From Verrucomicrobiaceae bacterium (GTDB taxonomy: Bacteria > Verrucomicrobiota > Verrucomicrobiia > Verrucomicrobiales > Akkermansiaceae), in the NCBI GenBank assembly GCA_027491155.1, contig JAIXWR010000008.1, positions 1-64,000 on the forward strand: 64,000 nucleotides of DNA, in the 5' to 3' direction. The notes under the pieces were generated by a model. The model worked only from the letters and a program-made list of their open reading frames with translations, was not told where the DNA came from and searched no databases. Numbering within the stretch: position 1 is the stretch's first letter; every line of letters starts with the position of its first letter. A program made the position numbers and the translations under genes. Positions 1-64,000 of this stretch are shown here, piece by piece.

Positions 1-230
1 GAGCCGTTTTCCCAAGCAAGCATTGCAGCGCCGAGGATTCCCGAAGTGGGTGGCTGGGCTGGAAGCCTTGATCTTCCAAGGAATCCCTCAACGAAATCCG
101 CCTTAATCCCGTGCCATTCATGCCAGGCATTCAGTAGCAGCATGAGCCCTGGTGAACTGATTCTCAACGATTCGCGCGTCGCTTTTCCCATCCCGTTCCG
201 GGGCGGTCCGGGCGGGGGAGTCGACGGAAA
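1..230. other. Left edge, no gene supported
   Basis: Short open frames cross this stretch but none resembles a protein I recognise, and all look like composition-driven shadows. It lies downstream of the minus-strand gene ending at 231. I see no convincing terminator or RNA gene in it. Confidence 0.5.
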
Positions 231-929
231 TCAAGGCCGTGGATCCTGCGACCCGGCCTTTTCTTCCAGTTCCAAGGTCCGCTTCGATTCGGGGATCGCC
301 TTCATGGTGACGGGGCCGAGGCGCGGGTCGGTGCTGGGCACGATGAAACAAAGGATACGCATGCCGGTGTCGTACTCCCAGACGGCGGAGTAGAGCGGCT
401 TTTCGATGCTCTCCGAAAGGGCGACCCTCGCCCCCACCCCGCGGGTCTCGCCGCCGAGGTTGAGATCCACGGGCTTCCAGCCGGTCGGCACCTTCACCGC
501 CTTCTTTTCGAGCTGCACCACGATCTCCTTCGGCGTGGCATTGAGGAAGCGGTAGCTGCCCCAGGAAAAGCCGGCGGGATCGTCGTTGAAGACGAACACG
601 CGCAGGCCGGTGGGATCCGCCTTGTCGGGCATCAGGATCAGCAAGGGCCGGCTCATGCCCTCGGGGATCGCGCAGGCGCGTTCGAGCGGTTTGCCTTCCG
701 CGTTGTTCTTGTCGAGCGTCCGCAGCATCACCGGGCCCTCGCCCTTCAGGCGGATCAGCGGCGTGCGCTTCTCGGGATGCATGTCGGCGATTTCGACCAC
801 CGACTCCCCGCTCGCAAGAGCCAGCTTGCGGGCCGCGACTTCGGCGTCCCACGCGAGAACCCGCAGGGAAGTGGCGGCCGAGACGACGGCCGGGCCGAAC
901 AGGAACAAGGCAAGGATCAGACGCATCAT
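231..929 (-). CDS. Secreted protein of unknown function
   Basis: The product is 232 residues when started at the double ATG at 929/926, which places a clear signal peptide (hydrophobic LILALFLFGPAVV ending at an Ala-rich cleavage site) at the N-terminus; the longer open frame upstream adds a non-hydrophobic extension that overlaps the preceding gene. The mature part is mixed beta-rich sequence without a domain I recognise. It lies 52 bases downstream of the large pseudopilin-like gene on the same strand, so the two are probably co-transcribed and the product may be an exported accessory of that protein. No catalytic motif is visible. Confidence 0.7.
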   Translation of the reverse strand: MMRLILALFLFGPAVVSAATSLRVLAWDAEVAARKLALASGESVVEIADMHPEKRTPLIRLKGEGPVMLRTLDKNNAEGKPLERACAIPEGMSRPLLILMPDKADPTGLRVFVFNDDPAGFSWGSYRFLNATPKEIVVQLEKKAVKVPTGWKPVDLNLGGETRGVGARVALSESIEKPLYSAVWEYDTGMRILCFIVPSTDPRLGPVTMKAIPESKRTLELEEKAGSQDPRP

Positions 930-981
930 GAGGTCAAGCTGGTGAGAGGCTGGCGGGCTGTCAACCGCACCGGAAGCGGGC

Positions 982-3900
982 TCAGAGGACCGTCCCGGTG
1001 GCGATCTCCTTGACCGAAACAATCTCGAAGCGGCGGCCGAAGGTCTTGTTCACGACCGAAGTCAGGCTGGCGATCTCGGTGGCGGGGTCGTCGGCAGGAT
1101 CGACGAACTCCGGCAAGCGCTGCACCACCGCTTCCAAGCGGACGCGGGCGATCACCCGGCCGTCCGCGTCCTTCGCCTCGCCCATCGAGCGGATCACGAA
1201 GGTGTCGGAACGCGGCGTGATGAACGGGGCCAGCGCGTTCAGCAGGTCCGCCTGGCTGAGCCAGCCGGGCGTGTTGGTCCCGGTGCTCGGATTGGGAAGG
1301 TTCTCGGGGTTCGGATAGGCGGTGGTCGTGAACTTCGCGTAGGCGAACTTCTGGTTCAGCCCGCTCTTGTCGATCGCCGCCTGGATCGCGCCGGTGAGGC
1401 CGAGCGACCGGTCGCTGGTGATCCGGCGGTTGACGAACTCCCCGAGCGAAAGGAAGGGGCCGCGCAGCTTGATCTCGGCGACGAGATTCGTGGCGAGTTT
1501 CTCGAGTTCATCGTCGCTCAGGGTGCGGAAGCCGCTCCACGGGTCGTCCTCCGTCATCGAGACCGGGGCGTTCTTGATCAGATGGCGGAACCTCGACTGC
1601 GGGGTCTTGTCCCCGGACGCCGGTTCGATGCCGCGCAGGCTGGCGAGCACCGCCGTCCACGCTTCCACGCTGGTCGAGTTGATGTTGAAGCCGCCCTCCA
1701 CCATCAGGTGCGAGGCGAGCCGGACCACCCGGGCCGGGCTCTCCATCGCGGACTTGAGTTCAGCCGGCGAGGTGCCGCCGAGGTGGGGCTTCATGCGCGG
1801 GTTGCGCAGCGGATTCGCGGCGGGATCCCCGAAGAATCCGGCCAGCACTTCGGCGACGTCCCTGGTTTCGGAAATCTGTTCCTGCTCCCAAACCGCCGGG
1901 TCGGCGCTGCCGTTCTTGCGGCTGCCGAACTCCGGTGCCGCGCCCGAGAAATAGTAGCGGTCGAACAAGGCCTCGTTGGCCAGGTAGGAGTGGTCGTAAA
2001 CGGCCATGCCGCTGGGAGAAATGGAAACCGTGCTGCCCGAACCGTCCTCGGCGCTGGTGACCCGCTTCGACACCGATCCGGCCGGGAGATACGCGGACGC
2101 CCACGAATTGCCGATCTGGTTGGCCACGCCAAAGGGGGTGGTCGCGATGTCGCAGTGCTGAAGGGCACCGAGCGAAAGCGTCGGCGAGCGGGGCACCTCG
2201 AAGAACGGCACGTGGGAGCGGCCGGTCGAGGCGCTGTGCGAGGCGCCGTAGAAGGCCTGCTGCCCGTCCGGGGTGGTTTCCATCGACAGCGCCGCGAGGG
2301 TGGTGCCCTGCTGGAAGAGGCTTTCGTAATGCGGACCGGCCTGGAACTTCGCCCCGCTGAGATAGGGGCTCACGTAGGCCTGGCGGGGATTGGTGGTGAA
2401 CATCAGATCCGCCAGCGAAAGGTTGCCGGCCTTCGCCTGGGCCACCCGGTGGTAGGTCAGCAGGCTGCCGATCATCTTCGGGGTCTCGTTGATCTCCTCG
2501 AAGCTGAAGGAGGGGTAGCTCAGGGAGTCGTCGCCCTTCTCGCGGGATCTGCCGGAGTGGATCGAGCTGTAGAAGTTGAGGTTCTTCTCGGCGGGCAAGG
2601 CCGGCAGGCCGTTGCCGGCGGGGCGGGCTTCCACCATCAGTTCCACGGACGGGTTCTTGATCTGGTAGGAATCCGCCATGTTGACGATGTAGTGGTAGGT
2701 TCCGCGGTCGAAGCGGACGGTCCGGCTGTTCAAGCGGTCGCCGGTTTTCATCCGGTACTCGAAAGCGCTGCCCGGAAGGGCTCTGGCGGTGTTGAGGATG
2801 ATCCCGCTGCGGGTCGCGCTGGTGATGTCGCTGGGACCGGACACCGGCTTCATCTGCCAGGTGCGCGCCTGGGCATTGCCGAAAATTTCCAGATCGCGGC
2901 GGGAATTCTCCGCCATCACGAAGACCCGCACTTCGCCCGGCGCGAGCCGGATCGGCGGCTTCACGTTCTGGTTCCCGGACTGGGTCAACTGCAGGTAGAA
3001 ATAGGGCCGCGCCGAGCGCCCGTGACCCTGGTAGCCTTCGCCGACCACCCGGGAAAGCGATGTGGACCAGCTCTTGGTGCCGCTTCCGTCCGCCGGCGTG
3101 ATGTTCCAGTCCCAGAACACGGCGAGGTCGATCCACGGATAAACGACCAGCCCTTCGGTCTCGATCTCGACGTTGTAGGGGTTCCAGACGGTGACGATCG
3201 GCGACAGGAGGATGCAGAGTTCCCCGGAGGATTTCGCGTAGATGCTGAACACCATGTTCATCCGGTCGAGCACCGGCGCCAGCGAGGCGTGGGACTTGCG
3301 CCCGAACGGGCGGCCGGTGACCTGTTCGGGCGTCGCGATGTGGGAATAGGGCCGCTCGAAGGCCGTGTCGCCGCCGGCCCCGCGGTAGAGGTGCCGGTGG
3401 ATGCGGTAATGGGAGCGCAGCGTGTCGAAGGTCGGCACGCCGTTGACCTGGAACTTGTGGTTCACCGACGCCGCCTCGAAGGGCATGTAAACCAGCGCCT
3501 GCGCGCTGTTGGCCATCGGCTGGAACAGCGGCCTCTGGCCCTTGTATTCGCGGGGCGTCGAGCTGCGGAAAGGATTGGTCACCGGCGCGGCGCCGGACGG
3601 CCAGCTACTGGCGGCGAACTCGGCGTCCGAAAGCTCGAAGCCGGTGGACAGGTCGACTTTCAAGCCGCCCCGGACCGGATCGGTCAGCAAGCTGTTGGAA
3701 TCGACGGTGAAATCCTTGGCCGCACGCCCGGCGTTTTCCCGGCTGAGCCCGTAGCCGGACTCCAGCACCGCCTGGGCCAGGCTGCTCACGGTCGCCGGCC
3801 GGGCCGACCATTCCCCGCCCGGATCCTTCAAAACCGCGGACAGGGCGAGTCCCGGCCGCGCCGGCGCCTGGAGCCGGTCCTGCTCGTCGATGCGCTTGCG

Positions 3901-4524
3901 GTCGTCCGCGCCGATGTTGATCCGGGCCTTGGTGTTTTCCTGGGAAACCGCCCAGGCGAAGGTCCCGTCGATCTTGCCCGGACCAGCGGAGGCCATCGGC
4001 ACCTTGTTCCCGCCGAGATTGAAGCCGGATCCTTCCAGGGTGAACAAGGGCGCGTGGTTCTCGCCGGTTTCCGGGGGCCGGGTGTGCCAGGCGAGCTGCG
4101 AGGTGGTCCCGGCCGGGTCGGGATCCGAAACCATCCAGCCCCGGAAGCCGGACTGGCTCTTGGGCGCCCGGTAATCGATGCGCGGGGTGGAAGCCGAGGC
4201 ACTCCGGGTGGCCAGATCGGGCGACCAGCCGTTCCAGACACCCACGGCACCGGGGTTCGCGCTGTTGGCGAGCACTTCCGCGTCGGCCGAAATCCGCCGG
4301 TCGTCGCCCAGTTGCGACTGGAGCTCCCCGAGTGCCAGCAGCAGCCCGAGCCGGGCATTGGCCATGGCCGCCGCACGGGCCTCGCCCTGGGTGGTCTTGC
4401 GCAATTCAATGGTCGAAAGCCCGAGCAATCCGACCGCAATGATCGTGATCAGCACCATCAAGCTCAGGGTGATGACCAGCGCGAAGCCTTTGGCAGGTGG
4501 GTTTTTGGGTTGGATCGGCTTCAT
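982..4524 (-). CDS. Very large PilX-like pseudopilin protein (Verru_Chthon cassette A type)
   Basis: The product has 1180 residues when started at ATG 4524. This puts a prepilin-like N-terminus (basic, then G13-F14 followed by a hydrophobic helix to about residue 36) at the right place; the Glu usual at mature position 5 in pilins is absent (Ile), as in PilX/GspK-type minor subunits. After the helix comes an alpha-helical stretch (about 40-80) and a very long beta-rich secreted domain. Among known families it most resembles the Verru_Chthon cassette protein A group of Verrucomicrobia, but no B, C or D partner is present here. The likely role is a cell-surface or type II secretion-like fibre component in the inner membrane or periplasm. 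A small secreted protein gene follows at 929. The family assignment is from memory and moderately sure. Confidence 0.75.
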   Translation of the reverse strand: MKPIQPKNPPAKGFALVITLSLMVLITIIAVGLLGLSTIELRKTTQGEARAAAMANARLGLLLALGELQSQLGDDRRISADAEVLANSANPGAVGVWNGWSPDLATRSASASTPRIDYRAPKSQSGFRGWMVSDPDPAGTTSQLAWHTRPPETGENHAPLFTLEGSGFNLGGNKVPMASAGPGKIDGTFAWAVSQENTKARINIGADDRKRIDEQDRLQAPARPGLALSAVLKDPGGEWSARPATVSSLAQAVLESGYGLSRENAGRAAKDFTVDSNSLLTDPVRGGLKVDLSTGFELSDAEFAASSWPSGAAPVTNPFRSSTPREYKGQRPLFQPMANSAQALVYMPFEAASVNHKFQVNGVPTFDTLRSHYRIHRHLYRGAGGDTAFERPYSHIATPEQVTGRPFGRKSHASLAPVLDRMNMVFSIYAKSSGELCILLSPIVTVWNPYNVEIETEGLVVYPWIDLAVFWDWNITPADGSGTKSWSTSLSRVVGEGYQGHGRSARPYFYLQLTQSGNQNVKPPIRLAPGEVRVFVMAENSRRDLEIFGNAQARTWQMKPVSGPSDITSATRSGIILNTARALPGSAFEYRMKTGDRLNSRTVRFDRGTYHYIVNMADSYQIKNPSVELMVEARPAGNGLPALPAEKNLNFYSSIHSGRSREKGDDSLSYPSFSFEEINETPKMIGSLLTYHRVAQAKAGNLSLADLMFTTNPRQAYVSPYLSGAKFQAGPHYESLFQQGTTLAALSMETTPDGQQAFYGASHSASTGRSHVPFFEVPRSPTLSLGALQHCDIATTPFGVANQIGNSWASAYLPAGSVSKRVTSAEDGSGSTVSISPSGMAVYDHSYLANEALFDRYYFSGAAPEFGSRKNGSADPAVWEQEQISETRDVAEVLAGFFGDPAANPLRNPRMKPHLGGTSPAELKSAMESPARVVRLASHLMVEGGFNINSTSVEAWTAVLASLRGIEPASGDKTPQSRFRHLIKNAPVSMTEDDPWSGFRTLSDDELEKLATNLVAEIKLRGPFLSLGEFVNRRITSDRSLGLTGAIQAAIDKSGLNQKFAYAKFTTTAYPNPENLPNPSTGTNTPGWLSQADLLNALAPFITPRSDTFVIRSMGEAKDADGRVIARVRLEAVVQRLPEFVDPADDPATEIASLTSVVNKTFGRRFEIVSVKEIATGTVL

Positions 4525-4859
4525 GGAGAGCGAGGCGTCGGAAATCTTCAAAATCACACGCCGGCAAAAGCCCCGGGGTTTACCGGGAATTCGGAATCTG
4601 CCTGCGAAATCCGTAAGAACCCGCAAGCCAGGCGACCATGTTCGCGTCTCGTGCTTCCGGCATCATTTCGATCGAGCACGATTTACAATGCCAATACGCC
4701 GCGTCAATCCGTTTCCAAGCAAGGTGCGGACCAAACGCCTGATTTCGCCGGCTTTCCCGAGGTTTCCGACGAATTCCTGATCGAACCCGCCGACCACGGC
4801 TACCAGTCAAACAACGACTACCAGAAAACGGACATCGATCCCGGCCCGCTCCGGGTGGC
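4525..4859. other. Upstream region of pseudopilin gene, no gene
   Basis: About 335 bases without a convincing gene. It must hold the minus-strand promoter of the pseudopilin gene. One weak candidate is a TTGACG-like -35 (complement of 4702-4707) with TAAATC (complement of 4680-4685) 16 bases later; the match is too poor to be firm. Open frames here are read-throughs of neighbouring frames. Confidence 0.4.
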
Positions 4860-4882
4860 AAAAGGCTCGGGGAAAGTCCCCG
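4860..4882 (-). terminator. Hairpin with T-run after SH3-domain gene
   Basis: On the minus strand, just after the stop of the SH3 gene, a 6-bp GC stem (4868-4873 with 4877-4882, 3-base loop) is followed four bases later by TTTT (complement of 4860-4863). This fits a short intrinsic terminator. The gap between stem and T-run is longer than usual, so confidence is moderate. Confidence 0.45.
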
Positions 4883-4885
4883 CCG

Positions 4886-5230
4886 TCACGCGAGCGGCCG
4901 GAGCAGGTAGCCGGCCACCCAGCCATGGTCGCCCTTGCCATTGCGGCACCAGTGCCAGCCGTGGATCTGCTTCAGCGATTCGAGCTCGTCGCCTCGCCGG
5001 ATGACCAGCGTGGCGGGATCGAAGGGCTCGATGACGGCAAAGCGCCCCTCGCCGAGGGGTTCGAGGATCTGCTCGGGGACGTAGCCGTCGTTCCCCCGGC
5101 CGTCTTCCGCCCACACCCAGCCCGGCCAGGCGCGGTCCACCGGACCCACGGTCACTTCGTCTCCCGGGGACAAGCGGATCGGATGGCTGTCCTTCTCCTC
5201 GTAATCGGCGTTGGCGATGAAGCGCGGCAT
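4886..5230 (-). CDS. Protein with two SH3-like domains
   Basis: The product has 114 residues from ATG 5230 (MPRFIANADYEEKD); the frame is open upstream to 5272 but the SH3 fold begins at this Met. Two tandem variant SH3 modules are visible: residues 3-50 with the typical DEVTVG and GWVWAEDGRG loops, and about 58-112 with RRGDEL and GWHWCRNGKGDHGWV. Each ends in a G-x-V-P/A segment typical of SH3 domains. There is no signal peptide or membrane segment, so a cytoplasmic peptide-binding role is inferred, with unknown partners. It is divergent from the small membrane protein gene beginning at 5335. Confidence 0.75.
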   Translation of the reverse strand: MPRFIANADYEEKDSHPIRLSPGDEVTVGPVDRAWPGWVWAEDGRGNDGYVPEQILEPLGEGRFAVIEPFDPATLVIRRGDELESLKQIHGWHWCRNGKGDHGWVAGYLLRPLA

Positions 5231-5334
5231 GGCCGGATGCTGCCGCGGCCGGGTGCCTGGCGGCAAGATCAACCCGAGATCTCCGCATGCCGGGATTGCA
5301 GCCCCGGCGGGAGGTGCTCAGGCTGGGCGCGCCC

Positions 5335-5547
5335 ATGCTGTTCTTCAAAGTCCTCGTCGTCCTCGGCCTGATCCCCTGGACCCTCGCCGGCATCTACCTT
5401 TTCGCCCGCTTCCAGAAGCTCTTCGGCCCGGACCGCGGACAGCCGTCCGAAACTCCCGGTGCCCGTTCGTTCGGCATGACCCACGTCTTCGCCGTGTGGG
5501 TCGGCGGCATGGCCCTGGGCATCTACTTCGCCTTCTTCGTGGGCTGA
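5335..5547 (+). CDS. Small two-helix membrane protein
   Basis: The product has 70 residues if started at ATG 5335; an in-frame ATG at 5287 would add 16 polar residues. Two hydrophobic helices are visible, LFFKVLVVLGLIPWTLAGI near the start and VFAVWVGGMALGIYFAFFV at the very end, separated by a polar loop of about 25 residues. No family is recognised. It ends just before the first copy of the RNA-like repeat element and is convergent with the protease gene beyond it. Confidence 0.55.
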   Translation: MLFFKVLVVLGLIPWTLAGIYLFARFQKLFGPDRGQPSETPGARSFGMTHVFAVWVGGMALGIYFAFFVG

Positions 5548-5576
5548 AAGCGGCGCGCGAAAGAAAATTTCAAAAA

Positions 5577-5608
5577 CTTTGAACGTCAGCTCACCTGAAG
5601 GGTCTACT
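5577..5608 (+). promoter_or_regulatory. ECF-sigma-type promoter of element copy 1
   Basis: A -35-like GAAC (5581-5584) lies 17 bases before GTCTAC (5602-5607), matching the GAAC/GTC pattern common to ECF sigma promoters. An A/T-rich tract (about 5561-5579) precedes it and could act as an UP element. Compared with copy 2, the two boxes are identical while the spacer between them has diverged, which is what selection on a promoter would leave. No experimental evidence; which sigma factor reads it is unknown. Confidence 0.55.
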
Positions 5609-5609
5609 C

Positions 5610-5737
5610 TCATGAAGACCGCGCACTGCGTGACTCTTCATGTAAGGGTGAACAGCACAAAATCAGATCCGCAGTCCATGGGTGTGGGCAGGAAATGATT
5701 CAGGCCGCCGGGGGTGGGACCCCGGCGGCCTACTCTT
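5610..5737 (+). ncRNA. Candidate small RNA, copy 1
   Basis: The predicted transcript would start about eight bases after the -10-like box. It begins with a hairpin (5611-5618 with 5635-5642, perfect 8 bp), has a middle stem (AATCA 5661-5665 with TGATT 5696-5700, plus CCGCA 5669-5673 with TGTGG 5684-5688 using one G-U pair), and ends in an 11-bp GC stem (5703-5713 with 5720-5730). It contains no plausible coding frame. The near identity to copy 2 over the whole transcribed part suggests a conserved RNA. Ends are approximate, and I do not recognise it as a named RNA family. Confidence 0.5.
5703..5737 (+). terminator. 3' GC hairpin of small RNA copy 1
   Basis: An 11-bp perfect stem (5703-5713 / 5720-5730) with a 6-base loop is followed by TACTCTTG, a weak T-containing tail. 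It could end the small RNA and also work from the other strand for the convergent protease gene. The lack of a solid T-run keeps confidence modest. Confidence 0.45.
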
Positions 5738-5759
5738 GTACGGAGAGAGCGCTTGGGAC

Positions 5760-7094
5760 TCAGCGGGCGCGAACCAGCGCCACCGCATCGGCCACCGCCT
5801 TGACCATTCCCTCGCGGGTCTTGGGCGGGTTGGCCGGAGGAGCCGGGGCGCGGAACGAGGAACCGAGCATGGCCCTGGCGTAGCCGATCTTGAGGGCGTA
5901 GTTGACGTTCTGGTTGATCTCGAGCCCCCGCGCGGAGACGCCGCTGCGGAGCGTGGCGGTGACGATGCCGACGACCTTGCCGGACGAATCCACCAGCGGA
6001 CTGCCCGAGTTCCCGGGCTGGATCGGCACGCTGATCTGGAAGTAGCGCCGGTCGTCGCCGGCTCCCGACAAGGAACTCACGCTGCCTTCGGTGAACTTTG
6101 CCGAGGATCCCTGCACGTTGACCTGGGGAAAGCCGACGGTGAACACCGGCTTGGCGAGGGTGACGCCCTTTTCATCGCCGAGCTCGAGGTATTTCGAGGT
6201 GGCGGTTTCGACCTTCAAAAGCGCGACGTCGTCCGCGGCATCGTGCTTGATCAGCTTGGCGGGCAGGAACCTGCCGTTGACCTCGACCTCGAGGTTCGGC
6301 CGGTCCTCGATCACATGGTAGTTGGTCAGCAGGAAGCCGTTGCCCGTGATGAAGAAGCCGGTGCCGGTCGCCGGGCCGGCCGGTCCCTTGGCCACCTCGG
6401 CCGCCGCTTCCGTCAGGCCGGCGGCGGCGAGCAGCTTGGCGCTGTCGGTGGTGAAAGAGGGCACGGTCCGCTCCGCGCCGTCGACGCCGACGTAGTTGAA
6501 CTTCCCGTGCACATACACGCTCTTCTCGAAGTTCATGCCGTCGATGTAGTTCCGGGTGTCGCATGCCAGCCAAGCGACTTCGACCGTCACGGTTTCCGGC
6601 ACGGTTTCGGTTTTGAAGCCCTTGCGGACGACCGGCTTCCGGTTCGGCTGGAGCGTGGTCGGGCCGCCTTCCCGGATGGTGTAGGGCACCTTGATCTCCT
6701 TGGTTTTGCCGGTGGTGAAGGTGGCTGGCGAAAGGAGGAAACCGCCATCCTTCACCTGCAGGATGGTGCCGCTCAGCGTGGTGACCCGGGATTTCAGGAA
6801 CTCGGCGGCCTGCTGGCGGCGGGCGGCCTCGTTCTCGGCGACGCCCGTGTTCTTGCGGTGCAGCGCGGCGTCATCGGGATTGAGTCCGAGTTCGGCCACG
6901 ATCTCGGGAGGCAGGCGCTCCAACGGGATCTTCGCCACGCCACCCTTGTGGATGATGCGGATGCCGTCGGGTTCGACCTTGCGGACCACCACCTCCTCGT
7001 AGTCCAGCAGCTTGGGATAGGTTTTCCCTTCTTGAGCCGAAAGCGGGGAGAGACAGGCGAAGGCGGCGAAACCCCAGGGGAGGAAGCGTTTCAT
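5760..7094 (-). CDS. Secreted trypsin-like (HtrA-type) serine protease
   Basis: The product has 444 residues from ATG 7094 (MKRFLPWG), with a signal peptide cleaved near LSAQE. An N-terminal part (about 25-230) includes an SHD1/SLA1-like stretch and an unrecognised beta region. The protease domain (about 243-410) carries all three catalytic residues in motifs TNYHV (His260), DDVALL (Asp289) and PGNSGSP (Ser363), numbered from this start. No PDZ domain follows, unlike true DegP. Expected to act in the periplasm or at the surface. It is divergent from the FAD oxidase gene (7179) and ends 18 bases from the RNA-like element. Confidence 0.88.
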   Translation of the reverse strand: MKRFLPWGFAAFACLSPLSAQEGKTYPKLLDYEEVVVRKVEPDGIRIIHKGGVAKIPLERLPPEIVAELGLNPDDAALHRKNTGVAENEAARRQQAAEFLKSRVTTLSGTILQVKDGGFLLSPATFTTGKTKEIKVPYTIREGGPTTLQPNRKPVVRKGFKTETVPETVTVEVAWLACDTRNYIDGMNFEKSVYVHGKFNYVGVDGAERTVPSFTTDSAKLLAAAGLTEAAAEVAKGPAGPATGTGFFITGNGFLLTNYHVIEDRPNLEVEVNGRFLPAKLIKHDAADDVALLKVETATSKYLELGDEKGVTLAKPVFTVGFPQVNVQGSSAKFTEGSVSSLSGAGDDRRYFQISVPIQPGNSGSPLVDSSGKVVGIVTATLRSGVSARGLEINQNVNYALKIGYARAMLGSSFRAPAPPANPPKTREGMVKAVADAVALVRAR

Positions 7095-7178
7095 CCCCAA
7101 TCCATAACCCGGAACCGCGCCCGGTGGTCAAGCCGGCATGCTTGTCTTTCCGGAGCCGTGAGGATAGACGCAGCCACG

Positions 7179-8552
7179 ATGCATCTCTCGCGCCGCGGGT
7201 TCCTTTCGATGTCGCTGGCGGCGGTGCCCGCATGGGGCCGTGAAGGCACGGCCACCGCTTATCTGAAACCGGGCGATCCGGGATATGAGGAAGCCCGGCG
7301 TCCCTTCAACTCGATGATCCGGCTCAAGCCCGCATGGATCGCCCGCTGCCGGACCGAAGCGGATGTGATCGCCGCCGTCCGCCACGCCAAGGAACTCGAC
7401 CTGCCGGTCGCCGTGAAGAGCGGCGGCCATGCCTTCCACGGCTTCAGCCTGAACGAGGGCGGCCTGCTGGTGGAGCTGTCCGGAATGGCGAACCGGCTGC
7501 TGGAGAAAGGCAGCCAGCGCTTCACCGCGGGGCCGGGCTTGAAGCTGCGCGACAGCTATTCGTGGCTGATGGAGCGCGGCCGAATCCTCCCCGCCGGATC
7601 CTGCGGCGGTGTCGGGCTGGCGGGGCTGACCCTCGGCGGCGGCTACGGCCTGTTCGCCCGGGAGTTCGGTCTGACCTGCGATCATCTGCTGGAAGTGCGG
7701 CTGGTCGATGGCAACGGCGAGGTCCGCGATTCGCGCGACGAAGCGGAGTTGCTGTGGGCCTGCCGCGGCGGGGGCAACGGAAACTTCGGCATCGCCACCT
7801 CGTTCACCTTTGAAACCCGCCCCGCCCCGGTCGCCCTGGCCAGCCAGCGCTTCACCGCGAAAGGACTGGACGCCGGCGGGCTGGCGCGGCGGCTGGAACG
7901 CTGGTTCGAAATCGCCGCGGCGCTGCCCGATCCCTGCTTTTCCGCGGTGATCCTGAACGGCAGCCAGGCCACCGTGCTGCTGACCTCCACCCGCCCGGCG
8001 GACGGCCCGGCCTTCCGCAGCGCCGCCTCGGCATGCTTGAAATCCGGCTTCACCAGCAAAGGCGCGCTGACCCGCCCGCTGGCCCGCGCCCTGGGCAGCT
8101 ACGAAGGCCGGCCCGGTCCCCTGCCCTTCGACAATGTCTCGGCCGGCTACTACCGCAGCTTCCAGGATCTGAAATCCGTCGCCGGCGGGATCTGCGCCAC
8201 GGTGCGCGAAACGCCCGGGCTGATCTTCCAGGTCAACACCCTCGGCGGCGCGATCGCCCGCGGCCCGGATTCCGCCTATCCGCACCGCGATTACCCCTTC
8301 CTCGGCGAACTCCAGGCCTATTGGGAAAAGGGAGAGATCCCCCCGAAGCTCGCCGCCGGCCACGCGGCCGTCCGCAGGGCCCTGGCCGACGCCGGCATCC
8401 GCCGCCATTACCGGAACTACCCCGACCCGCGGATCGCCGACTGGCAGGACGCCTATTTCACCGGCACCTACCCCCGCTTGCAGGAGCTCAAACGGAAGCT
8501 CGATCCCGACGACCGGATCCGCCACCCGCAAAGCGTCCGCCTGCCCGGTTGA
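7179..8552 (+). CDS. Tat-exported FAD-linked oxidoreductase (berberine-bridge type)
   Basis: The product has 457 residues from ATG 7179; the frame is open far upstream but only this start gives a twin-arginine signal (SRRGFLSMS). An FAD-binding PCMH domain covers about 45-215, with GGHAFHG supplying the His expected for covalent FAD attachment and GSCGGVGLAGLTLGGGYG the second flavin loop, including the Cys used for bicovalent linkage in this family. The C-terminus (HPQSVRLP) resembles the BBE tail. Such enzymes oxidise carbohydrates or alcohols, passing electrons to oxygen or another acceptor; the substrate is not evident. The divergent neighbour is the serine protease, and the stop is followed by copy 2 of the RNA-like element. 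Confidence 0.87.
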   Translation: MHLSRRGFLSMSLAAVPAWGREGTATAYLKPGDPGYEEARRPFNSMIRLKPAWIARCRTEADVIAAVRHAKELDLPVAVKSGGHAFHGFSLNEGGLLVELSGMANRLLEKGSQRFTAGPGLKLRDSYSWLMERGRILPAGSCGGVGLAGLTLGGGYGLFAREFGLTCDHLLEVRLVDGNGEVRDSRDEAELLWACRGGGNGNFGIATSFTFETRPAPVALASQRFTAKGLDAGGLARRLERWFEIAAALPDPCFSAVILNGSQATVLLTSTRPADGPAFRSAASACLKSGFTSKGALTRPLARALGSYEGRPGPLPFDNVSAGYYRSFQDLKSVAGGICATVRETPGLIFQVNTLGGAIARGPDSAYPHRDYPFLGELQAYWEKGEIPPKLAAGHAAVRRALADAGIRRHYRNYPDPRIADWQDAYFTGTYPRLQELKRKLDPDDRIRHPQSVRLPG

Positions 8553-8577
8553 GGAAATTCGAAAAAATTTTCAGAAA

Positions 8578-8609
8578 CTTTGAACGTCTGGGAAACTGAA
8601 GGGTCTACT
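8578..8609 (+). promoter_or_regulatory. ECF-sigma-type promoter of element copy 2
   Basis: GAAC (8582-8585) and GTCTAC (8603-8608) stand at the same 17-base spacing as in copy 1, preceded by a similar A/T-rich tract. Spacer bases at about 8589-8595 differ from copy 1 while both boxes are unchanged. Confidence 0.55.
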
Positions 8610-8610
8610 C

Positions 8611-8738
8611 TCATGAAGACCGCGCACTGCGTGACTCTTCATGTAAGGGTGAACAGCACAAAATCAGATCCGCAGTCCATGGGTGTGGGCAGGAAATGAT
8701 TCAGGCCGTCGGGGGTGGGACCCCGGCGGCCTACTCTT
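8611..8738 (+). ncRNA. Candidate small RNA, copy 2
   Basis: Same predicted three-stem structure as copy 1: 5' hairpin 8612-8619 / 8636-8643, middle stem, and 3' GC hairpin 8704-8714 / 8721-8731. The single base change (T8709) lies in the 3' stem opposite G8726, so a C-G pair becomes a U-G wobble and the fold is kept. Ends approximate; function unknown. Confidence 0.5.
8704..8738 (+). terminator. 3' GC hairpin of small RNA copy 2
   Basis: Same 11-bp stem as in copy 1 with one wobble pair, followed by TACTCTTG. It may also end transcription of the convergent malectin-domain gene, whose stop is at 8753. Confidence 0.45.
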
Positions 8739-8752
8739 GTACGCCGGACCCG

Positions 8753-10999
8753 TCACTCGCCTGCCGGCTCGAAGAAGAGCTGGTAGAACATCCTTCCCCC
8801 GGCCGCGGGATCTTCGACCTGGTGCGTCGCCCTTTGTTCCGCGGTCATCGCCGCGATTTCCGCGCGGGTCACCGTCGCGATGCGATTCGCCGGATTCGCC
8901 AGAGCGGTCAGGTCGGAACTGCGGTGAAGATGGTAGTTCCCGAGCGGCTTGAGTTCCGGGAAGCGGATCGAAGTGCCGCCGGCACCGGGTTCGCAGCGCA
9001 GCCGGAAGGCGAGGTCGTCGGCCGGATCCTTCGGGTCGAGCTGCAGCTCGAACTCGGCGAAGTTGTCCTGCCCGCCGCCGTCGGAATCGGCATCGGATTG
9101 TCCCGCCAGACCGTGGCCGGCAAGCCAGTCCTCGAAGGTTGGCGGCGGTTCGTCCGGGACAACGGGAAACACCTCGATGCCCGAGATCGTCGGGTTGCTC
9201 GCCACCCGGGGGAACACGAGGTTCAACTGCCCGTCGCCCACCAGCACCGGGATCTCCACCACGCAGGCGGTGAGAAGGCCGGCGCGGTCGAAGATGTCCA
9301 GGTTGTCCACCTTCAACTCGCCCTCGGCCACGATGTCGAAAACCCGGCTGCCCGTGGTGAAGGTTCCCACGGTCTCGACGAAATGAAGCAGCACCCGGTA
9401 GCTCCCGGCGGGCAGGTCGAACGCATAGGCAAGGTCGGGCTGGCTCGTGCTGATCGTCCGGCGCGATTGGTAGAGGAAGGGATTGGCGGTTCCCTGGATG
9501 GCGTTCGAATGGGACGAGGGGTTCCCGGTGTTGAAGCCGAAATCCGCCAGCCAGGCCTTGCCCTGGGGATCGGTGAACGCCCCGCCGCTCCCGACATTCA
9601 CCCGCAGCAGGGCTTCCCCCACCGTCCCTCCGCCGGCCGGCGTGGCGGTGGCGGACACGGCGGACGACTCCTTGCCCGCGGCATCCCGGGCGGTGACCTG
9701 ATAGCTGTAGGTCGTGCCGTTCACCACGGCGGAATCGGTGAAGCCCAGGCCCGTGACTTCGGCGATTTGCGCTCCACCGCGGTAGATCCGGTAGGCAACC
9801 ACGCCGATATCGTCGGTCGCCGCGGTCCAGGAAAGCCCGACCATGCCATCGCCGGGGGTCGCCTGGAGCGATCCGGGGGGCGACGGAACCTGGGTGTCCC
9901 CGGTAGTTCCTCCTCCTCCGCCGCCGGCGGGGTCGTAGTCGATCGTCAGGACGTCCGAGGACGAACTTCTCCTGCCGGACTCCGTGGCCTCCGACAAGAT
10001 CGCGGCGACCTTGTGGATTCCCGCCTCCTTGAAACGCGAGGCCGTCATCGGAATATCGACAAACCCGCCCGCGGGGAGGGTGAAATCCGTGCCGCCGTAG
10101 TCGACCACCATGTTGGTTTCGTACGGATCGATGTCGTAGCCACCCCCCGCGACCCCGGCGACGGCGAGCTCGCTGCGATACCACCAGAGCCGGCCGGTCG
10201 CCCCGGCCGGGCCGGTCACCCTCACCGTCGGCAAGGTGTCGGTGGAAAAGGGGGAACTCCGGCCGGGAACCGACAATACCGGCGTCGCCAGGTTGTCCGG
10301 GGCCAGCACGCCCACCGATGTCTTGTTGTTGTTGGTCCCGGCATGGTTCCAGCCTCCCATGCGGACCACGCGGACGGTGGCGTCGCTGAAAGTGATCGTC
10401 ACCGTGGCCCCCACCAGCTCGAGTCCCGAGACGCTGCCGGAGTGGTTCGGCCCGGGTCCGATCGCCCCCTTGATGCTGGTGGGATCGACGTCGGAAGAAA
10501 ATCTCAGCAAATCACCCGGCCCGAAATCCACCGTCGGCCCGAAATCCACCCGCAGGACATCGTAGCCGTCCTGGCTTCCGATCCCGTTGTGAGGCGACTC
10601 GAAGGAATGAACCGGGGTCCCGCTGCCGTCGAAGTAGTCGAGCCCGAACGCCTTGCCATCGATATCCCCCGCCGTGCCGAAGGGATCGAAGACGAGGTCC
10701 GGCAGCATGGCGGTCCTGAGGTCGATCTTGAAAGAAGTGATCCGCTGGCCGCCGGTCGAGAGATTGACCAACCGGAAGGTTCCGACCGTGTTCGTGCTGG
10801 AACTGGTCATGCTGCCGGCCTCGCTGTTGACGGTCAGCCGTGCCGCCGCGGTGCCGGACATGGCTGCGGCGGGAGACGGGACGATGGCAGCCAGGCAAGC
10901 CATGCAAAGGATTGCCAAACGCGACGGAAGAGACAGCCGGCGCGACGGGCTCGGCCAGCCTGGTCCGCGAACCAGGAGGATATCGGGGGGAAGGATCAT
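8753..10999 (-). CDS. Secreted protein with FN3 and malectin domains
   Basis: The product has 748 residues from ATG 10999; a hydrophobic signal segment (LAILCMACLAAIVPSPAAA) follows a basic start. The first part (about 50-360) is beta-rich and unassigned. A fibronectin type III domain spans about 368-455 (PGSLQATPGDG, WTAATDD, YRIYR). A malectin-like carbohydrate-binding domain spans about 461-610 (RVNVGSGG, FNTGNP, VLLHFVE). The C-terminal 120 residues hold an Asp-rich turn (DADSDGG) and the module shared with four other exported proteins here (HLHRSSDL ... FYQLFF). Likely surface or secreted, binding glycans. The gene is convergent with the FAD oxidase across the RNA-like element. Confidence 0.8.
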   Translation of the reverse strand: MILPPDILLVRGPGWPSPSRRLSLPSRLAILCMACLAAIVPSPAAAMSGTAAARLTVNSEAGSMTSSSTNTVGTFRLVNLSTGGQRITSFKIDLRTAMLPDLVFDPFGTAGDIDGKAFGLDYFDGSGTPVHSFESPHNGIGSQDGYDVLRVDFGPTVDFGPGDLLRFSSDVDPTSIKGAIGPGPNHSGSVSGLELVGATVTITFSDATVRVVRMGGWNHAGTNNNKTSVGVLAPDNLATPVLSVPGRSSPFSTDTLPTVRVTGPAGATGRLWWYRSELAVAGVAGGGYDIDPYETNMVVDYGGTDFTLPAGGFVDIPMTASRFKEAGIHKVAAILSEATESGRRSSSSDVLTIDYDPAGGGGGGTTGDTQVPSPPGSLQATPGDGMVGLSWTAATDDIGVVAYRIYRGGAQIAEVTGLGFTDSAVVNGTTYSYQVTARDAAGKESSAVSATATPAGGGTVGEALLRVNVGSGGAFTDPQGKAWLADFGFNTGNPSSHSNAIQGTANPFLYQSRRTISTSQPDLAYAFDLPAGSYRVLLHFVETVGTFTTGSRVFDIVAEGELKVDNLDIFDRAGLLTACVVEIPVLVGDGQLNLVFPRVASNPTISGIEVFPVVPDEPPPTFEDWLAGHGLAGQSDADSDGGGQDNFAEFELQLDPKDPADDLAFRLRCEPGAGGTSIRFPELKPLGNYHLHRSSDLTALANPANRIATVTRAEIAAMTAEQRATHQVEDPAAGGRMFYQLFFEPAGE

Positions 11000-11099
11000 C
11001 GTTCGGGGGGAAACGGTGGCTCGCCGGCAAAGAAGGAACAGTCTTCGCTCCGGCACAAGTCCTTTTGGCGGAAACGCCTGACGGAAATGCTCCGTGCCG

Positions 11100-12587
11100 T
11101 CACGGCGGCAGCACCACCCGGAAGCCCAGGTCGGGGCGGCGCAGGCCGCGGTTGGCCGTCCACTCGCGGGTGGTCGCGGCGGATCCGGGCTTCAGGAACG
11201 ACCCGCCGACGATCACCCAGCTCGTTCCGCCGAGCGGGTTGGCGGGGTTGAGCGACTGGCTGTTGGTCCATTCCGCCACCGAGCCCGCCATGCCGTGCAA
11301 TCCGGCCGGTGTCCGGTCGGCCGGCGAAATCTCCCGGACGGATCCCCACCCGCCGGGCTTCAAGGTCGCAGGGTCCCCGAGCTTCTGGTGCAGCGCGGCA
11401 TACCATTCCGCCTCCGTCGGCAGCCGGCAGGCGGCCCACTCGCAGTAGGCGGCGGCATCCCACCAGTCGACATTCACGACCGGGCAATCCTCGCTCACGG
11501 CACGTCCTTGCCACTGGCCGCCGGACTTCGCGGCGGCCAATAGGTCCGCCCATCCCTCCGGCTCGTGGCCCTTCTTTTCCGCCGGCTGGGTGGAATGGTC
11601 GTAGGTGCTCTGCTGGTCGGCCGGCAAGCGGTCGAGGGCTTCGAGGAAATCCCGGTATTCGCCGATGGTCACCTCGTGCCCCGCCAGCTTGAACGCCGCG
11701 ACCTGCTGGCGGACGCCATCCGGACCCGGGTGCTCGCCGGCGGCCACCTCGACCGGTCCGGGCAGCGGAAGCTCGACCTTGCCGCCGTTCTTGCCGTTCA
11801 GGAACATCGCCCCGATCCCCACCACGGCCAAGACCGCCGCCACGCCGAGGATCTGCGGCAGCGGCGACTTCTTCGGCAAGGCGCGCGCGGTCTGCGGCAC
11901 GGCCGCCGCCGGAGCCTCGGCCAACTGCTGTTCGATTTGTTCGGCGTAGGACCGGATTTCCTGCCAGCTCAAAGTCCGGTCGAGGCCTTCCCCGCGCATC
12001 CAGGCGAGCACGGTGAGCATCCGGGAGGCCCCCGCCCGGCCATCCGCCACCAGTGGCGGCAGGCTGCGGCCCAGCGCGGCGATGTCTCCAGCCGATCGCC
12101 GCGGATCGCGCTCCCCGGCGGTGGCGACATTCGCCAGCCGGACCACGCCGTGGGCATCCAGGAAAACCTCGGCCGGACCCAGCGCGGAGGTGGCCGTGCC
12201 CGCGGCTTCCAGCGGGATCATGGCCTCGGCGATGCGCCGCAGCACGTGGGCCACCTGCACCGGCTTCAAGGCCTCGCGGGTCTTCATCCGGTCCGCCAGC
12301 GAGACGCCGGGCAAGCGCTCCAGCGCGGCAAAGCACTGGTCGGGCGTCGACACCGCTTCGTAAACGGAGCCGATCAGCGGGTGATCCACCGCCGCCTGGG
12401 CGCGGATGTTGGCCAGAAACACCTCCCGGGCATCCAGGGCCGACGCTTTCAGTTCGACGAGCAGCACGGGGCGGCCGATCGATGCCTGCTCGGCCAGCCA
12501 GGTGACGGTGGTGGGACTCTCCGCGAGGAATTGATCGAGGCGGTAATCGCCAAGCAGGGTGCCGGCGCGCGTGCGGGGGTCATCCAT
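11100..12587 (-). CDS. Pseudokinase-FGE-like fusion, membrane protein
   Basis: The product has 495 residues. Residues 1-225 resemble a degenerate Ser/Thr kinase fold: GDYRLDQFLAES looks like a kinase start, but the ATP-binding Lys region, HRD and DFG motifs are missing, so it should not phosphorylate. A single membrane helix follows (about 243-264). Residues 290-495 form a formylglycine-generating-enzyme-like (SUMF1/EgtB-type) domain with LPTEAEWYAAL, GMAGSVAEWT, GGSF and GFRVV; the active Cys pair of true FGE is absent, so it is probably a binding domain. The start is 3 bases past the stop of the upstream TPR-like gene, so the two form an operon. Confidence 0.82.
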   Translation of the reverse strand: MDDPRTRAGTLLGDYRLDQFLAESPTTVTWLAEQASIGRPVLLVELKASALDAREVFLANIRAQAAVDHPLIGSVYEAVSTPDQCFAALERLPGVSLADRMKTREALKPVQVAHVLRRIAEAMIPLEAAGTATSALGPAEVFLDAHGVVRLANVATAGERDPRRSAGDIAALGRSLPPLVADGRAGASRMLTVLAWMRGEGLDRTLSWQEIRSYAEQIEQQLAEAPAAAVPQTARALPKKSPLPQILGVAAVLAVVGIGAMFLNGKNGGKVELPLPGPVEVAAGEHPGPDGVRQQVAAFKLAGHEVTIGEYRDFLEALDRLPADQQSTYDHSTQPAEKKGHEPEGWADLLAAAKSGGQWQGRAVSEDCPVVNVDWWDAAAYCEWAACRLPTEAEWYAALHQKLGDPATLKPGGWGSVREISPADRTPAGLHGMAGSVAEWTNSQSLNPANPLGGTSWVIVGGSFLKPGSAATTREWTANRGLRRPDLGFRVVLPP

Positions 12588-12590
12588 GGG

Positions 12591-13757
12591 TCAGTCTTGA
12601 GGCAAAGGAGGGATCGAACCGTCGGGGTTCACGAGGTCGGGCATTTCCGGCGGCAGGAAATCCCCTTCGAGGGGCGGCAGCACCGAGCCGCCGTTGTCGA
12701 TCATGTCCTCGGGCAGCAACTCCAGCATGTCGTCCGCCGGCCGGCCACCCGCCTCGCGGAAGGCGGCGAGGTGCCGCGGCCGGGCGTGGGCGTCGATAAG
12801 CTCCCCCTTGTAGAAAACCTCCACGGTCTGGCCGTAGTACTTCCGCTTGCCGAAAAGGTGGTCCTCCTGGAGTTCCTGCGGCGGCAGAGTGTAAGTGACC
12901 CGCAGCAGTTCCTCGCCGCCGACGAAATCGAAGTCCCCGCTGACCCATTCGTGGACGGTCTGGCAGATTCCCTCCGCGGCCGGCTGCACGTCCCGCTTGC
13001 CGTCCTTCATCGTCGAGTCGAAGAAATTCACCTTCACCACCAGGTCGTTGGCGCTGATCTCGGTGCCCGGCGCGGCCTGGACCGGGACGGTGACCAGCAC
13101 CCGCTCGCCGTTCTGGAAAGTGTCGTCGTGGAAGACCCGGGGATTCCCCAGCGCCAGCTCGCCGCGCAGGTCGGCCGGCATCGAAATCCCGTCGCGGATC
13201 TTCGCCGCCGCCAGCGGGTAAAGCGCGCCGGCACCGGTGGTGCCCAGCGACATCACCTTCAGGTAGGCATCCGACGCCTGGTCGGCCAGCCGGGTGTCGA
13301 AGGCGGCCATCGTTTCGTAAACCTGGCCCAGTTCGAAATGCACGCTGGGATCCTCCGGGGCGAGCTGCTGGGCCTCTTCCAGCTTGTTGATCGCGCTGGC
13401 CATGTCGTCCGCCAGCCGGGCCTTGCGGGCTTCCAGCACCAGGCGTTCCACCACCGGGTCGGCGATCGGCGGGGCAGCCAGAGGGCGGGCCGGCGGCAGC
13501 GGCGTCGGATCGGGCGGCGGCAAGGGCGGCGGCGAGGCCGGAGCCACCGCGACGACTTCCTTGGCGGGCTTCGGCGGGGCGGCGGCGACGGTGACAATTT
13601 TCGTCACCACCTTTTCCTCCACCCGCACCTGCTGCGAGCGCTCCATCCGCACCGCCAGCGCCACGCCGGCGGTCAGCAATTGCGCGAACGCGAGGAGCCC
13701 CAGCATCCAGCAGGAAAGCCGGAAAACGAGGTGGGATCGGTGGAGCCGGTTGGCCAT
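12591..13757 (-). CDS. Membrane-anchored TPR-like protein
   Basis: The product has 388 residues from ATG 13757 (MANRLHRSH), which starts just before a membrane helix (about 12-36). A Pro-rich linker follows (about 70-100), then helical TPR-like repeats (EDPSVHFELGQVYETMAAF region, about 120-180) and a beta-rich C-terminal part with no recognised family. It probably faces the periplasm. It is first in an operon with the pseudokinase/FGE-like gene, suggesting the two membrane proteins act together in assembly or signalling. It is divergent from gltX. Confidence 0.72.
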   Translation of the reverse strand: MANRLHRSHLVFRLSCWMLGLLAFAQLLTAGVALAVRMERSQQVRVEEKVVTKIVTVAAAPPKPAKEVVAVAPASPPPLPPPDPTPLPPARPLAAPPIADPVVERLVLEARKARLADDMASAINKLEEAQQLAPEDPSVHFELGQVYETMAAFDTRLADQASDAYLKVMSLGTTGAGALYPLAAAKIRDGISMPADLRGELALGNPRVFHDDTFQNGERVLVTVPVQAAPGTEISANDLVVKVNFFDSTMKDGKRDVQPAAEGICQTVHEWVSGDFDFVGGEELLRVTYTLPPQELQEDHLFGKRKYYGQTVEVFYKGELIDAHARPRHLAAFREAGGRPADDMLELLPEDMIDNGGSVLPPLEGDFLPPEMPDLVNPDGSIPPLPQD

Positions 13758-13854
13758 GAGCGGCAAACTACGGGGCCGCGCCCGAAGACGCAAGGCGGGA
13801 GGCGGGCCAAACCCGTCTGGACTCTTGCCCGCGCGCCCCTAGCATCCGCCTCCC

Positions 13855-15165
13855 ATGTCCGTCCGCACGCGCTTCGCCCCCTCGCCCACCGGCTACCTCC
13901 ACGTCGGCGGCGCCCGCACCGCCCTGTTCAACTACCTCTTCGCCCGCAAGCACGGCGGCACCTTCGTCCTGCGCGTGGAGGACACCGACGAGGCCCGCAA
14001 CACGCAGGAGGCCCGCGACGCGATCTTCTCCGGCATGAAATGGCTCGGTCTCGACTGGGACGAAGGCGAAGGCAAGGGCGGCGCTTTCGGCCCCTACAAC
14101 CAGAGCGAGCGGAAGGAAAACTACGACCGCTGGTTCGAGGTGCTGCGCGAAAAGGGCCGCGTTTATGAGGACGACGGCGCCTGGCGCTTCCGCTTCGAGC
14201 GCAAGCCGGTGACCATGCACGACCTGGTCTGCGGCGAGGTCACCATCGACTACCGCGACGAATCGAACACGCCCGACATGGTCGTCCGCCGCTCCGACGG
14301 CTCGTATGTCTTCCACTTCGTCAACGTGGTGGACGACCTCGAGATGAAAATCACCCACGTGATCCGCGGCGAGGACCACCTGATGAACACGCCGAAGCAC
14401 TTGCAGCTTTTCGAAGCGCTCGGTGCCCCGGCTCCGCTCTACGCGCACATCCCGCTCATCCTGAATCCGAACGGATCGAAGATGTCGAAGCGCGACCTCG
14501 GCGCGGCGGTCGGCGATTACCCGAAGCAGGGCTTCATCGCCCCGGCCGTGGTCAATTTCATCGCCCTGCTCGGCTGGTCGCCGAAGTCGGAGGACGAGAT
14601 CTTCACGCTCGACGAGCTGGTCGAACGCTTCTCGCTCGAAGCCGTCAACCGCTCGCCCGCCCGTTTCGATCCCGAGAAGTGCGCGTGGGTCAACCAGCAG
14701 CACCTCTTGAAACTCGCGCCGGAGGCCTTCATCGAAGCCGCCAAGCCCTTCGTCGCCGACGCCGGCCTGCCGGTCGACGAGCGCTACCCTGCGGTCGCCG
14801 CGCTGGTCCGGGAGAAAGTACGACTCTTATCGGAGGTCCCCGCCGCCATCGGCTTCCTGCTTGCGGACAACTTCGACTTCGACCCCGAGGCCGTCGAAAA
14901 GGTAAAGGGCAACGCCGCCGCGAAGGACCTGCTCGCCGCGCTGGCCGATGACTTTGCCGCGCTGCCCGAGTGGTCGGCCGATGCCGCCAAGCACCAGATC
15001 GGCGAGACCGCCAAGGCCGCCGGAGCCAAGCCCGGCCAGCTCATGTTCCCGGTCCGCGTCGCCCTCAGCGGCAAGTCCGGCGGCCCGGATCTCGGCGACA
15101 TCCTCGGCCTGCTCGGCCGCGAGAAATGCGTGGCGCGATTGAAGGCGTTTTCGGAATCACTCTGA
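13855..15165 (+). CDS. gltX: Glutamate--tRNA ligase
   Basis: The 436-residue product charges tRNA with glutamate in the cytoplasm. Class I synthetase signatures are clear: SPTGYLHVGGART near residue 8-20 (HIGH equivalent), RVEDTDEAR, and GSKMSKRDL (KMSKS loop) near residue 206. It is shorter than the usual 465-500 residues; the Cys-containing zinc segment found in Escherichia coli is absent, which is allowed in this family. Whether it is discriminating or also charges tRNA-Gln cannot be told, and no gatCAB genes lie in the window. A strong terminator follows. Confidence 0.95.
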   Translation: MSVRTRFAPSPTGYLHVGGARTALFNYLFARKHGGTFVLRVEDTDEARNTQEARDAIFSGMKWLGLDWDEGEGKGGAFGPYNQSERKENYDRWFEVLREKGRVYEDDGAWRFRFERKPVTMHDLVCGEVTIDYRDESNTPDMVVRRSDGSYVFHFVNVVDDLEMKITHVIRGEDHLMNTPKHLQLFEALGAPAPLYAHIPLILNPNGSKMSKRDLGAAVGDYPKQGFIAPAVVNFIALLGWSPKSEDEIFTLDELVERFSLEAVNRSPARFDPEKCAWVNQQHLLKLAPEAFIEAAKPFVADAGLPVDERYPAVAALVREKVRLLSEVPAAIGFLLADNFDFDPEAVEKVKGNAAAKDLLAALADDFAALPEWSADAAKHQIGETAKAAGAKPGQLMFPVRVALSGKSGGPDLGDILGLLGREKCVARLKAFSESL

Positions 15166-15196
15166 TTGCCGCTCAGCGGATTACGGAATCTTCATG

Positions 15197-15240
15197 GGGG
15201 GAAAATCACCCACTGCATGGGTGATTTTCCCCCATTTTCC
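15197..15240 (+). terminator. Intrinsic terminator of gltX
   Basis: A 16-bp perfect stem (15197-15212 with 15218-15233, 5-base loop) is followed by ATTTTCC. It lies 31 bases past the gltX stop. The T-run is only on the plus side, so it acts for gltX rather than for the convergent membrane-protein gene. Confidence 0.8.
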
Positions 15241-15270
15241 GCGCGATCCCCGATCCACGGAGCCATTGGA

Positions 15271-15585
15271 TCACGACCTTTTGCGCCGCAGCCACCATCC
15301 CGAGACCAGCGCGGACAGCAGCCAAGCTCCGGTGCCCATGCCGACTGAGGTGATGAAAAGCGCGATGTAGTGCGGCCAGCCAAGAAAGCCGGCGTAATGC
15401 CCTCTCAGACATACCTCCAGGAATCCGACGATGGGGACTCCCAAGCGGTAACCCGGCTCCCTCAGCCAACCGGCATTCCACCATCCATCGGCTGAAAAAA
15501 CGTCCATCACCGCCACCAGGAATGCCGCCACCCAGTAAAGAAACACCAAAACGCCGATGGCGATGCAGCGGGCGGGCACGGACAT
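15271..15585 (-). CDS. Small membrane protein
   Basis: The product has 104 residues from ATG 15585. Two to three hydrophobic helices are seen: about 7-28 (CIAIGVLVFLYWVAAFLVAV), possibly 45-60, and 71-98, ending in a positively charged SGWWLRRKRS tail, which suggests a cytoplasmic C-terminus. No family is recognised. A longer open frame in another reading frame over the same bases (15206-15703) has no hydrophobic pattern and is rejected. The gene stands alone, flanked by the gltX terminator and the palindrome cluster. Confidence 0.6.
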   Translation of the reverse strand: MSVPARCIAIGVLVFLYWVAAFLVAVMDVFSADGWWNAGWLREPGYRLGVPIVGFLEVCLRGHYAGFLGWPHYIALFITSVGMGTGAWLLSALVSGWWLRRKRS

Positions 15586-16145
15586 GACGGGAATCTAGCG
15601 GCAACCGCTGACCCGCATCCAGACAAAGCCGCGCTCCGGTGTCCCGAAGGGACTGCGTATCAAAGCCCGGGGTTGCGAGCATCGGCGAACTACCCCGGGT
15701 CACCCATCAGAGATCACCCTACGCCAACGGCGTTGCGTGGGTTCGGCCCCGGAGTCTCCTCTCGGCCGCCCCCGGACACAACCGCTTTGCGGTAGGACAA
15801 TGCGGGGCGTTTACCCGGGGTAGCACCTCCTTCGTCGGTGCAACCCCGGGCTTTGGGATGGAGTCCCGTCGGGACATCGATCACCCCGGTAGTGCACTCC
15901 GTCGCCCGGGCGGCAAGATGGCTTCATCCTCACGCCGCCTTCCAAGCGAAACTCCGGTCCACCGCAGCCTCCATCAGGAGTGTTGATCTGTGGTCAACAC
16001 GGTGTCGACGGCACTTCGACACTCCTTGGTCGAAGCGCACCCGGTGACTTCACGTGCCGGTATCGGCGCGGTTACTCCTCGTCCCGGGCGGCAGGATGCC
16101 GCCGGGTCCATCGTCATGTCGCCTTCAAGGCGACACTCCACTCGA
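15586..16145. repeat. Cluster of short palindromes (REP-like), no gene
   Basis: This 560-base gap holds many small perfect hairpins: GTCCC-GAA-GGGAC at 15641-15653, CCCGGGG/CCCCGGG pairs at 15666-15672 with 15693-15699 and at 15814-15820 with 15844-15850, ACGCC-AAC-GGCGT at 15721-15733, ACCGC-TTT-GCGGT at 15781-15793, GTCCC-GTC-GGGAC at 15863-15875, and TGTCGCCTT-C-AAGGCGACA at 16117-16135. Stem pairs recur with different loops. This looks like an array of REP-type elements, perhaps spread by a REP-associated transposase not present here. Open frames across it are not credible. Confidence 0.65.
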
Positions 16146-17636
16146 TCACGGCAGCTTGGTCGCCTGATAGTAGATCACCTTGCCTTCGAGCGCGGCACCG
16201 GAGGCATCGCGCAGCGACGAGAGGTCGACCTGATGGATGGCTCCCTCCTTTGCTTCCAGCGCGAGGACCAGTTCGCGGTCGCCGGTGCCCGTCACCTTGG
16301 CTTCGACCTTCACCTCGGCCTCGTCGGTCTTCGGCGAGCCGTAGCCCTTGTGGTAGAGGTAACCGTAGCGCTTGACCTTCACGCCTTCCGCGCCCGCCTT
16401 GACCGGCTGGCTGAGGGTGATGCGGAGCGCCTGCTTTCCGCCGTCTTTCCCGAGCTTCACCGACTTCACCGTGAACAGCTTGTCGAGGCCGGAAGGCGTG
16501 ATCTTCACCAGGCCCTCGGCACCGGCCCAGGAGAGGTGGGTCTTGCCGACCCACAGCGTGCCGTCCTTGCCGAAGGCGAGGCGGTGGTTGCCGTTGCCCA
16601 GCGAAGTGCCGTCGAACATCGGGATCAGCGCGCCCTGCCGGAAGCCGCCGACGTCGTCGGGCAGGAAGCGGACCAGGCGGCTCTGGTTCATCTCGCCGAT
16701 CAGCACCTGGCCGGCGAAAGGTCCCCAGCTTTCCGGGAACGGCACCGGCTGGGTCGGCGAGTTCGCGAGGTCGCCCTGCGGGAAGCGCGCGCTTTCCTTG
16801 ACCCGCATCTTCTCGAGTTCCGCGACCGGCAGCTTGAGCGGATCGCCCTTGTTCCATCCTTCCGTCCAAACCAGCGACGCCGGGTGGCCATGGAAGCCGC
16901 CCTTTTGCACGACGTGCAGCGGCGAGGTGCCGCGCCAGTCGCCCTGGTTGTCGGTGACCAGCACGTTGCCGTCCTGATCGACGCCGATCCCGTCCGGCGA
17001 GCGGAAGCCGCTGGCGTAGGGCTCCATCGACTTGCCGTCGGGCGAAACCTTCAGCACCCAGCCGCGCCACGGGACCCGCGCATACATCCGGCCCGCCTTG
17101 CCGGCGCGCTTGCCCCAGCCGTCGCCGTGGATCATCTCCTCGAAGCTCAGATCGCCGATCTCCGACCACTTGCCGCGGATCTCCGGCCGGATGCCGGCGC
17201 CGTTCGACGCGACATTGAGGCCGATGTAGAGCGAGCCGTCCGGACCCTTCGCCGGGCCGAAGGCGAACTCGTGGTAATTGCCGCTCATCCCGAAATCGTC
17301 GAACACCGTCTCATACTCGTCGGCCCGCCCGTCGCCGTCCGTGTCCTTGAGCCGGGTCAGCTCGGCGCGCTGCATGACCAGGAAGTTCGACGGCGACTCG
17401 GCGACCAGCCCGAGCGGCTCGTGCAGTCCTTCCCCGAACTTCTTCCAGGTCTTGGCGGCGGGGTCGAAGACCATCACCTCGCCGCGGTGGAAGGCGGCCA
17501 CGACCTTGCCGTCCGGCAAGGTGTCCATCCCGCCGATCTGCGGGTCGACGCCCGGCGGGTTCGGCATTTTCTCGATGGCGAAAGGCGCGGCCGCGGCGGT
17601 CGCGGCGAGGGCGAAGTACGGAAGGTATCGTATCAT
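16146..17636 (-). CDS. Secreted beta-propeller protein (PQQ-dehydrogenase-like, PVC type)
   Basis: The product has 496 residues from ATG 17636, which overlaps the stop of the upstream cytochrome gene by an ATGA; the frame is open further upstream but only this start gives a signal peptide (RYLPYFALAATAAAA). Repeated propeller blades are visible: DTLPDGKVVAAF, RLKDTDGDGRADEYETV, DGIGVDQDGNVLVTDNQGDW, FGKDGTLWVGKTH. This fits the glucose/sorbosone dehydrogenase-like or membrane-bound-dehydrogenase group found with cytochromes in Planctomycetes and Verrucomicrobia. The coupled cytochrome c suggests it passes electrons from an oxidised sugar or similar compound; the substrate is unknown. Confidence 0.82.
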   Translation of the reverse strand: MIRYLPYFALAATAAAAPFAIEKMPNPPGVDPQIGGMDTLPDGKVVAAFHRGEVMVFDPAAKTWKKFGEGLHEPLGLVAESPSNFLVMQRAELTRLKDTDGDGRADEYETVFDDFGMSGNYHEFAFGPAKGPDGSLYIGLNVASNGAGIRPEIRGKWSEIGDLSFEEMIHGDGWGKRAGKAGRMYARVPWRGWVLKVSPDGKSMEPYASGFRSPDGIGVDQDGNVLVTDNQGDWRGTSPLHVVQKGGFHGHPASLVWTEGWNKGDPLKLPVAELEKMRVKESARFPQGDLANSPTQPVPFPESWGPFAGQVLIGEMNQSRLVRFLPDDVGGFRQGALIPMFDGTSLGNGNHRLAFGKDGTLWVGKTHLSWAGAEGLVKITPSGLDKLFTVKSVKLGKDGGKQALRITLSQPVKAGAEGVKVKRYGYLYHKGYGSPKTDEAEVKVEAKVTGTGDRELVLALEAKEGAIHQVDLSSLRDASGAALEGKVIYYQATKLP

Positions 17637-18499
17637 TTCCAGCGGAAGGTGAGGGTGAAGGCTTTCGACTGCTCCGCGGTGATCGCGAAGTTGCCGGTGC
17701 TCGAGCTGATGGAGGCCTCCGCGCCGATGGTCACCATCTGCGCCACCTTGCCTTCGGTGGTGAAGGCGCGCTCGATGCCCGTGCCGTCGGGCAGGGGGCG
17801 GATCGTTTCGGTGAACTCCACGCCGCCGCGCCGGTAGCGGAAGGTCGGCAGGCCGTCCTTGCCCACCCGGTAGCCGAGGAACTTCGGCGTGGCCAGGGGA
17901 TCGTCGGTGCCCGGGGTCAGCGGGTGGCTCGGCTCGCGGTAGACGACCTCGCCGTCCAGCTTCGCCAGCGAGCTGCCGTTGGCCTTCCAATAGGGCGCGC
18001 CGTCAATGAAGCCGCCTTTCCAGACGTAGCGGAGGCGGCACTCGGCGGCATCGAAGCAGAACGACAGGTCGCCGGGCAGCGCCACCGCGATCGCCGCGGG
18101 CGAGGCATCGGGCAGGAAGATCCGCTGGACCTGCGGGCGGCGGACCATGGCGCGCGGCACCGAATAGGGATCGCCCTGTCCTTTCTTCAGCTCGGTCTTC
18201 CCGGCCGCGGCGGCGATCACGTAGCCGTGGAGCTGGCGCAGCACGGGCTCGCCGAGGTGGGCCATCGACGGCATCTCGATCACGCCCTCGCGCTTGTGCT
18301 GCGGGGCGATGCACCATTTCACGAACTCGTCCGGCCGGTCGCGGTAGATCCCGGCGATCTCGACCAGCGACGGGCCGACCAGCATCTGGTCAACCGCGTG
18401 GCACGCGGCGCATTGGATCTGGAACACCTGGGCCGGGGTATCGGCCGCACAAAGCGGCGAAGCGGCCAAAAGGACGGAGAGGAAGAGCGGATGCTTCAT
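17633..18499 (-). CDS. Periplasmic c-type cytochrome
   Basis: The product has 288 residues with a signal peptide (FLSVLLAASPLCAA). A class I cytochrome c domain follows, with heme motif C30-x-x-C33-H34 and a candidate axial Met in MPSMAHL near residue 77. The remaining two thirds (about 110-288) is a beta-rich domain I cannot name. Translation is coupled to the following beta-propeller gene through the ATGA overlap at 17633-17636, so the two proteins are probably made together and act as an electron-transfer pair in the periplasm. Confidence 0.85.
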   Translation of the reverse strand: MKHPLFLSVLLAASPLCAADTPAQVFQIQCAACHAVDQMLVGPSLVEIAGIYRDRPDEFVKWCIAPQHKREGVIEMPSMAHLGEPVLRQLHGYVIAAAAGKTELKKGQGDPYSVPRAMVRRPQVQRIFLPDASPAAIAVALPGDLSFCFDAAECRLRYVWKGGFIDGAPYWKANGSSLAKLDGEVVYREPSHPLTPGTDDPLATPKFLGYRVGKDGLPTFRYRRGGVEFTETIRPLPDGTGIERAFTTEGKVAQMVTIGAEASISSSTGNFAITAEQSKAFTLTFRWK

Positions 18500-18679
18500 G
18501 CAGGGCGGTCCGGCAGTGTTGCGGAGTTCACCCGTTACGCAAGACCTCCCGCCGGTCTAGCGAGTCAACGTCCTACAGCGCATTTCCTCGCCAAGCATCC
18601 GCGTATCGTCGCATCGCATTGCGGGACGGGCGGATGCCGTGGAAGTCTGCCTACAGGGCAACCAAGAGCCCTTCCATCC

Positions 18680-19102
18680 ATGAAAAAGAACGAACCCATC
18701 GCCAAGGTCATGTCCACCGAACTCGTCACCATCCATCACGGCGAGCCCGTCTCCCGGGCGCGCAAGCTGATGGTGGAGCACGACGTCCACCACCTGCCGG
18801 TGGTCAGCGGCAGCGAACTCATCGGCGTGATCTCCTGGAGCGACATCCTCCGCCTCAGCTTCGCCGACGCGCTGGGCAGCGACGACCGCGCGGTGGATGC
18901 CACCCTCGACCACAGCTTCACGCTGGAGCAGGTGATGTCGGCGGATCCGATCACGATCTCTTCCCGGGACGGCACCGTCCGCGAGGCCGCGGAACTCCTC
19001 GCCAAGGGGAAATTCCACGCCTTGCCGGTGGTCGACGGCAAGAACCTGGTCGGGCTGGTCACCAGTTCCGACCTGCTGCGCTACCTCGCCGACTTGTTCT
19101 GA
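18680..19102 (+). CDS. Two-CBS-domain protein
   Basis: The product has 140 residues from ATG 18680. Two tandem CBS domains form one Bateman module: about 8-60 (VMSTELVTIHHGEPVSRA ... HHLPVV, GVISWSDILR) and 80-138 (VMSADPITISSRDGTV ... HALPVV, GLVTSSDLLRYL). Such modules bind adenine nucleotides and act as sensors. No enzyme domain is attached and no partner is evident nearby. The protein has no signal peptide and is likely cytoplasmic. The stop is 10 bases from the stop of a convergent lipoprotein gene. Confidence 0.9.
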   Translation: MKKNEPIAKVMSTELVTIHHGEPVSRARKLMVEHDVHHLPVVSGSELIGVISWSDILRLSFADALGSDDRAVDATLDHSFTLEQVMSADPITISSRDGTVREAAELLAKGKFHALPVVDGKNLVGLVTSSDLLRYLADLF

Positions 19103-19112
19103 GGCGGGCCGC

Positions 19113-19541
19113 TCAGGGCACCCGGAAGATCTTCTTGTTCGACGGGTCCTTGGCGAGCTGGCCGCTCTTGAAGCCTTCGACGTCGATGACGTTGTAGGGC
19201 GGGTAGGGGCTGATCACCTCGTTCGGATTGGCGGTGCGCTTGGCGGTCGGGTATTCCGGCCGCGGGGCGGGTGCCGGGGCCGGGGCGGGCGCGGGGTCGG
19301 TGCCGTAGGGGTCGATCTGCGGGGCCGGCGGCGCCTGGTTGCCGGGCTGCGGCGGCGGGGTGCTGCCGTCCTGCGGGACGGGCTCGAAGGTGCCGGTCTC
19401 CGTACCGGGTGCCTGGCCGCCGGGGGCGTAGGGATAATACGGCTCGCCGTTCCGCGTCGGCGGACGCTGGTCGCGGTAGGGCACCGAAGGGGCGCAGGCG
19501 GCGGCGAGGAAGGCCAGGGTCAGGAGGGCGGGCGTTTTCAT
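19113..19541 (-). CDS. Proline-rich lipoprotein
   Basis: The product has 142 residues from ATG 19541; a lipoprotein signal ends in the lipobox LAAAC, so the mature protein is lipid-anchored. Most of it is Pro/Gly-rich and low in complexity, with an alternating Ala-Pro run near residues 82-93, followed by a more ordered C-terminal 45 residues (NEVISPYPPYNVIDVEGF). No enzyme motif is seen. It follows the squalene/phytoene synthase-like gene by 33 bases and may be co-transcribed with it. A structural role at the outer membrane is a guess. Confidence 0.7.
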   Translation of the reverse strand: MKTPALLTLAFLAAACAPSVPYRDQRPPTRNGEPYYPYAPGGQAPGTETGTFEPVPQDGSTPPPQPGNQAPPAPQIDPYGTDPAPAPAPAPAPRPEYPTAKRTANPNEVISPYPPYNVIDVEGFKSGQLAKDPSNKKIFRVP

Positions 19542-19574
19542 GTCGGCCATCGGACGAATGGATAGGGCTTTGAT

Positions 19575-20411
19575 TCAGGCAGCGGAACCGAGGCGCAGGA
19601 GATGTTTGGAAAAGATCGCCATCTTGCGCGCCTTCGAGAGCCGGTAGCGCTGGTCGAAGACCTTGAAGCCGTCCTTCTTCATCTTGTCCAGCAAGGTCTG
19701 GTAGATCGAGCGCATGATCTCCGCCGGCACCAGCGCGCGGGCGTCGGACTTCGGCATGACCTCGACCGCCTCGCGGTAGAACGCCGCGGCCCGCTCCGCC
19801 TGGTAGGCCATCATCGCCACGAAACGGCCGTCGTAAACCCGGCCGACCAGGTCGCGCTCGGTGTACTGGAAGCGGGCGAGGTCGGCCAGCGGCAGGTAGA
19901 TCCGGCAGCCGTTGGCGAGGTCCTCGCCGACGTCGCGCAGGATGTTGGTGAGCTGCAGCGCGTGGCCGAGGGCGATCGCGTATTTCTCGGACGCCGGGTC
20001 GGTGGCGCCGAAGACCTTCAGCGAGGCCAGGCCGACGGCGCAGGCGACCTTGTAGGTGTATTCGGAAAGGTCCTCCCAAGTGCCGAAGCGCTGCGGGTGG
20101 AGGTCCATCCGGCAGCCGTCGATGATCGCGGTGAGCAGGTGGACGGGGATCCCGTACTGCTTCATCAGCGCGAGGACCTCGGCTTGCAGGGGATCGGGCG
20201 AGGGGAAGCCCTGCTCGAGGCCGGTTTTCCATGCCAGCAGGTCGGCCTCGCGCGCTTCGACCGGCCGGTCGGGGTCGTCCGCCAGGTCGTCGACCACCCG
20301 GCAGAAGGCGTAGAAGGTGACCATCCCGTCGCGGCGTTCCTTGGGCAGGATCTGGAGCGCGAAGGCGAGGTTCGATTTCGCCTGGCGGGTGATGTCAGCG
20401 GAATCGCTCAT
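19575..20411 (-). CDS. Squalene/phytoene synthase family protein
   Basis: The product has 278 residues from ATG 20411. It joins two prenyl diphosphates head to head. Both Asp-rich metal sites are present: VVDDLADD (Asp41/42/45/46) and LTNILRDVGED (Asp160, Asp164). Its length fits bacterial CrtB/HpnC/HpnD enzymes. The choice between presqualene diphosphate (hopanoid route) and phytoene (carotenoid route) cannot be made from sequence alone, because no other hopanoid or carotenoid gene lies nearby; HpnD is a good guess for this phylum. It lies between lepB and a lipoprotein gene on the same strand, so probably in one transcript. Confidence 0.88.
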   Translation of the reverse strand: MSDSADITRQAKSNLAFALQILPKERRDGMVTFYAFCRVVDDLADDPDRPVEAREADLLAWKTGLEQGFPSPDPLQAEVLALMKQYGIPVHLLTAIIDGCRMDLHPQRFGTWEDLSEYTYKVACAVGLASLKVFGATDPASEKYAIALGHALQLTNILRDVGEDLANGCRIYLPLADLARFQYTERDLVGRVYDGRFVAMMAYQAERAAAFYREAVEVMPKSDARALVPAEIMRSIYQTLLDKMKKDGFKVFDQRYRLSKARKMAIFSKHLLRLGSAA

Positions 20412-20474
20412 GGAGAGGGCGGGAAACGATGCATGTCCGGTACCACATTGGCCATGCGTGCATTTGCGCAATGG

Positions 20475-21674
20475 TCAGCGGATGAATCCCCAGTGGCCGG
20501 TGGTGAAGGGCCAGAGCGAGAACAGCGCGGGACCGGCGAGGTTGAACTCCTTCACGCTGCCCCAGTAGCGGGAGTCGAGGGAGTTGCCGGTGTTGTCGCC
20601 GAGTGCCGCGTATTCGCGCAGACCGGGCGGCGCCTTGTCCTTGAGGTGGAGCCGGTCGCCGGGATCGATCAAGGGGCAGGGGTAGGAGCCCCGCGACCTG
20701 GGGTTGGCGGGTTCGTAGCCGTTCGGGTTGTTCTTGCCGTAGTCTCCCTGCGCTTCCATCACCCGGACGATGCCGGGCTCCTTCGCGATCACACTGTCGA
20801 CCCAGAGATGGGGCGAGCGGATCTCCAGCGTGTCGCCCGGGACCCCGCACAGCCGCTTGATGTAATGGGTGCCGCCGTCCTGTCCGGCCAGGTTCCCCTT
20901 GCTCGTCGCGCTGGTCTGGATGCCGCGGGTGTCGAAGACGAAGACCTCGCCGCGCTTCGGCTGGCGAAAGTGGTAGGAGACCTTGTCCACCAGCACCAGG
21001 TCGCCGGTGTCCACCCAGCCGCGGAGGATGGGGTCGCCCTTGCGGTAGCGCTTCGGCAACCGCTGGTCCGAGCTGGGCATCGGTTCGGTCACCAGGTTCC
21101 AGGTTTCGCCTTCCGCCGCAGGAATCTTGATCCGGGTGCCGTCGCTCAACGAGACCTCGGTCCGGGTGAAGAGGAACCACGACTTGTCGCGGACGCCTAC
21201 GACCTGGGCGTCGTTCTCCGCCACGATGTTCCGGTAGCTGCGTCCGCGCATCACCAGCTCGAAGGCCTGCTGGCCGAGCCAGGGTTTCTTGAAATCCGGC
21301 CCGTGATCGGCCTCGATGGTGATGCCGTTCAAGGTCGGCTGCATCGACCCGGTGGGGATGCGGAACGGCTGGATCACGTAGGCCCGCAGGCCGAGCGCGA
21401 CGACGAGCGCGACGAACATCACCTCGACGTTTTCCTCCCAGGCGCTCTGCACGGGGAAGTGGGGAAGGGCTCCCTCGCAGGTCGCGCGGAGTTGTTTGGA
21501 CGCCTCGGCCGCCTTGTCCTTGTCGCCTGCCTTGATCGCGTCCAGCAGGTCGGCGCGGCGCGACTCGATCTCGTCGATGCGGTCGGGCTTCAGCAGGTCC
21601 CGCTTGTAATGGAGGAATTTCTTCGCGCCCTTGTGCAAGAGCTTGGCCTCCTTCTTCCACTTCGGCGTGAACAT
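20475..21674 (-). CDS. lepB: Signal peptidase I
   Basis: The product has 399 residues from ATG 21674 (MFTPKWKKEA), preferred over the ATG 11 codons earlier because the basic helix start fits. The enzyme cleaves signal peptides from exported proteins at the outer face of the inner membrane. A membrane helix (about 82-100) precedes the catalytic Ser110 in PTGSMQPT; the general base is Lys273 in YIKRLCGVPGD; the C-terminal box GDNTGNSLDSRYWG is intact. The distance from Ser to Lys (163 residues) is about three times that of the Escherichia coli enzyme because of an inserted beta-rich segment. It is divergent from recQ. Confidence 0.93.
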   Translation of the reverse strand: MFTPKWKKEAKLLHKGAKKFLHYKRDLLKPDRIDEIESRRADLLDAIKAGDKDKAAEASKQLRATCEGALPHFPVQSAWEENVEVMFVALVVALGLRAYVIQPFRIPTGSMQPTLNGITIEADHGPDFKKPWLGQQAFELVMRGRSYRNIVAENDAQVVGVRDKSWFLFTRTEVSLSDGTRIKIPAAEGETWNLVTEPMPSSDQRLPKRYRKGDPILRGWVDTGDLVLVDKVSYHFRQPKRGEVFVFDTRGIQTSATSKGNLAGQDGGTHYIKRLCGVPGDTLEIRSPHLWVDSVIAKEPGIVRVMEAQGDYGKNNPNGYEPANPRSRGSYPCPLIDPGDRLHLKDKAPPGLREYAALGDNTGNSLDSRYWGSVKEFNLAGPALFSLWPFTTGHWGFIR

Positions 21675-21787
21675 CGGCGCGGAGTCTTCACGGGGAATCC
21701 CGGCCATGCAAGCCCGGGCTGGGGTCAGGCGGAGCCCACCGGGTGCGGGCCCGCACGCGGGGCTTGTCCTTCCCGGCTGGCGACGCC

Positions 21788-23719
21788 ATGTCCTTGCGGG
21801 TGCACGATGAGGATCCGGCGGCCGCCCTGCTCCGCGAGCGCTTCGGCCACGGCGGCTTCCGCGGCGGCCAGCGCGCGGTGATCGACGGCCTGCTGGCGGG
21901 GCGCTCGATGCTCGCGGTCTTCCCGACCGGCGGCGGGAAATCGTTGTGCTACCAGCTTCCGGCCCTGCTGCTGGAGGGCATCACGCTGGTCGTGTCGCCC
22001 TTGATCGCGCTGATGAAGGACCAGGTCGATGCCCTCCGCGCCAAAGGCGTCGCGGCGGCGCGGCTCGACTCGACCCTGGAGCGGGACGAACACGATCAAG
22101 TCCTGGCCGGCCTCCGCGAAGGCGGGCTGAAGCTGCTCTACGTGGCCCCGGAGCGGCTGGCGAACGAGGCTTTCCGGGCGACGCTCAAGAAGCTCCGGAT
22201 CGCGCTGGTGGCCATCGACGAGGCGCACTGCATTTCCGAATGGGGCCACAATTTCCGCCCCGACTACCTGAAGCTCGCCAAGCTCTGCCGCGACCTGAAA
22301 GTCCCGCGCGTGCTCTGCCTGACCGCCACCGCCACGCCGGACGTGGCCAAGGACATCCGCAAGGGTTTCCGGATCGCCGCGGGGGATGCGGTGCGGCTGA
22401 GCTTCCACCGCCCGAACCTCGATCTCAGGGTCACGCCGCTGGCCGACAGTGCGCGCAAGCCGCATTTGTTAGAGCGCCTGCGGCAAAGCGAGGGCGCGGC
22501 GGTGGTGTATGTCACGCTCCAGCAGACGGCGGAGGAGGTTTCGACGTATCTTCAGAAGAACGGCATCGCCTCGCGGGCCTACCACGCCGGCCTGCCCGAC
22601 GAGTTCCGCGCCTCGGCCCAGGAGGACTTCATGGCCGGGAGGATCCGCGTCATCGTCGCGACCATCGCCTTCGGCATGGGCATCGACAAGGCGGACATCC
22701 GCGCCGTCTACCACTACAACCTGCCGAAGAGCCTGGAGAACTACACCCAGGAAACCGGCCGGGCCGGCCGCGACGGGCTGCCCTCGACCTGCGAGCTGCT
22801 GGCCTGCGGCGACGACCGGGTGACGCTGGAGAATTTCATCCACGGCGACACGCCCTCGCCCGCGGCGATCCGCCATTTCATCGATCACGTGCTGCGGCTG
22901 GGCAGGGAGTTCGATGTCTCGCCCTACGAGCTTTCCACCGTCAACGACATCCGCCCGCTGGTCGTCGACACGCTTCTCGCCTACCTCGAGCTGGAAGGGA
23001 TCATCGAGGCGACCCGGAAGTTCTGGGCCACCTACCAGATCCGGCTGCTGCGGGATTTCGAGCGCGTGCTGGACGGCCACGACGCCCGCCGGAAGTCGCT
23101 GCTGCGGAAGGTTTTCGCGGCCGCCAAGGAGGGCCGGGGCTGGCAAACCTTCACCATCGCCGAGGTCGCCCGGGAGACCGGCGCGGAGCCCCGCAAGATC
23201 GTCGAGGCGCTGACCGGGCTGGAGGAAGCCGGCGATGCCGCCTTGAAAAAGTCCGGCATCCGCCAGGGCTACCGGCTCAGGAAGGATCCCGGCGACCTGC
23301 GGGAACTGGCGGAGCGGCTGGACGCGCGCTTCCGGCGGCGCGAGGCGGCGGACCTTGCCCGCCTGGAGGAAGTCCTCGACCTCGCCATGCACAAGAAGTG
23401 CCTGACCGGCTTCGTGACGGCCCACTTCGGCGAGAAACTGCCCGCGCCCTGCGGCCACTGCGACCGCTGCCGCGGCGTCAAGCCCGCGCCGGTCCCGCGG
23501 ACCGCCCGGGCGGAACCGTCCGAGGCCGAACTGCTCCAGATCCGCGCCCTGCTGGACGAGCGCCACGCCGCGCTCAAAACCCCGCGCCAGCTTGCCCGCT
23601 TCCTCTGCGGCATCTCCAGCCCGGCCGTCACCCGGGCCCGGCTGAGCCGCCACGACGCCTTCGGCCTGCTGGGGCGGCTGCCCTTCGGCGAGGTGCTCGG
23701 CATGGCGGAAGCCTGGTAA
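21788..23719 (+). CDS. recQ: RecQ-type ATP-dependent DNA helicase
   Basis: The product has 643 residues from ATG 21788. The helicase core has Walker A TGGGKS (47-52), DEAHC motif II, TATAT motif III and the QETGRAGRDG motif VI. A RecQ-C-terminal zinc region is visible (KKCLTGFVTAHFGE followed by CGHCDRC), then a winged-helix part. The usual HRDC domain is not recognisable; the last 70 residues (PRQLARFLCGISSP) resemble the short tail of some RecQ proteins that acts as a small DNA-binding domain. Role: unwinding of recombination and repair intermediates. It is divergent from lepB across about 110 bases. Confidence 0.93.
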   Translation: MSLRVHDEDPAAALLRERFGHGGFRGGQRAVIDGLLAGRSMLAVFPTGGGKSLCYQLPALLLEGITLVVSPLIALMKDQVDALRAKGVAAARLDSTLERDEHDQVLAGLREGGLKLLYVAPERLANEAFRATLKKLRIALVAIDEAHCISEWGHNFRPDYLKLAKLCRDLKVPRVLCLTATATPDVAKDIRKGFRIAAGDAVRLSFHRPNLDLRVTPLADSARKPHLLERLRQSEGAAVVYVTLQQTAEEVSTYLQKNGIASRAYHAGLPDEFRASAQEDFMAGRIRVIVATIAFGMGIDKADIRAVYHYNLPKSLENYTQETGRAGRDGLPSTCELLACGDDRVTLENFIHGDTPSPAAIRHFIDHVLRLGREFDVSPYELSTVNDIRPLVVDTLLAYLELEGIIEATRKFWATYQIRLLRDFERVLDGHDARRKSLLRKVFAAAKEGRGWQTFTIAEVARETGAEPRKIVEALTGLEEAGDAALKKSGIRQGYRLRKDPGDLRELAERLDARFRRREAADLARLEEVLDLAMHKKCLTGFVTAHFGEKLPAPCGHCDRCRGVKPAPVPRTARAEPSEAELLQIRALLDERHAALKTPRQLARFLCGISSPAVTRARLSRHDAFGLLGRLPFGEVLGMAEAW

Positions 23720-23871
23720 AAATGCGGCATCGCCAAATTCACCTCCGACTGGCAGGATCCGGGTATCACTTTCCGGCAGACCTTGTTAGGCAGGTGGGAT
23801 ACCCGCCGTTTCAAGTCGTCCGAAAACCGGATTCCTACCATTTCGTTACACGTTTCCCCGCAATATTTGAT

Positions 23872-23903
23872 CGACGAAACCTCGTCGTGACGGGATTGTC
23901 ACG
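23872..23903. promoter_or_regulatory. Two dyads upstream of the polyphosphate operon
   Basis: Two inverted repeats stand just before the VTC gene: CGACGA 23872-23877 with TCGTCG 23882-23887, and CGTGAC 23886-23891 with GTCACG 23898-23903, the latter 14 bases from the ATG. They could be an operator or a leader hairpin. I see no clear Pho box. This is a weak call. Confidence 0.3.
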
Positions 23904-23917
23904 CCCTCACCCTTGTC

Positions 23918-24847
23918 ATGGACGCCAGCCAGAACCGCCGCGAATTCAAGTTCGTGCTCCCGCCGCACCTTGCGGACGTCTTGCGTTCCCGTGTCGCCGC
24001 GGTGATGGTCGCCGACCGCGGCGCGGAAGACGGCTACCCGGTGCTCTCCGAATACTTCGATACCAGCGAGCGCACCAGCTACTGGCAAAAGCAGTTCGGC
24101 GTGCCGAACCGGCGCCGCGTCCGCAGCCGGGTCTACGGCCGCAGCGACGGTGCCATCCCGGCCAGCGCCTTCATCGAGGTGAAGCACAAGCTCGACGGCG
24201 TGACCGTGAAGCGCCGCGTGTCAGTGGAGCTCGACGACCTCGCCCCGCTTTCCCACGGCACCCTGCCCGCCACCAGTAGCAAGCCGCGCACGCCGGCCGA
24301 CGAGCGGATCCTTTCGGAAATCGACGACCTGGTGAACCAGCGCGGCAGCCGCCCGGTGGTCCAGATCCGCTACCACCGCTACGCCTTCGACAGCGGCCCG
24401 GAAGGCACCATCCGCATCACCTTCGACATCGATCCCCGCTGCCGCTTCCGGCTGATCCCGCTCCAGCCGGACGATCCGGATTTCGAACTCCCGCTGCTGG
24501 AGCCCGGCTCGGCCATCATGGAAGTCAAAACCATCGGCCCCGTGCCCTACTGGTTCCGCAACCTGATCGGCGAATACCACCTCGTCCCCCGCGGCTTCAG
24601 CAAGTACGCCGCGGCCTTGGAACTCTACGAATTCAAAAGCCGCACGCCCGTCGTCCCGCCGCAGGATCCCCCTTCCGGCAAGCCCCCGCGCGCGGCCGAC
24701 CAGTTCGACGAAAAAGGCCGCGCCCGGCCGGCCGCCACCGCCACCATGGGCCGCCGCTCCCACCCCTCTCCCGGCCGCTCCGGTGGATTCCTGAAGGCCT
24801 TCTTCGGGAAGTTCCTCTCGCGCTTCCAGGAACAGAACGCACGCTAA
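23918..24847 (+). CDS. VTC-domain polyphosphate polymerase
   Basis: The product has 309 residues. The VTC catalytic tunnel domain covers about 5-240, with EFKFVLPP, the YFDT strand, basic RRRVRSRVYG, the acidic/basic strand AFIEVKHKLDG, VQIRYHRYAF and the terminal EVKTIGPVPYW. In VTC4-like proteins these charged strands bind ATP and polyphosphate, and the enzyme makes polyphosphate from ATP. The C-terminal 70 residues are Pro/Arg-rich and probably flexible. It is first in a three-gene operon with a DUF4956 membrane protein (48-base gap) and a phosphate-porin-like protein. This pairing of VTC with DUF4956 is known in bacteria. Confidence 0.88.
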   Translation: MDASQNRREFKFVLPPHLADVLRSRVAAVMVADRGAEDGYPVLSEYFDTSERTSYWQKQFGVPNRRRVRSRVYGRSDGAIPASAFIEVKHKLDGVTVKRRVSVELDDLAPLSHGTLPATSSKPRTPADERILSEIDDLVNQRGSRPVVQIRYHRYAFDSGPEGTIRITFDIDPRCRFRLIPLQPDDPDFELPLLEPGSAIMEVKTIGPVPYWFRNLIGEYHLVPRGFSKYAAALELYEFKSRTPVVPPQDPPSGKPPRAADQFDEKGRARPAATATMGRRSHPSPGRSGGFLKAFFGKFLSRFQEQNAR

Positions 24848-24895
24848 AAACCCGCTCGGAACCCCCGTTTCCGCGACCTTGTCCACTGCTCCCAA

Positions 24896-25585
24896 ATGAC
24901 CATCGAAGAATTGTTCAACATCGGCGGAGGGGTGGCCCCTCAGAAACCCCAGGAAGTCGCCATCGCCATGGGCATCAGCCTCGCGCTGAACCTGATCATC
25001 GCCACGATCTACCGGAAGACCTACAAGGGAACCCGCTACTCCCAAGACTACGTCCAGACCCTCATCATCATCGGCGTGGTCACCACCATCCTCATCATGG
25101 TGGTCAGCGGCAACGGGGCGGTCGCCTTCGGCATGTTCGCCGCCTTCTCGGTGATCCGCTTCCGCCGCACCCTCGGCCAGTCGCGCGACCTCGCCTTCGT
25201 GTTCTTCGCCATGGCCATCGGCATGGTGGTCGGCGCCCGGCTCTACTCGATGGCCGTCATCATCACCGCCATCGTCGGCACCGCCATCTACCTGCTGACC
25301 AAGACCGACGCCTTCGCCCCGCGCCGCGCGTCGCACATGATGACGCTGCGCATGACCAGCGACATGGACTTCGAGGCCCTGCTCAAGCCGGTCTTCGAGG
25401 AGTTCACCGACCGCGTCCAGCTCGTCAGCGTGTCGTCCGCCCAGGCCGGCATGATGACCGAGCTCCGCTACGGCCTGCAGCTCAAGGTCGGAGTCAGCAC
25501 CCCGAAGCTGCTCGAAGCCCTGCATCTCGTCTGCGGCAACAACCGCGTGGTGTTGACCCCGACCGGCAACGAGCTGGACTCCTGA
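24896..25585 (+). CDS. DUF4956 membrane protein
   Basis: The product has 229 residues. Four hydrophobic helices are visible in the first 140 residues (about 22-40, 55-73, 76-90 and 100-135), with the conserved FAAFSVIRFRR loop typical of DUF4956. The C-terminal 90 residues form a soluble domain that is likely cytoplasmic. Genes of this family are often next to VTC polymerases. A role in membrane placement of the polymerase or in moving polyphosphate across the membrane is inferred, not shown. It sits between the polymerase and porin genes, 33 bases before the latter. Confidence 0.85.
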   Translation: MTIEELFNIGGGVAPQKPQEVAIAMGISLALNLIIATIYRKTYKGTRYSQDYVQTLIIIGVVTTILIMVVSGNGAVAFGMFAAFSVIRFRRTLGQSRDLAFVFFAMAIGMVVGARLYSMAVIITAIVGTAIYLLTKTDAFAPRRASHMMTLRMTSDMDFEALLKPVFEEFTDRVQLVSVSSAQAGMMTELRYGLQLKVGVSTPKLLEALHLVCGNNRVVLTPTGNELDS

Positions 25586-25618
25586 CGCCGTCGAACGGGC
25601 CTCCTGAAATCCAAACCC

Positions 25619-27004
25619 ATGAAAACCCTCGCAACCCTCGCACTGGTCTCGCTTGTCGCGGGATCGCTCGCTCCCGCCACCCTTCACGCCGCTTCCGGTG
25701 GCGATGATCCGAAGCCTGCCAAGAAGGAGAAGAAGGACGATGGCAAGAAATCGAAGGGCTCCAAAAAGAAGAAGAAGGACGGGACGAGCCCCGCGGAGAG
25801 CCCTGCCGCGCAAGACGCGGGAGCCAAGGACGCGGTGATCGTTCCTCCGGCGAAGACGAACAACGGCGACTGGTGCACCTGGCTCCAGGAAGACCCGGGC
25901 CTGCTCTACGACAACAAGGACAATCCCTGGATCCAGTCCTTCGAGATCAACGGCCGCTTCCACTATCAGGCCGCCTACGTGGAGGGAACCGACGTCAACG
26001 GCGTCGATTTCAACGACCACTACGACGAATACCGCCGCCTGCGCTTCGGCACCACGACCGAGTTCCTCCGCTTCTTCACCGCGGAAGTGAATGTCAACCT
26101 GGTCGACGACAGCCGCTTCCGGCAAGGCCCCTTCAACGAACTGGAATGGGGCTACGACACCTTCGACGAAGCCTCGATCGAATTCGACATCGAGAAAGCC
26201 TTCGGCGGCGGACCCTTCGACGACATCAAGCTGAAGGCCGGCCGCATGAAACTCAAGATCACCGAGGAGGCGCACATGTCCTCCAACGAGATCTACACCA
26301 TCGAGCGCTCCGGCATTTCCGACAAGCTCACCGGGGCGGAAGGACGGCCGACCGGCGTCACCCTGGAGTTCCAGAAAGGCGATTGGGACCTGGTGGTCGG
26401 TGCCTTCAGCGCGGAGGACGACGCCGATTTCATCGGCGGCTGGAACGACGGCCAGTTCTACTACGCGAGCCTGCAGTGGAAGCCGGACGACGACTTCAAG
26501 ATCCTGCTCGACTACACCCAGAACGACAGCAAGGGCAACTTCGACGACGCCCTCGGCTACGGCTGGGCGGCCGCCCTTTCCGCCGTTTACGAGAAGAAGG
26601 AATGGGGCGTCCTCGGCGAACTCGTTTACGGCGACAACGGCGGCGGCATCAGCGCCCCGATCCCCCGCCGCCAGGGCGACTTCCACGGCTTCGTCGTGAT
26701 GCCCTGGTACTGGATCATCGAGGACAAGCTCCAGGCCGTGGTGCAATACCAGTATGCGAGCTCGACCGAAACCCAGGGCCTGCAGATCCCCGCGCGCTAC
26801 ATCCGCGGCGATCACGACAACCTCGCCGTGGACGTCGACAACGGCCGCGGCAGCGAGCACCACATGATCTACGCCGGCCTCAACTACCACCTCTGCCGGG
26901 ACCGCGTGAAAATCATGGGCGGCGTCTCTTACGACGACCTTTCCACCCGCAGGAGCGACATGGACGCGCTGACCTACCAGATCGGCTTCCGCACCGCGTT
27001 CTGA
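25619..27004 (+). CDS. Phosphate-selective porin-like (OprO/OprP family) outer membrane protein
   Basis: The product has 461 residues with a signal peptide (LATLALVSLVAGSLAPATLHA). A Lys-rich low-complexity linker (about 30-65) precedes a beta-barrel of alternating strands (FEINGRFHYQAAYVEG, LRFGTTTEFLRFFTAEVNVNL, DIKLKAGRMKLKI) that ends in an aromatic residue (RTAF), as outer membrane barrels do. The pattern matches porin O/P. Its place behind a polyphosphate polymerase suggests uptake of phosphate through the outer membrane, but the ion preference cannot be read from sequence. It is last in the operon and followed by a terminator. Confidence 0.82.
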   Translation: MKTLATLALVSLVAGSLAPATLHAASGGDDPKPAKKEKKDDGKKSKGSKKKKKDGTSPAESPAAQDAGAKDAVIVPPAKTNNGDWCTWLQEDPGLLYDNKDNPWIQSFEINGRFHYQAAYVEGTDVNGVDFNDHYDEYRRLRFGTTTEFLRFFTAEVNVNLVDDSRFRQGPFNELEWGYDTFDEASIEFDIEKAFGGGPFDDIKLKAGRMKLKITEEAHMSSNEIYTIERSGISDKLTGAEGRPTGVTLEFQKGDWDLVVGAFSAEDDADFIGGWNDGQFYYASLQWKPDDDFKILLDYTQNDSKGNFDDALGYGWAAALSAVYEKKEWGVLGELVYGDNGGGISAPIPRRQGDFHGFVVMPWYWIIEDKLQAVVQYQYASSTETQGLQIPARYIRGDHDNLAVDVDNGRGSEHHMIYAGLNYHLCRDRVKIMGGVSYDDLSTRRSDMDALTYQIGFRTAF

Positions 27005-27020
27005 GCACGGATTGACCCGC

Positions 27021-27053
27021 GGCGCGCTCCCGGCATGCTGGGGCGCGCCTTTT
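27021..27053 (+). terminator. Terminator of the VTC-DUF4956-porin operon
   Basis: GGCGCGC (27021-27027) pairs with GCGCGCC (27043-27049), with extra inner pairs, and is followed directly by TTTT (27050-27053). It begins 17 bases past the porin stop and ends just before the aroE start at 27060, so aroE would need its own promoter or read-through. Confidence 0.68.
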
Positions 27054-27059
27054 CCTTGC

Positions 27060-27965
27060 ATGACCGGAGACCTCTACCATCTCGACGACCTGGCTTCCCG
27101 CGAGCGGCTCGACGCGGGCCATGAAATCCCGGCCCGGCTGGCGGTGATCGGCTGCCCGGTGGCTCATTCCGCCTCCCCGCGGATGCACCAGCCGGCGCTC
27201 GACCAGGCGGGAATCGCCGCCCGCTACGTGAAGGTCGAGGTGGAACCCGGCCGCGTCGCGGAAGCCTTCCGCCGCATGCGCGAGCTGGGGTTCATCGGCT
27301 GCAACGTGACGGTCCCGCACAAGTTCGAGGCCCTGGCCGCCTGCTCCCGGGTCGATCCCGCCGCGGCGGAGATGGGCGCGGTGAACACCGTCGTGTTCGG
27401 GGAATCGGCGACCTGCGGCTACAATACCGACGGCCCGGGATTCGAGGCGGCGGTCGCCGAAGCCTTTGGCCTCCCCTTGCACGGCCTCGACGTCCTGATC
27501 GCCGGGGCCGGCGGCGGGGCCGGCGGCGCGCTGGCCGCCCATTGCGCCCGTGCCGGAGTCAAGCGGCTGGTCCTTGCCAACCGCAGCCTCGACAAGATCG
27601 AAGCGCTGGCCACCCACCTCCGCGGCCATCACCCCGGCCTGCCGGTGGAGGTGCTTTCGCTCGCCGATCCCGATCTCCCGTCCGTCGCCCGCGGCTGCCG
27701 GCTGCTGGTCAACACCAGCTCGGTCGGCCTCAAGGCGCAGGACCCCTCGCCGCTGCCGCCGGAGTCCTTTTCCACGGGCCAGATGGTCTTCGACACGATC
27801 TACCAGCCGCCGCTCACCGCCTTCCTCGCGGCCGCCCGGGCGGCCGGCGCGGAAACCGCCAACGGGGCCTCGATGCTTCTCCACCAGGGCATCCACGCCT
27901 TCCGCATCTGGTTCCCCGGCAGCGATCCGGCCGCGGCCATGCGGCAAGGACTCGCCGCGGGATGA
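27060..27965 (+). CDS. aroE: Shikimate dehydrogenase
   Basis: The product has 301 residues from ATG 27060. It reduces 3-dehydroshikimate to shikimate with NADPH in aromatic amino acid synthesis. Substrate-side motifs are PVAHSASPRMHQ and NVTVPHK (catalytic Lys), followed by the catalytic Asp in NTDGPGF. The nucleotide-binding loop reads GAGGGAGG and the conserved C-terminal segment has GASMLLHQG. About 20 extra residues precede the domain. The gene follows the porin operon terminator and is convergent, with an 7-base gap, with the zinc-ribbon gene. Confidence 0.93.
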   Translation: MTGDLYHLDDLASRERLDAGHEIPARLAVIGCPVAHSASPRMHQPALDQAGIAARYVKVEVEPGRVAEAFRRMRELGFIGCNVTVPHKFEALAACSRVDPAAAEMGAVNTVVFGESATCGYNTDGPGFEAAVAEAFGLPLHGLDVLIAGAGGGAGGALAAHCARAGVKRLVLANRSLDKIEALATHLRGHHPGLPVEVLSLADPDLPSVARGCRLLVNTSSVGLKAQDPSPLPPESFSTGQMVFDTIYQPPLTAFLAAARAAGAETANGASMLLHQGIHAFRIWFPGSDPAAAMRQGLAAG

Positions 27966-27972
27966 GCCGGCC

Positions 27973-29055
27973 TCACGGCCCCGCCGCGGCCCGCTCCGCA
28001 AACCCGAGCCAATGGCAGGCCAGCAGCTCGTCGATCTGGAACACCCGCTCTTCCTCGCCCCGGCGGCTCACCCGCACCCTGAGCCGGATCATTCCCTCCG
28101 GATCCACGTCGCCGAGCTTGCTGCCGAAGGGCGCGATCCCCTGCTTGCGTGCCTTGAAGGCGTCCTCGATCTGACGGCCCATCGGGGAATTCCGCTCCAC
28201 CTTCACTTCGGGGGACGGCGACACAGCCTCGCCCGGATAGCCGAAACGCGTGCCGTAAAGCACCAGCCCGATGAACTCCTCGTCCTCTCCGTCCGCCCCG
28301 ATCCTCTCCCGCGCCAGCAGCCTGAACTCCCCCTGCCCGCGCCCCCGGCCGGCGAGGAACAGCGGCCACGATTCGCTGCCCGCCCTCGCATAGGCGTCCC
28401 AGTCGATCTTCCACTCGCCCTCCTCCTCAAAGAACACCACCTCGATCGACTTCTCTTCGCCCAGCTTCCAGAACGACTCGATCCCCCGCCCCTCGGGCGT
28501 CCGGATCACCCCGTAGCGCTTGATTTCCAGCGCCTCGTCGGTCGTGTTGGACGGGTTGAACTGCTGCACCCGCGCCATCCGCTGGACCGTCCTGCCGCCG
28601 CCGAGCACGTGCAAGGCCTGCGCCCCCGTGTCGGGCGCCCGCAGGAACTCCATCAGGCGATTGCCGCAAGCGTCCAGATGATCCCGGACCAGCCGCTGGT
28701 CCTCGATGTCTTCCGAACTCAGGGGAGGCGTGTCCGAAGCCGACGGCGTCGTCGACTTCCCGCGGCGATGGAGGGAAATCGCCCAGAGTCCCAGCAAGAC
28801 CACCCAGACGATCACGAACACCATCAGCGCCTTCGCCTTGCGACCCTCTCCACCCCGCGAGGAAGTCCGGGACGGTTGCTTCTTGCGGATCTTGCGGCGG
28901 ACCTTCACCGGACCGGCCGGCGCGGGTGCCTCCTCCTCGCCGCCCGGGTCCCCGCCGCAATCCGGGCAAGTGCCGCGCCGCTCCGGATCCGCCGACGCCT
29001 TGAACAAGGAGCCGCATCGCGTGCAGTGGTACCAGGCGCCGGAAGTGTCGCTCAC
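27973..29055 (-). CDS. Zinc-ribbon membrane protein
   Basis: The product has 360 residues. The N-terminus holds a zinc ribbon with two CxxC knuckles (HCTRCG about residue 11-15 and CPDCGG about 30-35), a basic stretch (KVRRKIRKK), a single membrane helix (about 76-95), and a 260-residue outer domain with no recognised family. It lies 9 bases downstream of another single-helix protein gene with a similar plan (basic cytoplasmic part, helix, outer domain with a KLDW/KIDW strand), so the two are probably paralogues or partners. Function unknown; envelope localisation is inferred. Confidence 0.72.
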   Translation of the reverse strand: MSDTSGAWYHCTRCGSLFKASADPERRGTCPDCGGDPGGEEEAPAPAGPVKVRRKIRKKQPSRTSSRGGEGRKAKALMVFVIVWVVLLGLWAISLHRRGKSTTPSASDTPPLSSEDIEDQRLVRDHLDACGNRLMEFLRAPDTGAQALHVLGGGRTVQRMARVQQFNPSNTTDEALEIKRYGVIRTPEGRGIESFWKLGEEKSIEVVFFEEEGEWKIDWDAYARAGSESWPLFLAGRGRGQGEFRLLARERIGADGEDEEFIGLVLYGTRFGYPGEAVSPSPEVKVERNSPMGRQIEDAFKARKQGIAPFGSKLGDVDPEGMIRLRVRVSRRGEEERVFQIDELLACHWLGFAERAAAGP

Positions 29056-29064
29056 GGCATTTCC

Positions 29065-30174
29065 CTACGGGCTGACCCAGCCTTTGTGAAGCATCTCCGT
29101 GATCTCGTGGCAGTTCGTGCCGCGCCCGGAGGCAGCGGCCAGCCGCAAGGTCGCCCGCAGTTCGGCGCTCTTTTCCATGAGAACCGATCCTTCGTTGAAT
29201 TCCGCATCCAGGGCTGCCGCAACCGGCGATCCCTGCCTCGCAAATCCCCAGACGAAGTGATCCCCGGCGGCATCGGCCAGCTGGTAGGAGCGGAACCCGG
29301 ATTCCGGAAACTCCGCCGTGTAAAAGCCGGACGGCTGCACCACCGCCCGCACCGCACCACCGGCGGAAGCGGTTCCGGCCCGCAAATCCGCGATCTGCAC
29401 CTCCCCGATGCCCTCGCTGGCTTCCCAGTCGAGCTTCAGTTGCCCGCCCTCGCGGACAAACACCATCTCGAAACGGCTGAAGTCCCCTTTCCGTCCCGCC
29501 AGCCCGATCGCCGGACGGGGCGGCGGGTCGATGATGTAATTCCCGATCTCCTCGCCGGGAGCGAACCGCTTCTCCGCTCCCCAAGGCCGCCACAGTCGCT
29601 CCAGGCGCTCCTTCACCCGGTCCCGGTCGCGCACCAGGGGCAAGACCTCGGCCACCGTGGCCGCCTCCGCATAGCGGTCCAGCAGTCCCTCCGCCTCCTC
29701 GATCAACTCCCCGGCATGCTCCAGGAAATACTGGTGATCGCCGTCCAGCGTCGTCACCGGCACGAACTCGTAGGCTTGCCCGGCGTCGCGCCCGGCGTTC
29801 CGGCGCTTGCCCGCCATCGTCATCCCCACCACCACCGCGACCGCCAGCGCCACCGTGGCACCGGCCATCCATGCGGTCCAGTGGCCCAGCCCGCGGCGGC
29901 GCTTGCGACGGCGGTCCGGTTCCCGCGGCACGGCCGGGCCGGCCTCGCTCATCGGCCGCGCCTGCACCGGCTCGTCCTCCGCCTCCAGCCGGTGGACCGG
30001 ATCCCCCGGGGATGCCGCCCGCGACCGGTCGCGGGATTTGCCGACCCCGATCCTCAGGCCCATCTCGAGGTTGCCGTCGCCCGCTTCCTTCGGCTCGTTC
30101 CGGCCGCCGCCGATCACGCGGACCTCGAAGCCGCCGCCGGCTTCACCGCCACCTGTTTTTCTCTTCGGAAGCAT
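29065..30174 (-). CDS. Single-pass membrane protein, partner of the zinc-ribbon protein
   Basis: The product has 369 residues from ATG 30174 (MLPKRKTGG). About 105 charged, disordered residues are followed by a basic patch (RRRKRRRG), one membrane helix (about 114-134) and an outer domain. The outer part has FEMVFVREGGQLKLDWEAS, resembling the VVFFEEEGEWKIDWDAY strand of the next gene product, which suggests a shared fold. No enzyme motif is seen. It overlaps nothing and is divergent from the LOG-family gene at 30303. Confidence 0.68.
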   Translation of the reverse strand: MLPKRKTGGGEAGGGFEVRVIGGGRNEPKEAGDGNLEMGLRIGVGKSRDRSRAASPGDPVHRLEAEDEPVQARPMSEAGPAVPREPDRRRKRRRGLGHWTAWMAGATVALAVAVVVGMTMAGKRRNAGRDAGQAYEFVPVTTLDGDHQYFLEHAGELIEEAEGLLDRYAEAATVAEVLPLVRDRDRVKERLERLWRPWGAEKRFAPGEEIGNYIIDPPPRPAIGLAGRKGDFSRFEMVFVREGGQLKLDWEASEGIGEVQIADLRAGTASAGGAVRAVVQPSGFYTAEFPESGFRSYQLADAAGDHFVWGFARQGSPVAAALDAEFNEGSVLMEKSAELRATLRLAAASGRGTNCHEITEMLHKGWVSP

Positions 30175-30302
30175 CCGCTCGGCGCCAAGCTGCCAGCCCC
30201 GGGTCCGCTCGACAAGCTTTCGAAATCCTAAGCATTTTCCCTCGGCGCCCCGCCCCCGGTTTCCCCGTGGCACCGGCCGGAAGATCGTGTTAGATCCGAA
30301 CC

Positions 30303-31130
30303 ATGACGCCGCCCGATTGCCCCGACTGCCCGCAACCCACCGCCGAACACGCGATCAGCGCCGAGGCGATCCGCGAGGAGGAGCGCTACGAGGTGGAGAA
30401 CCCCGACCGCGGATTCCTCGCCGGCCCACGCTCCCGGCTTCACGACCTCGCCACCGTGTTCAACGTCGGGGCGGACTTCCTGCGCGCCTTCCGCACCCTG
30501 CATTTCGTCGGTCCCGCCGTCACCATCTTCGGCTCCGCCCGCACCGAGCCCGGCACCACCTACTACGAAATGGCCCGCAAGATGGGCGCCGCCATCGCCG
30601 AGCTCGGCTTCACCGTCATGACCGGCGGCGGCCCGGGCATCATGGAAGCCGGCAACCGCGGCGCCCACGAGGCCGGCGGCCGCTCGATCGGCGTGAACAT
30701 CGAGCTCCCCTTCGAGCAGCACCTCAACCCCTACGTCGACCGCTCGGTGACGATGCGCTATTTCTTCACCCGCAAGACCATCCTCATCAAATACTCCTAC
30801 GCCTTCGTGGTCCTGCCCGGCGGTGCCGGGACGCTCGACGAGATGTTCGAGACGATGACCCTGATCCAGACCGGGAAGATCCGGAACTTCCCGATCATCC
30901 TGATGGGCAAGGACTACTGGCAGCCGCTGATGGACTTCGTCTATCACATGGCGGAAGCCGGCACCATCAGCCCGTCGGATCCCGACCTCATCTTCTTCAC
31001 CGACGACGTGGCCGATGCCGTCGCCCACCTCCAGCGCCACGCCGTCCGCCAGTTCGGCCTGCGCCGCCAGAAGCTGCCGAAGCCGCGCGCCCTCTTCGGC
31101 GAGAAGGGAGTCGCCAGAAGCGCCGGCTGA
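30303..31130 (+). CDS. LOG family protein (nucleotide 5'-monophosphate hydrolase-like)
   Basis: The product has 275 residues. The Rossmann-like lysine-decarboxylase-like fold of the LOG family covers about 60-255, with FGSARTEPG, the MTGGGPGIMEAGNRGA motif and the signature PGGAGTLDE. Members release bases such as cytokinins from nucleoside monophosphates, or act on other nucleotides; many bacterial ones are misnamed lysine decarboxylases. An N-terminal tail of about 55 residues, with CPDCPQP at its start, is extra. It is cytoplasmic, divergent from the membrane pair and convergent with the pnkp gene. Confidence 0.9.
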   Translation: MTPPDCPDCPQPTAEHAISAEAIREEERYEVENPDRGFLAGPRSRLHDLATVFNVGADFLRAFRTLHFVGPAVTIFGSARTEPGTTYYEMARKMGAAIAELGFTVMTGGGPGIMEAGNRGAHEAGGRSIGVNIELPFEQHLNPYVDRSVTMRYFFTRKTILIKYSYAFVVLPGGAGTLDEMFETMTLIQTGKIRNFPIILMGKDYWQPLMDFVYHMAEAGTISPSDPDLIFFTDDVADAVAHLQRHAVRQFGLRRQKLPKPRALFGEKGVARSAG

Positions 31131-31172
31131 GCGGGCGAGCCGCGGGTCCATGCGATCCCGCCACAGGCTCCC

Positions 31173-33728
31173 CTACAACCTCGGATCCACCGGTTCGCTC
31201 TCCATCGCCAGCACGGCGAGAACGCACTCGTGGACCTCGCGCAAGGGCCGTCGCGCGGTGAAGCGGTCGAGGGCTTCGACGCCGAGCACGAACTCGCGCT
31301 CGGCCATCGAGCGCTTGTGGCCGAGGCCGCGTTGCTTGAGGCGGACCAGATTCTCAGGCGCGTCGTACTCCGGGCCGTAGATGATCCGGAGATACTCGCG
31401 GCCGCGGCATTTCACCGCCGGCTGGACGATGCCCCTCGGGCCTCGGGCGATGAATTCGCGCGGCTTTACCACCATGCCTTCGCCCCCGGCGGCGGTCATT
31501 TCCTCCCACCAGGCGATCGCCTCGGCGACGGAGTCCGCGTTCCCGAGATCGACCTCCCGCCAGCGGGTGGCAGGGAAAAGCACGGGATCCGCGCCCTGCA
31601 AGCGGGCGGCCATGTCCATGTGCCACGGATGATCGCGATGGAGGAAGCTGCCGCCTTCGCCCGCGACGAAATGGAAGGGCGCGAGCTTCAGGTCATCGAT
31701 CCCGACGACGTCCCAGCAGTAGTGGCGGTAGGCGCTGCGATATCGCTCAAGCATCGTGCTCCGCGACGATGCGCGGCCGAGCATCGGCTCTAACAGCGCC
31801 CGCGCTTCGGCTTCGAGATGACCGGCTTGGAGCGCGCACTCCAGGACCGATCCCACGGCCGCCGCATGGGCGCTGCCGGCCGCGGCGACGGCGGCGTACT
31901 GCGTTTGCAGTAGATCGCGCGCTTTGACCGACCAGGGCATCAGCTCGGCATCCAGGCAGAGCCAGTCGGTCGCGAGTTCATCCCAAAGCCCGGCTTTCTC
32001 CAACGCGGCGGCAAGCCGGTCGAGCAGGGCGGCTTCGGTCGCCGAGTCGGAGAAAAAGGGCCGGCCGGTGCGGGTGTAGATCACCCCGCGCCGTTCCTGC
32101 CGCAGTCCGAAGCGGGTGACGGCGACCGCCGGATCGCGGCACACCACGGCGACCGCGCGGGAACCCATGTGCTTCTCCTCGCAAACCACCGCGTTCACGC
32201 CTTGCTGGCGGAAGTAATCGAAGGCTTCCTCCGGCCGTTCCAGCCAGCCCTCCTGGGCGCTGGTGCCGCAAGGCGACATTGTCGGCGGCAGGTAGATCAG
32301 CCAGCGCGGATCCACGGCGAAGCGGCTCATCACTTCCACCGCGGCCAGCACGTTCTCCTCGCGCACCGTCACCGACGGCCGCAGCGAGGTGTGGATCTGG
32401 CGCTTGCCTAACAGGTCGTCGAGATCGAGCAGCCGGTCATGCTCGAGCTGGGCGTCCGCTGCCGTGTCGGAAAGCAGCAGCCGGACCGGTTCGGAATAGG
32501 TGCGCAGCGCGGGCACGGTCACCGTTTCCAATTCCGGATACCGCAGCGCGGTCAAACCGCCGCCGAAGCAGCAGCCGGTGTCGATGTTCACCGTGTGGTT
32601 CAGCCAGCGGGGTTCGGCGAAGGGCGTGTGACCGTAAACGACGAGCGCCTTGCCGCGGTAGTCGCGCGCCCAGTCGAGGCGCTCGGGCAGCCCGTATTCG
32701 TCGCGCTCGCCGGTGGTGTCGCCGTAGAGGCAGAACTCGCGGACCTTGCCGGAGCCTCGGCCCTGCATCTCCTCCTTCAACCCGGCGTGGGCGACGACCA
32801 GTTTGCCGCCGTCGAAGACGTAGTGGCTGACGAGGCCGTCGAGGAATTCCGCGAGGTCGCGGCGGTCGAGCGGGTCCGCTTCCAACTGCGCGATGGTTTC
32901 CGCCAGCCCGTGGGTCGGCTGGACCTTCTTGCCGTTCAGCCAGCGCAGGAACTTCGCATCGTGGTTGCCCGGCACGCAGATCGCGCTGCCCGCCTTGACC
33001 GAGGCCATCGCCAGCCGCAGCACGTTGGGCGAGTCCGGCCCGCGGTCGACCAGGTCGCCGACGAAGACCAGCCGCCGGCCCGCCGGATGGGCAACCACGT
33101 GATCCGCCACGGTGTAACCGAGCTGCGCGATCAAAGTACGAAGTTCCTCGTAGCAGCCGTGGACGTCACCGATGATGTCGAACGGCCCGCTCTCGCCCGT
33201 CCGGTTGTTCCACAGCGGTTCCCGGACAATTCCCTCGACCGCATCGACCTCTTCCGGACTGCGAAACCAGGCGACGTGTCGAAATCCTTCCTTCTTGAGG
33301 TGCTTCACGCCCCGCCGGAGCTGGCCGAACTGCCGTTTCAACACCTGCGGCCCGAAGTCGCGGTCGGCCCGCCGGGCATTGCGCTCGTGGCAAATGCTTT
33401 CGTCGATCTTGAAGACCAGCGCCGCCGGCAGGACGTGGAATTCGCGGGCGATGGCAACCAGCCGCGCCCGGTCCTCGGGGTTGAGGTTGGTGGCATCCAC
33501 CACCGTGAAGCGCCCCAATGCCAGCCGCTGGCGGAGGATGAAATAGACCAGGTCGAAAGCCCGCGGTGTGACCGTCTGATCGTTCTCGTCGTCGGAGACC
33601 ATGCCGCGGCAGACATCCGACGAAACGACCTCGGTCGGCTTGAAGTGCTTGCGGGCAAAGGTCGACTTTCCGGATCCGGACGGGCCGATCAGGAGGACGA
33701 GGGAAAGGTCGGGGAGGCGGAGGGTCAC
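31173..33728 (-). CDS. pnkp: Polynucleotide kinase-phosphatase (RNA end healing)
   Basis: The product has 851 residues with three enzymes in a row. An N-terminal 5'-kinase has P-loop GPSGSGKST (15-23). A binuclear metallophosphatase (about 180-400) has GDVHGC, GDLVDRG, GNHD and GHTPF. A C-terminal ligase-like adenylyltransferase has the lysine nucleophile K519 in EKHMGS and later motifs GEGMVVKP and KCRGREYLRIIYG. Such proteins heal 5'-OH and 2',3'-cyclic phosphate ends, and with Hen1 also seal RNA cut by ribotoxins. The length fits the family. Its start lies 15 bases past the hen1 stop, forming a two-gene cassette. Confidence 0.95.
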   Translation of the reverse strand: MTLRLPDLSLVLLIGPSGSGKSTFARKHFKPTEVVSSDVCRGMVSDDENDQTVTPRAFDLVYFILRQRLALGRFTVVDATNLNPEDRARLVAIAREFHVLPAALVFKIDESICHERNARRADRDFGPQVLKRQFGQLRRGVKHLKKEGFRHVAWFRSPEEVDAVEGIVREPLWNNRTGESGPFDIIGDVHGCYEELRTLIAQLGYTVADHVVAHPAGRRLVFVGDLVDRGPDSPNVLRLAMASVKAGSAICVPGNHDAKFLRWLNGKKVQPTHGLAETIAQLEADPLDRRDLAEFLDGLVSHYVFDGGKLVVAHAGLKEEMQGRGSGKVREFCLYGDTTGERDEYGLPERLDWARDYRGKALVVYGHTPFAEPRWLNHTVNIDTGCCFGGGLTALRYPELETVTVPALRTYSEPVRLLLSDTAADAQLEHDRLLDLDDLLGKRQIHTSLRPSVTVREENVLAAVEVMSRFAVDPRWLIYLPPTMSPCGTSAQEGWLERPEEAFDYFRQQGVNAVVCEEKHMGSRAVAVVCRDPAVAVTRFGLRQERRGVIYTRTGRPFFSDSATEAALLDRLAAALEKAGLWDELATDWLCLDAELMPWSVKARDLLQTQYAAVAAAGSAHAAAVGSVLECALQAGHLEAEARALLEPMLGRASSRSTMLERYRSAYRHYCWDVVGIDDLKLAPFHFVAGEGGSFLHRDHPWHMDMAARLQGADPVLFPATRWREVDLGNADSVAEAIAWWEEMTAAGGEGMVVKPREFIARGPRGIVQPAVKCRGREYLRIIYGPEYDAPENLVRLKQRGLGHKRSMAEREFVLGVEALDRFTARRPLREVHECVLAVLAMESEPVDPRL

Positions 33729-33743
33729 GGATGGAATTCTTTG

Positions 33744-35129
33744 TTAGACGCGCTCAAACACCGCCATCTGGCTCGGCGCTCCGTGCTCGGCATGTTCTTC
33801 CCCAAGGGGCTCGAAGCCCACCGTGTAGCCATGGTCCGCCGCCACCCGTGATGCCCATTCCCGAAACTCCGCGCGTGTCCACTCGAAGCGATGGTCGCCG
33901 TGGCGCAGGGCTCCCGGCTTCATGCCCTCGAACAGCACGTTGTATTCGCGGTTCGGGGTGGTGACGAAGACCTTGCCGGGTGCGGCGGCGGCGAAGACGA
34001 CTTCTTCCAGCGACTCGAGCCGGTCGGGGTCGAGGTGCTCGATGACTTCCACCAGCGCGGCGACGTCGTGGCCGCGGAGCCGCGAGTCGCGGTAGATCAG
34101 CGAGCCGGTGAACAGCTTCACCCGGCCCTCGCGCCTGGCGGCGGGGATCTTCTCCAAGCGCTCGTCGGCGATCTCGAGCGCGCGGCTCGACACGTCCATG
34201 CCGTGGATCACCGGAATCTTCGTCTGGCGCAGCAGGCGGGACACCAGCTTGCCCTCGCCGCAGCCGAGATCGATCACCGACTGCGGGTGGCAGGCAGCGA
34301 TGCATTCGGCGACAAGGTCGAGCCGGATTTCGTGAAGTGAAATCTTCTTCTCCACCTCGGGCTCGGTGCCGGTGGACTCGACTTCTTCATCCTCCTCGTC
34401 CGGCTCCGGGGCAAGCCGTTCGAGCGCCTCGCGGGTCAGCCGCTTCTGGTATTTCAAGTAGCGGCGCACGATCCACTCGCGTTCCGGATGCGCGGAAAGC
34501 CAGCCTTCGCCCTTGGCAAGCAGCTTGTCGATCTCCTCGCGGCCGACCCAGTAGTGCTTGTCGCGGTCGAGCGCCGGGATCAGCACGAAGAGGTGCTTGA
34601 GCAGCAGATGCAGCGGCACCGTGGCGCGGAGGGTCAGTTCATGGTAGCGGCTCTCGCCCCACGCGGGAAAAGCCGGCTCCAGCGGCAGCCGGCGGCTTGC
34701 GACCTGGTAGCCGAGCGGCTGGAAGAGCTTCTCTAACATCCCCTCCGGTGCCTGGACCACCGGCAGCTTCACTTCGAGATCCATCGGCCGGTCCACCAGC
34801 TCCGGCCGCTTGGTGCAGCGGCCGTTGAGGGCGGTGCCGAAAGCGCGGGAGATCGCGACGGAAAGGAACGACGAGGCCGCGTAGGGCCGGTCGTTCACAT
34901 ACTGCCCGAGCGCCCAGCCGCCGTTGCGGGCACCTTCGGAGCGGACGAGGCCCACGGGATCGACCTCGACGGTCAGTACGGCGGTGCATTCTTCCGCGGT
35001 CGCCTTCGGGTAGAAGACGACGCCTTTGCCGAAGGCCAGATCGACCTCGTGACAGCGCGCCGGATGCTTGTGCAGCAGGTGGCCGAGGTCGGTGGCGTCG
35101 GGAGTGCGGTTGGTGAGGGAGAGGAACAC
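33744..35129 (-). CDS. hen1: 3'-terminal RNA ribose 2'-O-methyltransferase Hen1
   Basis: The product has 461 residues if started at GTG 35129 (FLSLTNRTPDATDLGHLLHKHP). In-frame ATGs upstream add up to 68 residues with no family similarity. The N-terminal half is the bacterial Hen1 specific domain that engages Pnkp. The C-terminal methyltransferase has VIDLGCGEGKL and metal ligands E361, E364 and H365 in EVIEH, with H413 in the DHRFEWTR box. As I recall, the ligands in Clostridium thermocellum Hen1 are E366, E369, H370 and H418, so a constant offset of five supports the GTG start. It methylates the repaired 3' end to block repeat cleavage. Confidence 0.93.
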   Translation of the reverse strand: MFLSLTNRTPDATDLGHLLHKHPARCHEVDLAFGKGVVFYPKATAEECTAVLTVEVDPVGLVRSEGARNGGWALGQYVNDRPYAASSFLSVAISRAFGTALNGRCTKRPELVDRPMDLEVKLPVVQAPEGMLEKLFQPLGYQVASRRLPLEPAFPAWGESRYHELTLRATVPLHLLLKHLFVLIPALDRDKHYWVGREEIDKLLAKGEGWLSAHPEREWIVRRYLKYQKRLTREALERLAPEPDEEDEEVESTGTEPEVEKKISLHEIRLDLVAECIAACHPQSVIDLGCGEGKLVSRLLRQTKIPVIHGMDVSSRALEIADERLEKIPAARREGRVKLFTGSLIYRDSRLRGHDVAALVEVIEHLDPDRLESLEEVVFAAAAPGKVFVTTPNREYNVLFEGMKPGALRHGDHRFEWTRAEFREWASRVAADHGYTVGFEPLGEEHAEHGAPSQMAVFERV

Positions 35130-35378
35130 GGCGAACGGGTGAATTGAGCTTCTTTGATTCCATCGCAAGCGGCAAGGCCGCGAAGTGAAAAGCCGGTGGC
35201 ACGCGTTCATCGGAATTGGCCCCGCTTTAACTCCAGCGCCGGGATCCGTTGCGGGAGCGTTTCCGCGGATTGCAGGGTGACAGGTGAAGAATCTCCGCGG
35301 CAGTGGACGAAGCTCGCGCCGCTTTCCAAGCAACCATGTCGCCGCGCCCGGGTTGTTCCGGGGAGTTCCATCGCCGCC

Positions 35379-36581
35379 ATGTCCCTCCCTCGACGATCCC
35401 GAAGGTTAGGCAGCCTCCTTGCCGGTTGGCTTTGCGGGTCCGCCTTCGCTTCCGCCGCGACGCCGCCGCCCCAGCCGGCATCGGGACCCGGAGGGTCCGC
35501 CTATGCCTACGACGTCGTCAACTCGCTGGTTCGCGGCACCGGGACGCTCCAGTATTGGCTCTTCACGCCAGGCACGACGGGCCCCGGCGGGCCGCCCGCG
35601 CAGGCGCCGGTGGTCGCTTTTTTCCATGGCTACAACGCGCTCTTTCCGGACACCTACCGCGCTTGGATCGACCACCTGGTGAAGCGCGGCGCGATCGTCA
35701 TTTTCCCGCGCTTCCAGCAGGACGCGTCCTCGCCGCCGGCGCAATACGCCGCCGACTCGATCACCGCGATCCGCGCCGCGCTGGACCTCATCGCCGCCCG
35801 CGGCACGGCGCCGCAGGCGGACACCGGGCGCTTCGCGTGCATCGGGCACTCCATCGGCGGGCTGACGGCGGCAAGCGTGGCTGCGACCGGGCCGGGGCAG
35901 GGCTTGCCGGTGTGCCGGGCGCTGATGTGCCTGCAGTCGGGGAAATCGACCGCCTGGGGTCCGCCGTTGGGGGTGTTTCCCCTGGCCGACCTTTCCCTGC
36001 TTTCACCCGGGACACTGTTGCTTTCGGTGATCGGGGACGACGACCAGCTCACCTTCGACACGGACTCGCGGCGGATTTTTTGGGAAAGCACCTCGATCCC
36101 GTTCGCGGACAAGAATTTCATCATCGTCCACTCCGACAGCGAGCAAGGCGTGACGCTGAGCGCGGACCACGCTTCGCCGGCGACGGGCAGCGGGCCGGAC
36201 GCTCTCGACCATTTCGCCTATTGGAAGCTCGGCGACGCGCTGCTGAGCGCCGCCTTCGACGGCACCGACCGCGAATACGCCCTGGGCAATACCCCGAGCC
36301 AGCGCTTCATGGGGGTCTGGAGCAGCGGCCGGCCGGTGAAAGAGCTGACCGTCTTCGACCTGCGGCAGCCGCTGGAGATTTCGGCCGGGCCCGCCGCGGT
36401 CGCGCTGCGCTGGCCCTACCTCATGGACGGGTGGACCCTCGAAAGCAGCCCCAGCCTGGGACCGGGGTCGTGGACGCCGTGGCCGGCCGCGCCTTCGCGG
36501 ACGGGGGATTTCCTGGAAATCATCACCACGCCGCTTCCGCCGGCCCGCTTCTTCCGGCTGAGAGAGCCGGCGAGCCCCTGA
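35379..36581 (+). CDS. Secreted alpha/beta hydrolase with C-terminal shared module
   Basis: The product has 400 residues from ATG 35379, with a signal peptide (LGSLLAGWLCGSAFASAA). The alpha/beta hydrolase domain covers about 40-315: the oxyanion region VVAFFHGYNA, the nucleophile elbow GHSIGG, and an Asp-containing loop GDDDQLTFD. It resembles chlorophyllase or PET-hydrolase-like esterases in layout, but the substrate is unknown. The last 70 residues (WTLESSPSLGPGSW ... RFFRLREP) match the C-terminal module of four other exported proteins in the window. It is divergent from hen1 across about 250 bases. Confidence 0.8.
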   Translation: MSLPRRSRRLGSLLAGWLCGSAFASAATPPPQPASGPGGSAYAYDVVNSLVRGTGTLQYWLFTPGTTGPGGPPAQAPVVAFFHGYNALFPDTYRAWIDHLVKRGAIVIFPRFQQDASSPPAQYAADSITAIRAALDLIAARGTAPQADTGRFACIGHSIGGLTAASVAATGPGQGLPVCRALMCLQSGKSTAWGPPLGVFPLADLSLLSPGTLLLSVIGDDDQLTFDTDSRRIFWESTSIPFADKNFIIVHSDSEQGVTLSADHASPATGSGPDALDHFAYWKLGDALLSAAFDGTDREYALGNTPSQRFMGVWSSGRPVKELTVFDLRQPLEISAGPAAVALRWPYLMDGWTLESSPSLGPGSWTPWPAAPSRTGDFLEIITTPLPPARFFRLREPASP

Positions 36582-36623
36582 AATGTTTCCGGTGGCCATG
36601 CCTGTCCCTTTGGAACCCGCGGT

Positions 36624-37217
36624 TCACAGCATCACCTCCGACAACTCCGCCAACCGCGCCGCCAGATCGGCGCCCGCCGGGGTCTCCGGAAGCTTGTCGA
36701 GATCCGCGAGATTCCAGCGGAACACCGCGTTGTAGCCGTCCCACTCGCCCTCCGCGCCGGTGTCGCGCATCCAGCGCAGCGCCTTCACATTCTCCGGCAT
36801 GGTGTAGCCGGTGAAGCGGCCGATCCCGTGCCGGTAGGCCACCAGCCAGAGCACCGCCAGCAGCAACGTCGCCACCCCGCGGCCCTGGTCTGCGTCCAGC
36901 ACCGTGACGGAGAACTCCGCCTCCGCCGGATCTTCTTCCGATCGCCAGAAGCTCGCCGCCCCCATGCCCGGGAAATCTTTCCTCGTCGGGTCAAAGACCG
37001 TCCAGACCGCGTGCTCCGAAGGCTTGCCCGAAAGCAGACGGTCGAGCATCGCGTCGCCGATCACCTTGCCCTCCCGCACCCAGAAGCGCTGGTAGCGCGC
37101 CTCCGGCGAAAGCCGCCGGTAGCCCTCCGCCACCATCGCCCGGTCGGCCGGCGTCAATGGCCGAGCCACCACCGGCGTTCCGTCGCGCAAGACCAGCTCG
37201 AGCCGTTCCGGAATCAT
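36624..37217 (-). CDS. GNAT-family N-acetyltransferase
   Basis: The product has 197 residues from ATG 37217 (MIPERLELVL); a longer open frame upstream is ignored because the domain starts here. The GNAT fold is recognisable from PLTPADRAMVAEGYRRLSPE at the start, the beta strand AEFSVTVLDADQ and the acetyl-CoA loop QGRGVATLLL, then ENVKALRWMRDTG. The amine substrate is unknown. It is cytoplasmic. It lies divergent to cutC across about 140 bases and is convergent with the secreted hydrolase gene. Confidence 0.87.
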   Translation of the reverse strand: MIPERLELVLRDGTPVVARPLTPADRAMVAEGYRRLSPEARYQRFWVREGKVIGDAMLDRLLSGKPSEHAVWTVFDPTRKDFPGMGAASFWRSEEDPAEAEFSVTVLDADQGRGVATLLLAVLWLVAYRHGIGRFTGYTMPENVKALRWMRDTGAEGEWDGYNAVFRWNLADLDKLPETPAGADLAARLAELSEVML

Positions 37218-37360
37218 CACGGCCACTGAAGCGCATTCGCCGGCGCAGCGCCACCCGCGAGTTCCGCGAGATTCAGATGGCCGATGGCGGATCGCAGATG
37301 CTAGACCCCGGCGCTCTTCCACTCCGCGGTTCCGCCAAGCTCCCTTTCTTCAATCCGCCC

Positions 37361-38104
37361 ATGCTCCTCGAAATCTGCGTCGACTCCCTCGACTCCGTCA
37401 TCGCCTGCGCCGAAGCCGGCGCGGACCGCATCGAACTCTGCGCCTCGCTCACCGAAGGCGGCCTGACTCCCAGCGCCGGCATGCTTTCCCAGGCCCGCGC
37501 CCTCTTCCCCGGCGAGATCGCCTTCATGATCCGCCCGCGCGGCGGCGACTTCGTTTACCGGCCGGAGGAAATCCTCGCCATGTCCGCCGACATCGAGCTC
37601 GCCCGCGACCTCGGCGCGGATGCCGTGGTCTTCGGCTGCCTCCAGCCCGACGGATCGCTCGACCTGCCCGCCATCGAAACCCTGCTCGATGCCTGCGACG
37701 GCTTTCCCGCCGTGTTCCACCGCGCCTTCGACGTCTGCCGCGACCTGCCCGGCGCCCTCGAAATCCTCGCCGAACTCGGCTTCGAGCGCATCCTCACCAG
37801 TGGCGGCGCGCCGTCGGTGATCGACGCGCTCGACCCCATCGCCGCGCTCGTCCAACAGGCTGCAGGTCGCCTCGACATCCTCCCCGGCGGCGGCATCAAG
37901 GCGGACCAGATCGGGGAAATCGTCCGCCGCACCGGCGTGAACCAGGTCCACCTGTCCGCCCGCAGCTTGCAGGAAAGCCCGATGACCTGGCGCCGCCCGG
38001 AGATCCCGATGGGTGCCGACCGCGTCCCCGGCGAATACGAGCGCCGCATCGCCGATGCCGCCCTGATCCTCGCCGCGCGCGAGTCGCTCGCCGCGGCTTC
38101 GTGA
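37361..38104 (+). CDS. cutC: CutC family protein
   Basis: The product has 247 residues from ATG 37361. It is a TIM-barrel of the CutC family: MLLEICVDSLDS at the start, ADRIELCASLTEGGLTPS, MIRPRGGDFVY, FHRAFDVCRD, ILTSGG, and the C-terminal VHLSAR. The name comes from a proposed role in copper homeostasis in Escherichia coli, which is disputed; the real reaction is unknown. It is cytoplasmic. The stop is 7 bases from the stop of the convergent Hsp70 gene. Confidence 0.92.
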   Translation: MLLEICVDSLDSVIACAEAGADRIELCASLTEGGLTPSAGMLSQARALFPGEIAFMIRPRGGDFVYRPEEILAMSADIELARDLGADAVVFGCLQPDGSLDLPAIETLLDACDGFPAVFHRAFDVCRDLPGALEILAELGFERILTSGGAPSVIDALDPIAALVQQAAGRLDILPGGGIKADQIGEIVRRTGVNQVHLSARSLQESPMTWRRPEIPMGADRVPGEYERRIADAALILAARESLAAAS

Positions 38105-38111
38105 AGGCGAC

Positions 38112-39980
38112 TCAGCCCCGGCGTTCCAGCGCTTCTTCCATCGCCCGCTCCACCAGCGCGGCCGCCAGGGTCTCGGTCGCCTTGTCGAGCCGCTGCACCG
38201 CCGCTTTCAAGGGATTCGGCAAGCCGGCCGCCAACGCCTCGCGCACCGCCTCCGCCGCATCGCCGATCTCGCGCCGTTCGTCCTCCGACACCAGCCCGGC
38301 CGCCATCGCCAGCGCCTGGTCCACGGCCGGCAGCAGCTCTTCCGCCTTCAGTTTCGCCTCGGTGAAAATCCGCTCCGCCATGTCGTCGAAGGCGTATTCC
38401 ACCGACTCGCCGACCATTTTCTCGACCGCCGCGTCGTCGACATCCACCGCCGCGTTGCGGATCTCCACCACCGTGTCGCGGCCCGTCTTCACGTCGCGGG
38501 CCAGCACTTCCAGGATGCCGTTTTCATCGATCCGGAACTGCACGCCCACCCGCGCCTGGCCCTTCGGCATCGGCTCGAAGGGCACCTCGAAATTCCCCAA
38601 CTCCCAGTTGTCCCGGGCCATCTCGCGCTCGCCTTGGAGCACGCGCACGCGCATCGAGGCTTGGCCGCTTGCCGCATTGGTGAACATTTCGCCGGCCTTG
38701 CAAGGGATGGTCGTGTTGCGCGGGATGATCACGTTCATCAAGCCGCCGAAGGTCTCCACGCCCAGGCTCAGCGGCGTGACGTCGAGCAGCACCATCTTGC
38801 GCAGCGACCCGCCGAGCACGCCCGCCTGGATCGTCGCACCGAGCGCCACCGCTTCATCGGGATGCTGCGAGAGATCGGGCTCGCGGCCGAACAGCTCCGC
38901 CACCGCCGCGCGCACCGCCGGGATGCGCGTGCTGCCGCCGACCAGCACCACCGCGTCCAGCTCCGCGGCGGCGATTCCCGCGTCGGAAAGCGCCTGCCGG
39001 CAGCAGGTCAGCGAACGCGCGATCAGCGGCTTCGCCAGCGCTTCCAGATCACCCCGGCTGACTTCCACCTCCAAACTACGGGATCCATCGTAGAACGGCG
39101 CGCGGAAGGTCTCGCTCTCCCGTTCCGACAACGCGCACTTCACCCGCTCCGCCTCCGCGGTCAGCCGGATCTTCGCCGCATCATCCAAAGTGTCGAAGTC
39201 AGCCGCGCAATGCCGCGCCAGCGCCGCGTCGAGGTCGTCGCCGCCCAGCCGCGTGTCGCCGCGCGTCGCCAGCACCTGGAACACGCCGTCCTGCATTTCC
39301 AGCACCGACAGGTCGAAGGTCCCGCCGCCCAGGTCGTAGACCGCGACCCGCGAGCGATCGCCCAGCTTGTCCAAGCCATAGGCCAGCGCCGCGGCCGTCG
39401 GCTCGCTGAGGATCCGCACCACTTCCAGCCCGGCCAGCTCGCCGGCCCGCTTGGTCGCCGCGCGCTGGGCGTCGTTGAAATACGCAGGCACCGTGATCAC
39501 CGCCTTGCCCGCCGGACGCTCCAGCCGCATTTCGGCGATCCGCTTGAGCTCCTTGAGGATCTCCGCGCTGACCTCCTCCGGCGATCTTCCCAGCACCGTC
39601 ACCCCGCCGTCCGCCGCGCGTTCCATCGGCACGCAGAATTCCCGCTCCTCGCCATGCCGCCGGCCCATCAGCCGCTTCACGCTGGTCACCACCCGCCCCG
39701 GCTCGACCGACCGCCGCCGCAGCGCCTTGCGGCCCGCTTCCACGCTGCCGTCGGCGCCGAACCACACCGCGCTCGGCATGATCCGCCGGCCCTCCTCGTC
39801 CGCCAGCAGGATCGGAAATCCCGACTCCACCGCGCCCACCGCGGAATGGGTGGTCCCCAGATCGATCCCAAGAATCAGCTCGCCTGTCACGCCGACAGCC
39901 TTGCCCGCCGGGCCGCTTACGCAATCACGTAGATTATCAAAGATGCCTTGAATTTCGCCGCTGCGGAGGTTTTCTTCCAC
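38112..39980 (-). CDS. Hsp70 family chaperone (HscA/DnaK-like)
   Basis: The product has 622 residues from ATG 39980; a GTG at 39890, 30 codons later and just before the ATPase domain ([12 protein letters not shown]), is an alternative start. The ATPase domain (about 36-385) has the phosphate loops and [12 protein letters not shown], and [12 protein letters not shown]. The substrate-binding domain (about 390-510) has [11 protein letters not shown] and a lid follows. It lacks the usual C-terminal acidic tail of DnaK, and its size and lid resemble HscA, but no hscB or iron-sulfur assembly genes are adjacent. A second, specialised Hsp70 is the best reading. Confidence 0.88.
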
Positions 39981-40019
39981 CCGTCATTTCACCCCCGGAA
40001 TGACTCACCCCCCACCCCA

Positions 40020-40421
40020 ATGAAATCCACCCGCTCCCCCCGCGGCAAACGCTTCGTTGTCGCCTTCCTTGCCATCGCCTTCGGTTCCCTCGCCGCCTAC
40101 ACCGCGAAGGAATTCATCACCGGCTCCGACGGAAAGCTCGCCGCAAAGCTCGGCCCGGCCTTCAACAAGGTTCTGATCGGTGCCTCCAAGTTCGGCATGG
40201 GCCTCGGCGAACTCCACACGGAGAAAAAGGCCTCCGCAGCCATCGCTCCCGAAGGCATGATCACCGTGACCCGCAACCTCAAGGCCGACGACCTGCGCCC
40301 CGCCTCGCTCATCCGCGAGGGCGAAGACCCTTCGCTCATCGCGAAAGGCAGCAAGGAACTCCGCAAGGTCTCCCGCGACGCCTTCATCTCCGCTTCCAAG
40401 GTCGAGATCTACGCGAAGTGA
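40020..40421 (+). CDS. Small exported or membrane-anchored protein
   Basis: The product has 133 residues from ATG 40020. A basic start (KSTRSPRGKR) is followed by one hydrophobic helix (FVVAFLAIAFGSLAAYTA), giving a signal anchor or uncleaved signal. The rest is mixed, with a positively charged C-terminal half and no recognised domain. An in-frame ATG at 39948 would put 24 residues before the helix and is less likely. It stands between the Hsp70 gene (divergent) and the GMC oxidoreductase gene. Confidence 0.6.
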   Translation: MKSTRSPRGKRFVVAFLAIAFGSLAAYTAKEFITGSDGKLAAKLGPAFNKVLIGASKFGMGLGELHTEKKASAAIAPEGMITVTRNLKADDLRPASLIREGEDPSLIAKGSKELRKVSRDAFISASKVEIYAK

Positions 40422-40496
40422 GCCGGCCGGCAGGTGCCCCGACGCGAAACTTCCCATTCACTTCCCCGCCGGGCCTGTTAGCATCTTCGCTAACCC

Positions 40497-42281
40497 ATGG
40501 CCCTCCTTACCGACCGCAAGTCCCTCCGCGAGTATGACGTCATCATCGTCGGGTCCGGTGCCGGCGGCGGCATGATGGGCATGCTGCTCAGCCTGAACGG
40601 CGTCAAGGTGCTGATGCTGGAAGCCGGCCGCAACTACGACCCGGTCAAGGAAACCCCGATGTTCCATACGCCCGAGCAGGCCCCCCTGCGCGGCAAGGGG
40701 ACGCCCGACCGCTTCTTCGGACACTACGATGCCACCGTCGGCGGCGGCTGGCAGGTTCCCGGCGAGCCCTACGGCGACAAGCCGGGCACCCAGGAGGACT
40801 TCTGGTGGTGGAGACCGCGCATGCTCGGCGGCCGGACCAACCACTGGGGGCGCATTTCGCTGCGCTTCGGGGAATACGATTTCAAGCCGCGCTCGCGCGA
40901 CGGCCTGGGCGTCGACTGGCCGATCTCCTACGCCGACCTCGCGCCCTACTACGACAAGACCGAGATGATGATCGGCGTCTACGGCTCGAACGAAGGCCTC
41001 GAGAACACGCCGAATTCTTCACCCGGCGTCCTCCAGGCCCCGCCGAAACCGCGGGCTGGCGAAATGCTCGCCAAGAAGCACGCCCGCGGGCTCGGCATCC
41101 CGATCATCCCGATCCACCGCGCGGTGCTGAGCGAGCGGATGGACGGCCCCGCGCTCGCCGCGAAGCTGTTCCCTAACAACCCGCTCGCCCGCAAGCTCGT
41201 CGCCGCCGACATGTCCGCCCGCGCCGCCTGCTTCTGGGCGACCGATTGCATCCGCGGCTGCTCGATCCGTGCGAATTTCCAAAGCACCACCGTCCTGCTG
41301 CCGCCCGCCCTCGCCAGCGGCAACCTCGACATCATCACCGACGCGATGGTCCGCGAGGTTCTCACCGACGCCAGCGGCAAGGCAACCGGCGTCCACTACG
41401 TCGACAAGCAGACCCGCGTCGACTCGATCGCCAAGGCGCGGGTCGTCATCCTCAGCGCCAGCACCTGCGAGACCGCACGGATCCTCCTCAACTCGAAGAG
41501 CTCGCTCTTTCCGGACGGCCTCGCCAACTCCAGCGGCCAGGTCGGCAAGAACCTCACCGACAGCGTCGGCTCCTCGCTCGGCGCCCACATTCCCGCGCTG
41601 GAAAACCTGCCGCCCTACAACGAGGACGGGGCCGGCGGCGGCCATGTCTACACCCCGTGGTGGAACTACAAGACCCAGGAAAAACTCGGCTTCGCCCGCG
41701 GCTATCACATCGAGATCGGCGGCGGCCGGCGGATGCCGGGAATGGGCAGCCTCGGCATCCTCGATGCCACTTCGCCCGGCGTTTACGGCAAGAAACTCAA
41801 GGAGGAAGCCCGGCGCTACTACGGCGCGTCGATGGGTTTCGCCGGCCGCGGCGAGATGATCCCGAACGAGCACTGCTACTGCGAGATCGATCCCGACCGC
41901 GTCGACCAGTGGGGCATCCCGATCCTGCGCTTCCATTGGAAATGGTCCGACCACGAGATCAACCAGGCCACCCACATGCAGAACACCTTCGCCGACATCA
42001 TCAACGCGATGGGCGGCAAGGCCACGCCGCGGCCCGGCCGCGAGGCGCTGAACAAACCCGGCGAGATCATCCACGAGGCCGGCACCGCCCGGATGGGTAG
42101 CGATGCGAAGGACTCGGTCGTCAATTCCTTCGGCCAGACCTGGGACGTGAAGAACCTCTTCCTGATGGACGGCTCCGTGCTCCCGTCGAATCCCGACAAG
42201 AACCTCACCCTCACCGTCATGGCCCTTGCCTGGCGCTCCGCCGACTACCTGCTGGCGGAGATGAAAAGCGGCAACATTTGA
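40497..42281 (+). CDS. GMC-type oxidoreductase (gluconate dehydrogenase large subunit-like)
   Basis: The product has 594 residues. It is an FAD-dependent alcohol or sugar-acid dehydrogenase. The N-terminal dinucleotide fold reads IIVGSGAGGGMMGM followed by LMLEAGRNY; the flavin region has GGRTNHWG; the C-terminal GMC box has HEAGTARMG and LFLMDGSVLPSNPDKNLTLT. The closest known plan is the large subunit of gluconate 2-dehydrogenase-type complexes. The next gene, 13 bases away, is the matching small Tat-signal subunit, which would carry this enzyme across the membrane. A cytochrome subunit is not present nearby. The substrate is not known. Confidence 0.9.
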   Translation: MALLTDRKSLREYDVIIVGSGAGGGMMGMLLSLNGVKVLMLEAGRNYDPVKETPMFHTPEQAPLRGKGTPDRFFGHYDATVGGGWQVPGEPYGDKPGTQEDFWWWRPRMLGGRTNHWGRISLRFGEYDFKPRSRDGLGVDWPISYADLAPYYDKTEMMIGVYGSNEGLENTPNSSPGVLQAPPKPRAGEMLAKKHARGLGIPIIPIHRAVLSERMDGPALAAKLFPNNPLARKLVAADMSARAACFWATDCIRGCSIRANFQSTTVLLPPALASGNLDIITDAMVREVLTDASGKATGVHYVDKQTRVDSIAKARVVILSASTCETARILLNSKSSLFPDGLANSSGQVGKNLTDSVGSSLGAHIPALENLPPYNEDGAGGGHVYTPWWNYKTQEKLGFARGYHIEIGGGRRMPGMGSLGILDATSPGVYGKKLKEEARRYYGASMGFAGRGEMIPNEHCYCEIDPDRVDQWGIPILRFHWKWSDHEINQATHMQNTFADIINAMGGKATPRPGREALNKPGEIIHEAGTARMGSDAKDSVVNSFGQTWDVKNLFLMDGSVLPSNPDKNLTLTVMALAWRSADYLLAEMKSGNI

Positions 42282-42294
42282 GATCCCCGACGCC

Positions 42295-42936
42295 ATGAAC
42301 GACTCCACCGTTTCCCGCCGCGATCTCTTCCGGCTGATCGCCGCCGCCAGCGCCACCGGCGCGCTGGTGACCACTCCGGGAGCCGCCGCGCCGCCGCCGC
42401 TGACCCGGAATTTCAAGAACGTCCTCAGCGACCCCGACTTCTCCAACCCGGCCGCTCCGTGGGACAAGCCGCTGGACGAGGCCGAGCTCGCGACCCTCGC
42501 GGTGCTGGTCGACCTCATCCTGCCGGCCGACGACCTTTCGCCCGCCGCCTCGGCGATCGGCGTGCACGACTTCCTCAACGAATGGGCCGGCGCACCCTAC
42601 CCCGAGAACCGCGCCGACTGCGAAATCCTCCGCGGCGGGCTGGCCTGGCTCAACACGCATTCCTTCAAGCTCCACGGCAAGAGCTTCACCGGCCTCGACG
42701 CGACGCAACAGACCGCGATCCTCGACAGCATCTGCGATCCCGCGAAAACCGCGCCCGAGCTGGCCACCGGCAGCCGCTTCTTCACCAAGCTGCGGATGCT
42801 GACGCTCGGCGGCTACTACTCGCATAGTAGCACGTGGAAGAGCCTCGGCTACGTCGGCAATGTCGCCATCGCCGGACCCTATCCCGGCGTCCCGGCGGAG
42901 GTGATCAAGATCCTCGGGCTGGAAGGGGAGAACTGA
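42295..42936 (+). CDS. Gluconate 2-dehydrogenase subunit 3 family protein, Tat signal
   Basis: The product has 213 residues with a twin-arginine signal (SRRDLFRLI) at the start. The remainder matches the gluconate 2-dehydrogenase subunit 3 family: LVDLILPADDLSPAASAIGVHDF early and the C-terminal FTKLRMLTLGGYYS region followed by GYVGNV. In known complexes this subunit pairs with the GMC subunit and provides its Tat export. It is directly downstream of that gene and surely co-transcribed. The complex probably works in the periplasm, giving electrons to an unknown cytochrome. Confidence 0.9.
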   Translation: MNDSTVSRRDLFRLIAAASATGALVTTPGAAAPPPLTRNFKNVLSDPDFSNPAAPWDKPLDEAELATLAVLVDLILPADDLSPAASAIGVHDFLNEWAGAPYPENRADCEILRGGLAWLNTHSFKLHGKSFTGLDATQQTAILDSICDPAKTAPELATGSRFFTKLRMLTLGGYYSHSSTWKSLGYVGNVAIAGPYPGVPAEVIKILGLEGEN

Positions 42937-42982
42937 GACGCGGGGAAAACCCTGGGAACCCGCACGAGTGTCGGCACGAGAA

Positions 42983-43013
42983 CCCGGCCGGAAGGGCGGG
43001 GCCGGGCTTCCCG
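42983..43013 (+). terminator. Possible hairpin terminator after GMC pair
   Basis: CCCGGCC (42983-42989) pairs with GGCCGGG (43000-43006), followed by CTTCCCGTTCT. The stem is good but the T-tract is poor. Confidence 0.35.
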
Positions 43014-43116
43014 TTCTAACCGATCAAACCAAAATTGGACATCAACGCTTCCTCGCTTATCGAGGGAGTCCCCGCTCCCGGTCCAACCCCGGAATCCCCC
43101 CCTGCGGACCCAAGCC

Positions 43117-45735
43117 ATGTCCGCCACCACCATCCGGTCCTTCGTCGCCCTGGTCCTTCCCCTCGCCAGCGCCGGAGCCGCCACCCTCAGCGGCGAATTC
43201 AAAACCTGGCACAAGACGACCTTCGACTTCGAAGGCCCCGCGACCAGCGAATCCGCCACGCCGAATCCCTTCACGGACTACCGGCTCAACGTCACCTTCA
43301 CCCACCCCGCCAGCGGGAAGAGCTACCTGGTGCCCGGCTACTACGCCGCGGACGGAAATGCCGCCAACACCTCGGCCACCGCCGGCACCGTCTGGCGGGC
43401 GCACTTCGCCCCGGATGAGACCGGCAACTGGTCCTATACGGTCTCGTTCCGCAGCGGTAGCAACGTGGCGGTCAATGCCAGCCCGACGGCAGGAGCATCC
43501 GCGGGTTACTTCGATGGCGAAAGCGGCCAGTTCACCGTGGACGCGACCGACAAAACCGGCCGCGACTTCCGCGGAAAAGGCCGGCTGCAATACGTCGGCA
43601 AGCATCACCTGCGCTTCGCCGCCAGCGGCCGCTACTTCATGAAGGCCGGCGTGGATTCGCCGGAGAACCTGCTGGCCTACGCCGACTTCGACGGGGATTT
43701 CAAAACGGACGGCCACGAGGACGACCGGGTGAAAAACTGGGCACCTCATCTGGCGGACTGGCAAACGGGCGATCCGGTCTGGCAGGGAACCAAGGGCAAG
43801 GGGCTGATCGGCGCGGTCAACTACCTCGCCTCCGAAGGGCTCAACGCCTTCTCATTCCTCACGATGAACATCAACGGGGACGACCAGAACGTCTTTCCCT
43901 ACACCACCTACGGCGAGCGCTTGCGGATGGATATCTCGCGCCTCGCCCAGTGGGAAATCCTCTTCGAGCACGGCACCCGGAAAGGGATGCACCTGCATTT
44001 CAAGACCCAGGAAACCGAGAACGAACTCCTCCTCGACGGCGGGAACACCGGCACCCAGCGCTCGCTTTACTACCGCGAGTTGATCGCCCGCTTCGGCCAC
44101 CACCTCGCGCTCAACTGGAACCTCGGCGAGGAGGTCAATAACGCCTCGCTGTCCCAGAAACAGGCCTGGGCGAAGTATTTCCACGACCACGATCCCTACC
44201 ACCACCCGATCGTGATCCACAACGGGTCGAGTCACTTCGACATGATGGGCACCGCGTCGGAGCTGACCGGCTTCTCGCTCCAGATGAACGAGCCGGACTT
44301 TTCCGACACGTTCTACAACGTGAAGCGCTACGTCAACCGGTCCACCGACTACGGCAAGCCCTGGGTGGTGGCCTGCGACGAGCCGGGCAACTCGAGCACC
44401 AGCCTGCGGCCCGACAGCGACCCGGGCAGCAGCCACGTCGATGCCCGCCGCGATGCCCTGTGGGCGACCATCCTGGCCGGCGGTGCCGGCTGCGAATTCT
44501 ACTTCGGCTACAACTATCCGAACTCCGATCTCACCTGCGAGGACTTCCGCAGCCGCGACGCCTTCTGGGACTACTGCCGGCATGCGCTCCAACTCTTCGA
44601 CGACGAGAACTTCTCCTTCGAACTGATGACCAACCGCAACGAGCTGGTCAGCGGCAACGGCGACAACGGCAACCGCTGCCTCGGCCGGATCGGCGAGGCC
44701 TACCTGGTCCAGCTCCGCGCCGGCGGCAGCCACACGCTGGATCTCACGGCGGCGGGCGGAACTTACACCGTGAAGTGGTTCGACCCGCGCAATGGCGGAC
44801 CGGTGATCCAAGCTGATCCGATCGCCGGCGGCGGCGTGAGAAGCCTCGGCAGCCCGCCGTCCACCCCAACCCAGGATTGGATCGTGCTGGTGCAGTCGAC
44901 CGGCGGGGCCAACGGCACCAACTCGCCGCCGGTGGTCAACGCCGGCCCCGACAAGACCGCCTTCCTCACCGCGGGATCGGTGGCGGTCACCTTCACCGGA
45001 ACCGTCAGCGACGACGGCCTGCCCGACGCGTTCTCGCTCACCCGCACCTGGTCGCAGGTCACTGGACCCGCCACAGTTTCGTTTTCTAACAGCTCCACCG
45101 TGGCGACCGTTGCCACCTTCACCGTCGCTGGGAACTACACGCTGCGGCTCGAAGCCTCGGACAGCGATCTCAGCGCGTCCGACGAGGTGAACATTGTCAT
45201 CAGCCCGCCGGCCGGTGACAACCTGCCTCCGGTCTTCGACGGATTCGCCGCCGCCACCGTGGTCAACCGGCCGCTGGTCCTGACCTTCGCCGAACTGCTC
45301 GCCGCGGCCTCGGATCCGGACGGCGATCCGCTCGCGGTGCTGCCGTGGGAAGGCACCACTTCCGGTGGCGGCGAGGTGACGATGGGCGCGACGTCGCTGA
45401 CCTACACGCCGGTGATCGACCTCGCCGAACCGGACAGCTTCGAGCTCACGGTGGAAGACGGCCGCGGCGGCTCTGCCGGCGGGACCGTCACGGTCAACGT
45501 CGTGGAGTCCGATGGCATCGCGGGCTCCAGCGTGCTTTTGGAAATACTTCCTCAAGCGGACGTGAAAGTGGGCTTCACCGGCGTGCCGGGGCTTGCTTAC
45601 GAAATCCGGAGATCCCAGGACCTCCTCAACTGGAGCCTCATGGCGGTTCGCCGGACGAGCTCCGTGGGGGCCTTGGAATGGATCGACGCCGATCCCCCGG
45701 CCGGCCGCGCGTTCTACCGGGTCCGCTACCATTGA
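43117..45735 (+). CDS. Secreted glycosidase-like protein (DUF5060) with Ig/PKD-like domains
   Basis: The product has 872 residues with a signal peptide (FVALVLPLASAGAA). An N-terminal DUF5060 beta domain (about 20-140) is followed by a TIM-barrel glycosidase-like domain (about 165-490) with LNWNLGEEVNN and VACDEPG as candidate catalytic Glu regions, then a collagen-binding-like beta domain (about 500-590). A PKD/Ig-like domain (about 605-695: NAGPDKTAF, DEVNIVIS) and a cadherin-like one (about 700-800) follow. The end holds the shared module (YEIRRSQDLLNW ... FYRVRYH). It probably degrades a plant or algal polysaccharide outside the cell. The precise GH family is not assigned. Confidence 0.82.
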   Translation: MSATTIRSFVALVLPLASAGAATLSGEFKTWHKTTFDFEGPATSESATPNPFTDYRLNVTFTHPASGKSYLVPGYYAADGNAANTSATAGTVWRAHFAPDETGNWSYTVSFRSGSNVAVNASPTAGASAGYFDGESGQFTVDATDKTGRDFRGKGRLQYVGKHHLRFAASGRYFMKAGVDSPENLLAYADFDGDFKTDGHEDDRVKNWAPHLADWQTGDPVWQGTKGKGLIGAVNYLASEGLNAFSFLTMNINGDDQNVFPYTTYGERLRMDISRLAQWEILFEHGTRKGMHLHFKTQETENELLLDGGNTGTQRSLYYRELIARFGHHLALNWNLGEEVNNASLSQKQAWAKYFHDHDPYHHPIVIHNGSSHFDMMGTASELTGFSLQMNEPDFSDTFYNVKRYVNRSTDYGKPWVVACDEPGNSSTSLRPDSDPGSSHVDARRDALWATILAGGAGCEFYFGYNYPNSDLTCEDFRSRDAFWDYCRHALQLFDDENFSFELMTNRNELVSGNGDNGNRCLGRIGEAYLVQLRAGGSHTLDLTAAGGTYTVKWFDPRNGGPVIQADPIAGGGVRSLGSPPSTPTQDWIVLVQSTGGANGTNSPPVVNAGPDKTAFLTAGSVAVTFTGTVSDDGLPDAFSLTRTWSQVTGPATVSFSNSSTVATVATFTVAGNYTLRLEASDSDLSASDEVNIVISPPAGDNLPPVFDGFAAATVVNRPLVLTFAELLAAASDPDGDPLAVLPWEGTTSGGGEVTMGATSLTYTPVIDLAEPDSFELTVEDGRGGSAGGTVTVNVVESDGIAGSSVLLEILPQADVKVGFTGVPGLAYEIRRSQDLLNWSLMAVRRTSSVGALEWIDADPPAGRAFYRVRYH

Positions 45736-45806
45736 GCGGCCCGCGCTTGCCGTGCCGCTCGCCTGCGGGCACCTTCCGCCGCGTGGACCTTTCACGCTAC
45801 CGCCGC

Positions 45807-45971
45807 ATGGATCCCCACCTGCTGGTGGGCCTGCTCAATACCGAGCTGCGCAATCACTGCGACTCGCTCGAAGACCTGGTGAAAACCCACCACCTCGACC
45901 GCGGCGAACTCGAGAAGAAGATGGCCGCGGCCGGCTACGTCTATCAGCCGGAGCAGAACCAGTTCCGCTGA
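45807..45971 (+). CDS. DUF4250 small protein
   Basis: The product has 54 residues from ATG 45807; a GTG at 45783 would add eight. It matches the small DUF4250 family: LLVGLLNTELRNHCDSLEDL, then LEKKMAAAGYVYQPEQNQF, with the typical ending. Members are short, cytoplasmic and of unknown function. It lies 71 bases past the glycosidase-like gene and about 90 bases before the propeller protein gene. Confidence 0.78.
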   Translation: MDPHLLVGLLNTELRNHCDSLEDLVKTHHLDRGELEKKMAAAGYVYQPEQNQFR

Positions 45972-46057
45972 TCGCGGGTCGGCGCCGTCCGAAAGATCGT
46001 GTCCCGCCTGCCCGTCCCTTCGTTGACTCGCAGCACCCGCAGCCCCAGCTTCTCACC

Positions 46058-47323
46058 ATGACCGCCCCCGGGAAATCCGTCCGCCTGCTCATCGCCGGCC
46101 TTGCGCTCACCTCCGCCGCTCTTGCCGCGGATTCCTCCTGGCCGCAATTCCGCGGACCCACCGGCCAGGGCACCGCCGAAGGCAAGGGCCCGCTGAAGTG
46201 GAGCAAGAACCAGGGGATCGCCTGGAAAGTCGCGATGCCCGCCAGCGGCTGGTCCTCGCCGGTCATCGCCAAGGGCAAGATCGTGCTGACCGGCGCGCGG
46301 AAAGACGGCGACACCACCATCCTCAGCGCCTTCGCCCTCGATGCCAAAAGCGGCGACACCCTCTGGAGCGTCGATCTTTTCAAACCCACCGGCGAGGAGA
46401 CCGCCGCGATGCATGCCAAGAACAGCCTCGCCAGCTCCACCCCGGTCATCGGCGACGACGGCATCGCCTACGTCCACTTCGGCCACATGGGCACCGCCGC
46501 TCTGAAACTCGACGACGGCAAGGTCGTCTGGAAAAAGCAGGTCGCCTACAAGCCGATGCACGGCAACGGCAGCTCGCCCGTGCTCGTCGGCGACCTGCTG
46601 GTGGTGAACGCCGACGCGGAGGTCGATCCCACCATCCTCGCCCTGCGCCGCAAGGACGGCGAAATCGCCTGGCGCACCCCGCGCCAGCAGCCGGTCCGCA
46701 GCTACTTCTCCTTCTGCACGCCGCTGGTCGTCGAAAACAACGGCCGCACCGAAATCCTCAGCCCCGGCAGCGGGCTGATCGGCGCCTACGCTCCCGACGA
46801 CGGCCGCCTGCTGTGGAAAGTCACCTACGGCGAAGGCTACTCGGTGGTCCCCCGCCCGGTCGCCGGCGATGGCATGCTCTTCGTCGCCACCGGCTACAAC
46901 ATCCCCAAGCTGCTCGGCATCCGCCTCGGCAAGGCGGAGGGCGACGTGACGAAGACCCACCAGGTCTGGGAAGCCACCCGCCGCATGCCCAAGACCCCGT
47001 CGATGCTCCTCGCCAACAGCCAGGTGCTGACCCTCGACGACACCGGCACCCTGAGCGGGCTCGATGCGAAGACCGGCAAGTCCGTCTGGAACCGGAAGCT
47101 CCCCGGCAACTTCTCCGCCTCGCCCATCCTTGCCGGCAAGGTCCTCTACGTGCCCACCGAGGACGGCGTCGTCTATGTCGTCGAAATCTCGCCCGATGGC
47201 GCGGAGATCCTCTTCGAGTTCGACATGGCCGAGCGGACCCTCGCCTCGCCCGTCCTGCTCGACGGCGCCCTTTACCTCCGCACCGACGAGCACCTGTGGA
47301 AGATCACCGGAGGTGAGAGTTGA
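46058..47323 (+). CDS. Secreted PQQ-like beta-propeller repeat protein
   Basis: The product has 421 residues from ATG 46058, with a signal peptide (LLIAGLALTSAALA). The mature protein begins SWPQFRGP, the hallmark start of PVC-group PQQ-like propeller proteins, and has blades with the repeating ALDAKSGDTLW, KLDDGKVVW, APDDGRLLW and GLDAKTGKSVW pattern. The family resembles the outer membrane assembly protein BamB and PQQ dehydrogenases, but no cofactor-binding Cys pair is visible. Likely a periplasmic binding or scaffold protein. The next gene is a lipoprotein behind an inverted repeat. Confidence 0.85.
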   Translation: MTAPGKSVRLLIAGLALTSAALAADSSWPQFRGPTGQGTAEGKGPLKWSKNQGIAWKVAMPASGWSSPVIAKGKIVLTGARKDGDTTILSAFALDAKSGDTLWSVDLFKPTGEETAAMHAKNSLASSTPVIGDDGIAYVHFGHMGTAALKLDDGKVVWKKQVAYKPMHGNGSSPVLVGDLLVVNADAEVDPTILALRRKDGEIAWRTPRQQPVRSYFSFCTPLVVENNGRTEILSPGSGLIGAYAPDDGRLLWKVTYGEGYSVVPRPVAGDGMLFVATGYNIPKLLGIRLGKAEGDVTKTHQVWEATRRMPKTPSMLLANSQVLTLDDTGTLSGLDAKTGKSVWNRKLPGNFSASPILAGKVLYVPTEDGVVYVVEISPDGAEILFEFDMAERTLASPVLLDGALYLRTDEHLWKITGGES

Positions 47324-47332
47324 TAGTGGATG

Positions 47333-47471
47333 GTTGAGAGTTGATGGTTTGGAATCCTCGCTTGCCGCTGGTTGGCCGGCTTCTTGCATCAAAACAAGGC
47401 TTCGTTCCCCGGAAACCCCTCGATCCCGACCCAAGTCGTCTATTTCAAACCATCAACCCTAGACTCTCAAC
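47333..47471. repeat. Inverted repeat pair between propeller and lipoprotein genes
   Basis: GTTGAGAG plus TTGATGGTTTGGA (47333-47353) recurs inverted, with a small insertion, as TTTCAAACCATCAACCCTAGACTCTCAAC at 47443-47471 in pieces. About 90 bases separate the arms. A partial extra copy (GAGAGTTGATAG, 47315-47327) precedes the left arm. No coding potential; it might be a remnant of a repetitive element or a regulatory dyad. Confidence 0.55.
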
Positions 47472-47491
47472 TTGCCTTTCAACCTGCCGCC

Positions 47492-47956
47492 ATGGAAGCC
47501 CTCACCTCGTCCCTGATCTCCGCCGCGCTCGCGGTCGCGCTTTCGTCCTGCGTCGGCGGCAAGTATCAGCGCGGCTTCGACCAGGCCGTCGCCGTCATGC
47601 CGCGCCCCGCCGCGAACGCCGAAGGACCTTGGAAAGGCTCCTGGAAAAGCAACGCGAACGGCCACACCGGGCCGCTCTGGTGCATCGTCCAGCCGACCCC
47701 GGACCGTCCCGGCTTCTACGACTTCCGCTACCGCGCCGGCTGGGGGCTCATCCAGTTCGGCGACTACACCCACACCGTCGCCGCCCGGCCCGCCGCGGAT
47801 GGCTCGCTGAAGCTCTCCGGCGAGATGGTCCTGCCCGGCGGCTTCGGGAACTATCAGGTGGAAGGCAAGCTCACCCGCGACGCCTTCGACGCCACCTTCA
47901 AGTCCGCCGGCGACCACGGCACCATGACCCTGCGCCGTCCCGAAGCGCCAAGGTGA
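47492..47956 (+). CDS. Small putative lipoprotein
   Basis: The product has 154 residues from ATG 47492. A lipoprotein signal ends in LSSC (Cys20). The mature domain is beta-rich (GPWKGSWKSNANGHTG, FYDFRYRAGWGLIQFGDY, KLTRDAFDATF), with alternating strands and several Trp residues, like a small beta-barrel or lipocalin-type fold; the family is not known to me. It comes before mlaF by 59 bases on the same strand. A role in lipid handling at the outer membrane is suggested only by that position. Confidence 0.7.
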   Translation: MEALTSSLISAALAVALSSCVGGKYQRGFDQAVAVMPRPAANAEGPWKGSWKSNANGHTGPLWCIVQPTPDRPGFYDFRYRAGWGLIQFGDYTHTVAARPAADGSLKLSGEMVLPGGFGNYQVEGKLTRDAFDATFKSAGDHGTMTLRRPEAPR

Positions 47957-48015
47957 CGGCAGCCCCTTTCCTCATGCCGCTTGCATTGCCCGGCTCCATT
48001 CCGGAACCTCGCGCC

Positions 48016-48768
48016 ATGGCCGCCCCCTTCATCCGCGTGCGCGCGCTCGAGCAGAAATTCGGCTCCCAGATCGTGCTGCGCGGCGTGGACCTCGACATCC
48101 ACTGCGGCGAAACCCTGGTCCTGCTCGGCGGCTCGGGCGGCGGGAAATCGGTGCTGCTCAAACACCTGCCCGGCCTGATGCGGCCTTGGAAAGGAACCGT
48201 CGAGGTCGATGGCACGGACATCTCCGCCCTCGACGAACGCCAGCTCGCGCCCTACCGGCGGAAAGTCGGCATCATGTTCCAGGGCAGCGCCTTGTTCGAC
48301 TCGATGAGCGTCGGCGAGAACGTCGCCTTCCCGCTGCGCGAAGCCGGCCAGAAGGATGAATCCGCCATCCTCGAAAGGGTCCGCGAGGCGCTCGACATCG
48401 TCCGGCTGCCCGGCCAGGAGACGAAAATGCCGGCCGACCTTTCCGGCGGCATGCGCAAGCGGGTCGCCCTCGCCCGGGCCGTGGTCGGACGGCCCGACTG
48501 CGTGCTCTACGACGAGCCGCACGCGGGCCTCGACCCGATCACCGCGGATTCGATCGACCACCTGATCAAGGACCTCCAGCACCACCACGGCATGACCAAC
48601 GTGGTGGTCACCCACGAGATGCGCAGCGTCTTCCACATCGCCGACCGCGTGGTCTTCCTCAAGGAAGGCCGCATCCACTGGACCGGCAGCCCGCAGGAGC
48701 TCAAGGACACCCGCGACCCGGTGCTGCGGCCCTTTGTCGACGGCGACTCCGGCGAGCCCTGGGACTGA
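48016..48768 (+). CDS. mlaF: ABC transporter ATP-binding protein, MlaF-like
   Basis: The product has 250 residues from ATG 48016; an ATG at 47974 is a possible longer start. ATPase motifs: Walker A GGSGGGKS (39-46), signature LSGGMRKR, Walker B VLYDEPHAGLD and the switch His in VVTHEM. The LSGGMRKRVALARA and DEPHAGLDPITAD forms are typical of the Mla/Ttg2A lipid transport ATPases. It drives lipid movement between inner and outer membrane. It is followed by the mlaD-like gene after 45 bases. The permease gene mlaE, usually adjacent, is absent from the window. Confidence 0.9.
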   Translation: MAAPFIRVRALEQKFGSQIVLRGVDLDIHCGETLVLLGGSGGGKSVLLKHLPGLMRPWKGTVEVDGTDISALDERQLAPYRRKVGIMFQGSALFDSMSVGENVAFPLREAGQKDESAILERVREALDIVRLPGQETKMPADLSGGMRKRVALARAVVGRPDCVLYDEPHAGLDPITADSIDHLIKDLQHHHGMTNVVVTHEMRSVFHIADRVVFLKEGRIHWTGSPQELKDTRDPVLRPFVDGDSGEPWD

Positions 48769-48813
48769 TCTTGCCCTTGCACCCGCCCCCGCGACCGGCG
48801 AAAGTCCCGAGCC

Positions 48814-49818
48814 ATGGCGGAATCGGACAGGAAAACGGAACTCTGGGTCGGGGTCTTCGTCTTCATCGGCCTCGCCCTGCTCGGCGGGCTGATCGTGCAG
48901 TTCGGCCGCTTCGGCGACCGGATGCGCGGGAAATACCAGCTCGTGGTGGTCTTCGACGACGCCTCCGGCCTGATCAAGGGCTCCGAGATCCGGATGGGCG
49001 GCGCCCGCATCGGCAAGGTGGCCGAGCACCCGGAGCTCAATTCCGACGTCAAGGTGCAGGTCACCATGAGCGTCGACGACGCGATCCGCATCCCGGAGAA
49101 CTCGATGATCCAGATCGCCTCGGCGACCTTGCTCGGCGACAAGATGATCGTCATCACCCCGCCGGAGGCCGGGTCCAACAACGGCCGCTTCCTCCAGCCC
49201 GGCAGCGTCCTGCGCGGCGGCGGTCCTTCGGGGCTGGATGCGATCCAGAACAACGCCGAATCGATCAGCCGCGACGCCCGCATCCTGATGAACGAGGCCG
49301 GCGCCACCTTCAAGAAGGTCGACGCCGCCGTGGATGAGTTCCGGGTCGCCACCCGGCACCTCACGGAAACCCTCGACAAGGTCAACCACTCGATCCTCTC
49401 CGATGAGAACCTCGGCCACATCGACACCTCGCTCGAAGGCTTCGCCAAGGCCAGCACCTCGCTGGAGCCGGCGGTCGCGGACGCCCGGAAAGCCATCGCG
49501 GCGATCGAAAAGGCGGCCGAGGGCGCCAATGAGACCTTTGCCAGCGCCAGCGAGCGGATCGACGAGCTGGAGCCCGCCCTGCGCGAGGTTCCCAAGGCGG
49601 TCGCCTCGCTTTCCCAAGCCGCCGACAAGGCCGGCGCGGCCCTCGAACGGGTGGAGAGCGGCGGCGGGCTGCTTGGCACCCTGGCCTATGACCGCGAGGT
49701 GTCGGACGACGCCAAAGCCTTCGTCCGCAACCTCAAGCAGCAGGGTATCCTCCGCTACCGCGACAAGGAAACCCCCGAGGAAGACCCGCGGAACCGCTAC
49801 CGCGGCCGCCGTCGCTGA
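48814..49818 (+). CDS. mlaD: MCE-domain protein, MlaD-like
   Basis: The product has 334 residues. A single membrane helix (about 10-28: LWVGVFVFIGLALLGGLIVQFG) anchors it in the inner membrane. One MCE domain (about 40-125) has YQLVVVFDDASGLIKGSEIRMGGARIGKV and NSMIQIASATLLGDKMIVI. A long alpha-helical, probably coiled-coil region (about 145-290) follows, longer than in Escherichia coli MlaD, and a charged tail. It should form a ring that passes lipid to the periplasm, working with the MlaF-like ATPase just upstream. Confidence 0.88.
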   Translation: MAESDRKTELWVGVFVFIGLALLGGLIVQFGRFGDRMRGKYQLVVVFDDASGLIKGSEIRMGGARIGKVAEHPELNSDVKVQVTMSVDDAIRIPENSMIQIASATLLGDKMIVITPPEAGSNNGRFLQPGSVLRGGGPSGLDAIQNNAESISRDARILMNEAGATFKKVDAAVDEFRVATRHLTETLDKVNHSILSDENLGHIDTSLEGFAKASTSLEPAVADARKAIAAIEKAAEGANETFASASERIDELEPALREVPKAVASLSQAADKAGAALERVESGGGLLGTLAYDREVSDDAKAFVRNLKQQGILRYRDKETPEEDPRNRYRGRRR

Positions 49819-49967
49819 CCCCGGGACCGCCGGTCCTCCCCGGCCTTCGTAGCTTTAGCGAAGTAGGCAGCGAAGTGGGCAGACCGGCAGTAACTACCCC
49901 TCCGCACCGTTCACGAGCCCGTGCTGGCGTCATTGCGAAAGGCTGGTAGAATGCAGTGGTCAAGAGC

Positions 49968-51536
49968 ATGCGATTCCCACTCTTTTTCTCGGCGATGGTC
50001 ATTCCAGCCACCGGAATTCAGATCCGGAGCTACGATCCGGCCGTTCATGATCGCTTCACTGGCACTCCGGGGGCTCCCGTGATGAACCCGGGCTTCATTT
50101 ACGATGCTACTAAGTTCACCGGTGTTGGACGCGGAGCCCTCCAGGGACACAAACAATTCACTCTGGTGTCACCCCGGCATTTCGTTTGCGCGACACATTT
50201 CAAGCCCGCTATCGGGCACCCCATCCGCTTTGTCGACGTGGATGGAGCGGTGCTCGACCGGGCTGTCGCTTCCCTAGCAGAGATCTCGATTGCTCCCAAC
50301 AGCCCAACCGATCTTACGCTGGGAACGCTCGCTTCTCCCGTTCCATTGACCGTAAAACCCCTTCCCTATTTGAACCTCGCCAACGAGTCCTACGAGTCTG
50401 CCGAAATCATAGTTTTCGGTCACAGCCCGCTCGGAACTAGCCCGCGTGGAGGGCGTGGAACGATCCAATCCTTCCTCACCGCCGACCTCGACGACGCCGG
50501 GCCGCAGGGAGAAACCCGGCTTTTCAGCTTCGAGTACGATCCCGCTTCTGGCGGCCATGACGACTGCTACCTCGAAGGCGGCGACTCCGGATCCCCGACC
50601 TTCGCGATGGTCTCGGGCCAGCCGGCTCTGGTGGGCATCCACAGCACGGTTTCCACTCCTGATCCCACGATTTTCAACTACGACACTTTCGTTCCGCATT
50701 ACATCGCGGAACTCGACCTGTTGCTCGCGCCCTCCGGCCACCGGATGATGCCCGCGAATTTCACCGCCACCACCCTCGGCATCTCCCCCGGCACGCCCAG
50801 CCCCGCGGTGCTGCGCCGTTCCAACCCCGGACAGATTTCCTTCCAGGTCTCCAACACCGGCGCACAGCTCACCGGCAACCTCTCGGTCACGGTGAGCTTC
50901 CCCGTCGGCCAGCAGCCGTCCTCCTTGAGCGCACCCGGCTGGGTCGCCGAATCCCTCGGCAGCAGCAGCTGGAACCTCCGCGCGGCGACCTTGGCGGGCG
51001 CGGCAAGCCTCACCTTCACCGCGACCTGGACCGACCTTCCCGATCTGGCGGCGATCGCTCCCGGCATCAGCGCCGATTCCGACACCGCAACGGCCGTCGC
51101 CGCGAACCCGTCATTCAGCCTGGCGCCCTCCTACGCCGAGTGGTCCGATGGCCTCGCCCAGCCCGGCCAGACGGCCGATCCCGATGGCGACGGGCTGGAG
51201 AACGTGCTCGAATACGCCCTCGGCGGCGACCCGGAAAGCGGGTCGACGACCCTGCCCGGCGGCCACCCGCTGCTTCCCGTGATGACCTGGCAAGGCGGCA
51301 CCGTCACCTTGTCCTACCCCGAGCGCGACGACGCCGTGCTACGAGGAATCTCGTACCTCGTGGAAACCTCCGCCTCTCCCGCCACCCTGGCCGGTGCCGT
51401 CACCTTGCCGGCCGGAGCCTCGTCGTCCACCGCACCCTTTTCGCCCGCCGTTCCCGGCTTCGTGAAGCGCACCCTCACCTGGCCGGCCGACGGGCCGAAG
51501 CGCTTCGCCCGGGTGAAGGTGACGCTGTCCGAATGA
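49968..51536 (+). CDS. Secreted trypsin-like protease with C-terminal shared module
   Basis: The product has 522 residues from ATG 49968, with a short signal-like start (RFPLFFSAMVIPATG). The protease domain (about 45-255) has His77 in CATHF, Asp115 in PTDLTLG and Ser207 in GGDSGSP. A beta domain follows (about 262-370), then a calcium-binding-like turn DPDGDGLENVLEYALGGDP (about 405-423) and the shared C-terminal module ending RFARVKVTLSE. Codon choice is odd: until about base 50460 third positions are markedly less GC-rich than in all neighbours, then switch to the local style, suggesting the protease half was acquired or recombined. Confidence 0.82.
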   Translation: MRFPLFFSAMVIPATGIQIRSYDPAVHDRFTGTPGAPVMNPGFIYDATKFTGVGRGALQGHKQFTLVSPRHFVCATHFKPAIGHPIRFVDVDGAVLDRAVASLAEISIAPNSPTDLTLGTLASPVPLTVKPLPYLNLANESYESAEIIVFGHSPLGTSPRGGRGTIQSFLTADLDDAGPQGETRLFSFEYDPASGGHDDCYLEGGDSGSPTFAMVSGQPALVGIHSTVSTPDPTIFNYDTFVPHYIAELDLLLAPSGHRMMPANFTATTLGISPGTPSPAVLRRSNPGQISFQVSNTGAQLTGNLSVTVSFPVGQQPSSLSAPGWVAESLGSSSWNLRAATLAGAASLTFTATWTDLPDLAAIAPGISADSDTATAVAANPSFSLAPSYAEWSDGLAQPGQTADPDGDGLENVLEYALGGDPESGSTTLPGGHPLLPVMTWQGGTVTLSYPERDDAVLRGISYLVETSASPATLAGAVTLPAGASSSTAPFSPAVPGFVKRTLTWPADGPKRFARVKVTLSE

Positions 51537-51539
51537 GCG

Positions 51540-53414
51540 TCAGGGCTGGATCTCCACCCGGTCGCCGAGTTCGGTCAGCGCGAACAGCTTCTGGGCATTC
51601 CCCGCCGGCACCCGGATGCAACCGTGGGATGCCGGATAGCCGGGCACCACGCCCTGGTGGAAACCGAAATCGCTGCAACTCAGCCGCTGGAAACAAGGCA
51701 TGCTCGCGTCGTAGAGCGTCGAGGTCCACTGGCGGTATTTGTTGGTGATCGCGAAGGTGCCGGTCGGCGTCGCGTAGCCCTTCTTGCCAGTGGAAACCTT
51801 GGTGCGGTAAAGCTCGAGGCCCGAGGAATCGTAAAGCACGGCCTCCTGGTCGGAGAGATCGACCACGATGCGCCGCTGCTCGACATGCGGATCCTGGCCG
51901 AGGATGGCGCGCATCATCTTCACGTCGCCCTTCCGCGCGGCGATGTTGATCGGCCACATCCGGTAGCGGCGGGTCCAGACGCTGGTCTTCACGCCGGCGG
52001 AAAGCAGCGCCCGCGCGGTGTCCGGGCATCCGCAGTCGGCCGCCAGCATCATCGGCGTGATGTTCCGGTCGTTTCGCAGCAGCCAGCGCAAGGTGCCGCC
52101 GCGGACGAGCTTGAGGAAGGAATCCGACACCGCGGTTCCGAGCGGGGCGTTGGCGTCCACGCCCCGCTTGAGCAGTTCCTTCACGATCTTCGAGCGGCCG
52201 AGCACGATCGCCAGGTGAAGCGGCGACTGGCCTTCCGCCACCGGCTGGTCCGGCGGCGCGCCGCGGTCGAGCAGGTGCGCCACCGCCCGGTGATCGCCAT
52301 GGCGGATCGCCAGCCCGAGGGGCGTGTCGAGGAAGGGCGCGGGCAAGGGCTGCGGCTGGCCGCCGTGCGCGAGCAGCACGCCGACGTGGTGGCCCATCTT
52401 TCTACGGGAAGCCTCGTAGTAAAGCCGGTCGCCGTCCGCCCCGTAGCAGAGGAAAAGGTGCAGGAAATCGACGCGGTCGGCATCGAGCGCGGCCTCCAGC
52501 GGCCGCTTTCCGGAAGGCCCCGGCGTCTCCGGCGACACGCCCAGGCCGAGCAGCAGGCGGCAGACCTCGATGTCGCCGGCACCGATCGATTGCCAGAGCG
52601 CCGCCGCCCACGTTCCGCCGAGCGGGCGCGCACCGAGATCCGCCAGCAGCCGGGCCAGCGGGAGATCGCGCGCCTCGATCGCCGCCTGCAAGGGCACGCG
52701 GCCGCTGCGGTCGGCGAGGTTCGGATCGGCACCCGCCCGCACCAGCGGCCGCGCAAGGTCGCGCCAGTCCCGGCGCAAGGCGGCCACCAGGGCCGATTCT
52801 CCCGCGGAGTTCACCGCCGCGGCATCGGCTCCCAGCTTGAGCAGTTCTTCGGCGAGGTCCCGGCGGCCGGCCTCGATGGCGACATGCAGCAGGGGATTCC
52901 CGGCCGGGTCTTTCTGGTGGGGGTCCGCACCGCCTTCCATCAGGCGGCGGACGAAGACCAGCCGGCCGTTGCGGATGGCCCACGGCAGCACGCCGTCGCC
53001 GCCCGGGACCAATCCTTCGGGTGGTGCCCCGGCTTCGAGCAGCCGGTCCGCCAGCGCGGTTTCGCCGCGGTAAACGGCCAGCGATACCGGAGTGACGCCC
53101 GCGGGATTGGCCGCCGCGATGTCGGCCCCGCTCTCGATCAAGCCCCAGGCGATCGCCAGATGGCCCCGGTCGAGCGCGATGTGGAGCGGCGAATCGCCCG
53201 CGGCATCCCGCTGGCCGGTGTAAACCCCGGCTTGCAGCAACAGCCTCGAAAGCCCCGCGTCGCCGGACTCCACCGCCGAGAGCAGGGAGGGGCCGGAAGC
53301 CTCGACCCCGCGCTGGCCGAGTTCCTTGAGCGCATCCCGCCGCGCGTTGCGGCACGCCGGCAGCGCCAGCGCGAGCAACACGGCCAAGCAGGCACGAAGA
53401 ACGGGTGACTTCAT
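51540..53414 (-). CDS. Ankyrin-repeat/L,D-transpeptidase fusion lipoprotein
   Basis: The product has 624 residues from ATG 53414, with a lipoprotein signal ending LPAC. About 13 ankyrin repeats fill residues 45-480 (DSPLHIALDRGHLAIAWGL, NPLLHVAIEAGRRDLAEEL, QSPLHLAIVLGRSKIVKEL are clear examples). The C-terminal YkuD domain (about 490-624) has the catalytic motif SHGCIRV with Cys599 and His597, preceded by TGKKGYATPTGTFAI. L,D-transpeptidases crosslink peptidoglycan or attach proteins to it. The ankyrin array would supply a protein-binding arm in the periplasm. The stop is 3 bases from the convergent protease gene. Confidence 0.9.
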   Translation of the reverse strand: MKSPVLRACLAVLLALALPACRNARRDALKELGQRGVEASGPSLLSAVESGDAGLSRLLLQAGVYTGQRDAAGDSPLHIALDRGHLAIAWGLIESGADIAAANPAGVTPVSLAVYRGETALADRLLEAGAPPEGLVPGGDGVLPWAIRNGRLVFVRRLMEGGADPHQKDPAGNPLLHVAIEAGRRDLAEELLKLGADAAAVNSAGESALVAALRRDWRDLARPLVRAGADPNLADRSGRVPLQAAIEARDLPLARLLADLGARPLGGTWAAALWQSIGAGDIEVCRLLLGLGVSPETPGPSGKRPLEAALDADRVDFLHLFLCYGADGDRLYYEASRRKMGHHVGVLLAHGGQPQPLPAPFLDTPLGLAIRHGDHRAVAHLLDRGAPPDQPVAEGQSPLHLAIVLGRSKIVKELLKRGVDANAPLGTAVSDSFLKLVRGGTLRWLLRNDRNITPMMLAADCGCPDTARALLSAGVKTSVWTRRYRMWPINIAARKGDVKMMRAILGQDPHVEQRRIVVDLSDQEAVLYDSSGLELYRTKVSTGKKGYATPTGTFAITNKYRQWTSTLYDASMPCFQRLSCSDFGFHQGVVPGYPASHGCIRVPAGNAQKLFALTELGDRVEIQP

Positions 53415-53582
53415 CGCGGCGAGTGACCTAGCACCGCCGCGGGATTCCGACAAGATCGATCGAGGTGCGGTCGCAAGCACTTGCGGACGCCGGACCGGTT
53501 TCCGTCCCCTGCAAAGGCCCGACGGGAAAAGAGAACGGTACCGGCCGCAAAGGATGCAAAGACCCCGCGGTCGCGGCCTGCC

Positions 53583-56051
53583 TCAGGGCAAGACTTCAAC
53601 GCGCATGAAGCCTTTGGACGGCAGGCCGTCGGAACCATCGAGGCTGAAAGTCCGGTATTCGTAGCCGGCGGGAGCCGGCGGCAGGCCGGTGGTGACGGGG
53701 GACACCAACGAAACGGGGCTGGTGAATGTCGTGAGATCCAGGCTGCCGGCGATGGTGCAGGTCACTCCGCCGAAAGTGGCGGCGGGAGACGGCGTTCCGG
53801 CGAAGGCGGGGGTGCCGTCGGGCACGGCGATGGTCAGCAACAGTTCCCGCTGGGTCCCGCCGTCCTCGCTGTCCTCAAGGAGTTGATAGACGCGGGCGTT
53901 GTCCGCAGGATCATCCGGGTTGCCCCCGAGGGCGAATTCGATCTTGTTGGGCTGGCCGTCGCCATCGGGGTCGGCATCAAGGCCGATGATGGCGGTGTCG
54001 GTTTCGCCGGGGAACCGGGTTTCCAGCCAGCTTTCGTAGGGAGTGAGCGGGCGGGTGATGGCGATCTGGTTTCCACCATCGAGGGAATAGGTCAGCGAGT
54101 ATCCGGGCGGGAGGTTGTTGACGCTGCCGAAGGTGCCGGTGAGCGAAGTGTAGCTGGCAATGATGTAAACCGGTTTCGTGGCTCCAGCTCCCGGCAAGGA
54201 AAAGCTGAGGTTGTCCGTGGCGGCGGAGAGGTCCAGCGCGCCGTTCACCGCGAGCATGTCGTTGTTGCTGCCATTGATCTCGCACGCGTAGTTGCCGGCG
54301 ATGGTGGTGCTTCCCGCGGTGAACGTCCCGACCGGCGCGCCCGGCGCGACCGTTCCGCCATCCTGCACGAGGAGCGGGCCGCTGATGGAACCGGTGCCGG
54401 CGATTTCGCCCCCCGTGACGGTGGTGGTGCCGGTGTAAGTGTTGGCACCGTTGAGCCGCAGGGCGCCGAACCCGGACTTGAGAAGCCCGCCATCACCGGC
54501 CAGGCCCGACAACGGCTGGTTGATCGCGATGTTGCTACCGTCGGTGTCGAACTTCGCGCCTCCGGCTTCGATCGTGACCGCGGTCATCCCTTGAAGGAAG
54601 GAATCGTTGTCGAGGGTGGCAGTGATCAGCCCGCCGTTGAGGAAGATATTGGTGGTCCCGCCGCCGTTGTTGGCGAATCCGTTGACAATGAGTTCACCGC
54701 CATCGAGTGACAGGGTCGCGGTGCTGGGTTTGTTGTTGTTCGTGAGTTCCAGGCGGCTGTTCGGGTCCGTAAGACCCTGATCGACCACGGCATCGCCGCT
54801 GATGGTGAGCGAGCCGTTCGCGCCGTCGCGCCCGATGCCCAACCAGCTGCCCGTGGTGACGGTCCCGCCGCTCACGGTGAGTTCGCCGCTGCTGCCGTTG
54901 TTGTTGCCCACCCGCAGCTCGTTCGTGGAATTCAGTTCGGTCCCCGATCCGCTGACCGTCGCGGTTCCCGATCCGCCGTCGCCGCCGATGACGATGTGCT
55001 CGCTCACGGTGGCCGCGGTGATCTTCGCACCGCCGGACAACTGCAGGCTGCCGGTGCCGCCGCCGCCGAAGCCGATGCGAAGCTCCCGCTCCACCGTCAA
55101 GGTGCCGCCGGTCATGTTGAAAGCCCCCGTGCCGCCGTCACGGCCGACGTTGAACCAGTTGTTCACGGCGACGGTTCCCCCGTTCACTTGCAGCGTGCCG
55201 TTGCTTCCGGATTCCCGGCCGATGGATACCTCTCCCGTCGAGTTCAACTGGGTGGTTGTGCCGCTGACGGTCCATGTGCCGGTGCCCCCGCCCCGGCCCA
55301 CCCAGATGCCGCCCGCGTTGTAGGTGCCGCCGCTCTGGTTGAGCTGTCCGGTGGAGCCGGAGTCCAGGCCCACGATCGTGTCGTTCGCGGCGTTGAAGGT
55401 GCCTCCGCCGATCTCGAAGATACCGTTGCCATCGTTGCCGCCGCCGTCCTTGCCGATGACCATCCAGCCGCCGTCGCCATTCCGGTTGAGGGTGCCGGCA
55501 TCCCATTTCAGCGTGCCCGTGCCGCCCTCGCCCACATACATGTCATTGAAGACCTTCACGGAGCCCGAGGTGTTGACCGACATGTTCCCCGTTCCTTCCC
55601 GGGCAACGTAGAGCCGACGGGTGGTGAAGGCGCCGCTTCCCGTTCCAAAACCCGTCAGGGCGCCTCCCGTCGCGGAGGTGTCCGCCAGATTGAAGGTGCC
55701 GCTTCCACCGAACTCGCCGATGACCGACCAGTTCCCGTCACCTGCGGAGGCGATGCCGGCGCGCTGGTCCACCTGTCCGGTAGTGCCGCCGCCCGTGCCG
55801 ATCTTGATGTCGGCGGGAGTGACCGCCAGGTCGGTGGTGATGACCGGGAAATTCGTCAGGGTGTTGATGATGGCGTTGTCGAAATCGAACGCCTTGGACG
55901 GCACGCGACCGGCGTCCCAGTTGTCGGGGTTGTTCCAGTCGTTGTCGCCGGAACCGTCCCACGACACGTTGCCGGCCAGCGAGGACGACGAGAGGGCCGC
56001 GGTGGCGAGGAGGGAGCTGCGGAGACCAAGGATCGATTTTTTCGGCTTCAT
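53583..56051 (-). CDS. Autotransporter-associated beta-strand repeat protein
   Basis: The product has 822 residues with a signal peptide (LRSSLLATAALSSSSLAG). The bulk (about 28-600) is a right-handed beta-helix built of Gly/Thr-rich repeats such as GGTYNAGGIWVGRGG, GGTVAVNNWFNVGRDGG and GGTLTVERELRIGFGGGG, and one autotransporter-associated strand motif (NGANTYTGTTTVTGG). Near the end come a DADPDGDGQPN turn and EFALGGNPDDP, then the shared C-terminal module ending GFMRVEVLP. It has no translocator barrel of its own, so export and anchoring must rely on other means. It follows the GH97 gene by 109 bases; a surface adhesin or glycan-binding role is likely. Confidence 0.85.
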   Translation of the reverse strand: MKPKKSILGLRSSLLATAALSSSSLAGNVSWDGSGDNDWNNPDNWDAGRVPSKAFDFDNAIINTLTNFPVITTDLAVTPADIKIGTGGGTTGQVDQRAGIASAGDGNWSVIGEFGGSGTFNLADTSATGGALTGFGTGSGAFTTRRLYVAREGTGNMSVNTSGSVKVFNDMYVGEGGTGTLKWDAGTLNRNGDGGWMVIGKDGGGNDGNGIFEIGGGTFNAANDTIVGLDSGSTGQLNQSGGTYNAGGIWVGRGGGTGTWTVSGTTTQLNSTGEVSIGRESGSNGTLQVNGGTVAVNNWFNVGRDGGTGAFNMTGGTLTVERELRIGFGGGGTGSLQLSGGAKITAATVSEHIVIGGDGGSGTATVSGSGTELNSTNELRVGNNNGSSGELTVSGGTVTTGSWLGIGRDGANGSLTISGDAVVDQGLTDPNSRLELTNNNKPSTATLSLDGGELIVNGFANNGGGTTNIFLNGGLITATLDNDSFLQGMTAVTIEAGGAKFDTDGSNIAINQPLSGLAGDGGLLKSGFGALRLNGANTYTGTTTVTGGEIAGTGSISGPLLVQDGGTVAPGAPVGTFTAGSTTIAGNYACEINGSNNDMLAVNGALDLSAATDNLSFSLPGAGATKPVYIIASYTSLTGTFGSVNNLPPGYSLTYSLDGGNQIAITRPLTPYESWLETRFPGETDTAIIGLDADPDGDGQPNKIEFALGGNPDDPADNARVYQLLEDSEDGGTQRELLLTIAVPDGTPAFAGTPSPAATFGGVTCTIAGSLDLTTFTSPVSLVSPVTTGLPPAPAGYEYRTFSLDGSDGLPSKGFMRVEVLP

Positions 56052-56160
56052 GGGTTTGGCGGGTTGCGATGATCACGGGTGGAAAGGTCCACGGGATGAA
56101 GTGTCGATCGGCCGGGGCATCTGACATCAAATTGCGGGAATTTCGCAGGTGGCCGGGATT

Positions 56161-58080
56161 TCAGGGATCGAGCCGGAGGATAAAGCCGCCGCGCGGCGGG
56201 AGGCGGTGCTGCCAGAGATCGCGGACGGCGGGGGCGCTGGTGGACACCTCCCCCTGTTGGTTTTCCGCCTCGTGGATCAGGAGGCGGCGCGCCAGGGCCC
56301 GGTGCTCCGAGAGATCGAGCTCCAAGAGCCGCTCCCGGCCGGTCCCGTTGAGGCCGGCGATAAACCAGGATTCGCCCGATCGCCGGGCGAACACCACGAG
56401 GCGGCCCGGCTCACCGACGAGGCAGCGGGTTTCCTCCCAGCGCGCCGGGATGTCCCGCAGGACCTGTCTTGCCCCGTCGGGCAGTCCCGCGATGACCGAC
56501 GGCTGCTCGGCGAAATGGATCACGCCGGAAGTGAATACGATGGCGGTGGCCAGCTCGTGGGCAGCGGTGGTCAGGCGCGGATGGATTTTCCCGCTGAGCG
56601 CGAGAGGCGTGTAGTCCATGGGTCCGGCGACGTTCCGGGTGAAGGGCAGCACGGTGTTGAGCTCGGCGGCCTTCCCGGTGAAGCCCTGCTCGTACAGATA
56701 GCTTTCGGCTCCGAGAACGGCCTCCGCGGTGATGAAATTCGGCCACGTCCGGTGCCAACCGCGGGGCAGCGTGCAGCCGTGGAGATTCACCAGCAGTTTT
56801 CGCTCCGCGGCGTCGCGGAAGAGCTCCATGACGTTCTCCAGCGACTCCTGGCGGTCAGAGCACCAGAAGTCCGCTTTGAGTCCCGCGGCACCGTGGCGGA
56901 CCATCTCGTCGAGCTTTTCGCGCCTTGCATCGGGCCGGGAGAAGTCGCGGGCATGAGTCCAGACCATGCTGGCGACTTTCCTCGAGGAGGCATGAGGCAC
57001 GAGGGCTTCCAGACCGGGATCCCACCAATTCGCATCGAACAGGGTGTATTCCCACCCCATGTCGGCGGCGAGGTCGGTGAATCGATGGAACGTGGCTTCC
57101 GTGAACGGACCTTCCGGATGGGACCACCAGGCCCACGACGCACGCCCGGGCTTGATCCATGATGAATCGGCAACGCGCGATTCCGGGGCGAGATCGGTGA
57201 TCAGGGTGGAGGTGGCGATATCCGCCGCCGTGCCGATGACGATGACACGCCACGGCAGGGTCCATGGCAGCGTGTGGCGCGGTCTCGCGGGCAAGTCCGG
57301 ACCGGGCTCGCCGCCCCGTTCGTTCTGCCGCGGGAAGGCGATGCGATAAAGGCCCTCCGGCGATCCCGCATCGAGATGGCAAGCCGGGTAAGGGTCCGGG
57401 GAAGACACCTCCGTCAGCAACAGCCAGGTCCCGGCGGAGGGCAGGTGGAACAAGGCGGGGAAGCTCCAGCCTATCGGTCTCGCCCGCGAAACGGGCGGGG
57501 GACTGCCGGGAGTGACGGGGAAATAGAAGTCCTCGTAAGCGGGCGTGTACTTTCCGGCCGCATGATAGGGCTGCATCCACCCGCTGGCATCGGCGGGCAG
57601 CCGGAATCCCGTCCGTTCCTCGGAGATCTCACGGGGCGTGGCGGATCCCGAGTCGAAGCGGTAGCGGAACGCCACGCCCTCGTCACTGGCGGCGAGGTCG
57701 ACGGAAAGGCCGGCGGCGCGCGCGTTTTGAAACCGGATGCTGCGGTGGTTCACCAGACGGTCCACCCGCGGCGCGATGCCGGCGAAGAGTTCGTACCGCT
57801 CGCGGCGGCCCGCCGGAGCCCCGGCATGGCTGAAGCGCAGCCCGGTCGTGAAGTCCTCGTCACCGATCACCAGGCCGAGGGGCGCGGCCCTCGTCACGTT
57901 GCGATCCCGATGTTGAATCTGATAAGTCAGTGATCCATCCGCCGCGAGATGAAGGGTGATGCCGCAGTTGGCGTCTGGAGATGCCAGCGACCATTGCCTC
58001 TCCGGGGTGCTTCCGCAGGACATCCCCGCCGGCAGGACGGCCAGGATCAGGTGGCGGATGGTCTTCCTGATCCTGATCAT
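56161..58080 (-). CDS. Glycoside hydrolase family 97
   Basis: The product has 639 residues from ATG 58080; the ATG overlaps the stop of the GH36 gene as ATGA. A signal or lipoprotein-like start (LILAVLPAGMSC) is followed by the GH97 N-terminal beta-sandwich (about 30-270), the catalytic barrel with WAWWSHPEGP, GLKADFWCSDRQ (Asp404), LHGCTLPRGWHRTWPN and ITAEAVLGAE, and a C-terminal beta domain. In this family, an Asp at the KADFW position marks the retaining alpha-galactosidase branch as I recall, which would fit its GH36 neighbour; this is inference. Expected in the periplasm or outer membrane. Confidence 0.9.
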   Translation of the reverse strand: MIRIRKTIRHLILAVLPAGMSCGSTPERQWSLASPDANCGITLHLAADGSLTYQIQHRDRNVTRAAPLGLVIGDEDFTTGLRFSHAGAPAGRRERYELFAGIAPRVDRLVNHRSIRFQNARAAGLSVDLAASDEGVAFRYRFDSGSATPREISEERTGFRLPADASGWMQPYHAAGKYTPAYEDFYFPVTPGSPPPVSRARPIGWSFPALFHLPSAGTWLLLTEVSSPDPYPACHLDAGSPEGLYRIAFPRQNERGGEPGPDLPARPRHTLPWTLPWRVIVIGTAADIATSTLITDLAPESRVADSSWIKPGRASWAWWSHPEGPFTEATFHRFTDLAADMGWEYTLFDANWWDPGLEALVPHASSRKVASMVWTHARDFSRPDARREKLDEMVRHGAAGLKADFWCSDRQESLENVMELFRDAAERKLLVNLHGCTLPRGWHRTWPNFITAEAVLGAESYLYEQGFTGKAAELNTVLPFTRNVAGPMDYTPLALSGKIHPRLTTAAHELATAIVFTSGVIHFAEQPSVIAGLPDGARQVLRDIPARWEETRCLVGEPGRLVVFARRSGESWFIAGLNGTGRERLLELDLSEHRALARRLLIHEAENQQGEVSTSAPAVRDLWQHRLPPRGGFILRLDP

Positions 58081-60752
58081 GATCCCGGGGGCCGGCTCTC
58101 CAGCAGGATGACGGAGGCTTCGAGCGCGTCCGAGCAGGATGGAACGATTCCGCCGCTCATCAACTCCCGGCCGGTGATCACCCTCCCTTCGGCGGGCAGC
58201 GGTTCCCGGCCCGGAGCCGGGTTCATCTCCGTCACGACATAGCTTCGCGCAGGGTCCAGTCCTTGCGGAAGGACGACCGAAGCGGGACCTTCCTTGAGCT
58301 GGTAGACGAAAACCACGGCCCTTTCCTTGCCGGGAGCCACATGGCACAAGGCACCGCGGTAGGCGGCATGAGGGTTCTCCAGACGGAAGAGATCCCCGTG
58401 AAGCACGGTGTCCCGGATTTCCTTGTAGGCCCGGACCGCCCCTTCGCAGGTCTTGCGCTCCTCCGCGGTGAGATTGGCGACGTCCAGATCCATGCCGAAG
58501 CGCCCGCTCATCGCCACGCTGCAGGCGAAATGCATCGGGCGCTTGCCCATGCGGGTGACGTGGCTGGCCATGGCCACGGTCGGGAAGAAATAGGAGTAAT
58601 TCCACTGCATCGGGACGCGGGCGACAGGGTCGGTATTGTCGCTCGGCCAGAACTCGTGGAAGTAACGCATGGCCCCGTAATCCACGCGCCCGCCGCCTCC
58701 GGAGCAAAGCATGAGGGTGGTGTCCGGAAAGGCCTCGGCGGTTTTTCCCATGAGCCGGTAGAGCTCGCGGTTGTAGTCGATCCACAGATGGGACTGGCGG
58801 TCCGCCGGGAGAAAGGAAGATCCCGGCTGCGTGAGGTAGCGGTTGCAATCCCACTTGGCGAAGGTGACTCCCGGTATTCCGAGCGCGCTTTCGACGACCT
58901 TCCACTGGAAGTCCCACACCTCCGGACGGGTGATGTCGAGGACGAGCTGGTTGCGCTGGAGTTCCAGCTCGCGGTGTTTCTGCGAGATGACCCATTCCGG
59001 ATGTCTTTCAAAAAGCTCGCTGCGCGGATTCACCATTTCCGGCTCGATCCAGATGCCGAAGCCGATGCCGCGGTGGAGGGCTTCGGCCGCGAGCGGTGCC
59101 AGCCCGTCCGGCAGGCGGCTGCGGTTGGGCTCCCAGTCGCCGAGGCCGGCGTTGTCGCTGAGGCGCGGGTGCTTGTTACCGAACCAGCCGTCGTCCAGCA
59201 GGAACAGCTCCGCCCCGATGTCGACACCCGGAGCGAAAAGCCCGGCGATGCGGTTGAAATCGAAATCGAAACCGGTGGCCTCCCAGTTGTTCAGAACGAT
59301 GCGGCGCGTGCCGCGGCCGTCCCTGACTCCGAAGTCCCGCGCCCATTGGTGCAGCTTGCGGCTCATGTCGCCCAGGCCGTGATCGCTCCAGGTCCAGATC
59401 ATCGCCGGGGTGGCGAAGGTTTCCCGGGGTTTGAGATGATAAGCCGAGCCGGATGGATTGAGTCCGCAGAGCGCGCGCAGCGTGGCACCGGTGTGGTCGA
59501 AAGCGAACTGGAAGCTGCCGGACCAGGCGAGGGTTCCGGCAAGGACGCGGCCCGAGTTTTCTCCCGGCGGTCCGTCGAATCCGAGAATGAACGAGGGATT
59601 GCGGAACTGGTGGGCGCGCACGCCGATCTTGGAGTCGATGATCTTGATGCCGGGCGTGAGGATTTCGGACGATGGCTGCATCTCCTGCGCCCAGTCGCCA
59701 TGGAACTGGGTGAGCCTCACCTCCGAGGGCCTGAGGTTGAGCGCGCTGGATGCCATCCGCTCGAGCTTGATCTCGCCCGCTTCCCGGTGGGTGATCTCGG
59801 ACCACTGCTCGATGACATCGAGATCGCGGTGGATGCGGAAGCATAGCTTCACGTCCAGCGGGTAGGCCGGATCGCCCAGGTGGATCCGATGCAGTTCCCG
59901 CCCGTCGTCCCCGTGGGTCACGGACTTGCCGCGATAGATCAGGCGGGTGGAAGTGTTGCCATCGGCGTGGGTGACCTGGAGAGCCGGCTCGTGGATGTAG
60001 CCGTCGCCCCATTGCGGGTGCGCCTCGTGGACGCGCCTCGCGGCATCAAAGTCACCCCCGGCAACCGGTTTCTGGTAGAGCCGCCCGTCATCGCCGACGA
60101 CGAACTCCAATGCGAATCCGCCCGTAGCGATGCGAATGGTCTCGTGGGGAGGAAGAGCCGCGGGAACGGGTGTTCCGGGTCTCATCCTCAAGGAGGCATC
60201 CGCCCAGATCGCGTGATCGTCGGAATTGCCGTCGCCGCCATCCGTGGCGACCAGGGTGAGGATCTGGATGCCGGTCATGTCGAGTTCCACCGGCACCGGG
60301 GCGTCGCCGCCCTTCATCGGAGCGCTGCGCCAGAGTTCCTTCTGATCGGCGATGATCAAGAACTGCACGCTGCCTTTGCCCGCCACATCGTCGGAGACTC
60401 CCACATGGGAACGGAAACTTCTCGCATTCCCGTCGAGCTTGATGCGGAAGCGGCTGTGTGCGTGCGTTCCGACGCCGCGTTGGAAGGCGCTTCCGCCGAT
60501 GCGGATGGGGCGGTCGGCAATGTTGCGGTCGACCTTCGGCACGCTCCATCCGGTGGCCATTTGACCGAGGTCGAGCGCGGACAGCCACACGGTTTCGGCG
60601 AATGCGGAAGCCGATAGCCCGAAAAGGGCGGCGGAAACCTTGGAGAACAAGGAAATGACACGGCGATGACGGCCGGAGCGCTTCGTCCCATGCACGCCGG
60701 CCGGCGGGACCACATGGACCGGGCGCTTCGAAAGGCGGATGGTTTTCATCAT
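58077..60752 (-). CDS. Alpha-galactosidase, GH36, with NPCBM domain
   Basis: The product has 891 residues. After a long basic N-terminus and a signal sequence (about 36-52, SKVSAALFGLSASAFA), an NPCBM carbohydrate-binding domain covers about 53-190. The GH36 part follows: a beta-sandwich (about 205-440), the catalytic barrel with WEATGFDFD, LDDGWFG, the nucleophile D635 in FAKWDCNR and the acid/base D705 in WPSDNTD, and a C-terminal beta domain. It releases galactose from alpha-galactosides such as melibiose, raffinose or galactomannan. Translation is coupled to the GH97 gene by the ATGA overlap. The sigma/anti-sigma pair lies upstream on the same strand. Confidence 0.93.
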   Translation of the reverse strand: MMKTIRLSKRPVHVVPPAGVHGTKRSGRHRRVISLFSKVSAALFGLSASAFAETVWLSALDLGQMATGWSVPKVDRNIADRPIRIGGSAFQRGVGTHAHSRFRIKLDGNARSFRSHVGVSDDVAGKGSVQFLIIADQKELWRSAPMKGGDAPVPVELDMTGIQILTLVATDGGDGNSDDHAIWADASLRMRPGTPVPAALPPHETIRIATGGFALEFVVGDDGRLYQKPVAGGDFDAARRVHEAHPQWGDGYIHEPALQVTHADGNTSTRLIYRGKSVTHGDDGRELHRIHLGDPAYPLDVKLCFRIHRDLDVIEQWSEITHREAGEIKLERMASSALNLRPSEVRLTQFHGDWAQEMQPSSEILTPGIKIIDSKIGVRAHQFRNPSFILGFDGPPGENSGRVLAGTLAWSGSFQFAFDHTGATLRALCGLNPSGSAYHLKPRETFATPAMIWTWSDHGLGDMSRKLHQWARDFGVRDGRGTRRIVLNNWEATGFDFDFNRIAGLFAPGVDIGAELFLLDDGWFGNKHPRLSDNAGLGDWEPNRSRLPDGLAPLAAEALHRGIGFGIWIEPEMVNPRSELFERHPEWVISQKHRELELQRNQLVLDITRPEVWDFQWKVVESALGIPGVTFAKWDCNRYLTQPGSSFLPADRQSHLWIDYNRELYRLMGKTAEAFPDTTLMLCSGGGGRVDYGAMRYFHEFWPSDNTDPVARVPMQWNYSYFFPTVAMASHVTRMGKRPMHFACSVAMSGRFGMDLDVANLTAEERKTCEGAVRAYKEIRDTVLHGDLFRLENPHAAYRGALCHVAPGKERAVVFVYQLKEGPASVVLPQGLDPARSYVVTEMNPAPGREPLPAEGRVITGRELMSGGIVPSCSDALEASVILLESRPPGS

Positions 60753-60901
60753 CTCGGGCGTTCACGAACGGGACCGGCCGCGCAAAAGTCCGCCCGCCCT
60801 CCGAAGGGAAGTGTCGCGGGATCGCGGAACCTGACGATTATTTCCGGGGAATCCCCGCGGGTGCCGGTCCGGCGGTATCCTCCGCAAGTTGCGGCGGGGA
60901 G

Positions 60902-61972
60902 TCAGCGAACTTCCTCGATGGTGAGGTCATCCAGCAGCAACTGGAAGCCATGCTCGCAAACGCTGTCCAAGGAAAGGGTGAGACCCTTGTTGTTAAGGTC
61001 CAGCGTGGTCTGGCTAACCCCGTAGCTTGCGGGAAGGGTAAGATCTTGCGGCAAGGTCAGTTCGATGTGGATGCGCCGCCACTCCCCCGGTTCCAGCGGA
61101 ATGCTGGCACTGGCGGCCTCATACTGGATCATTCCCGGACTGCCACCCGCGACGAAGCGCAACGATGCCCGGAGGCCGTGAGGGCCGACGGATTCATGCC
61201 GGCTGTCGGCGGCAGCCTTCTCCTGCGGATCGGAAGGGCTCGGCAACGGGGCTTCCAGCACGTGAGCCCAACCCCCGAGGGCGACACGCAGGCCGGGTCT
61301 CGCGAGCAAGGGACTACCGTCGGACCTGCGGAGCCGCTGGGTGAGATAAGCATAGTTGGTCAGCCGGGCGACATTCCGGCCGGACTTCGGCAGCACCTTG
61401 CCGCCGGTCACCCGGCTGATCTCCGCGACGTCGGCGTTCTCGGTGACGAAGTAGTCCTGCCAGTCGACGATGGCCCGGTTCGTGGGCTCGGTGAGGTAGG
61501 TCAGGTCGGTCGCTTCAAAGTCAGCGTTCCACAATTGCAATGCGGGCGGGGTGGCATCGGCATTCCGATTGACTGAAATCCAGATGCCCGGAACCACGAC
61601 CAGCAGGCAGGGCAGGATCAGCCAACGCGACCACCGGTGGTGCGGTCTGGTGGCGGGGCGCGTGTCACCCTTGTCCGACTCGCCGCCATGGCCGAATCGC
61701 AGCGACTGGTTGCGCTGGACCTCGAGGCCAGGACCCGCGCCGCACCGGCTAAACTTCACCCGACGGGTGTCCGTCCATTCGATTTCCTGCGGGCAAAGCT
61801 CGTCCTGCATGGCCGCGTCCAGGCGCATCATGCCGGCGCAATACTCGAGGGCCTCCGGCTCGCCGCGCAGCCGGTCCGCGAGACGCCGAGAACCCTCCTC
61901 ATCGAGGCGACGGTCCATCAGCGCATCGACAAGCGAGGCGAGTTCCGCATCGGGCTGGTAGGAATCAGGCAT
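60902..61972 (-). CDS. Anti-sigma factor-like membrane protein
   Basis: The product has 356 residues. The first 60 are a small helical domain with the pattern of FecR/anti-sigma N-termini in this phylum (LASLVDALMDRRLDEEGSRRL, then LRGEPEALEYCAGMMRLDAA), a linker, a membrane helix (about 114-134) and a 220-residue outer domain starting LQLWNADFEATD, which looks like a jelly-roll carbohydrate-binding fold. The gene overlaps the end of the sigma factor gene by 8 bases, a typical sigma/anti-sigma arrangement. The outer domain may sense a ligand in the periplasm and release the sigma factor. Its start overlaps the upstream gene, supporting ATG 61972. Confidence 0.8.
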   Translation of the reverse strand: MPDSYQPDAELASLVDALMDRRLDEEGSRRLADRLRGEPEALEYCAGMMRLDAAMQDELCPQEIEWTDTRRVKFSRCGAGPGLEVQRNQSLRFGHGGESDKGDTRPATRPHHRWSRWLILPCLLVVVPGIWISVNRNADATPPALQLWNADFEATDLTYLTEPTNRAIVDWQDYFVTENADVAEISRVTGGKVLPKSGRNVARLTNYAYLTQRLRRSDGSPLLARPGLRVALGGWAHVLEAPLPSPSDPQEKAAADSRHESVGPHGLRASLRFVAGGSPGMIQYEAASASIPLEPGEWRRIHIELTLPQDLTLPASYGVSQTTLDLNNKGLTLSLDSVCEHGFQLLLDDLTIEEVR

Positions 61973-62576
61973 GGTCGCCGGCTCCTTTCATCCGCCGCTT
62001 CACGCAATCCCCGAGTCCCGCCCTGAGGCGTTCGAGTTTCTTGTACAGGGCATCCGGTTTCATTCCCTCGCTTCGGGCGAAATGGTCCAAGCGAAACGGC
62101 CCGTCACCCTCGTAGCGCAAGCTGAGGAGGTGGCGCTGCGGGGCATCCAGCCGCTCCATGCAGGCCCGGAGCGCGAGAATCCGCTCGCTGGAACGTTCTT
62201 CCTGCTGTTCCTGCCTCATCACCTCGTTCGCGAGCGAAGCCGCCAGGTCGGGAGGCAGGAAGCAGATCCTGGAGTTGCCGGATTTTCTCGATGCGGTAAG
62301 CCCGATCAATCGCGCGGTGGCAAGGCAGTGGCCGAGGAACGCGCGCTCCCCCCCGGAAATCGGTCCCTTCTTCCAGGCAATCAATGCCACCTCTTGGACG
62401 CAGTCCTCGATATCGCTCCGATTGGCGACCATGCTCGAAAGGTATGCCCTCACGGAAACCCGGCACACTTCCCACATGGTCTGGAACCGGGCGGCTCGGG
62501 CGGTATCGGTCAACTCGCCGGCGTCAGGGCCGGGGCCGGAATCAATCTGCGGCAGCAAGGCGCTTGGATCATTCAT
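61965..62576 (-). CDS. ECF-type RNA polymerase sigma factor
   Basis: The product has 203 residues from ATG 62576. Sigma region 2 is seen at about 33-70 (MWEVCRVSVRAYLSSMVANRS, then DIEDCVQEVALIAWKK), and region 4 at about 140-190 (MERLDAPQRHLLSLRYEG, LDHFARSEGMKPDALYKKLERLRAGL). It belongs with the short sigma-70 factors expanded in Rhodopirellula and Verrucomicrobium. The next gene overlaps it and encodes a membrane anti-sigma-like protein. Targets are unknown; the GH36/GH97 genes downstream are candidates, and ECF-like boxes occur before the small RNA elements at 5.6 and 8.6 kb, but no link is shown. Confidence 0.9.
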   Translation of the reverse strand: MNDPSALLPQIDSGPGPDAGELTDTARAARFQTMWEVCRVSVRAYLSSMVANRSDIEDCVQEVALIAWKKGPISGGERAFLGHCLATARLIGLTASRKSGNSRICFLPPDLAASLANEVMRQEQQEERSSERILALRACMERLDAPQRHLLSLRYEGDGPFRLDHFARSEGMKPDALYKKLERLRAGLGDCVKRRMKGAGDHA

Positions 62577-62775
62577 GGGATTTCCCAACCGACGCTCGAA
62601 GGTCGGAGGGTCAGATGGGTTCTTCGAAGGGTCAATCCGCAATTTGCCGCAACCGGCAGGAAGCTCGGGTTCATCCTCCCGCAAACTTCACAGCCAAACG
62701 CCGAAGGCAATGCACGCCTCACAAATAGCAGCCCGCGCCTTGATCTCCCGCGACGGGCGAGGACAGGATGCGGGA

Positions 62776-64000
62776 TGGACGAGAAAGAGAAGGCCGGCTG
62801 GCCGTGGCTGCTGAGTTCCGCGGCGATCTGCGGGCTGGCGACCTTGGGGGGCGTGTGGGTCGAGCGAACCAGCACGACGCCCGAGATCGCCACCGGCCTT
62901 TACGCCGCGGCCTATCTGGCGGGCGGCTGGGAAGCGGCGATCGAGACCTACGGCAAGCTCCGCCGGATGCGGCTCGACATCCATTTCCTGATGCTGGCCG
63001 TGGCGGCCGGCGCGGCGATGATCGGTGCCTGGTGGGAAGGCGCGGCGCTGCTGTTCCTCTTCTCGCTCAGCGGCGCGCTGGAGGCGATGGCGATGGCCCG
63101 CACCGAACGCGAGATCCGCAGCCTGTTCCGCGACGCGCCGAAGCAGGCGCTGGTGGTCGATGAGAACGGCAGCACCCGCGAGGTCGCCGTGGCGGATCTG
63201 GAAGCAGGCACGACGATCCGCGTGCTGCCCGGCGAGCAGTTTCCCGCCGACGGCAGGATCACCAAGGGCGAGAGCGCCGCGGATGAATCGACGCTCACCG
63301 GCGAATCGGTCGCCGTCGAGAAAGCCCCGGGCGACACCGTGTTCGGCGGCACGCTGAACACCTGGGGCGTGATCGAGGCCGAGGTCACCCGCGCCCCCGG
63401 CGACAGCGCCCAGGCCCGCATCATCCAGCTGATCCGCGAGGCCCAGGCCAGCAAGGCTCCGTCCCAGCGCTTCACCGACCGATTTGGTACGACGTACACC
63501 GTAGGAATCCTCGGCTTCTCGCTCGCGATGTTCCTTTACTGGCATTTCATCGCCGGCGCACCGGCCTTCCTCGATCACGGCGAGCGCTCCGCCTTCTACC
63601 GCGCGATGACCCTGCTGGTGGTCTGCTCGCCCTGCGCGCTGGTGATTTCCATCCCGAGCGCCATCCTCGCCGGGATCGCCGCCGGGGCCCGCCGCGGGAT
63701 CCTCTTCCGCGGGGGCGTGGCGTTGGAAAACCTGGCCACCGTCCAACGCCTGGCGGTCGACAAGACCGGCACGCTGACCAAGGGCGAGCTGGAGCTGTTA
63801 GGCGGCGAGACCTCGCCGCCCGGCCGCGAGGACGAGTTGCTGGCGATCGCCGCGGCGCTGTCCGGAAACTCCACCCATCCGCTGTCGCGGGCCATCGCGA
63901 AGGAGGCGCTGCAACGCGGTCTGCCGCAAGCCGGTGCCGTGACCAATTTCGAGTCGCTGGCCGGCCAGGGCCTGAAAGCCAGCATCGGCGGGAACCCTGC
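62776..64000 (+). CDS. P1B-type metal-transporting ATPase, 3' end beyond window
   Basis: The frame runs open from ATG 62776 to the window edge, giving 408 residues of an incomplete protein. There is no N-terminal heavy-metal-binding domain; the first membrane helices begin at about residue 9. The actuator domain has TGES, the metal helix has CSPCALVISIP (an S-P-C motif rather than C-P-C), and the phosphorylation site is DKTGTLT. SPC and the lack of a metal-binding tail point to the P1B-4 subgroup, which moves Co, Zn or Fe(II). It is divergent from the sigma factor gene across about 200 bases. Confidence 0.92.

Follow-up and report, generated by a model that had tools for sequence, protein, structure and literature searches.

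Twin elements of an Akkermansiaceae genome as likely sibling genes of an apparently undescribed small-RNA family with an ECF-type promoter

What is the 182-bp element that stands twice, almost letter for letter, in a 64-kb stretch of an Akkermansiaceae genome (the whole stretch analyzed is called the window here)? A first-pass annotation took the two copies for duplicated small-RNA genes lying between convergent genes. The near-identity on which that reading rested holds, in that the cores at 5595-5742 and 8596-8743 match at 147 of 148 positions (the one difference is C/T at position 5708); the full 182-nt elements match at 173 positions, and the flanks are unrelated (200 nt per side match at 24% and 22.5%, which is chance). 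A search of the window for direct repeats of at least 40 nt returned two families, of which only the twin element is long, the other being 42 nt at 67-79%. The convergent setting was likewise confirmed: copy 1 lies between an 86-codon frame at 5287-5547 (+), for which a Pfam search gave no match, and the peptidase gene of Table 1, and copy 2 lies between the oxidoreductase gene and a gene at 8753-11056 (-). The extent of 182 bp is right for the repeat but not for an RNA gene alone, as the repeated unit also includes a promoter from 5561. Judged by its sequence, each element is a gene cassette: an A-tract comes first, then an ECF/sigma-E-type promoter, then the gene of a predicted RNA that measures ~128 nt and has three stem-loops. 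We think it likely that the elements are ECF-sigma-driven sibling genes for one such regulatory RNA, acting in trans.

Table 1. Predicted features of the two elements and their neighbors (positions in the window)
Feature	Positions	Strand	Basis or detail
Copy 1 promoter	5561-5606	+	A/T tract (UP-like), TTTGAAC, 17-nt spacer, GTCT
Copy 1 promoter boxes	5581-5584 (GAAC); 5602-5605 (GTCT)	+	
Copy 1 small RNA, predicted	5612-5739	+	Model R1 match 5602-5739, 127.1 bits; +1 (~5612) placed from promoter spacing; 3' end ~5739
Copy 1 hairpin 1	5611-5642	+	Folds and family alignment
Copy 1 core GUAAGGGUGAACAGCA, mostly unpaired	5642-5657	+	(Nearly) invariant alignment columns
Copy 1 hairpin 2	5661-5700	+	Fold and family alignment (helices 2-3)
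Copy 1 hairpin 3, terminator-like	5702-5739	+	Stem 5702-5713/5720-5731, then tail ACTCTTGT
Copy 1 neighbor: trypsin-like peptidase (Trypsin_2)	5760-7100	-	Pfam PF13365, 1.4e-29
Copy 2 neighbor: FAD-binding, berberine-bridge-like oxidoreductase	7179-8552	+	Pfam PF01565, PF08031
Copy 2 promoter	8562-8607	+	GAAC 8582-8585, GTCT 8603-8606
Copy 2 small RNA, predicted	8613-8740	+	Model R1 match 8603-8740, 125.5 bits
Copy 2 core	8643-8658	+	Exact core search
Copy 2 terminator-like hairpin and tail	8703-8740	+	Fold

Do the two copies belong to something larger? The genome itself holds four copies of three subtypes: A (the two window copies), one B, and one C. A search across genomes found the family in 72 of 145 Akkermansiaceae genomes and 8 of 16 genera (threshold 1e-5), and named Haloferula and Luteolibacter strains carry copies. 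All 18 genomes of the genus that were searched contain the family, with 2-6 copies each, as is typical of sibling RNAs; many genomes of other genera gave a single match. In a genome collection, the 57 stretches with an exact 21-mer match are all titled Verrucomicrobiota. Among phylum-level matches outside the positive genera, the four that were read (L118, L119, L120, and L123, leaving aside L121, L122, and L124) proved to be terminator hairpins only. No named RNA family had seemed to fit at the outset, and a search of the 64-kb window and eight fetched loci (mostly family loci) against Rfam 15 bears this out, with nothing at the gathering threshold and a best weak match to FsrA (21.1 of 80 bits) on the opposite strand. 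From these sequence comparisons, this is apparently an undescribed small-RNA gene family of Verrucomicrobiota.

Why, then, are the window copies so alike? Recent duplication, gene conversion, and constraint had all been offered. For type A, RNA identity is 0.917 within genomes and 0.824 between them, and upstream DNA identity is 0.616 and 0.613, respectively (plain identities, with kinship ignored in both comparisons); clustered copies thus resemble each other in the transcript only. Because the upstream DNA is equally diverged within and between genomes and the transcript is not, gene conversion or constraint is favored, simple recent duplication is the least favored of the three, and the pattern suggests that clustered copies evolve in concert.

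The promoter recurs across the family. When loci were gathered by the core alone, GAAC-N15..19-GTC[TA] stood upstream in 70 of 72 family loci, with a spacer of 17 in 68 of those 70. (Of 85 fuzzy core matches, 13 were unrelated by eye and 70 were kept; the remaining family members, L029 and L033, lack the pattern and were dropped.) In a logo of 66 promoters, the invariance of GAAC and GTC is by construction, because both boxes were required for selection, as they were in a later member set that excluded members without the promoter; beyond the boxes, the three positions preceding GAAC are T in 59, 66, and 63 of the 66, and five A columns exceed 1 bit. With the E. coli consensus as yardstick, the GAAC -35, GTC-type -10, fixed spacing, and upstream A/T tract are those of an ECF/sigma-E promoter; the E. 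coli sigma-E -35 consensus is GGAACTT (PMC2893595, PMC10771440). A simple scan listed neither a promoter nor a terminator at the twin elements, as their promoter does not resemble a sigma-70 one and their tail has few T. How far does the promoter reach? Across the 18 genus genomes, TTGAACR-N16-GTCT occurs at 111 sites, and its reversed control at 51; a hand count assigns 56 of the sites to family copies and leaves 55, close to the control level, so that the sites above control roughly equal the number of sRNA copies. In this genome by itself, the pattern has 4 matches versus 3 for the reversed control. A Sigma70_r2 search returned 41 matches, 38 of them above the cut-off, none of which could be singled out for this promoter, and a promoter-matrix scan of the fetched loci, including 30 sigma loci, found no site at the sigma loci (threshold 13, with the lowest-scoring family member at 21.3).

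The three stems that the annotation described in each copy were recovered by folding; copy 2 with its flanks folds at -69.5 kcal/mol (z -3.6), and 1 of 200 shuffles was equally good. Absence of covariation across homologues had been set beforehand as grounds for rejection, and covariation was found. One member set comprised 71 sequences, or 50 once near-duplicates were removed. An all-subtype MAFFT alignment with RNAalifold yielded the terminator and a 3-pair helix only, and that helix is held to be spurious; because hairpin 1 was misaligned there, covariation was assessed in a subtype-C-like alignment, A2, of 42 sequences (6 of 15 unassigned ones and, with L068 omitted, 36 of 37 from subtype C). 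In A2, from which the tested structure was itself derived, 90.9% of cells are paired, and 65 cells show double changes, versus 16.3 in shuffles (0 of 500 as many) and 10-28 in slid versions of the structure; counted by pairs, 17 have a double change, and the structure slid by -1 has just as many. Helix 1 is paired in 87.2% of cells, with double changes in 4 of 11 pairs, and hairpin 3 shows them in 8 of 10; the sequence of hairpin 2 differs between subtypes. The family thus shows the conserved secondary structure with compensatory changes expected of a trans-acting sibling sRNA, and also a promoter and 3' hairpin of its own, independent of adjacent genes, with a reservation about the T-poor tail. 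Most members of subtype A have that tail; it weakens the case for a terminator, and termination at the window copies may therefore be weak; the tails of other subtypes are T-richer.

Between hairpins 1 and 2 lies the core, GUAAGGGU-(GA)-ACAGCA, which is mostly unpaired and nearly constant across the family, although this near-invariance is partly due to selection, as the core was used in part to gather members. Its unpaired fraction is 0.60 versus 0.29 for the remaining RNA and is the higher of the two in 89 of 95 members. The blocks AAGGGU and ACAGCA are retained while the linker between them ranges from A to GTTA; distant members L115, L117, L132, and L133 deviate in the core. Does the core recognize a target? 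Exact 16-mer matches in six genomes number 29, all family copies. Complements with two mismatches number 18 in the same genomes, versus 14 for the reversed control; a script inspection of 13 of the 18 saw no common gene, and no clear antisense target was found in the six genomes outside the family. The best complement there lies in this genome at contig 31:37803, where all 16 bases pair (14 standard and 2 G-U); simple arithmetic puts the chance expectation of such 14-nt stretches in six genomes at ~0.9, so the one observed is about chance. It lies in a ~1-kb intergenic region near an opposite-strand gene with a weak outer-membrane beta-barrel match, just below the Pfam cut-off; model R1 detects no family member there, and a plasmid search of the stretch gave no match.

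Could the elements be something other than trans-acting RNA genes? The annotation saw no reading frame in them, which needs correcting: position 5612, the predicted +1, opens an ATG frame of 28 codons. Among the 84 scorable members, 46 share the commonest frame, in which the core is read as HVRVNS. A leaderless short protein (MKTAHCVTLHVRVNS...) is nonetheless scarcely credible, as the frame is not conserved: the members spread 46/19/19 over the three frames (11 of 95 are not scorable), only 39 of 95 have the ATG start, frame lengths run from <5 to >40 codons, and the stems covary. A mobile element or miniature repeat would account for several copies, some of them in tandem (three within 700 nt in genome G011). 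To this we give next to no probability: searches of viral contigs, plasmids, and phages gave no match, no target duplication or terminal repeat of the kind seen in IS, MITE, or REP elements was visible by eye, every genus genome searched carries 2-6 copies, B and C sit at recurrent loci, and the repeated unit is a promoter, an RNA, and a hairpin. Subtype C stands either downstream of a secretin gene or, at many loci, upstream of a SurA/PpiD-like gene, as a cis-acting leader or attenuator might. That role is very improbable for the family, since in subtype B, as at both window copies, the element faces an opposite-strand gene, the same RNA occurs beside several unrelated neighbors, and the SurA-like gene seemingly has its own TTGAAG...TTTACT promoter past the hairpin (by eye). 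A core-like stretch before that gene was discarded as a similarity because it resembles the gene's own -35/-10.

Other readings accept the RNA and differ about its core. In one, the RNA is a sponge that titrates an RNA-binding protein through the two blocks in the style of Csr/Rsm, with no mRNA pairing; the retention of both blocks around a variable linker, the several copies per genome, and the failure to find a clear complementary target are all consistent with this. We regard it as unlikely, given that CsrB-type sponges carry many sites and this RNA has one core, that 78 of 95 members share one linker, GA, and that the binding protein is putative. In another, the partner of the core is the 16S rRNA 3' end (GGGUGA pairing with UCACCU and CAGC with GCUG), and translation initiation is dampened generally. 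The duplex with the 16S tail of G000 and G009 reaches -15.3 kcal/mol, and a fraction of 0.008 of 2000 shuffled cores is equally good; against the last 14 nt of the tail alone the fraction rises to 0.218, however, the pairing was noticed post hoc, members with linker A are without the pairing GA, and GCUG belongs to helix 45 in the ribosome, so this reading has little to commend it.

Sibling genes for a trans-acting RNA remain our preferred reading. Their own promoter, three covarying stems, terminator-like hairpin, and four copies, together with the want of a conserved frame, support the view that these are duplicated small-RNA genes, and the RNAs probably regulate other genes as RNA. In this model, stress at the envelope or from elsewhere outside would activate an ECF sigma factor, which would switch the copies on together. 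The RNA would act in trans with the core as its business end: either a short seed in the core would pair with several mRNAs, or an RNA-binding protein would land on its two parts, the latter posited because the blocks tolerate a linker of variable length. A search of the genome for Hfq gave no match and RRM_1 gave four, so one of these RRM proteins would be the likeliest partner. Multiple copies would raise the dose and speed up the response, and the transcripts would be held alike by gene conversion or by selection. By analogy with comparable systems (PMC8103513, PMC11005410, PMC11697453), in which mRNAs for envelope proteins are usually repressed, the final outcome here might be the same.

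How does this compare with known systems? The sigma-E envelope-stress sRNAs (MicA, RybB, and MicL of E. coli and FoxI/FoxJ of Fusobacterium) likewise combine an ECF-type promoter with a short regulatory RNA, but no Rfam match links them to the twin elements, and the Hfq match is absent here. In the LhrC family of Listeria, too, there are several paralogues that respond to envelope stress by induction; its seeds are C-rich, whereas the core here is G-rich, and the phylum differs. Known sibling sRNAs are mostly Hfq users. Qrr, OmrA/B, AbcR, and the csRNAs similarly occur as several closely related copies per bacterium (PMC4211561), and the Rfam search shows no relation to them. FopS of Bacteroides, an organism with RRM proteins, shares the many paralogues and one conserved unpaired segment; FopS measures ~65-70 nt, is single-stranded at its 5' end, has one terminator, and is driven by a housekeeping promoter, and its structure is stated as deposited in Rfam (PMC11697453). 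Unlike FopS, the twin-element RNA is ~128 nt, with three hairpins, its core after hairpin 1, and an ECF-type promoter, and it has no Rfam match. Searches among listings of open-licence papers turned up no small-RNA regulon of Verrucomicrobiota; the family would offer a concrete entry to sRNA regulation in this phylum, with a defined promoter and a defined RNA, and, the genome being without an Hfq match, a view of how RNA regulation works in bacteria of this sort. Its promoter would further help to find which of the roughly forty sigma factors responds to the stress concerned.

We speculate further, with a good deal of doubt, that a dedicated Akkermansiaceae ECF sigma factor controls a regulon made up mostly of sRNAs, that the transcripts are homogenized by gene conversion, and that the two-block core is read by an RRM protein independently of Hfq. 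On this view, a conserved tail largely takes the place of the terminator U-run in the clustered subtype A and could pair with its own or a sibling's core, such that some siblings would restrain others. The evidence for such tail-core pairing in subtype A is no more than suggestive: in 6 of 26 members, at most 5 of 100 shuffles do as well.

Aligning homologues of the repeated unit shows it to be a gene cassette, whose upstream part reads 5' to 3' as an A-tract, TTTGAAC, 17 nt and GTCT. The twins noticed in the first-pass annotation are borne out (core mismatch 1/148, whole-element identity 173/182, flanks similar at chance level only), and frame calls and Pfam place both between convergent frames. 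Their reading as small RNA genes is likewise supported by a promoter, a shared structure and copies across genomes, the RNA itself being predicted. On the sequence data, we regard the family as real and apparently new; its small RNAs belong to a known kind, and their promoter is unusually clear. Among open-licence PMC papers listed for Verrucomicrobia or Akkermansia small RNAs, structured RNA surveys or the core sequence, none describes it, judged by title and opening lines of the abstract.

Coordinates of the twin elements, their relatives and other features of the same genome (window positions unless a locus or contig is named)
Feature	Position	Setting or remark
Copy 1, subtype A	5561-5742	convergent: 86-codon frame without Pfam match; trypsin-like peptidase (frame calls, Pfam)
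Copy 2, subtype A	8562-8743	convergent: berberine-bridge-like oxidoreductase; malectin-domain protein (frame calls, Pfam)
Predicted RNA starts	~5612; ~8613	foot of hairpin 1
Core, copy 1	5642-5657	
Conserved tails	5732-5742; 8733-8743	end in TTGTAC
Subtype B copy	contig 43	
Subtype C copy	contig 4	
Inverted repeat, 40 nt	15637-15676 / 15840-15879	85% complementary, spacing 163 nt
Strict promoter match	L076 1483-1533 (contig 35:18488)	between frames
Core complement	L262 2304-2319 (contig 31:37803-37818)	~1 kb intergenic region beside beta-barrel-like gene

What kind of promoter is this? GAAC-N15..19-GTC[TA] lies upstream at 70 of the 72 family loci gathered by core alone (L029 and L033 lack it), with a spacer of 17 nt in 68 and 18 nt in 2; in a later set, for which GAAC-N16..18-GTC[TA] was required for entry, 93 of 95 members have the 17-nt spacer. 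In a logo of 66 promoters, GAAC and GTC were fixed by selection and hence invariant by construction. Independently of that selection, the three T preceding GAAC occur in 59, 66 and 63 promoters; GTC is followed by T in 58 and by A in 8 (the sole letters permitted), and each of the five A columns from -20 to -16 exceeds 1 bit. By sequence, TTTGAAC-N17-GTCT with its A-tract has the layout of an ECF sigma promoter. GGAACTT is given as the sigma-E -35 consensus of E. coli, and CGTCTAAH as the -10 of the meningococcus, the latter preceded by an A/T-rich stretch and followed six bases on by a conserved start A (PMC2893595; PMC10771440); this published -10-to-start spacing predicts the RNA starts tabulated here. 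Across 18 genus genomes, TTGAACR-N16-GTCT occurs at 111 sites versus 51 for a reversed control, 56 of the 111 being family copies by hand count; the window's own genome by itself has 4 sites versus 3. Partial selection for the promoter's fixed letters weakens one promoter argument; another gains from the excess of sites over control across the genus.

The fourth strict match in the own genome, at L076, scores 32.4 on the promoter matrix versus 21.3 for the lowest family member and has no core downstream. A further common TTGAAC-N17-GTCT site, near position 1500 of L199, L204, L206 and L225 in four genus genomes, has conserved upstream DNA (GAAATTTCTAACGA-like) and ~200 nt of similar sequence downstream. 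A script found no frame of at least 90 codons starting within 400 nt of this site in three of the loci and one in L225, and L204 and L206 gave no Rfam match; a related promoter may here drive another RNA, or a leader. The own genome also has 41 Sigma70_r2 matches, 38 above cut-off, a large sigma-factor set.

Folded singly, most of 50 members form three hairpins, the first and second separated by an open stretch and the third GC-rich and terminator-like, with deviating minimum-energy folds in some (e.g., L019, L029, L052 and L066). Hairpin 2 diverges widely in sequence, as does the terminator stem in other genera. Covariation across homologues, whose absence together with that of a transcript the first-pass annotation had named as refuting its reading, was found: among 42 subtype-C-like sequences, 90.9% of cells hold standard pairs, 17 of 33 pairs show double changes, and double-changed cells number 65 versus 16.3 in shuffles. 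Slid versions of the structure are 36-51% paired with 10-28 double-changed cells, and in the version slid by -1 double changes likewise affect 17 pairs. No variation is seen in the core, GUAAGGGU..ACAG.A, among 50 aligned members, which were partly collected by it, and its start and linker vary in more distant model-found members; the linker is GA in 78 of 95. The core's unpaired fraction is 0.60 versus 0.29 elsewhere, and higher in 89 of 95 members. As in most subtype A copies, the window tails stand in place of the terminator T-run; the TTGTAC tail can pair with the core, with no more than 5 of 100 shuffles as good in just 6 of 26 members.

The elements had been said to contain no reading frame. 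A 28-codon frame does open at the predicted RNA start, but it is not kept across the family: start-to-core distances spread over all three frames (46/19/19 among 84 scorable of 95 members), 39 of 95 carry an ATG, and frame lengths are scattered. On these grounds the protein-coding reading was dropped.

Recent duplication, gene conversion and strong constraint had all been offered for the twins' identity. Eleven genomes supplied 27 subtype A genes, giving 23 pairs within and 328 between genomes (in statistics that ignore phylogeny). Mean identity within versus between genomes is 0.917 versus 0.824 for the transcript, 0.749 versus 0.681 for the promoter spacer and 0.616 versus 0.613 for upstream DNA. 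Where a genome has several copies, the nearest relative lies in the same genome for 20 of the 26. Some pairs in three genomes (G006, G007 and G008) have the whole spacer in common as well. For the twins the values are 0.99, 0.71 and 0.65. Because the transcripts are alike and spacer and upstream DNA have diverged, gene conversion, or a constraint that both transcripts share, appears to account for the identity better than a simple recent duplication, the least favoured of the three proposals.

At 27 loci where the family member is of subtype C or unassigned, a homologue of a SurA/PpiD-like gene is present; among the nine nearest listed, it follows downstream on the same strand in eight cases and overlaps in one. 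A secretin gene lies upstream at eight other loci, and an M48 peptidase gene lies upstream of subtype B at six. Subtype A is found close to peptidase, oxidoreductase and FGE-sulfatase/kinase genes; by eye, envelope genes look over-represented near family members. Several contexts for one RNA, some facing the opposite gene, argue for an autonomous trans-acting transcript, as which we predict the family RNA.

The own genome (99.67% complete) gave no Hfq match in a search positive in 5 of 14 control genomes. It has four RRM_1 matches, and RbpB of Bacteroides is an RRM protein. RbpB binds a 14-copy sRNA family (PMC11697453), and sigma-E-driven sRNAs of E. coli and Fusobacterium repress envelope proteins (PMC8103513, PMC11005410). 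By analogy with these systems, we propose that family members are ECF-driven sibling sRNAs working through the core. Would the core then pair with a long target? All 29 exact core complements in six genomes are family copies; two mismatches add 18 versus 14 in a reversed control, and no common gene was seen among the 13 of 18 inspected. The L262 complement pairs with all 16 core bases (14 standard, 2 G-U), has no likely gene start close by, and is near chance, about one 14-nt stretch being expected in six genomes by our own arithmetic. With counts near control and L262 near chance, a long conserved antisense target seems unlikely; a short seed or protein site remain as candidate roles for the core.

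The own genome (G000) has four copies: the two of subtype A, one B and one C. The suggested search of verrucomicrobial genomes with a covariance model (R1) matched 72 of 145 genomes of the taxonomic family, and all 18 genus genomes searched, at 1e-5. A phylum sample matched in 17 of 288 genomes at 0.01, and, of seven hits outside positive genera, the four that were examined are terminator hairpins. A blastn search with the window matched 30 of 97 relatives at an 0.01 cut-off, with short stretches alone matching in the weakest cases. Viral contigs (exact 21-mer), plasmids and phages (blastn) gave no family match. In the GTDB genome collection, a 21-mer probe taken from the last bases of hairpin 1 and from the core hit 57 stretches. 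Every one bears a Verrucomicrobiota title, Haloferula, Luteolibacter and Roseibacillus being among them; some are metagenome bins titled Akkermansia muciniphila or Prosthecobacter debontii. At L176 and L178, a tandem second promoter-hairpin-terminator unit is visible by eye directly downstream of the family member, its core missing in L176 and altered in L178.
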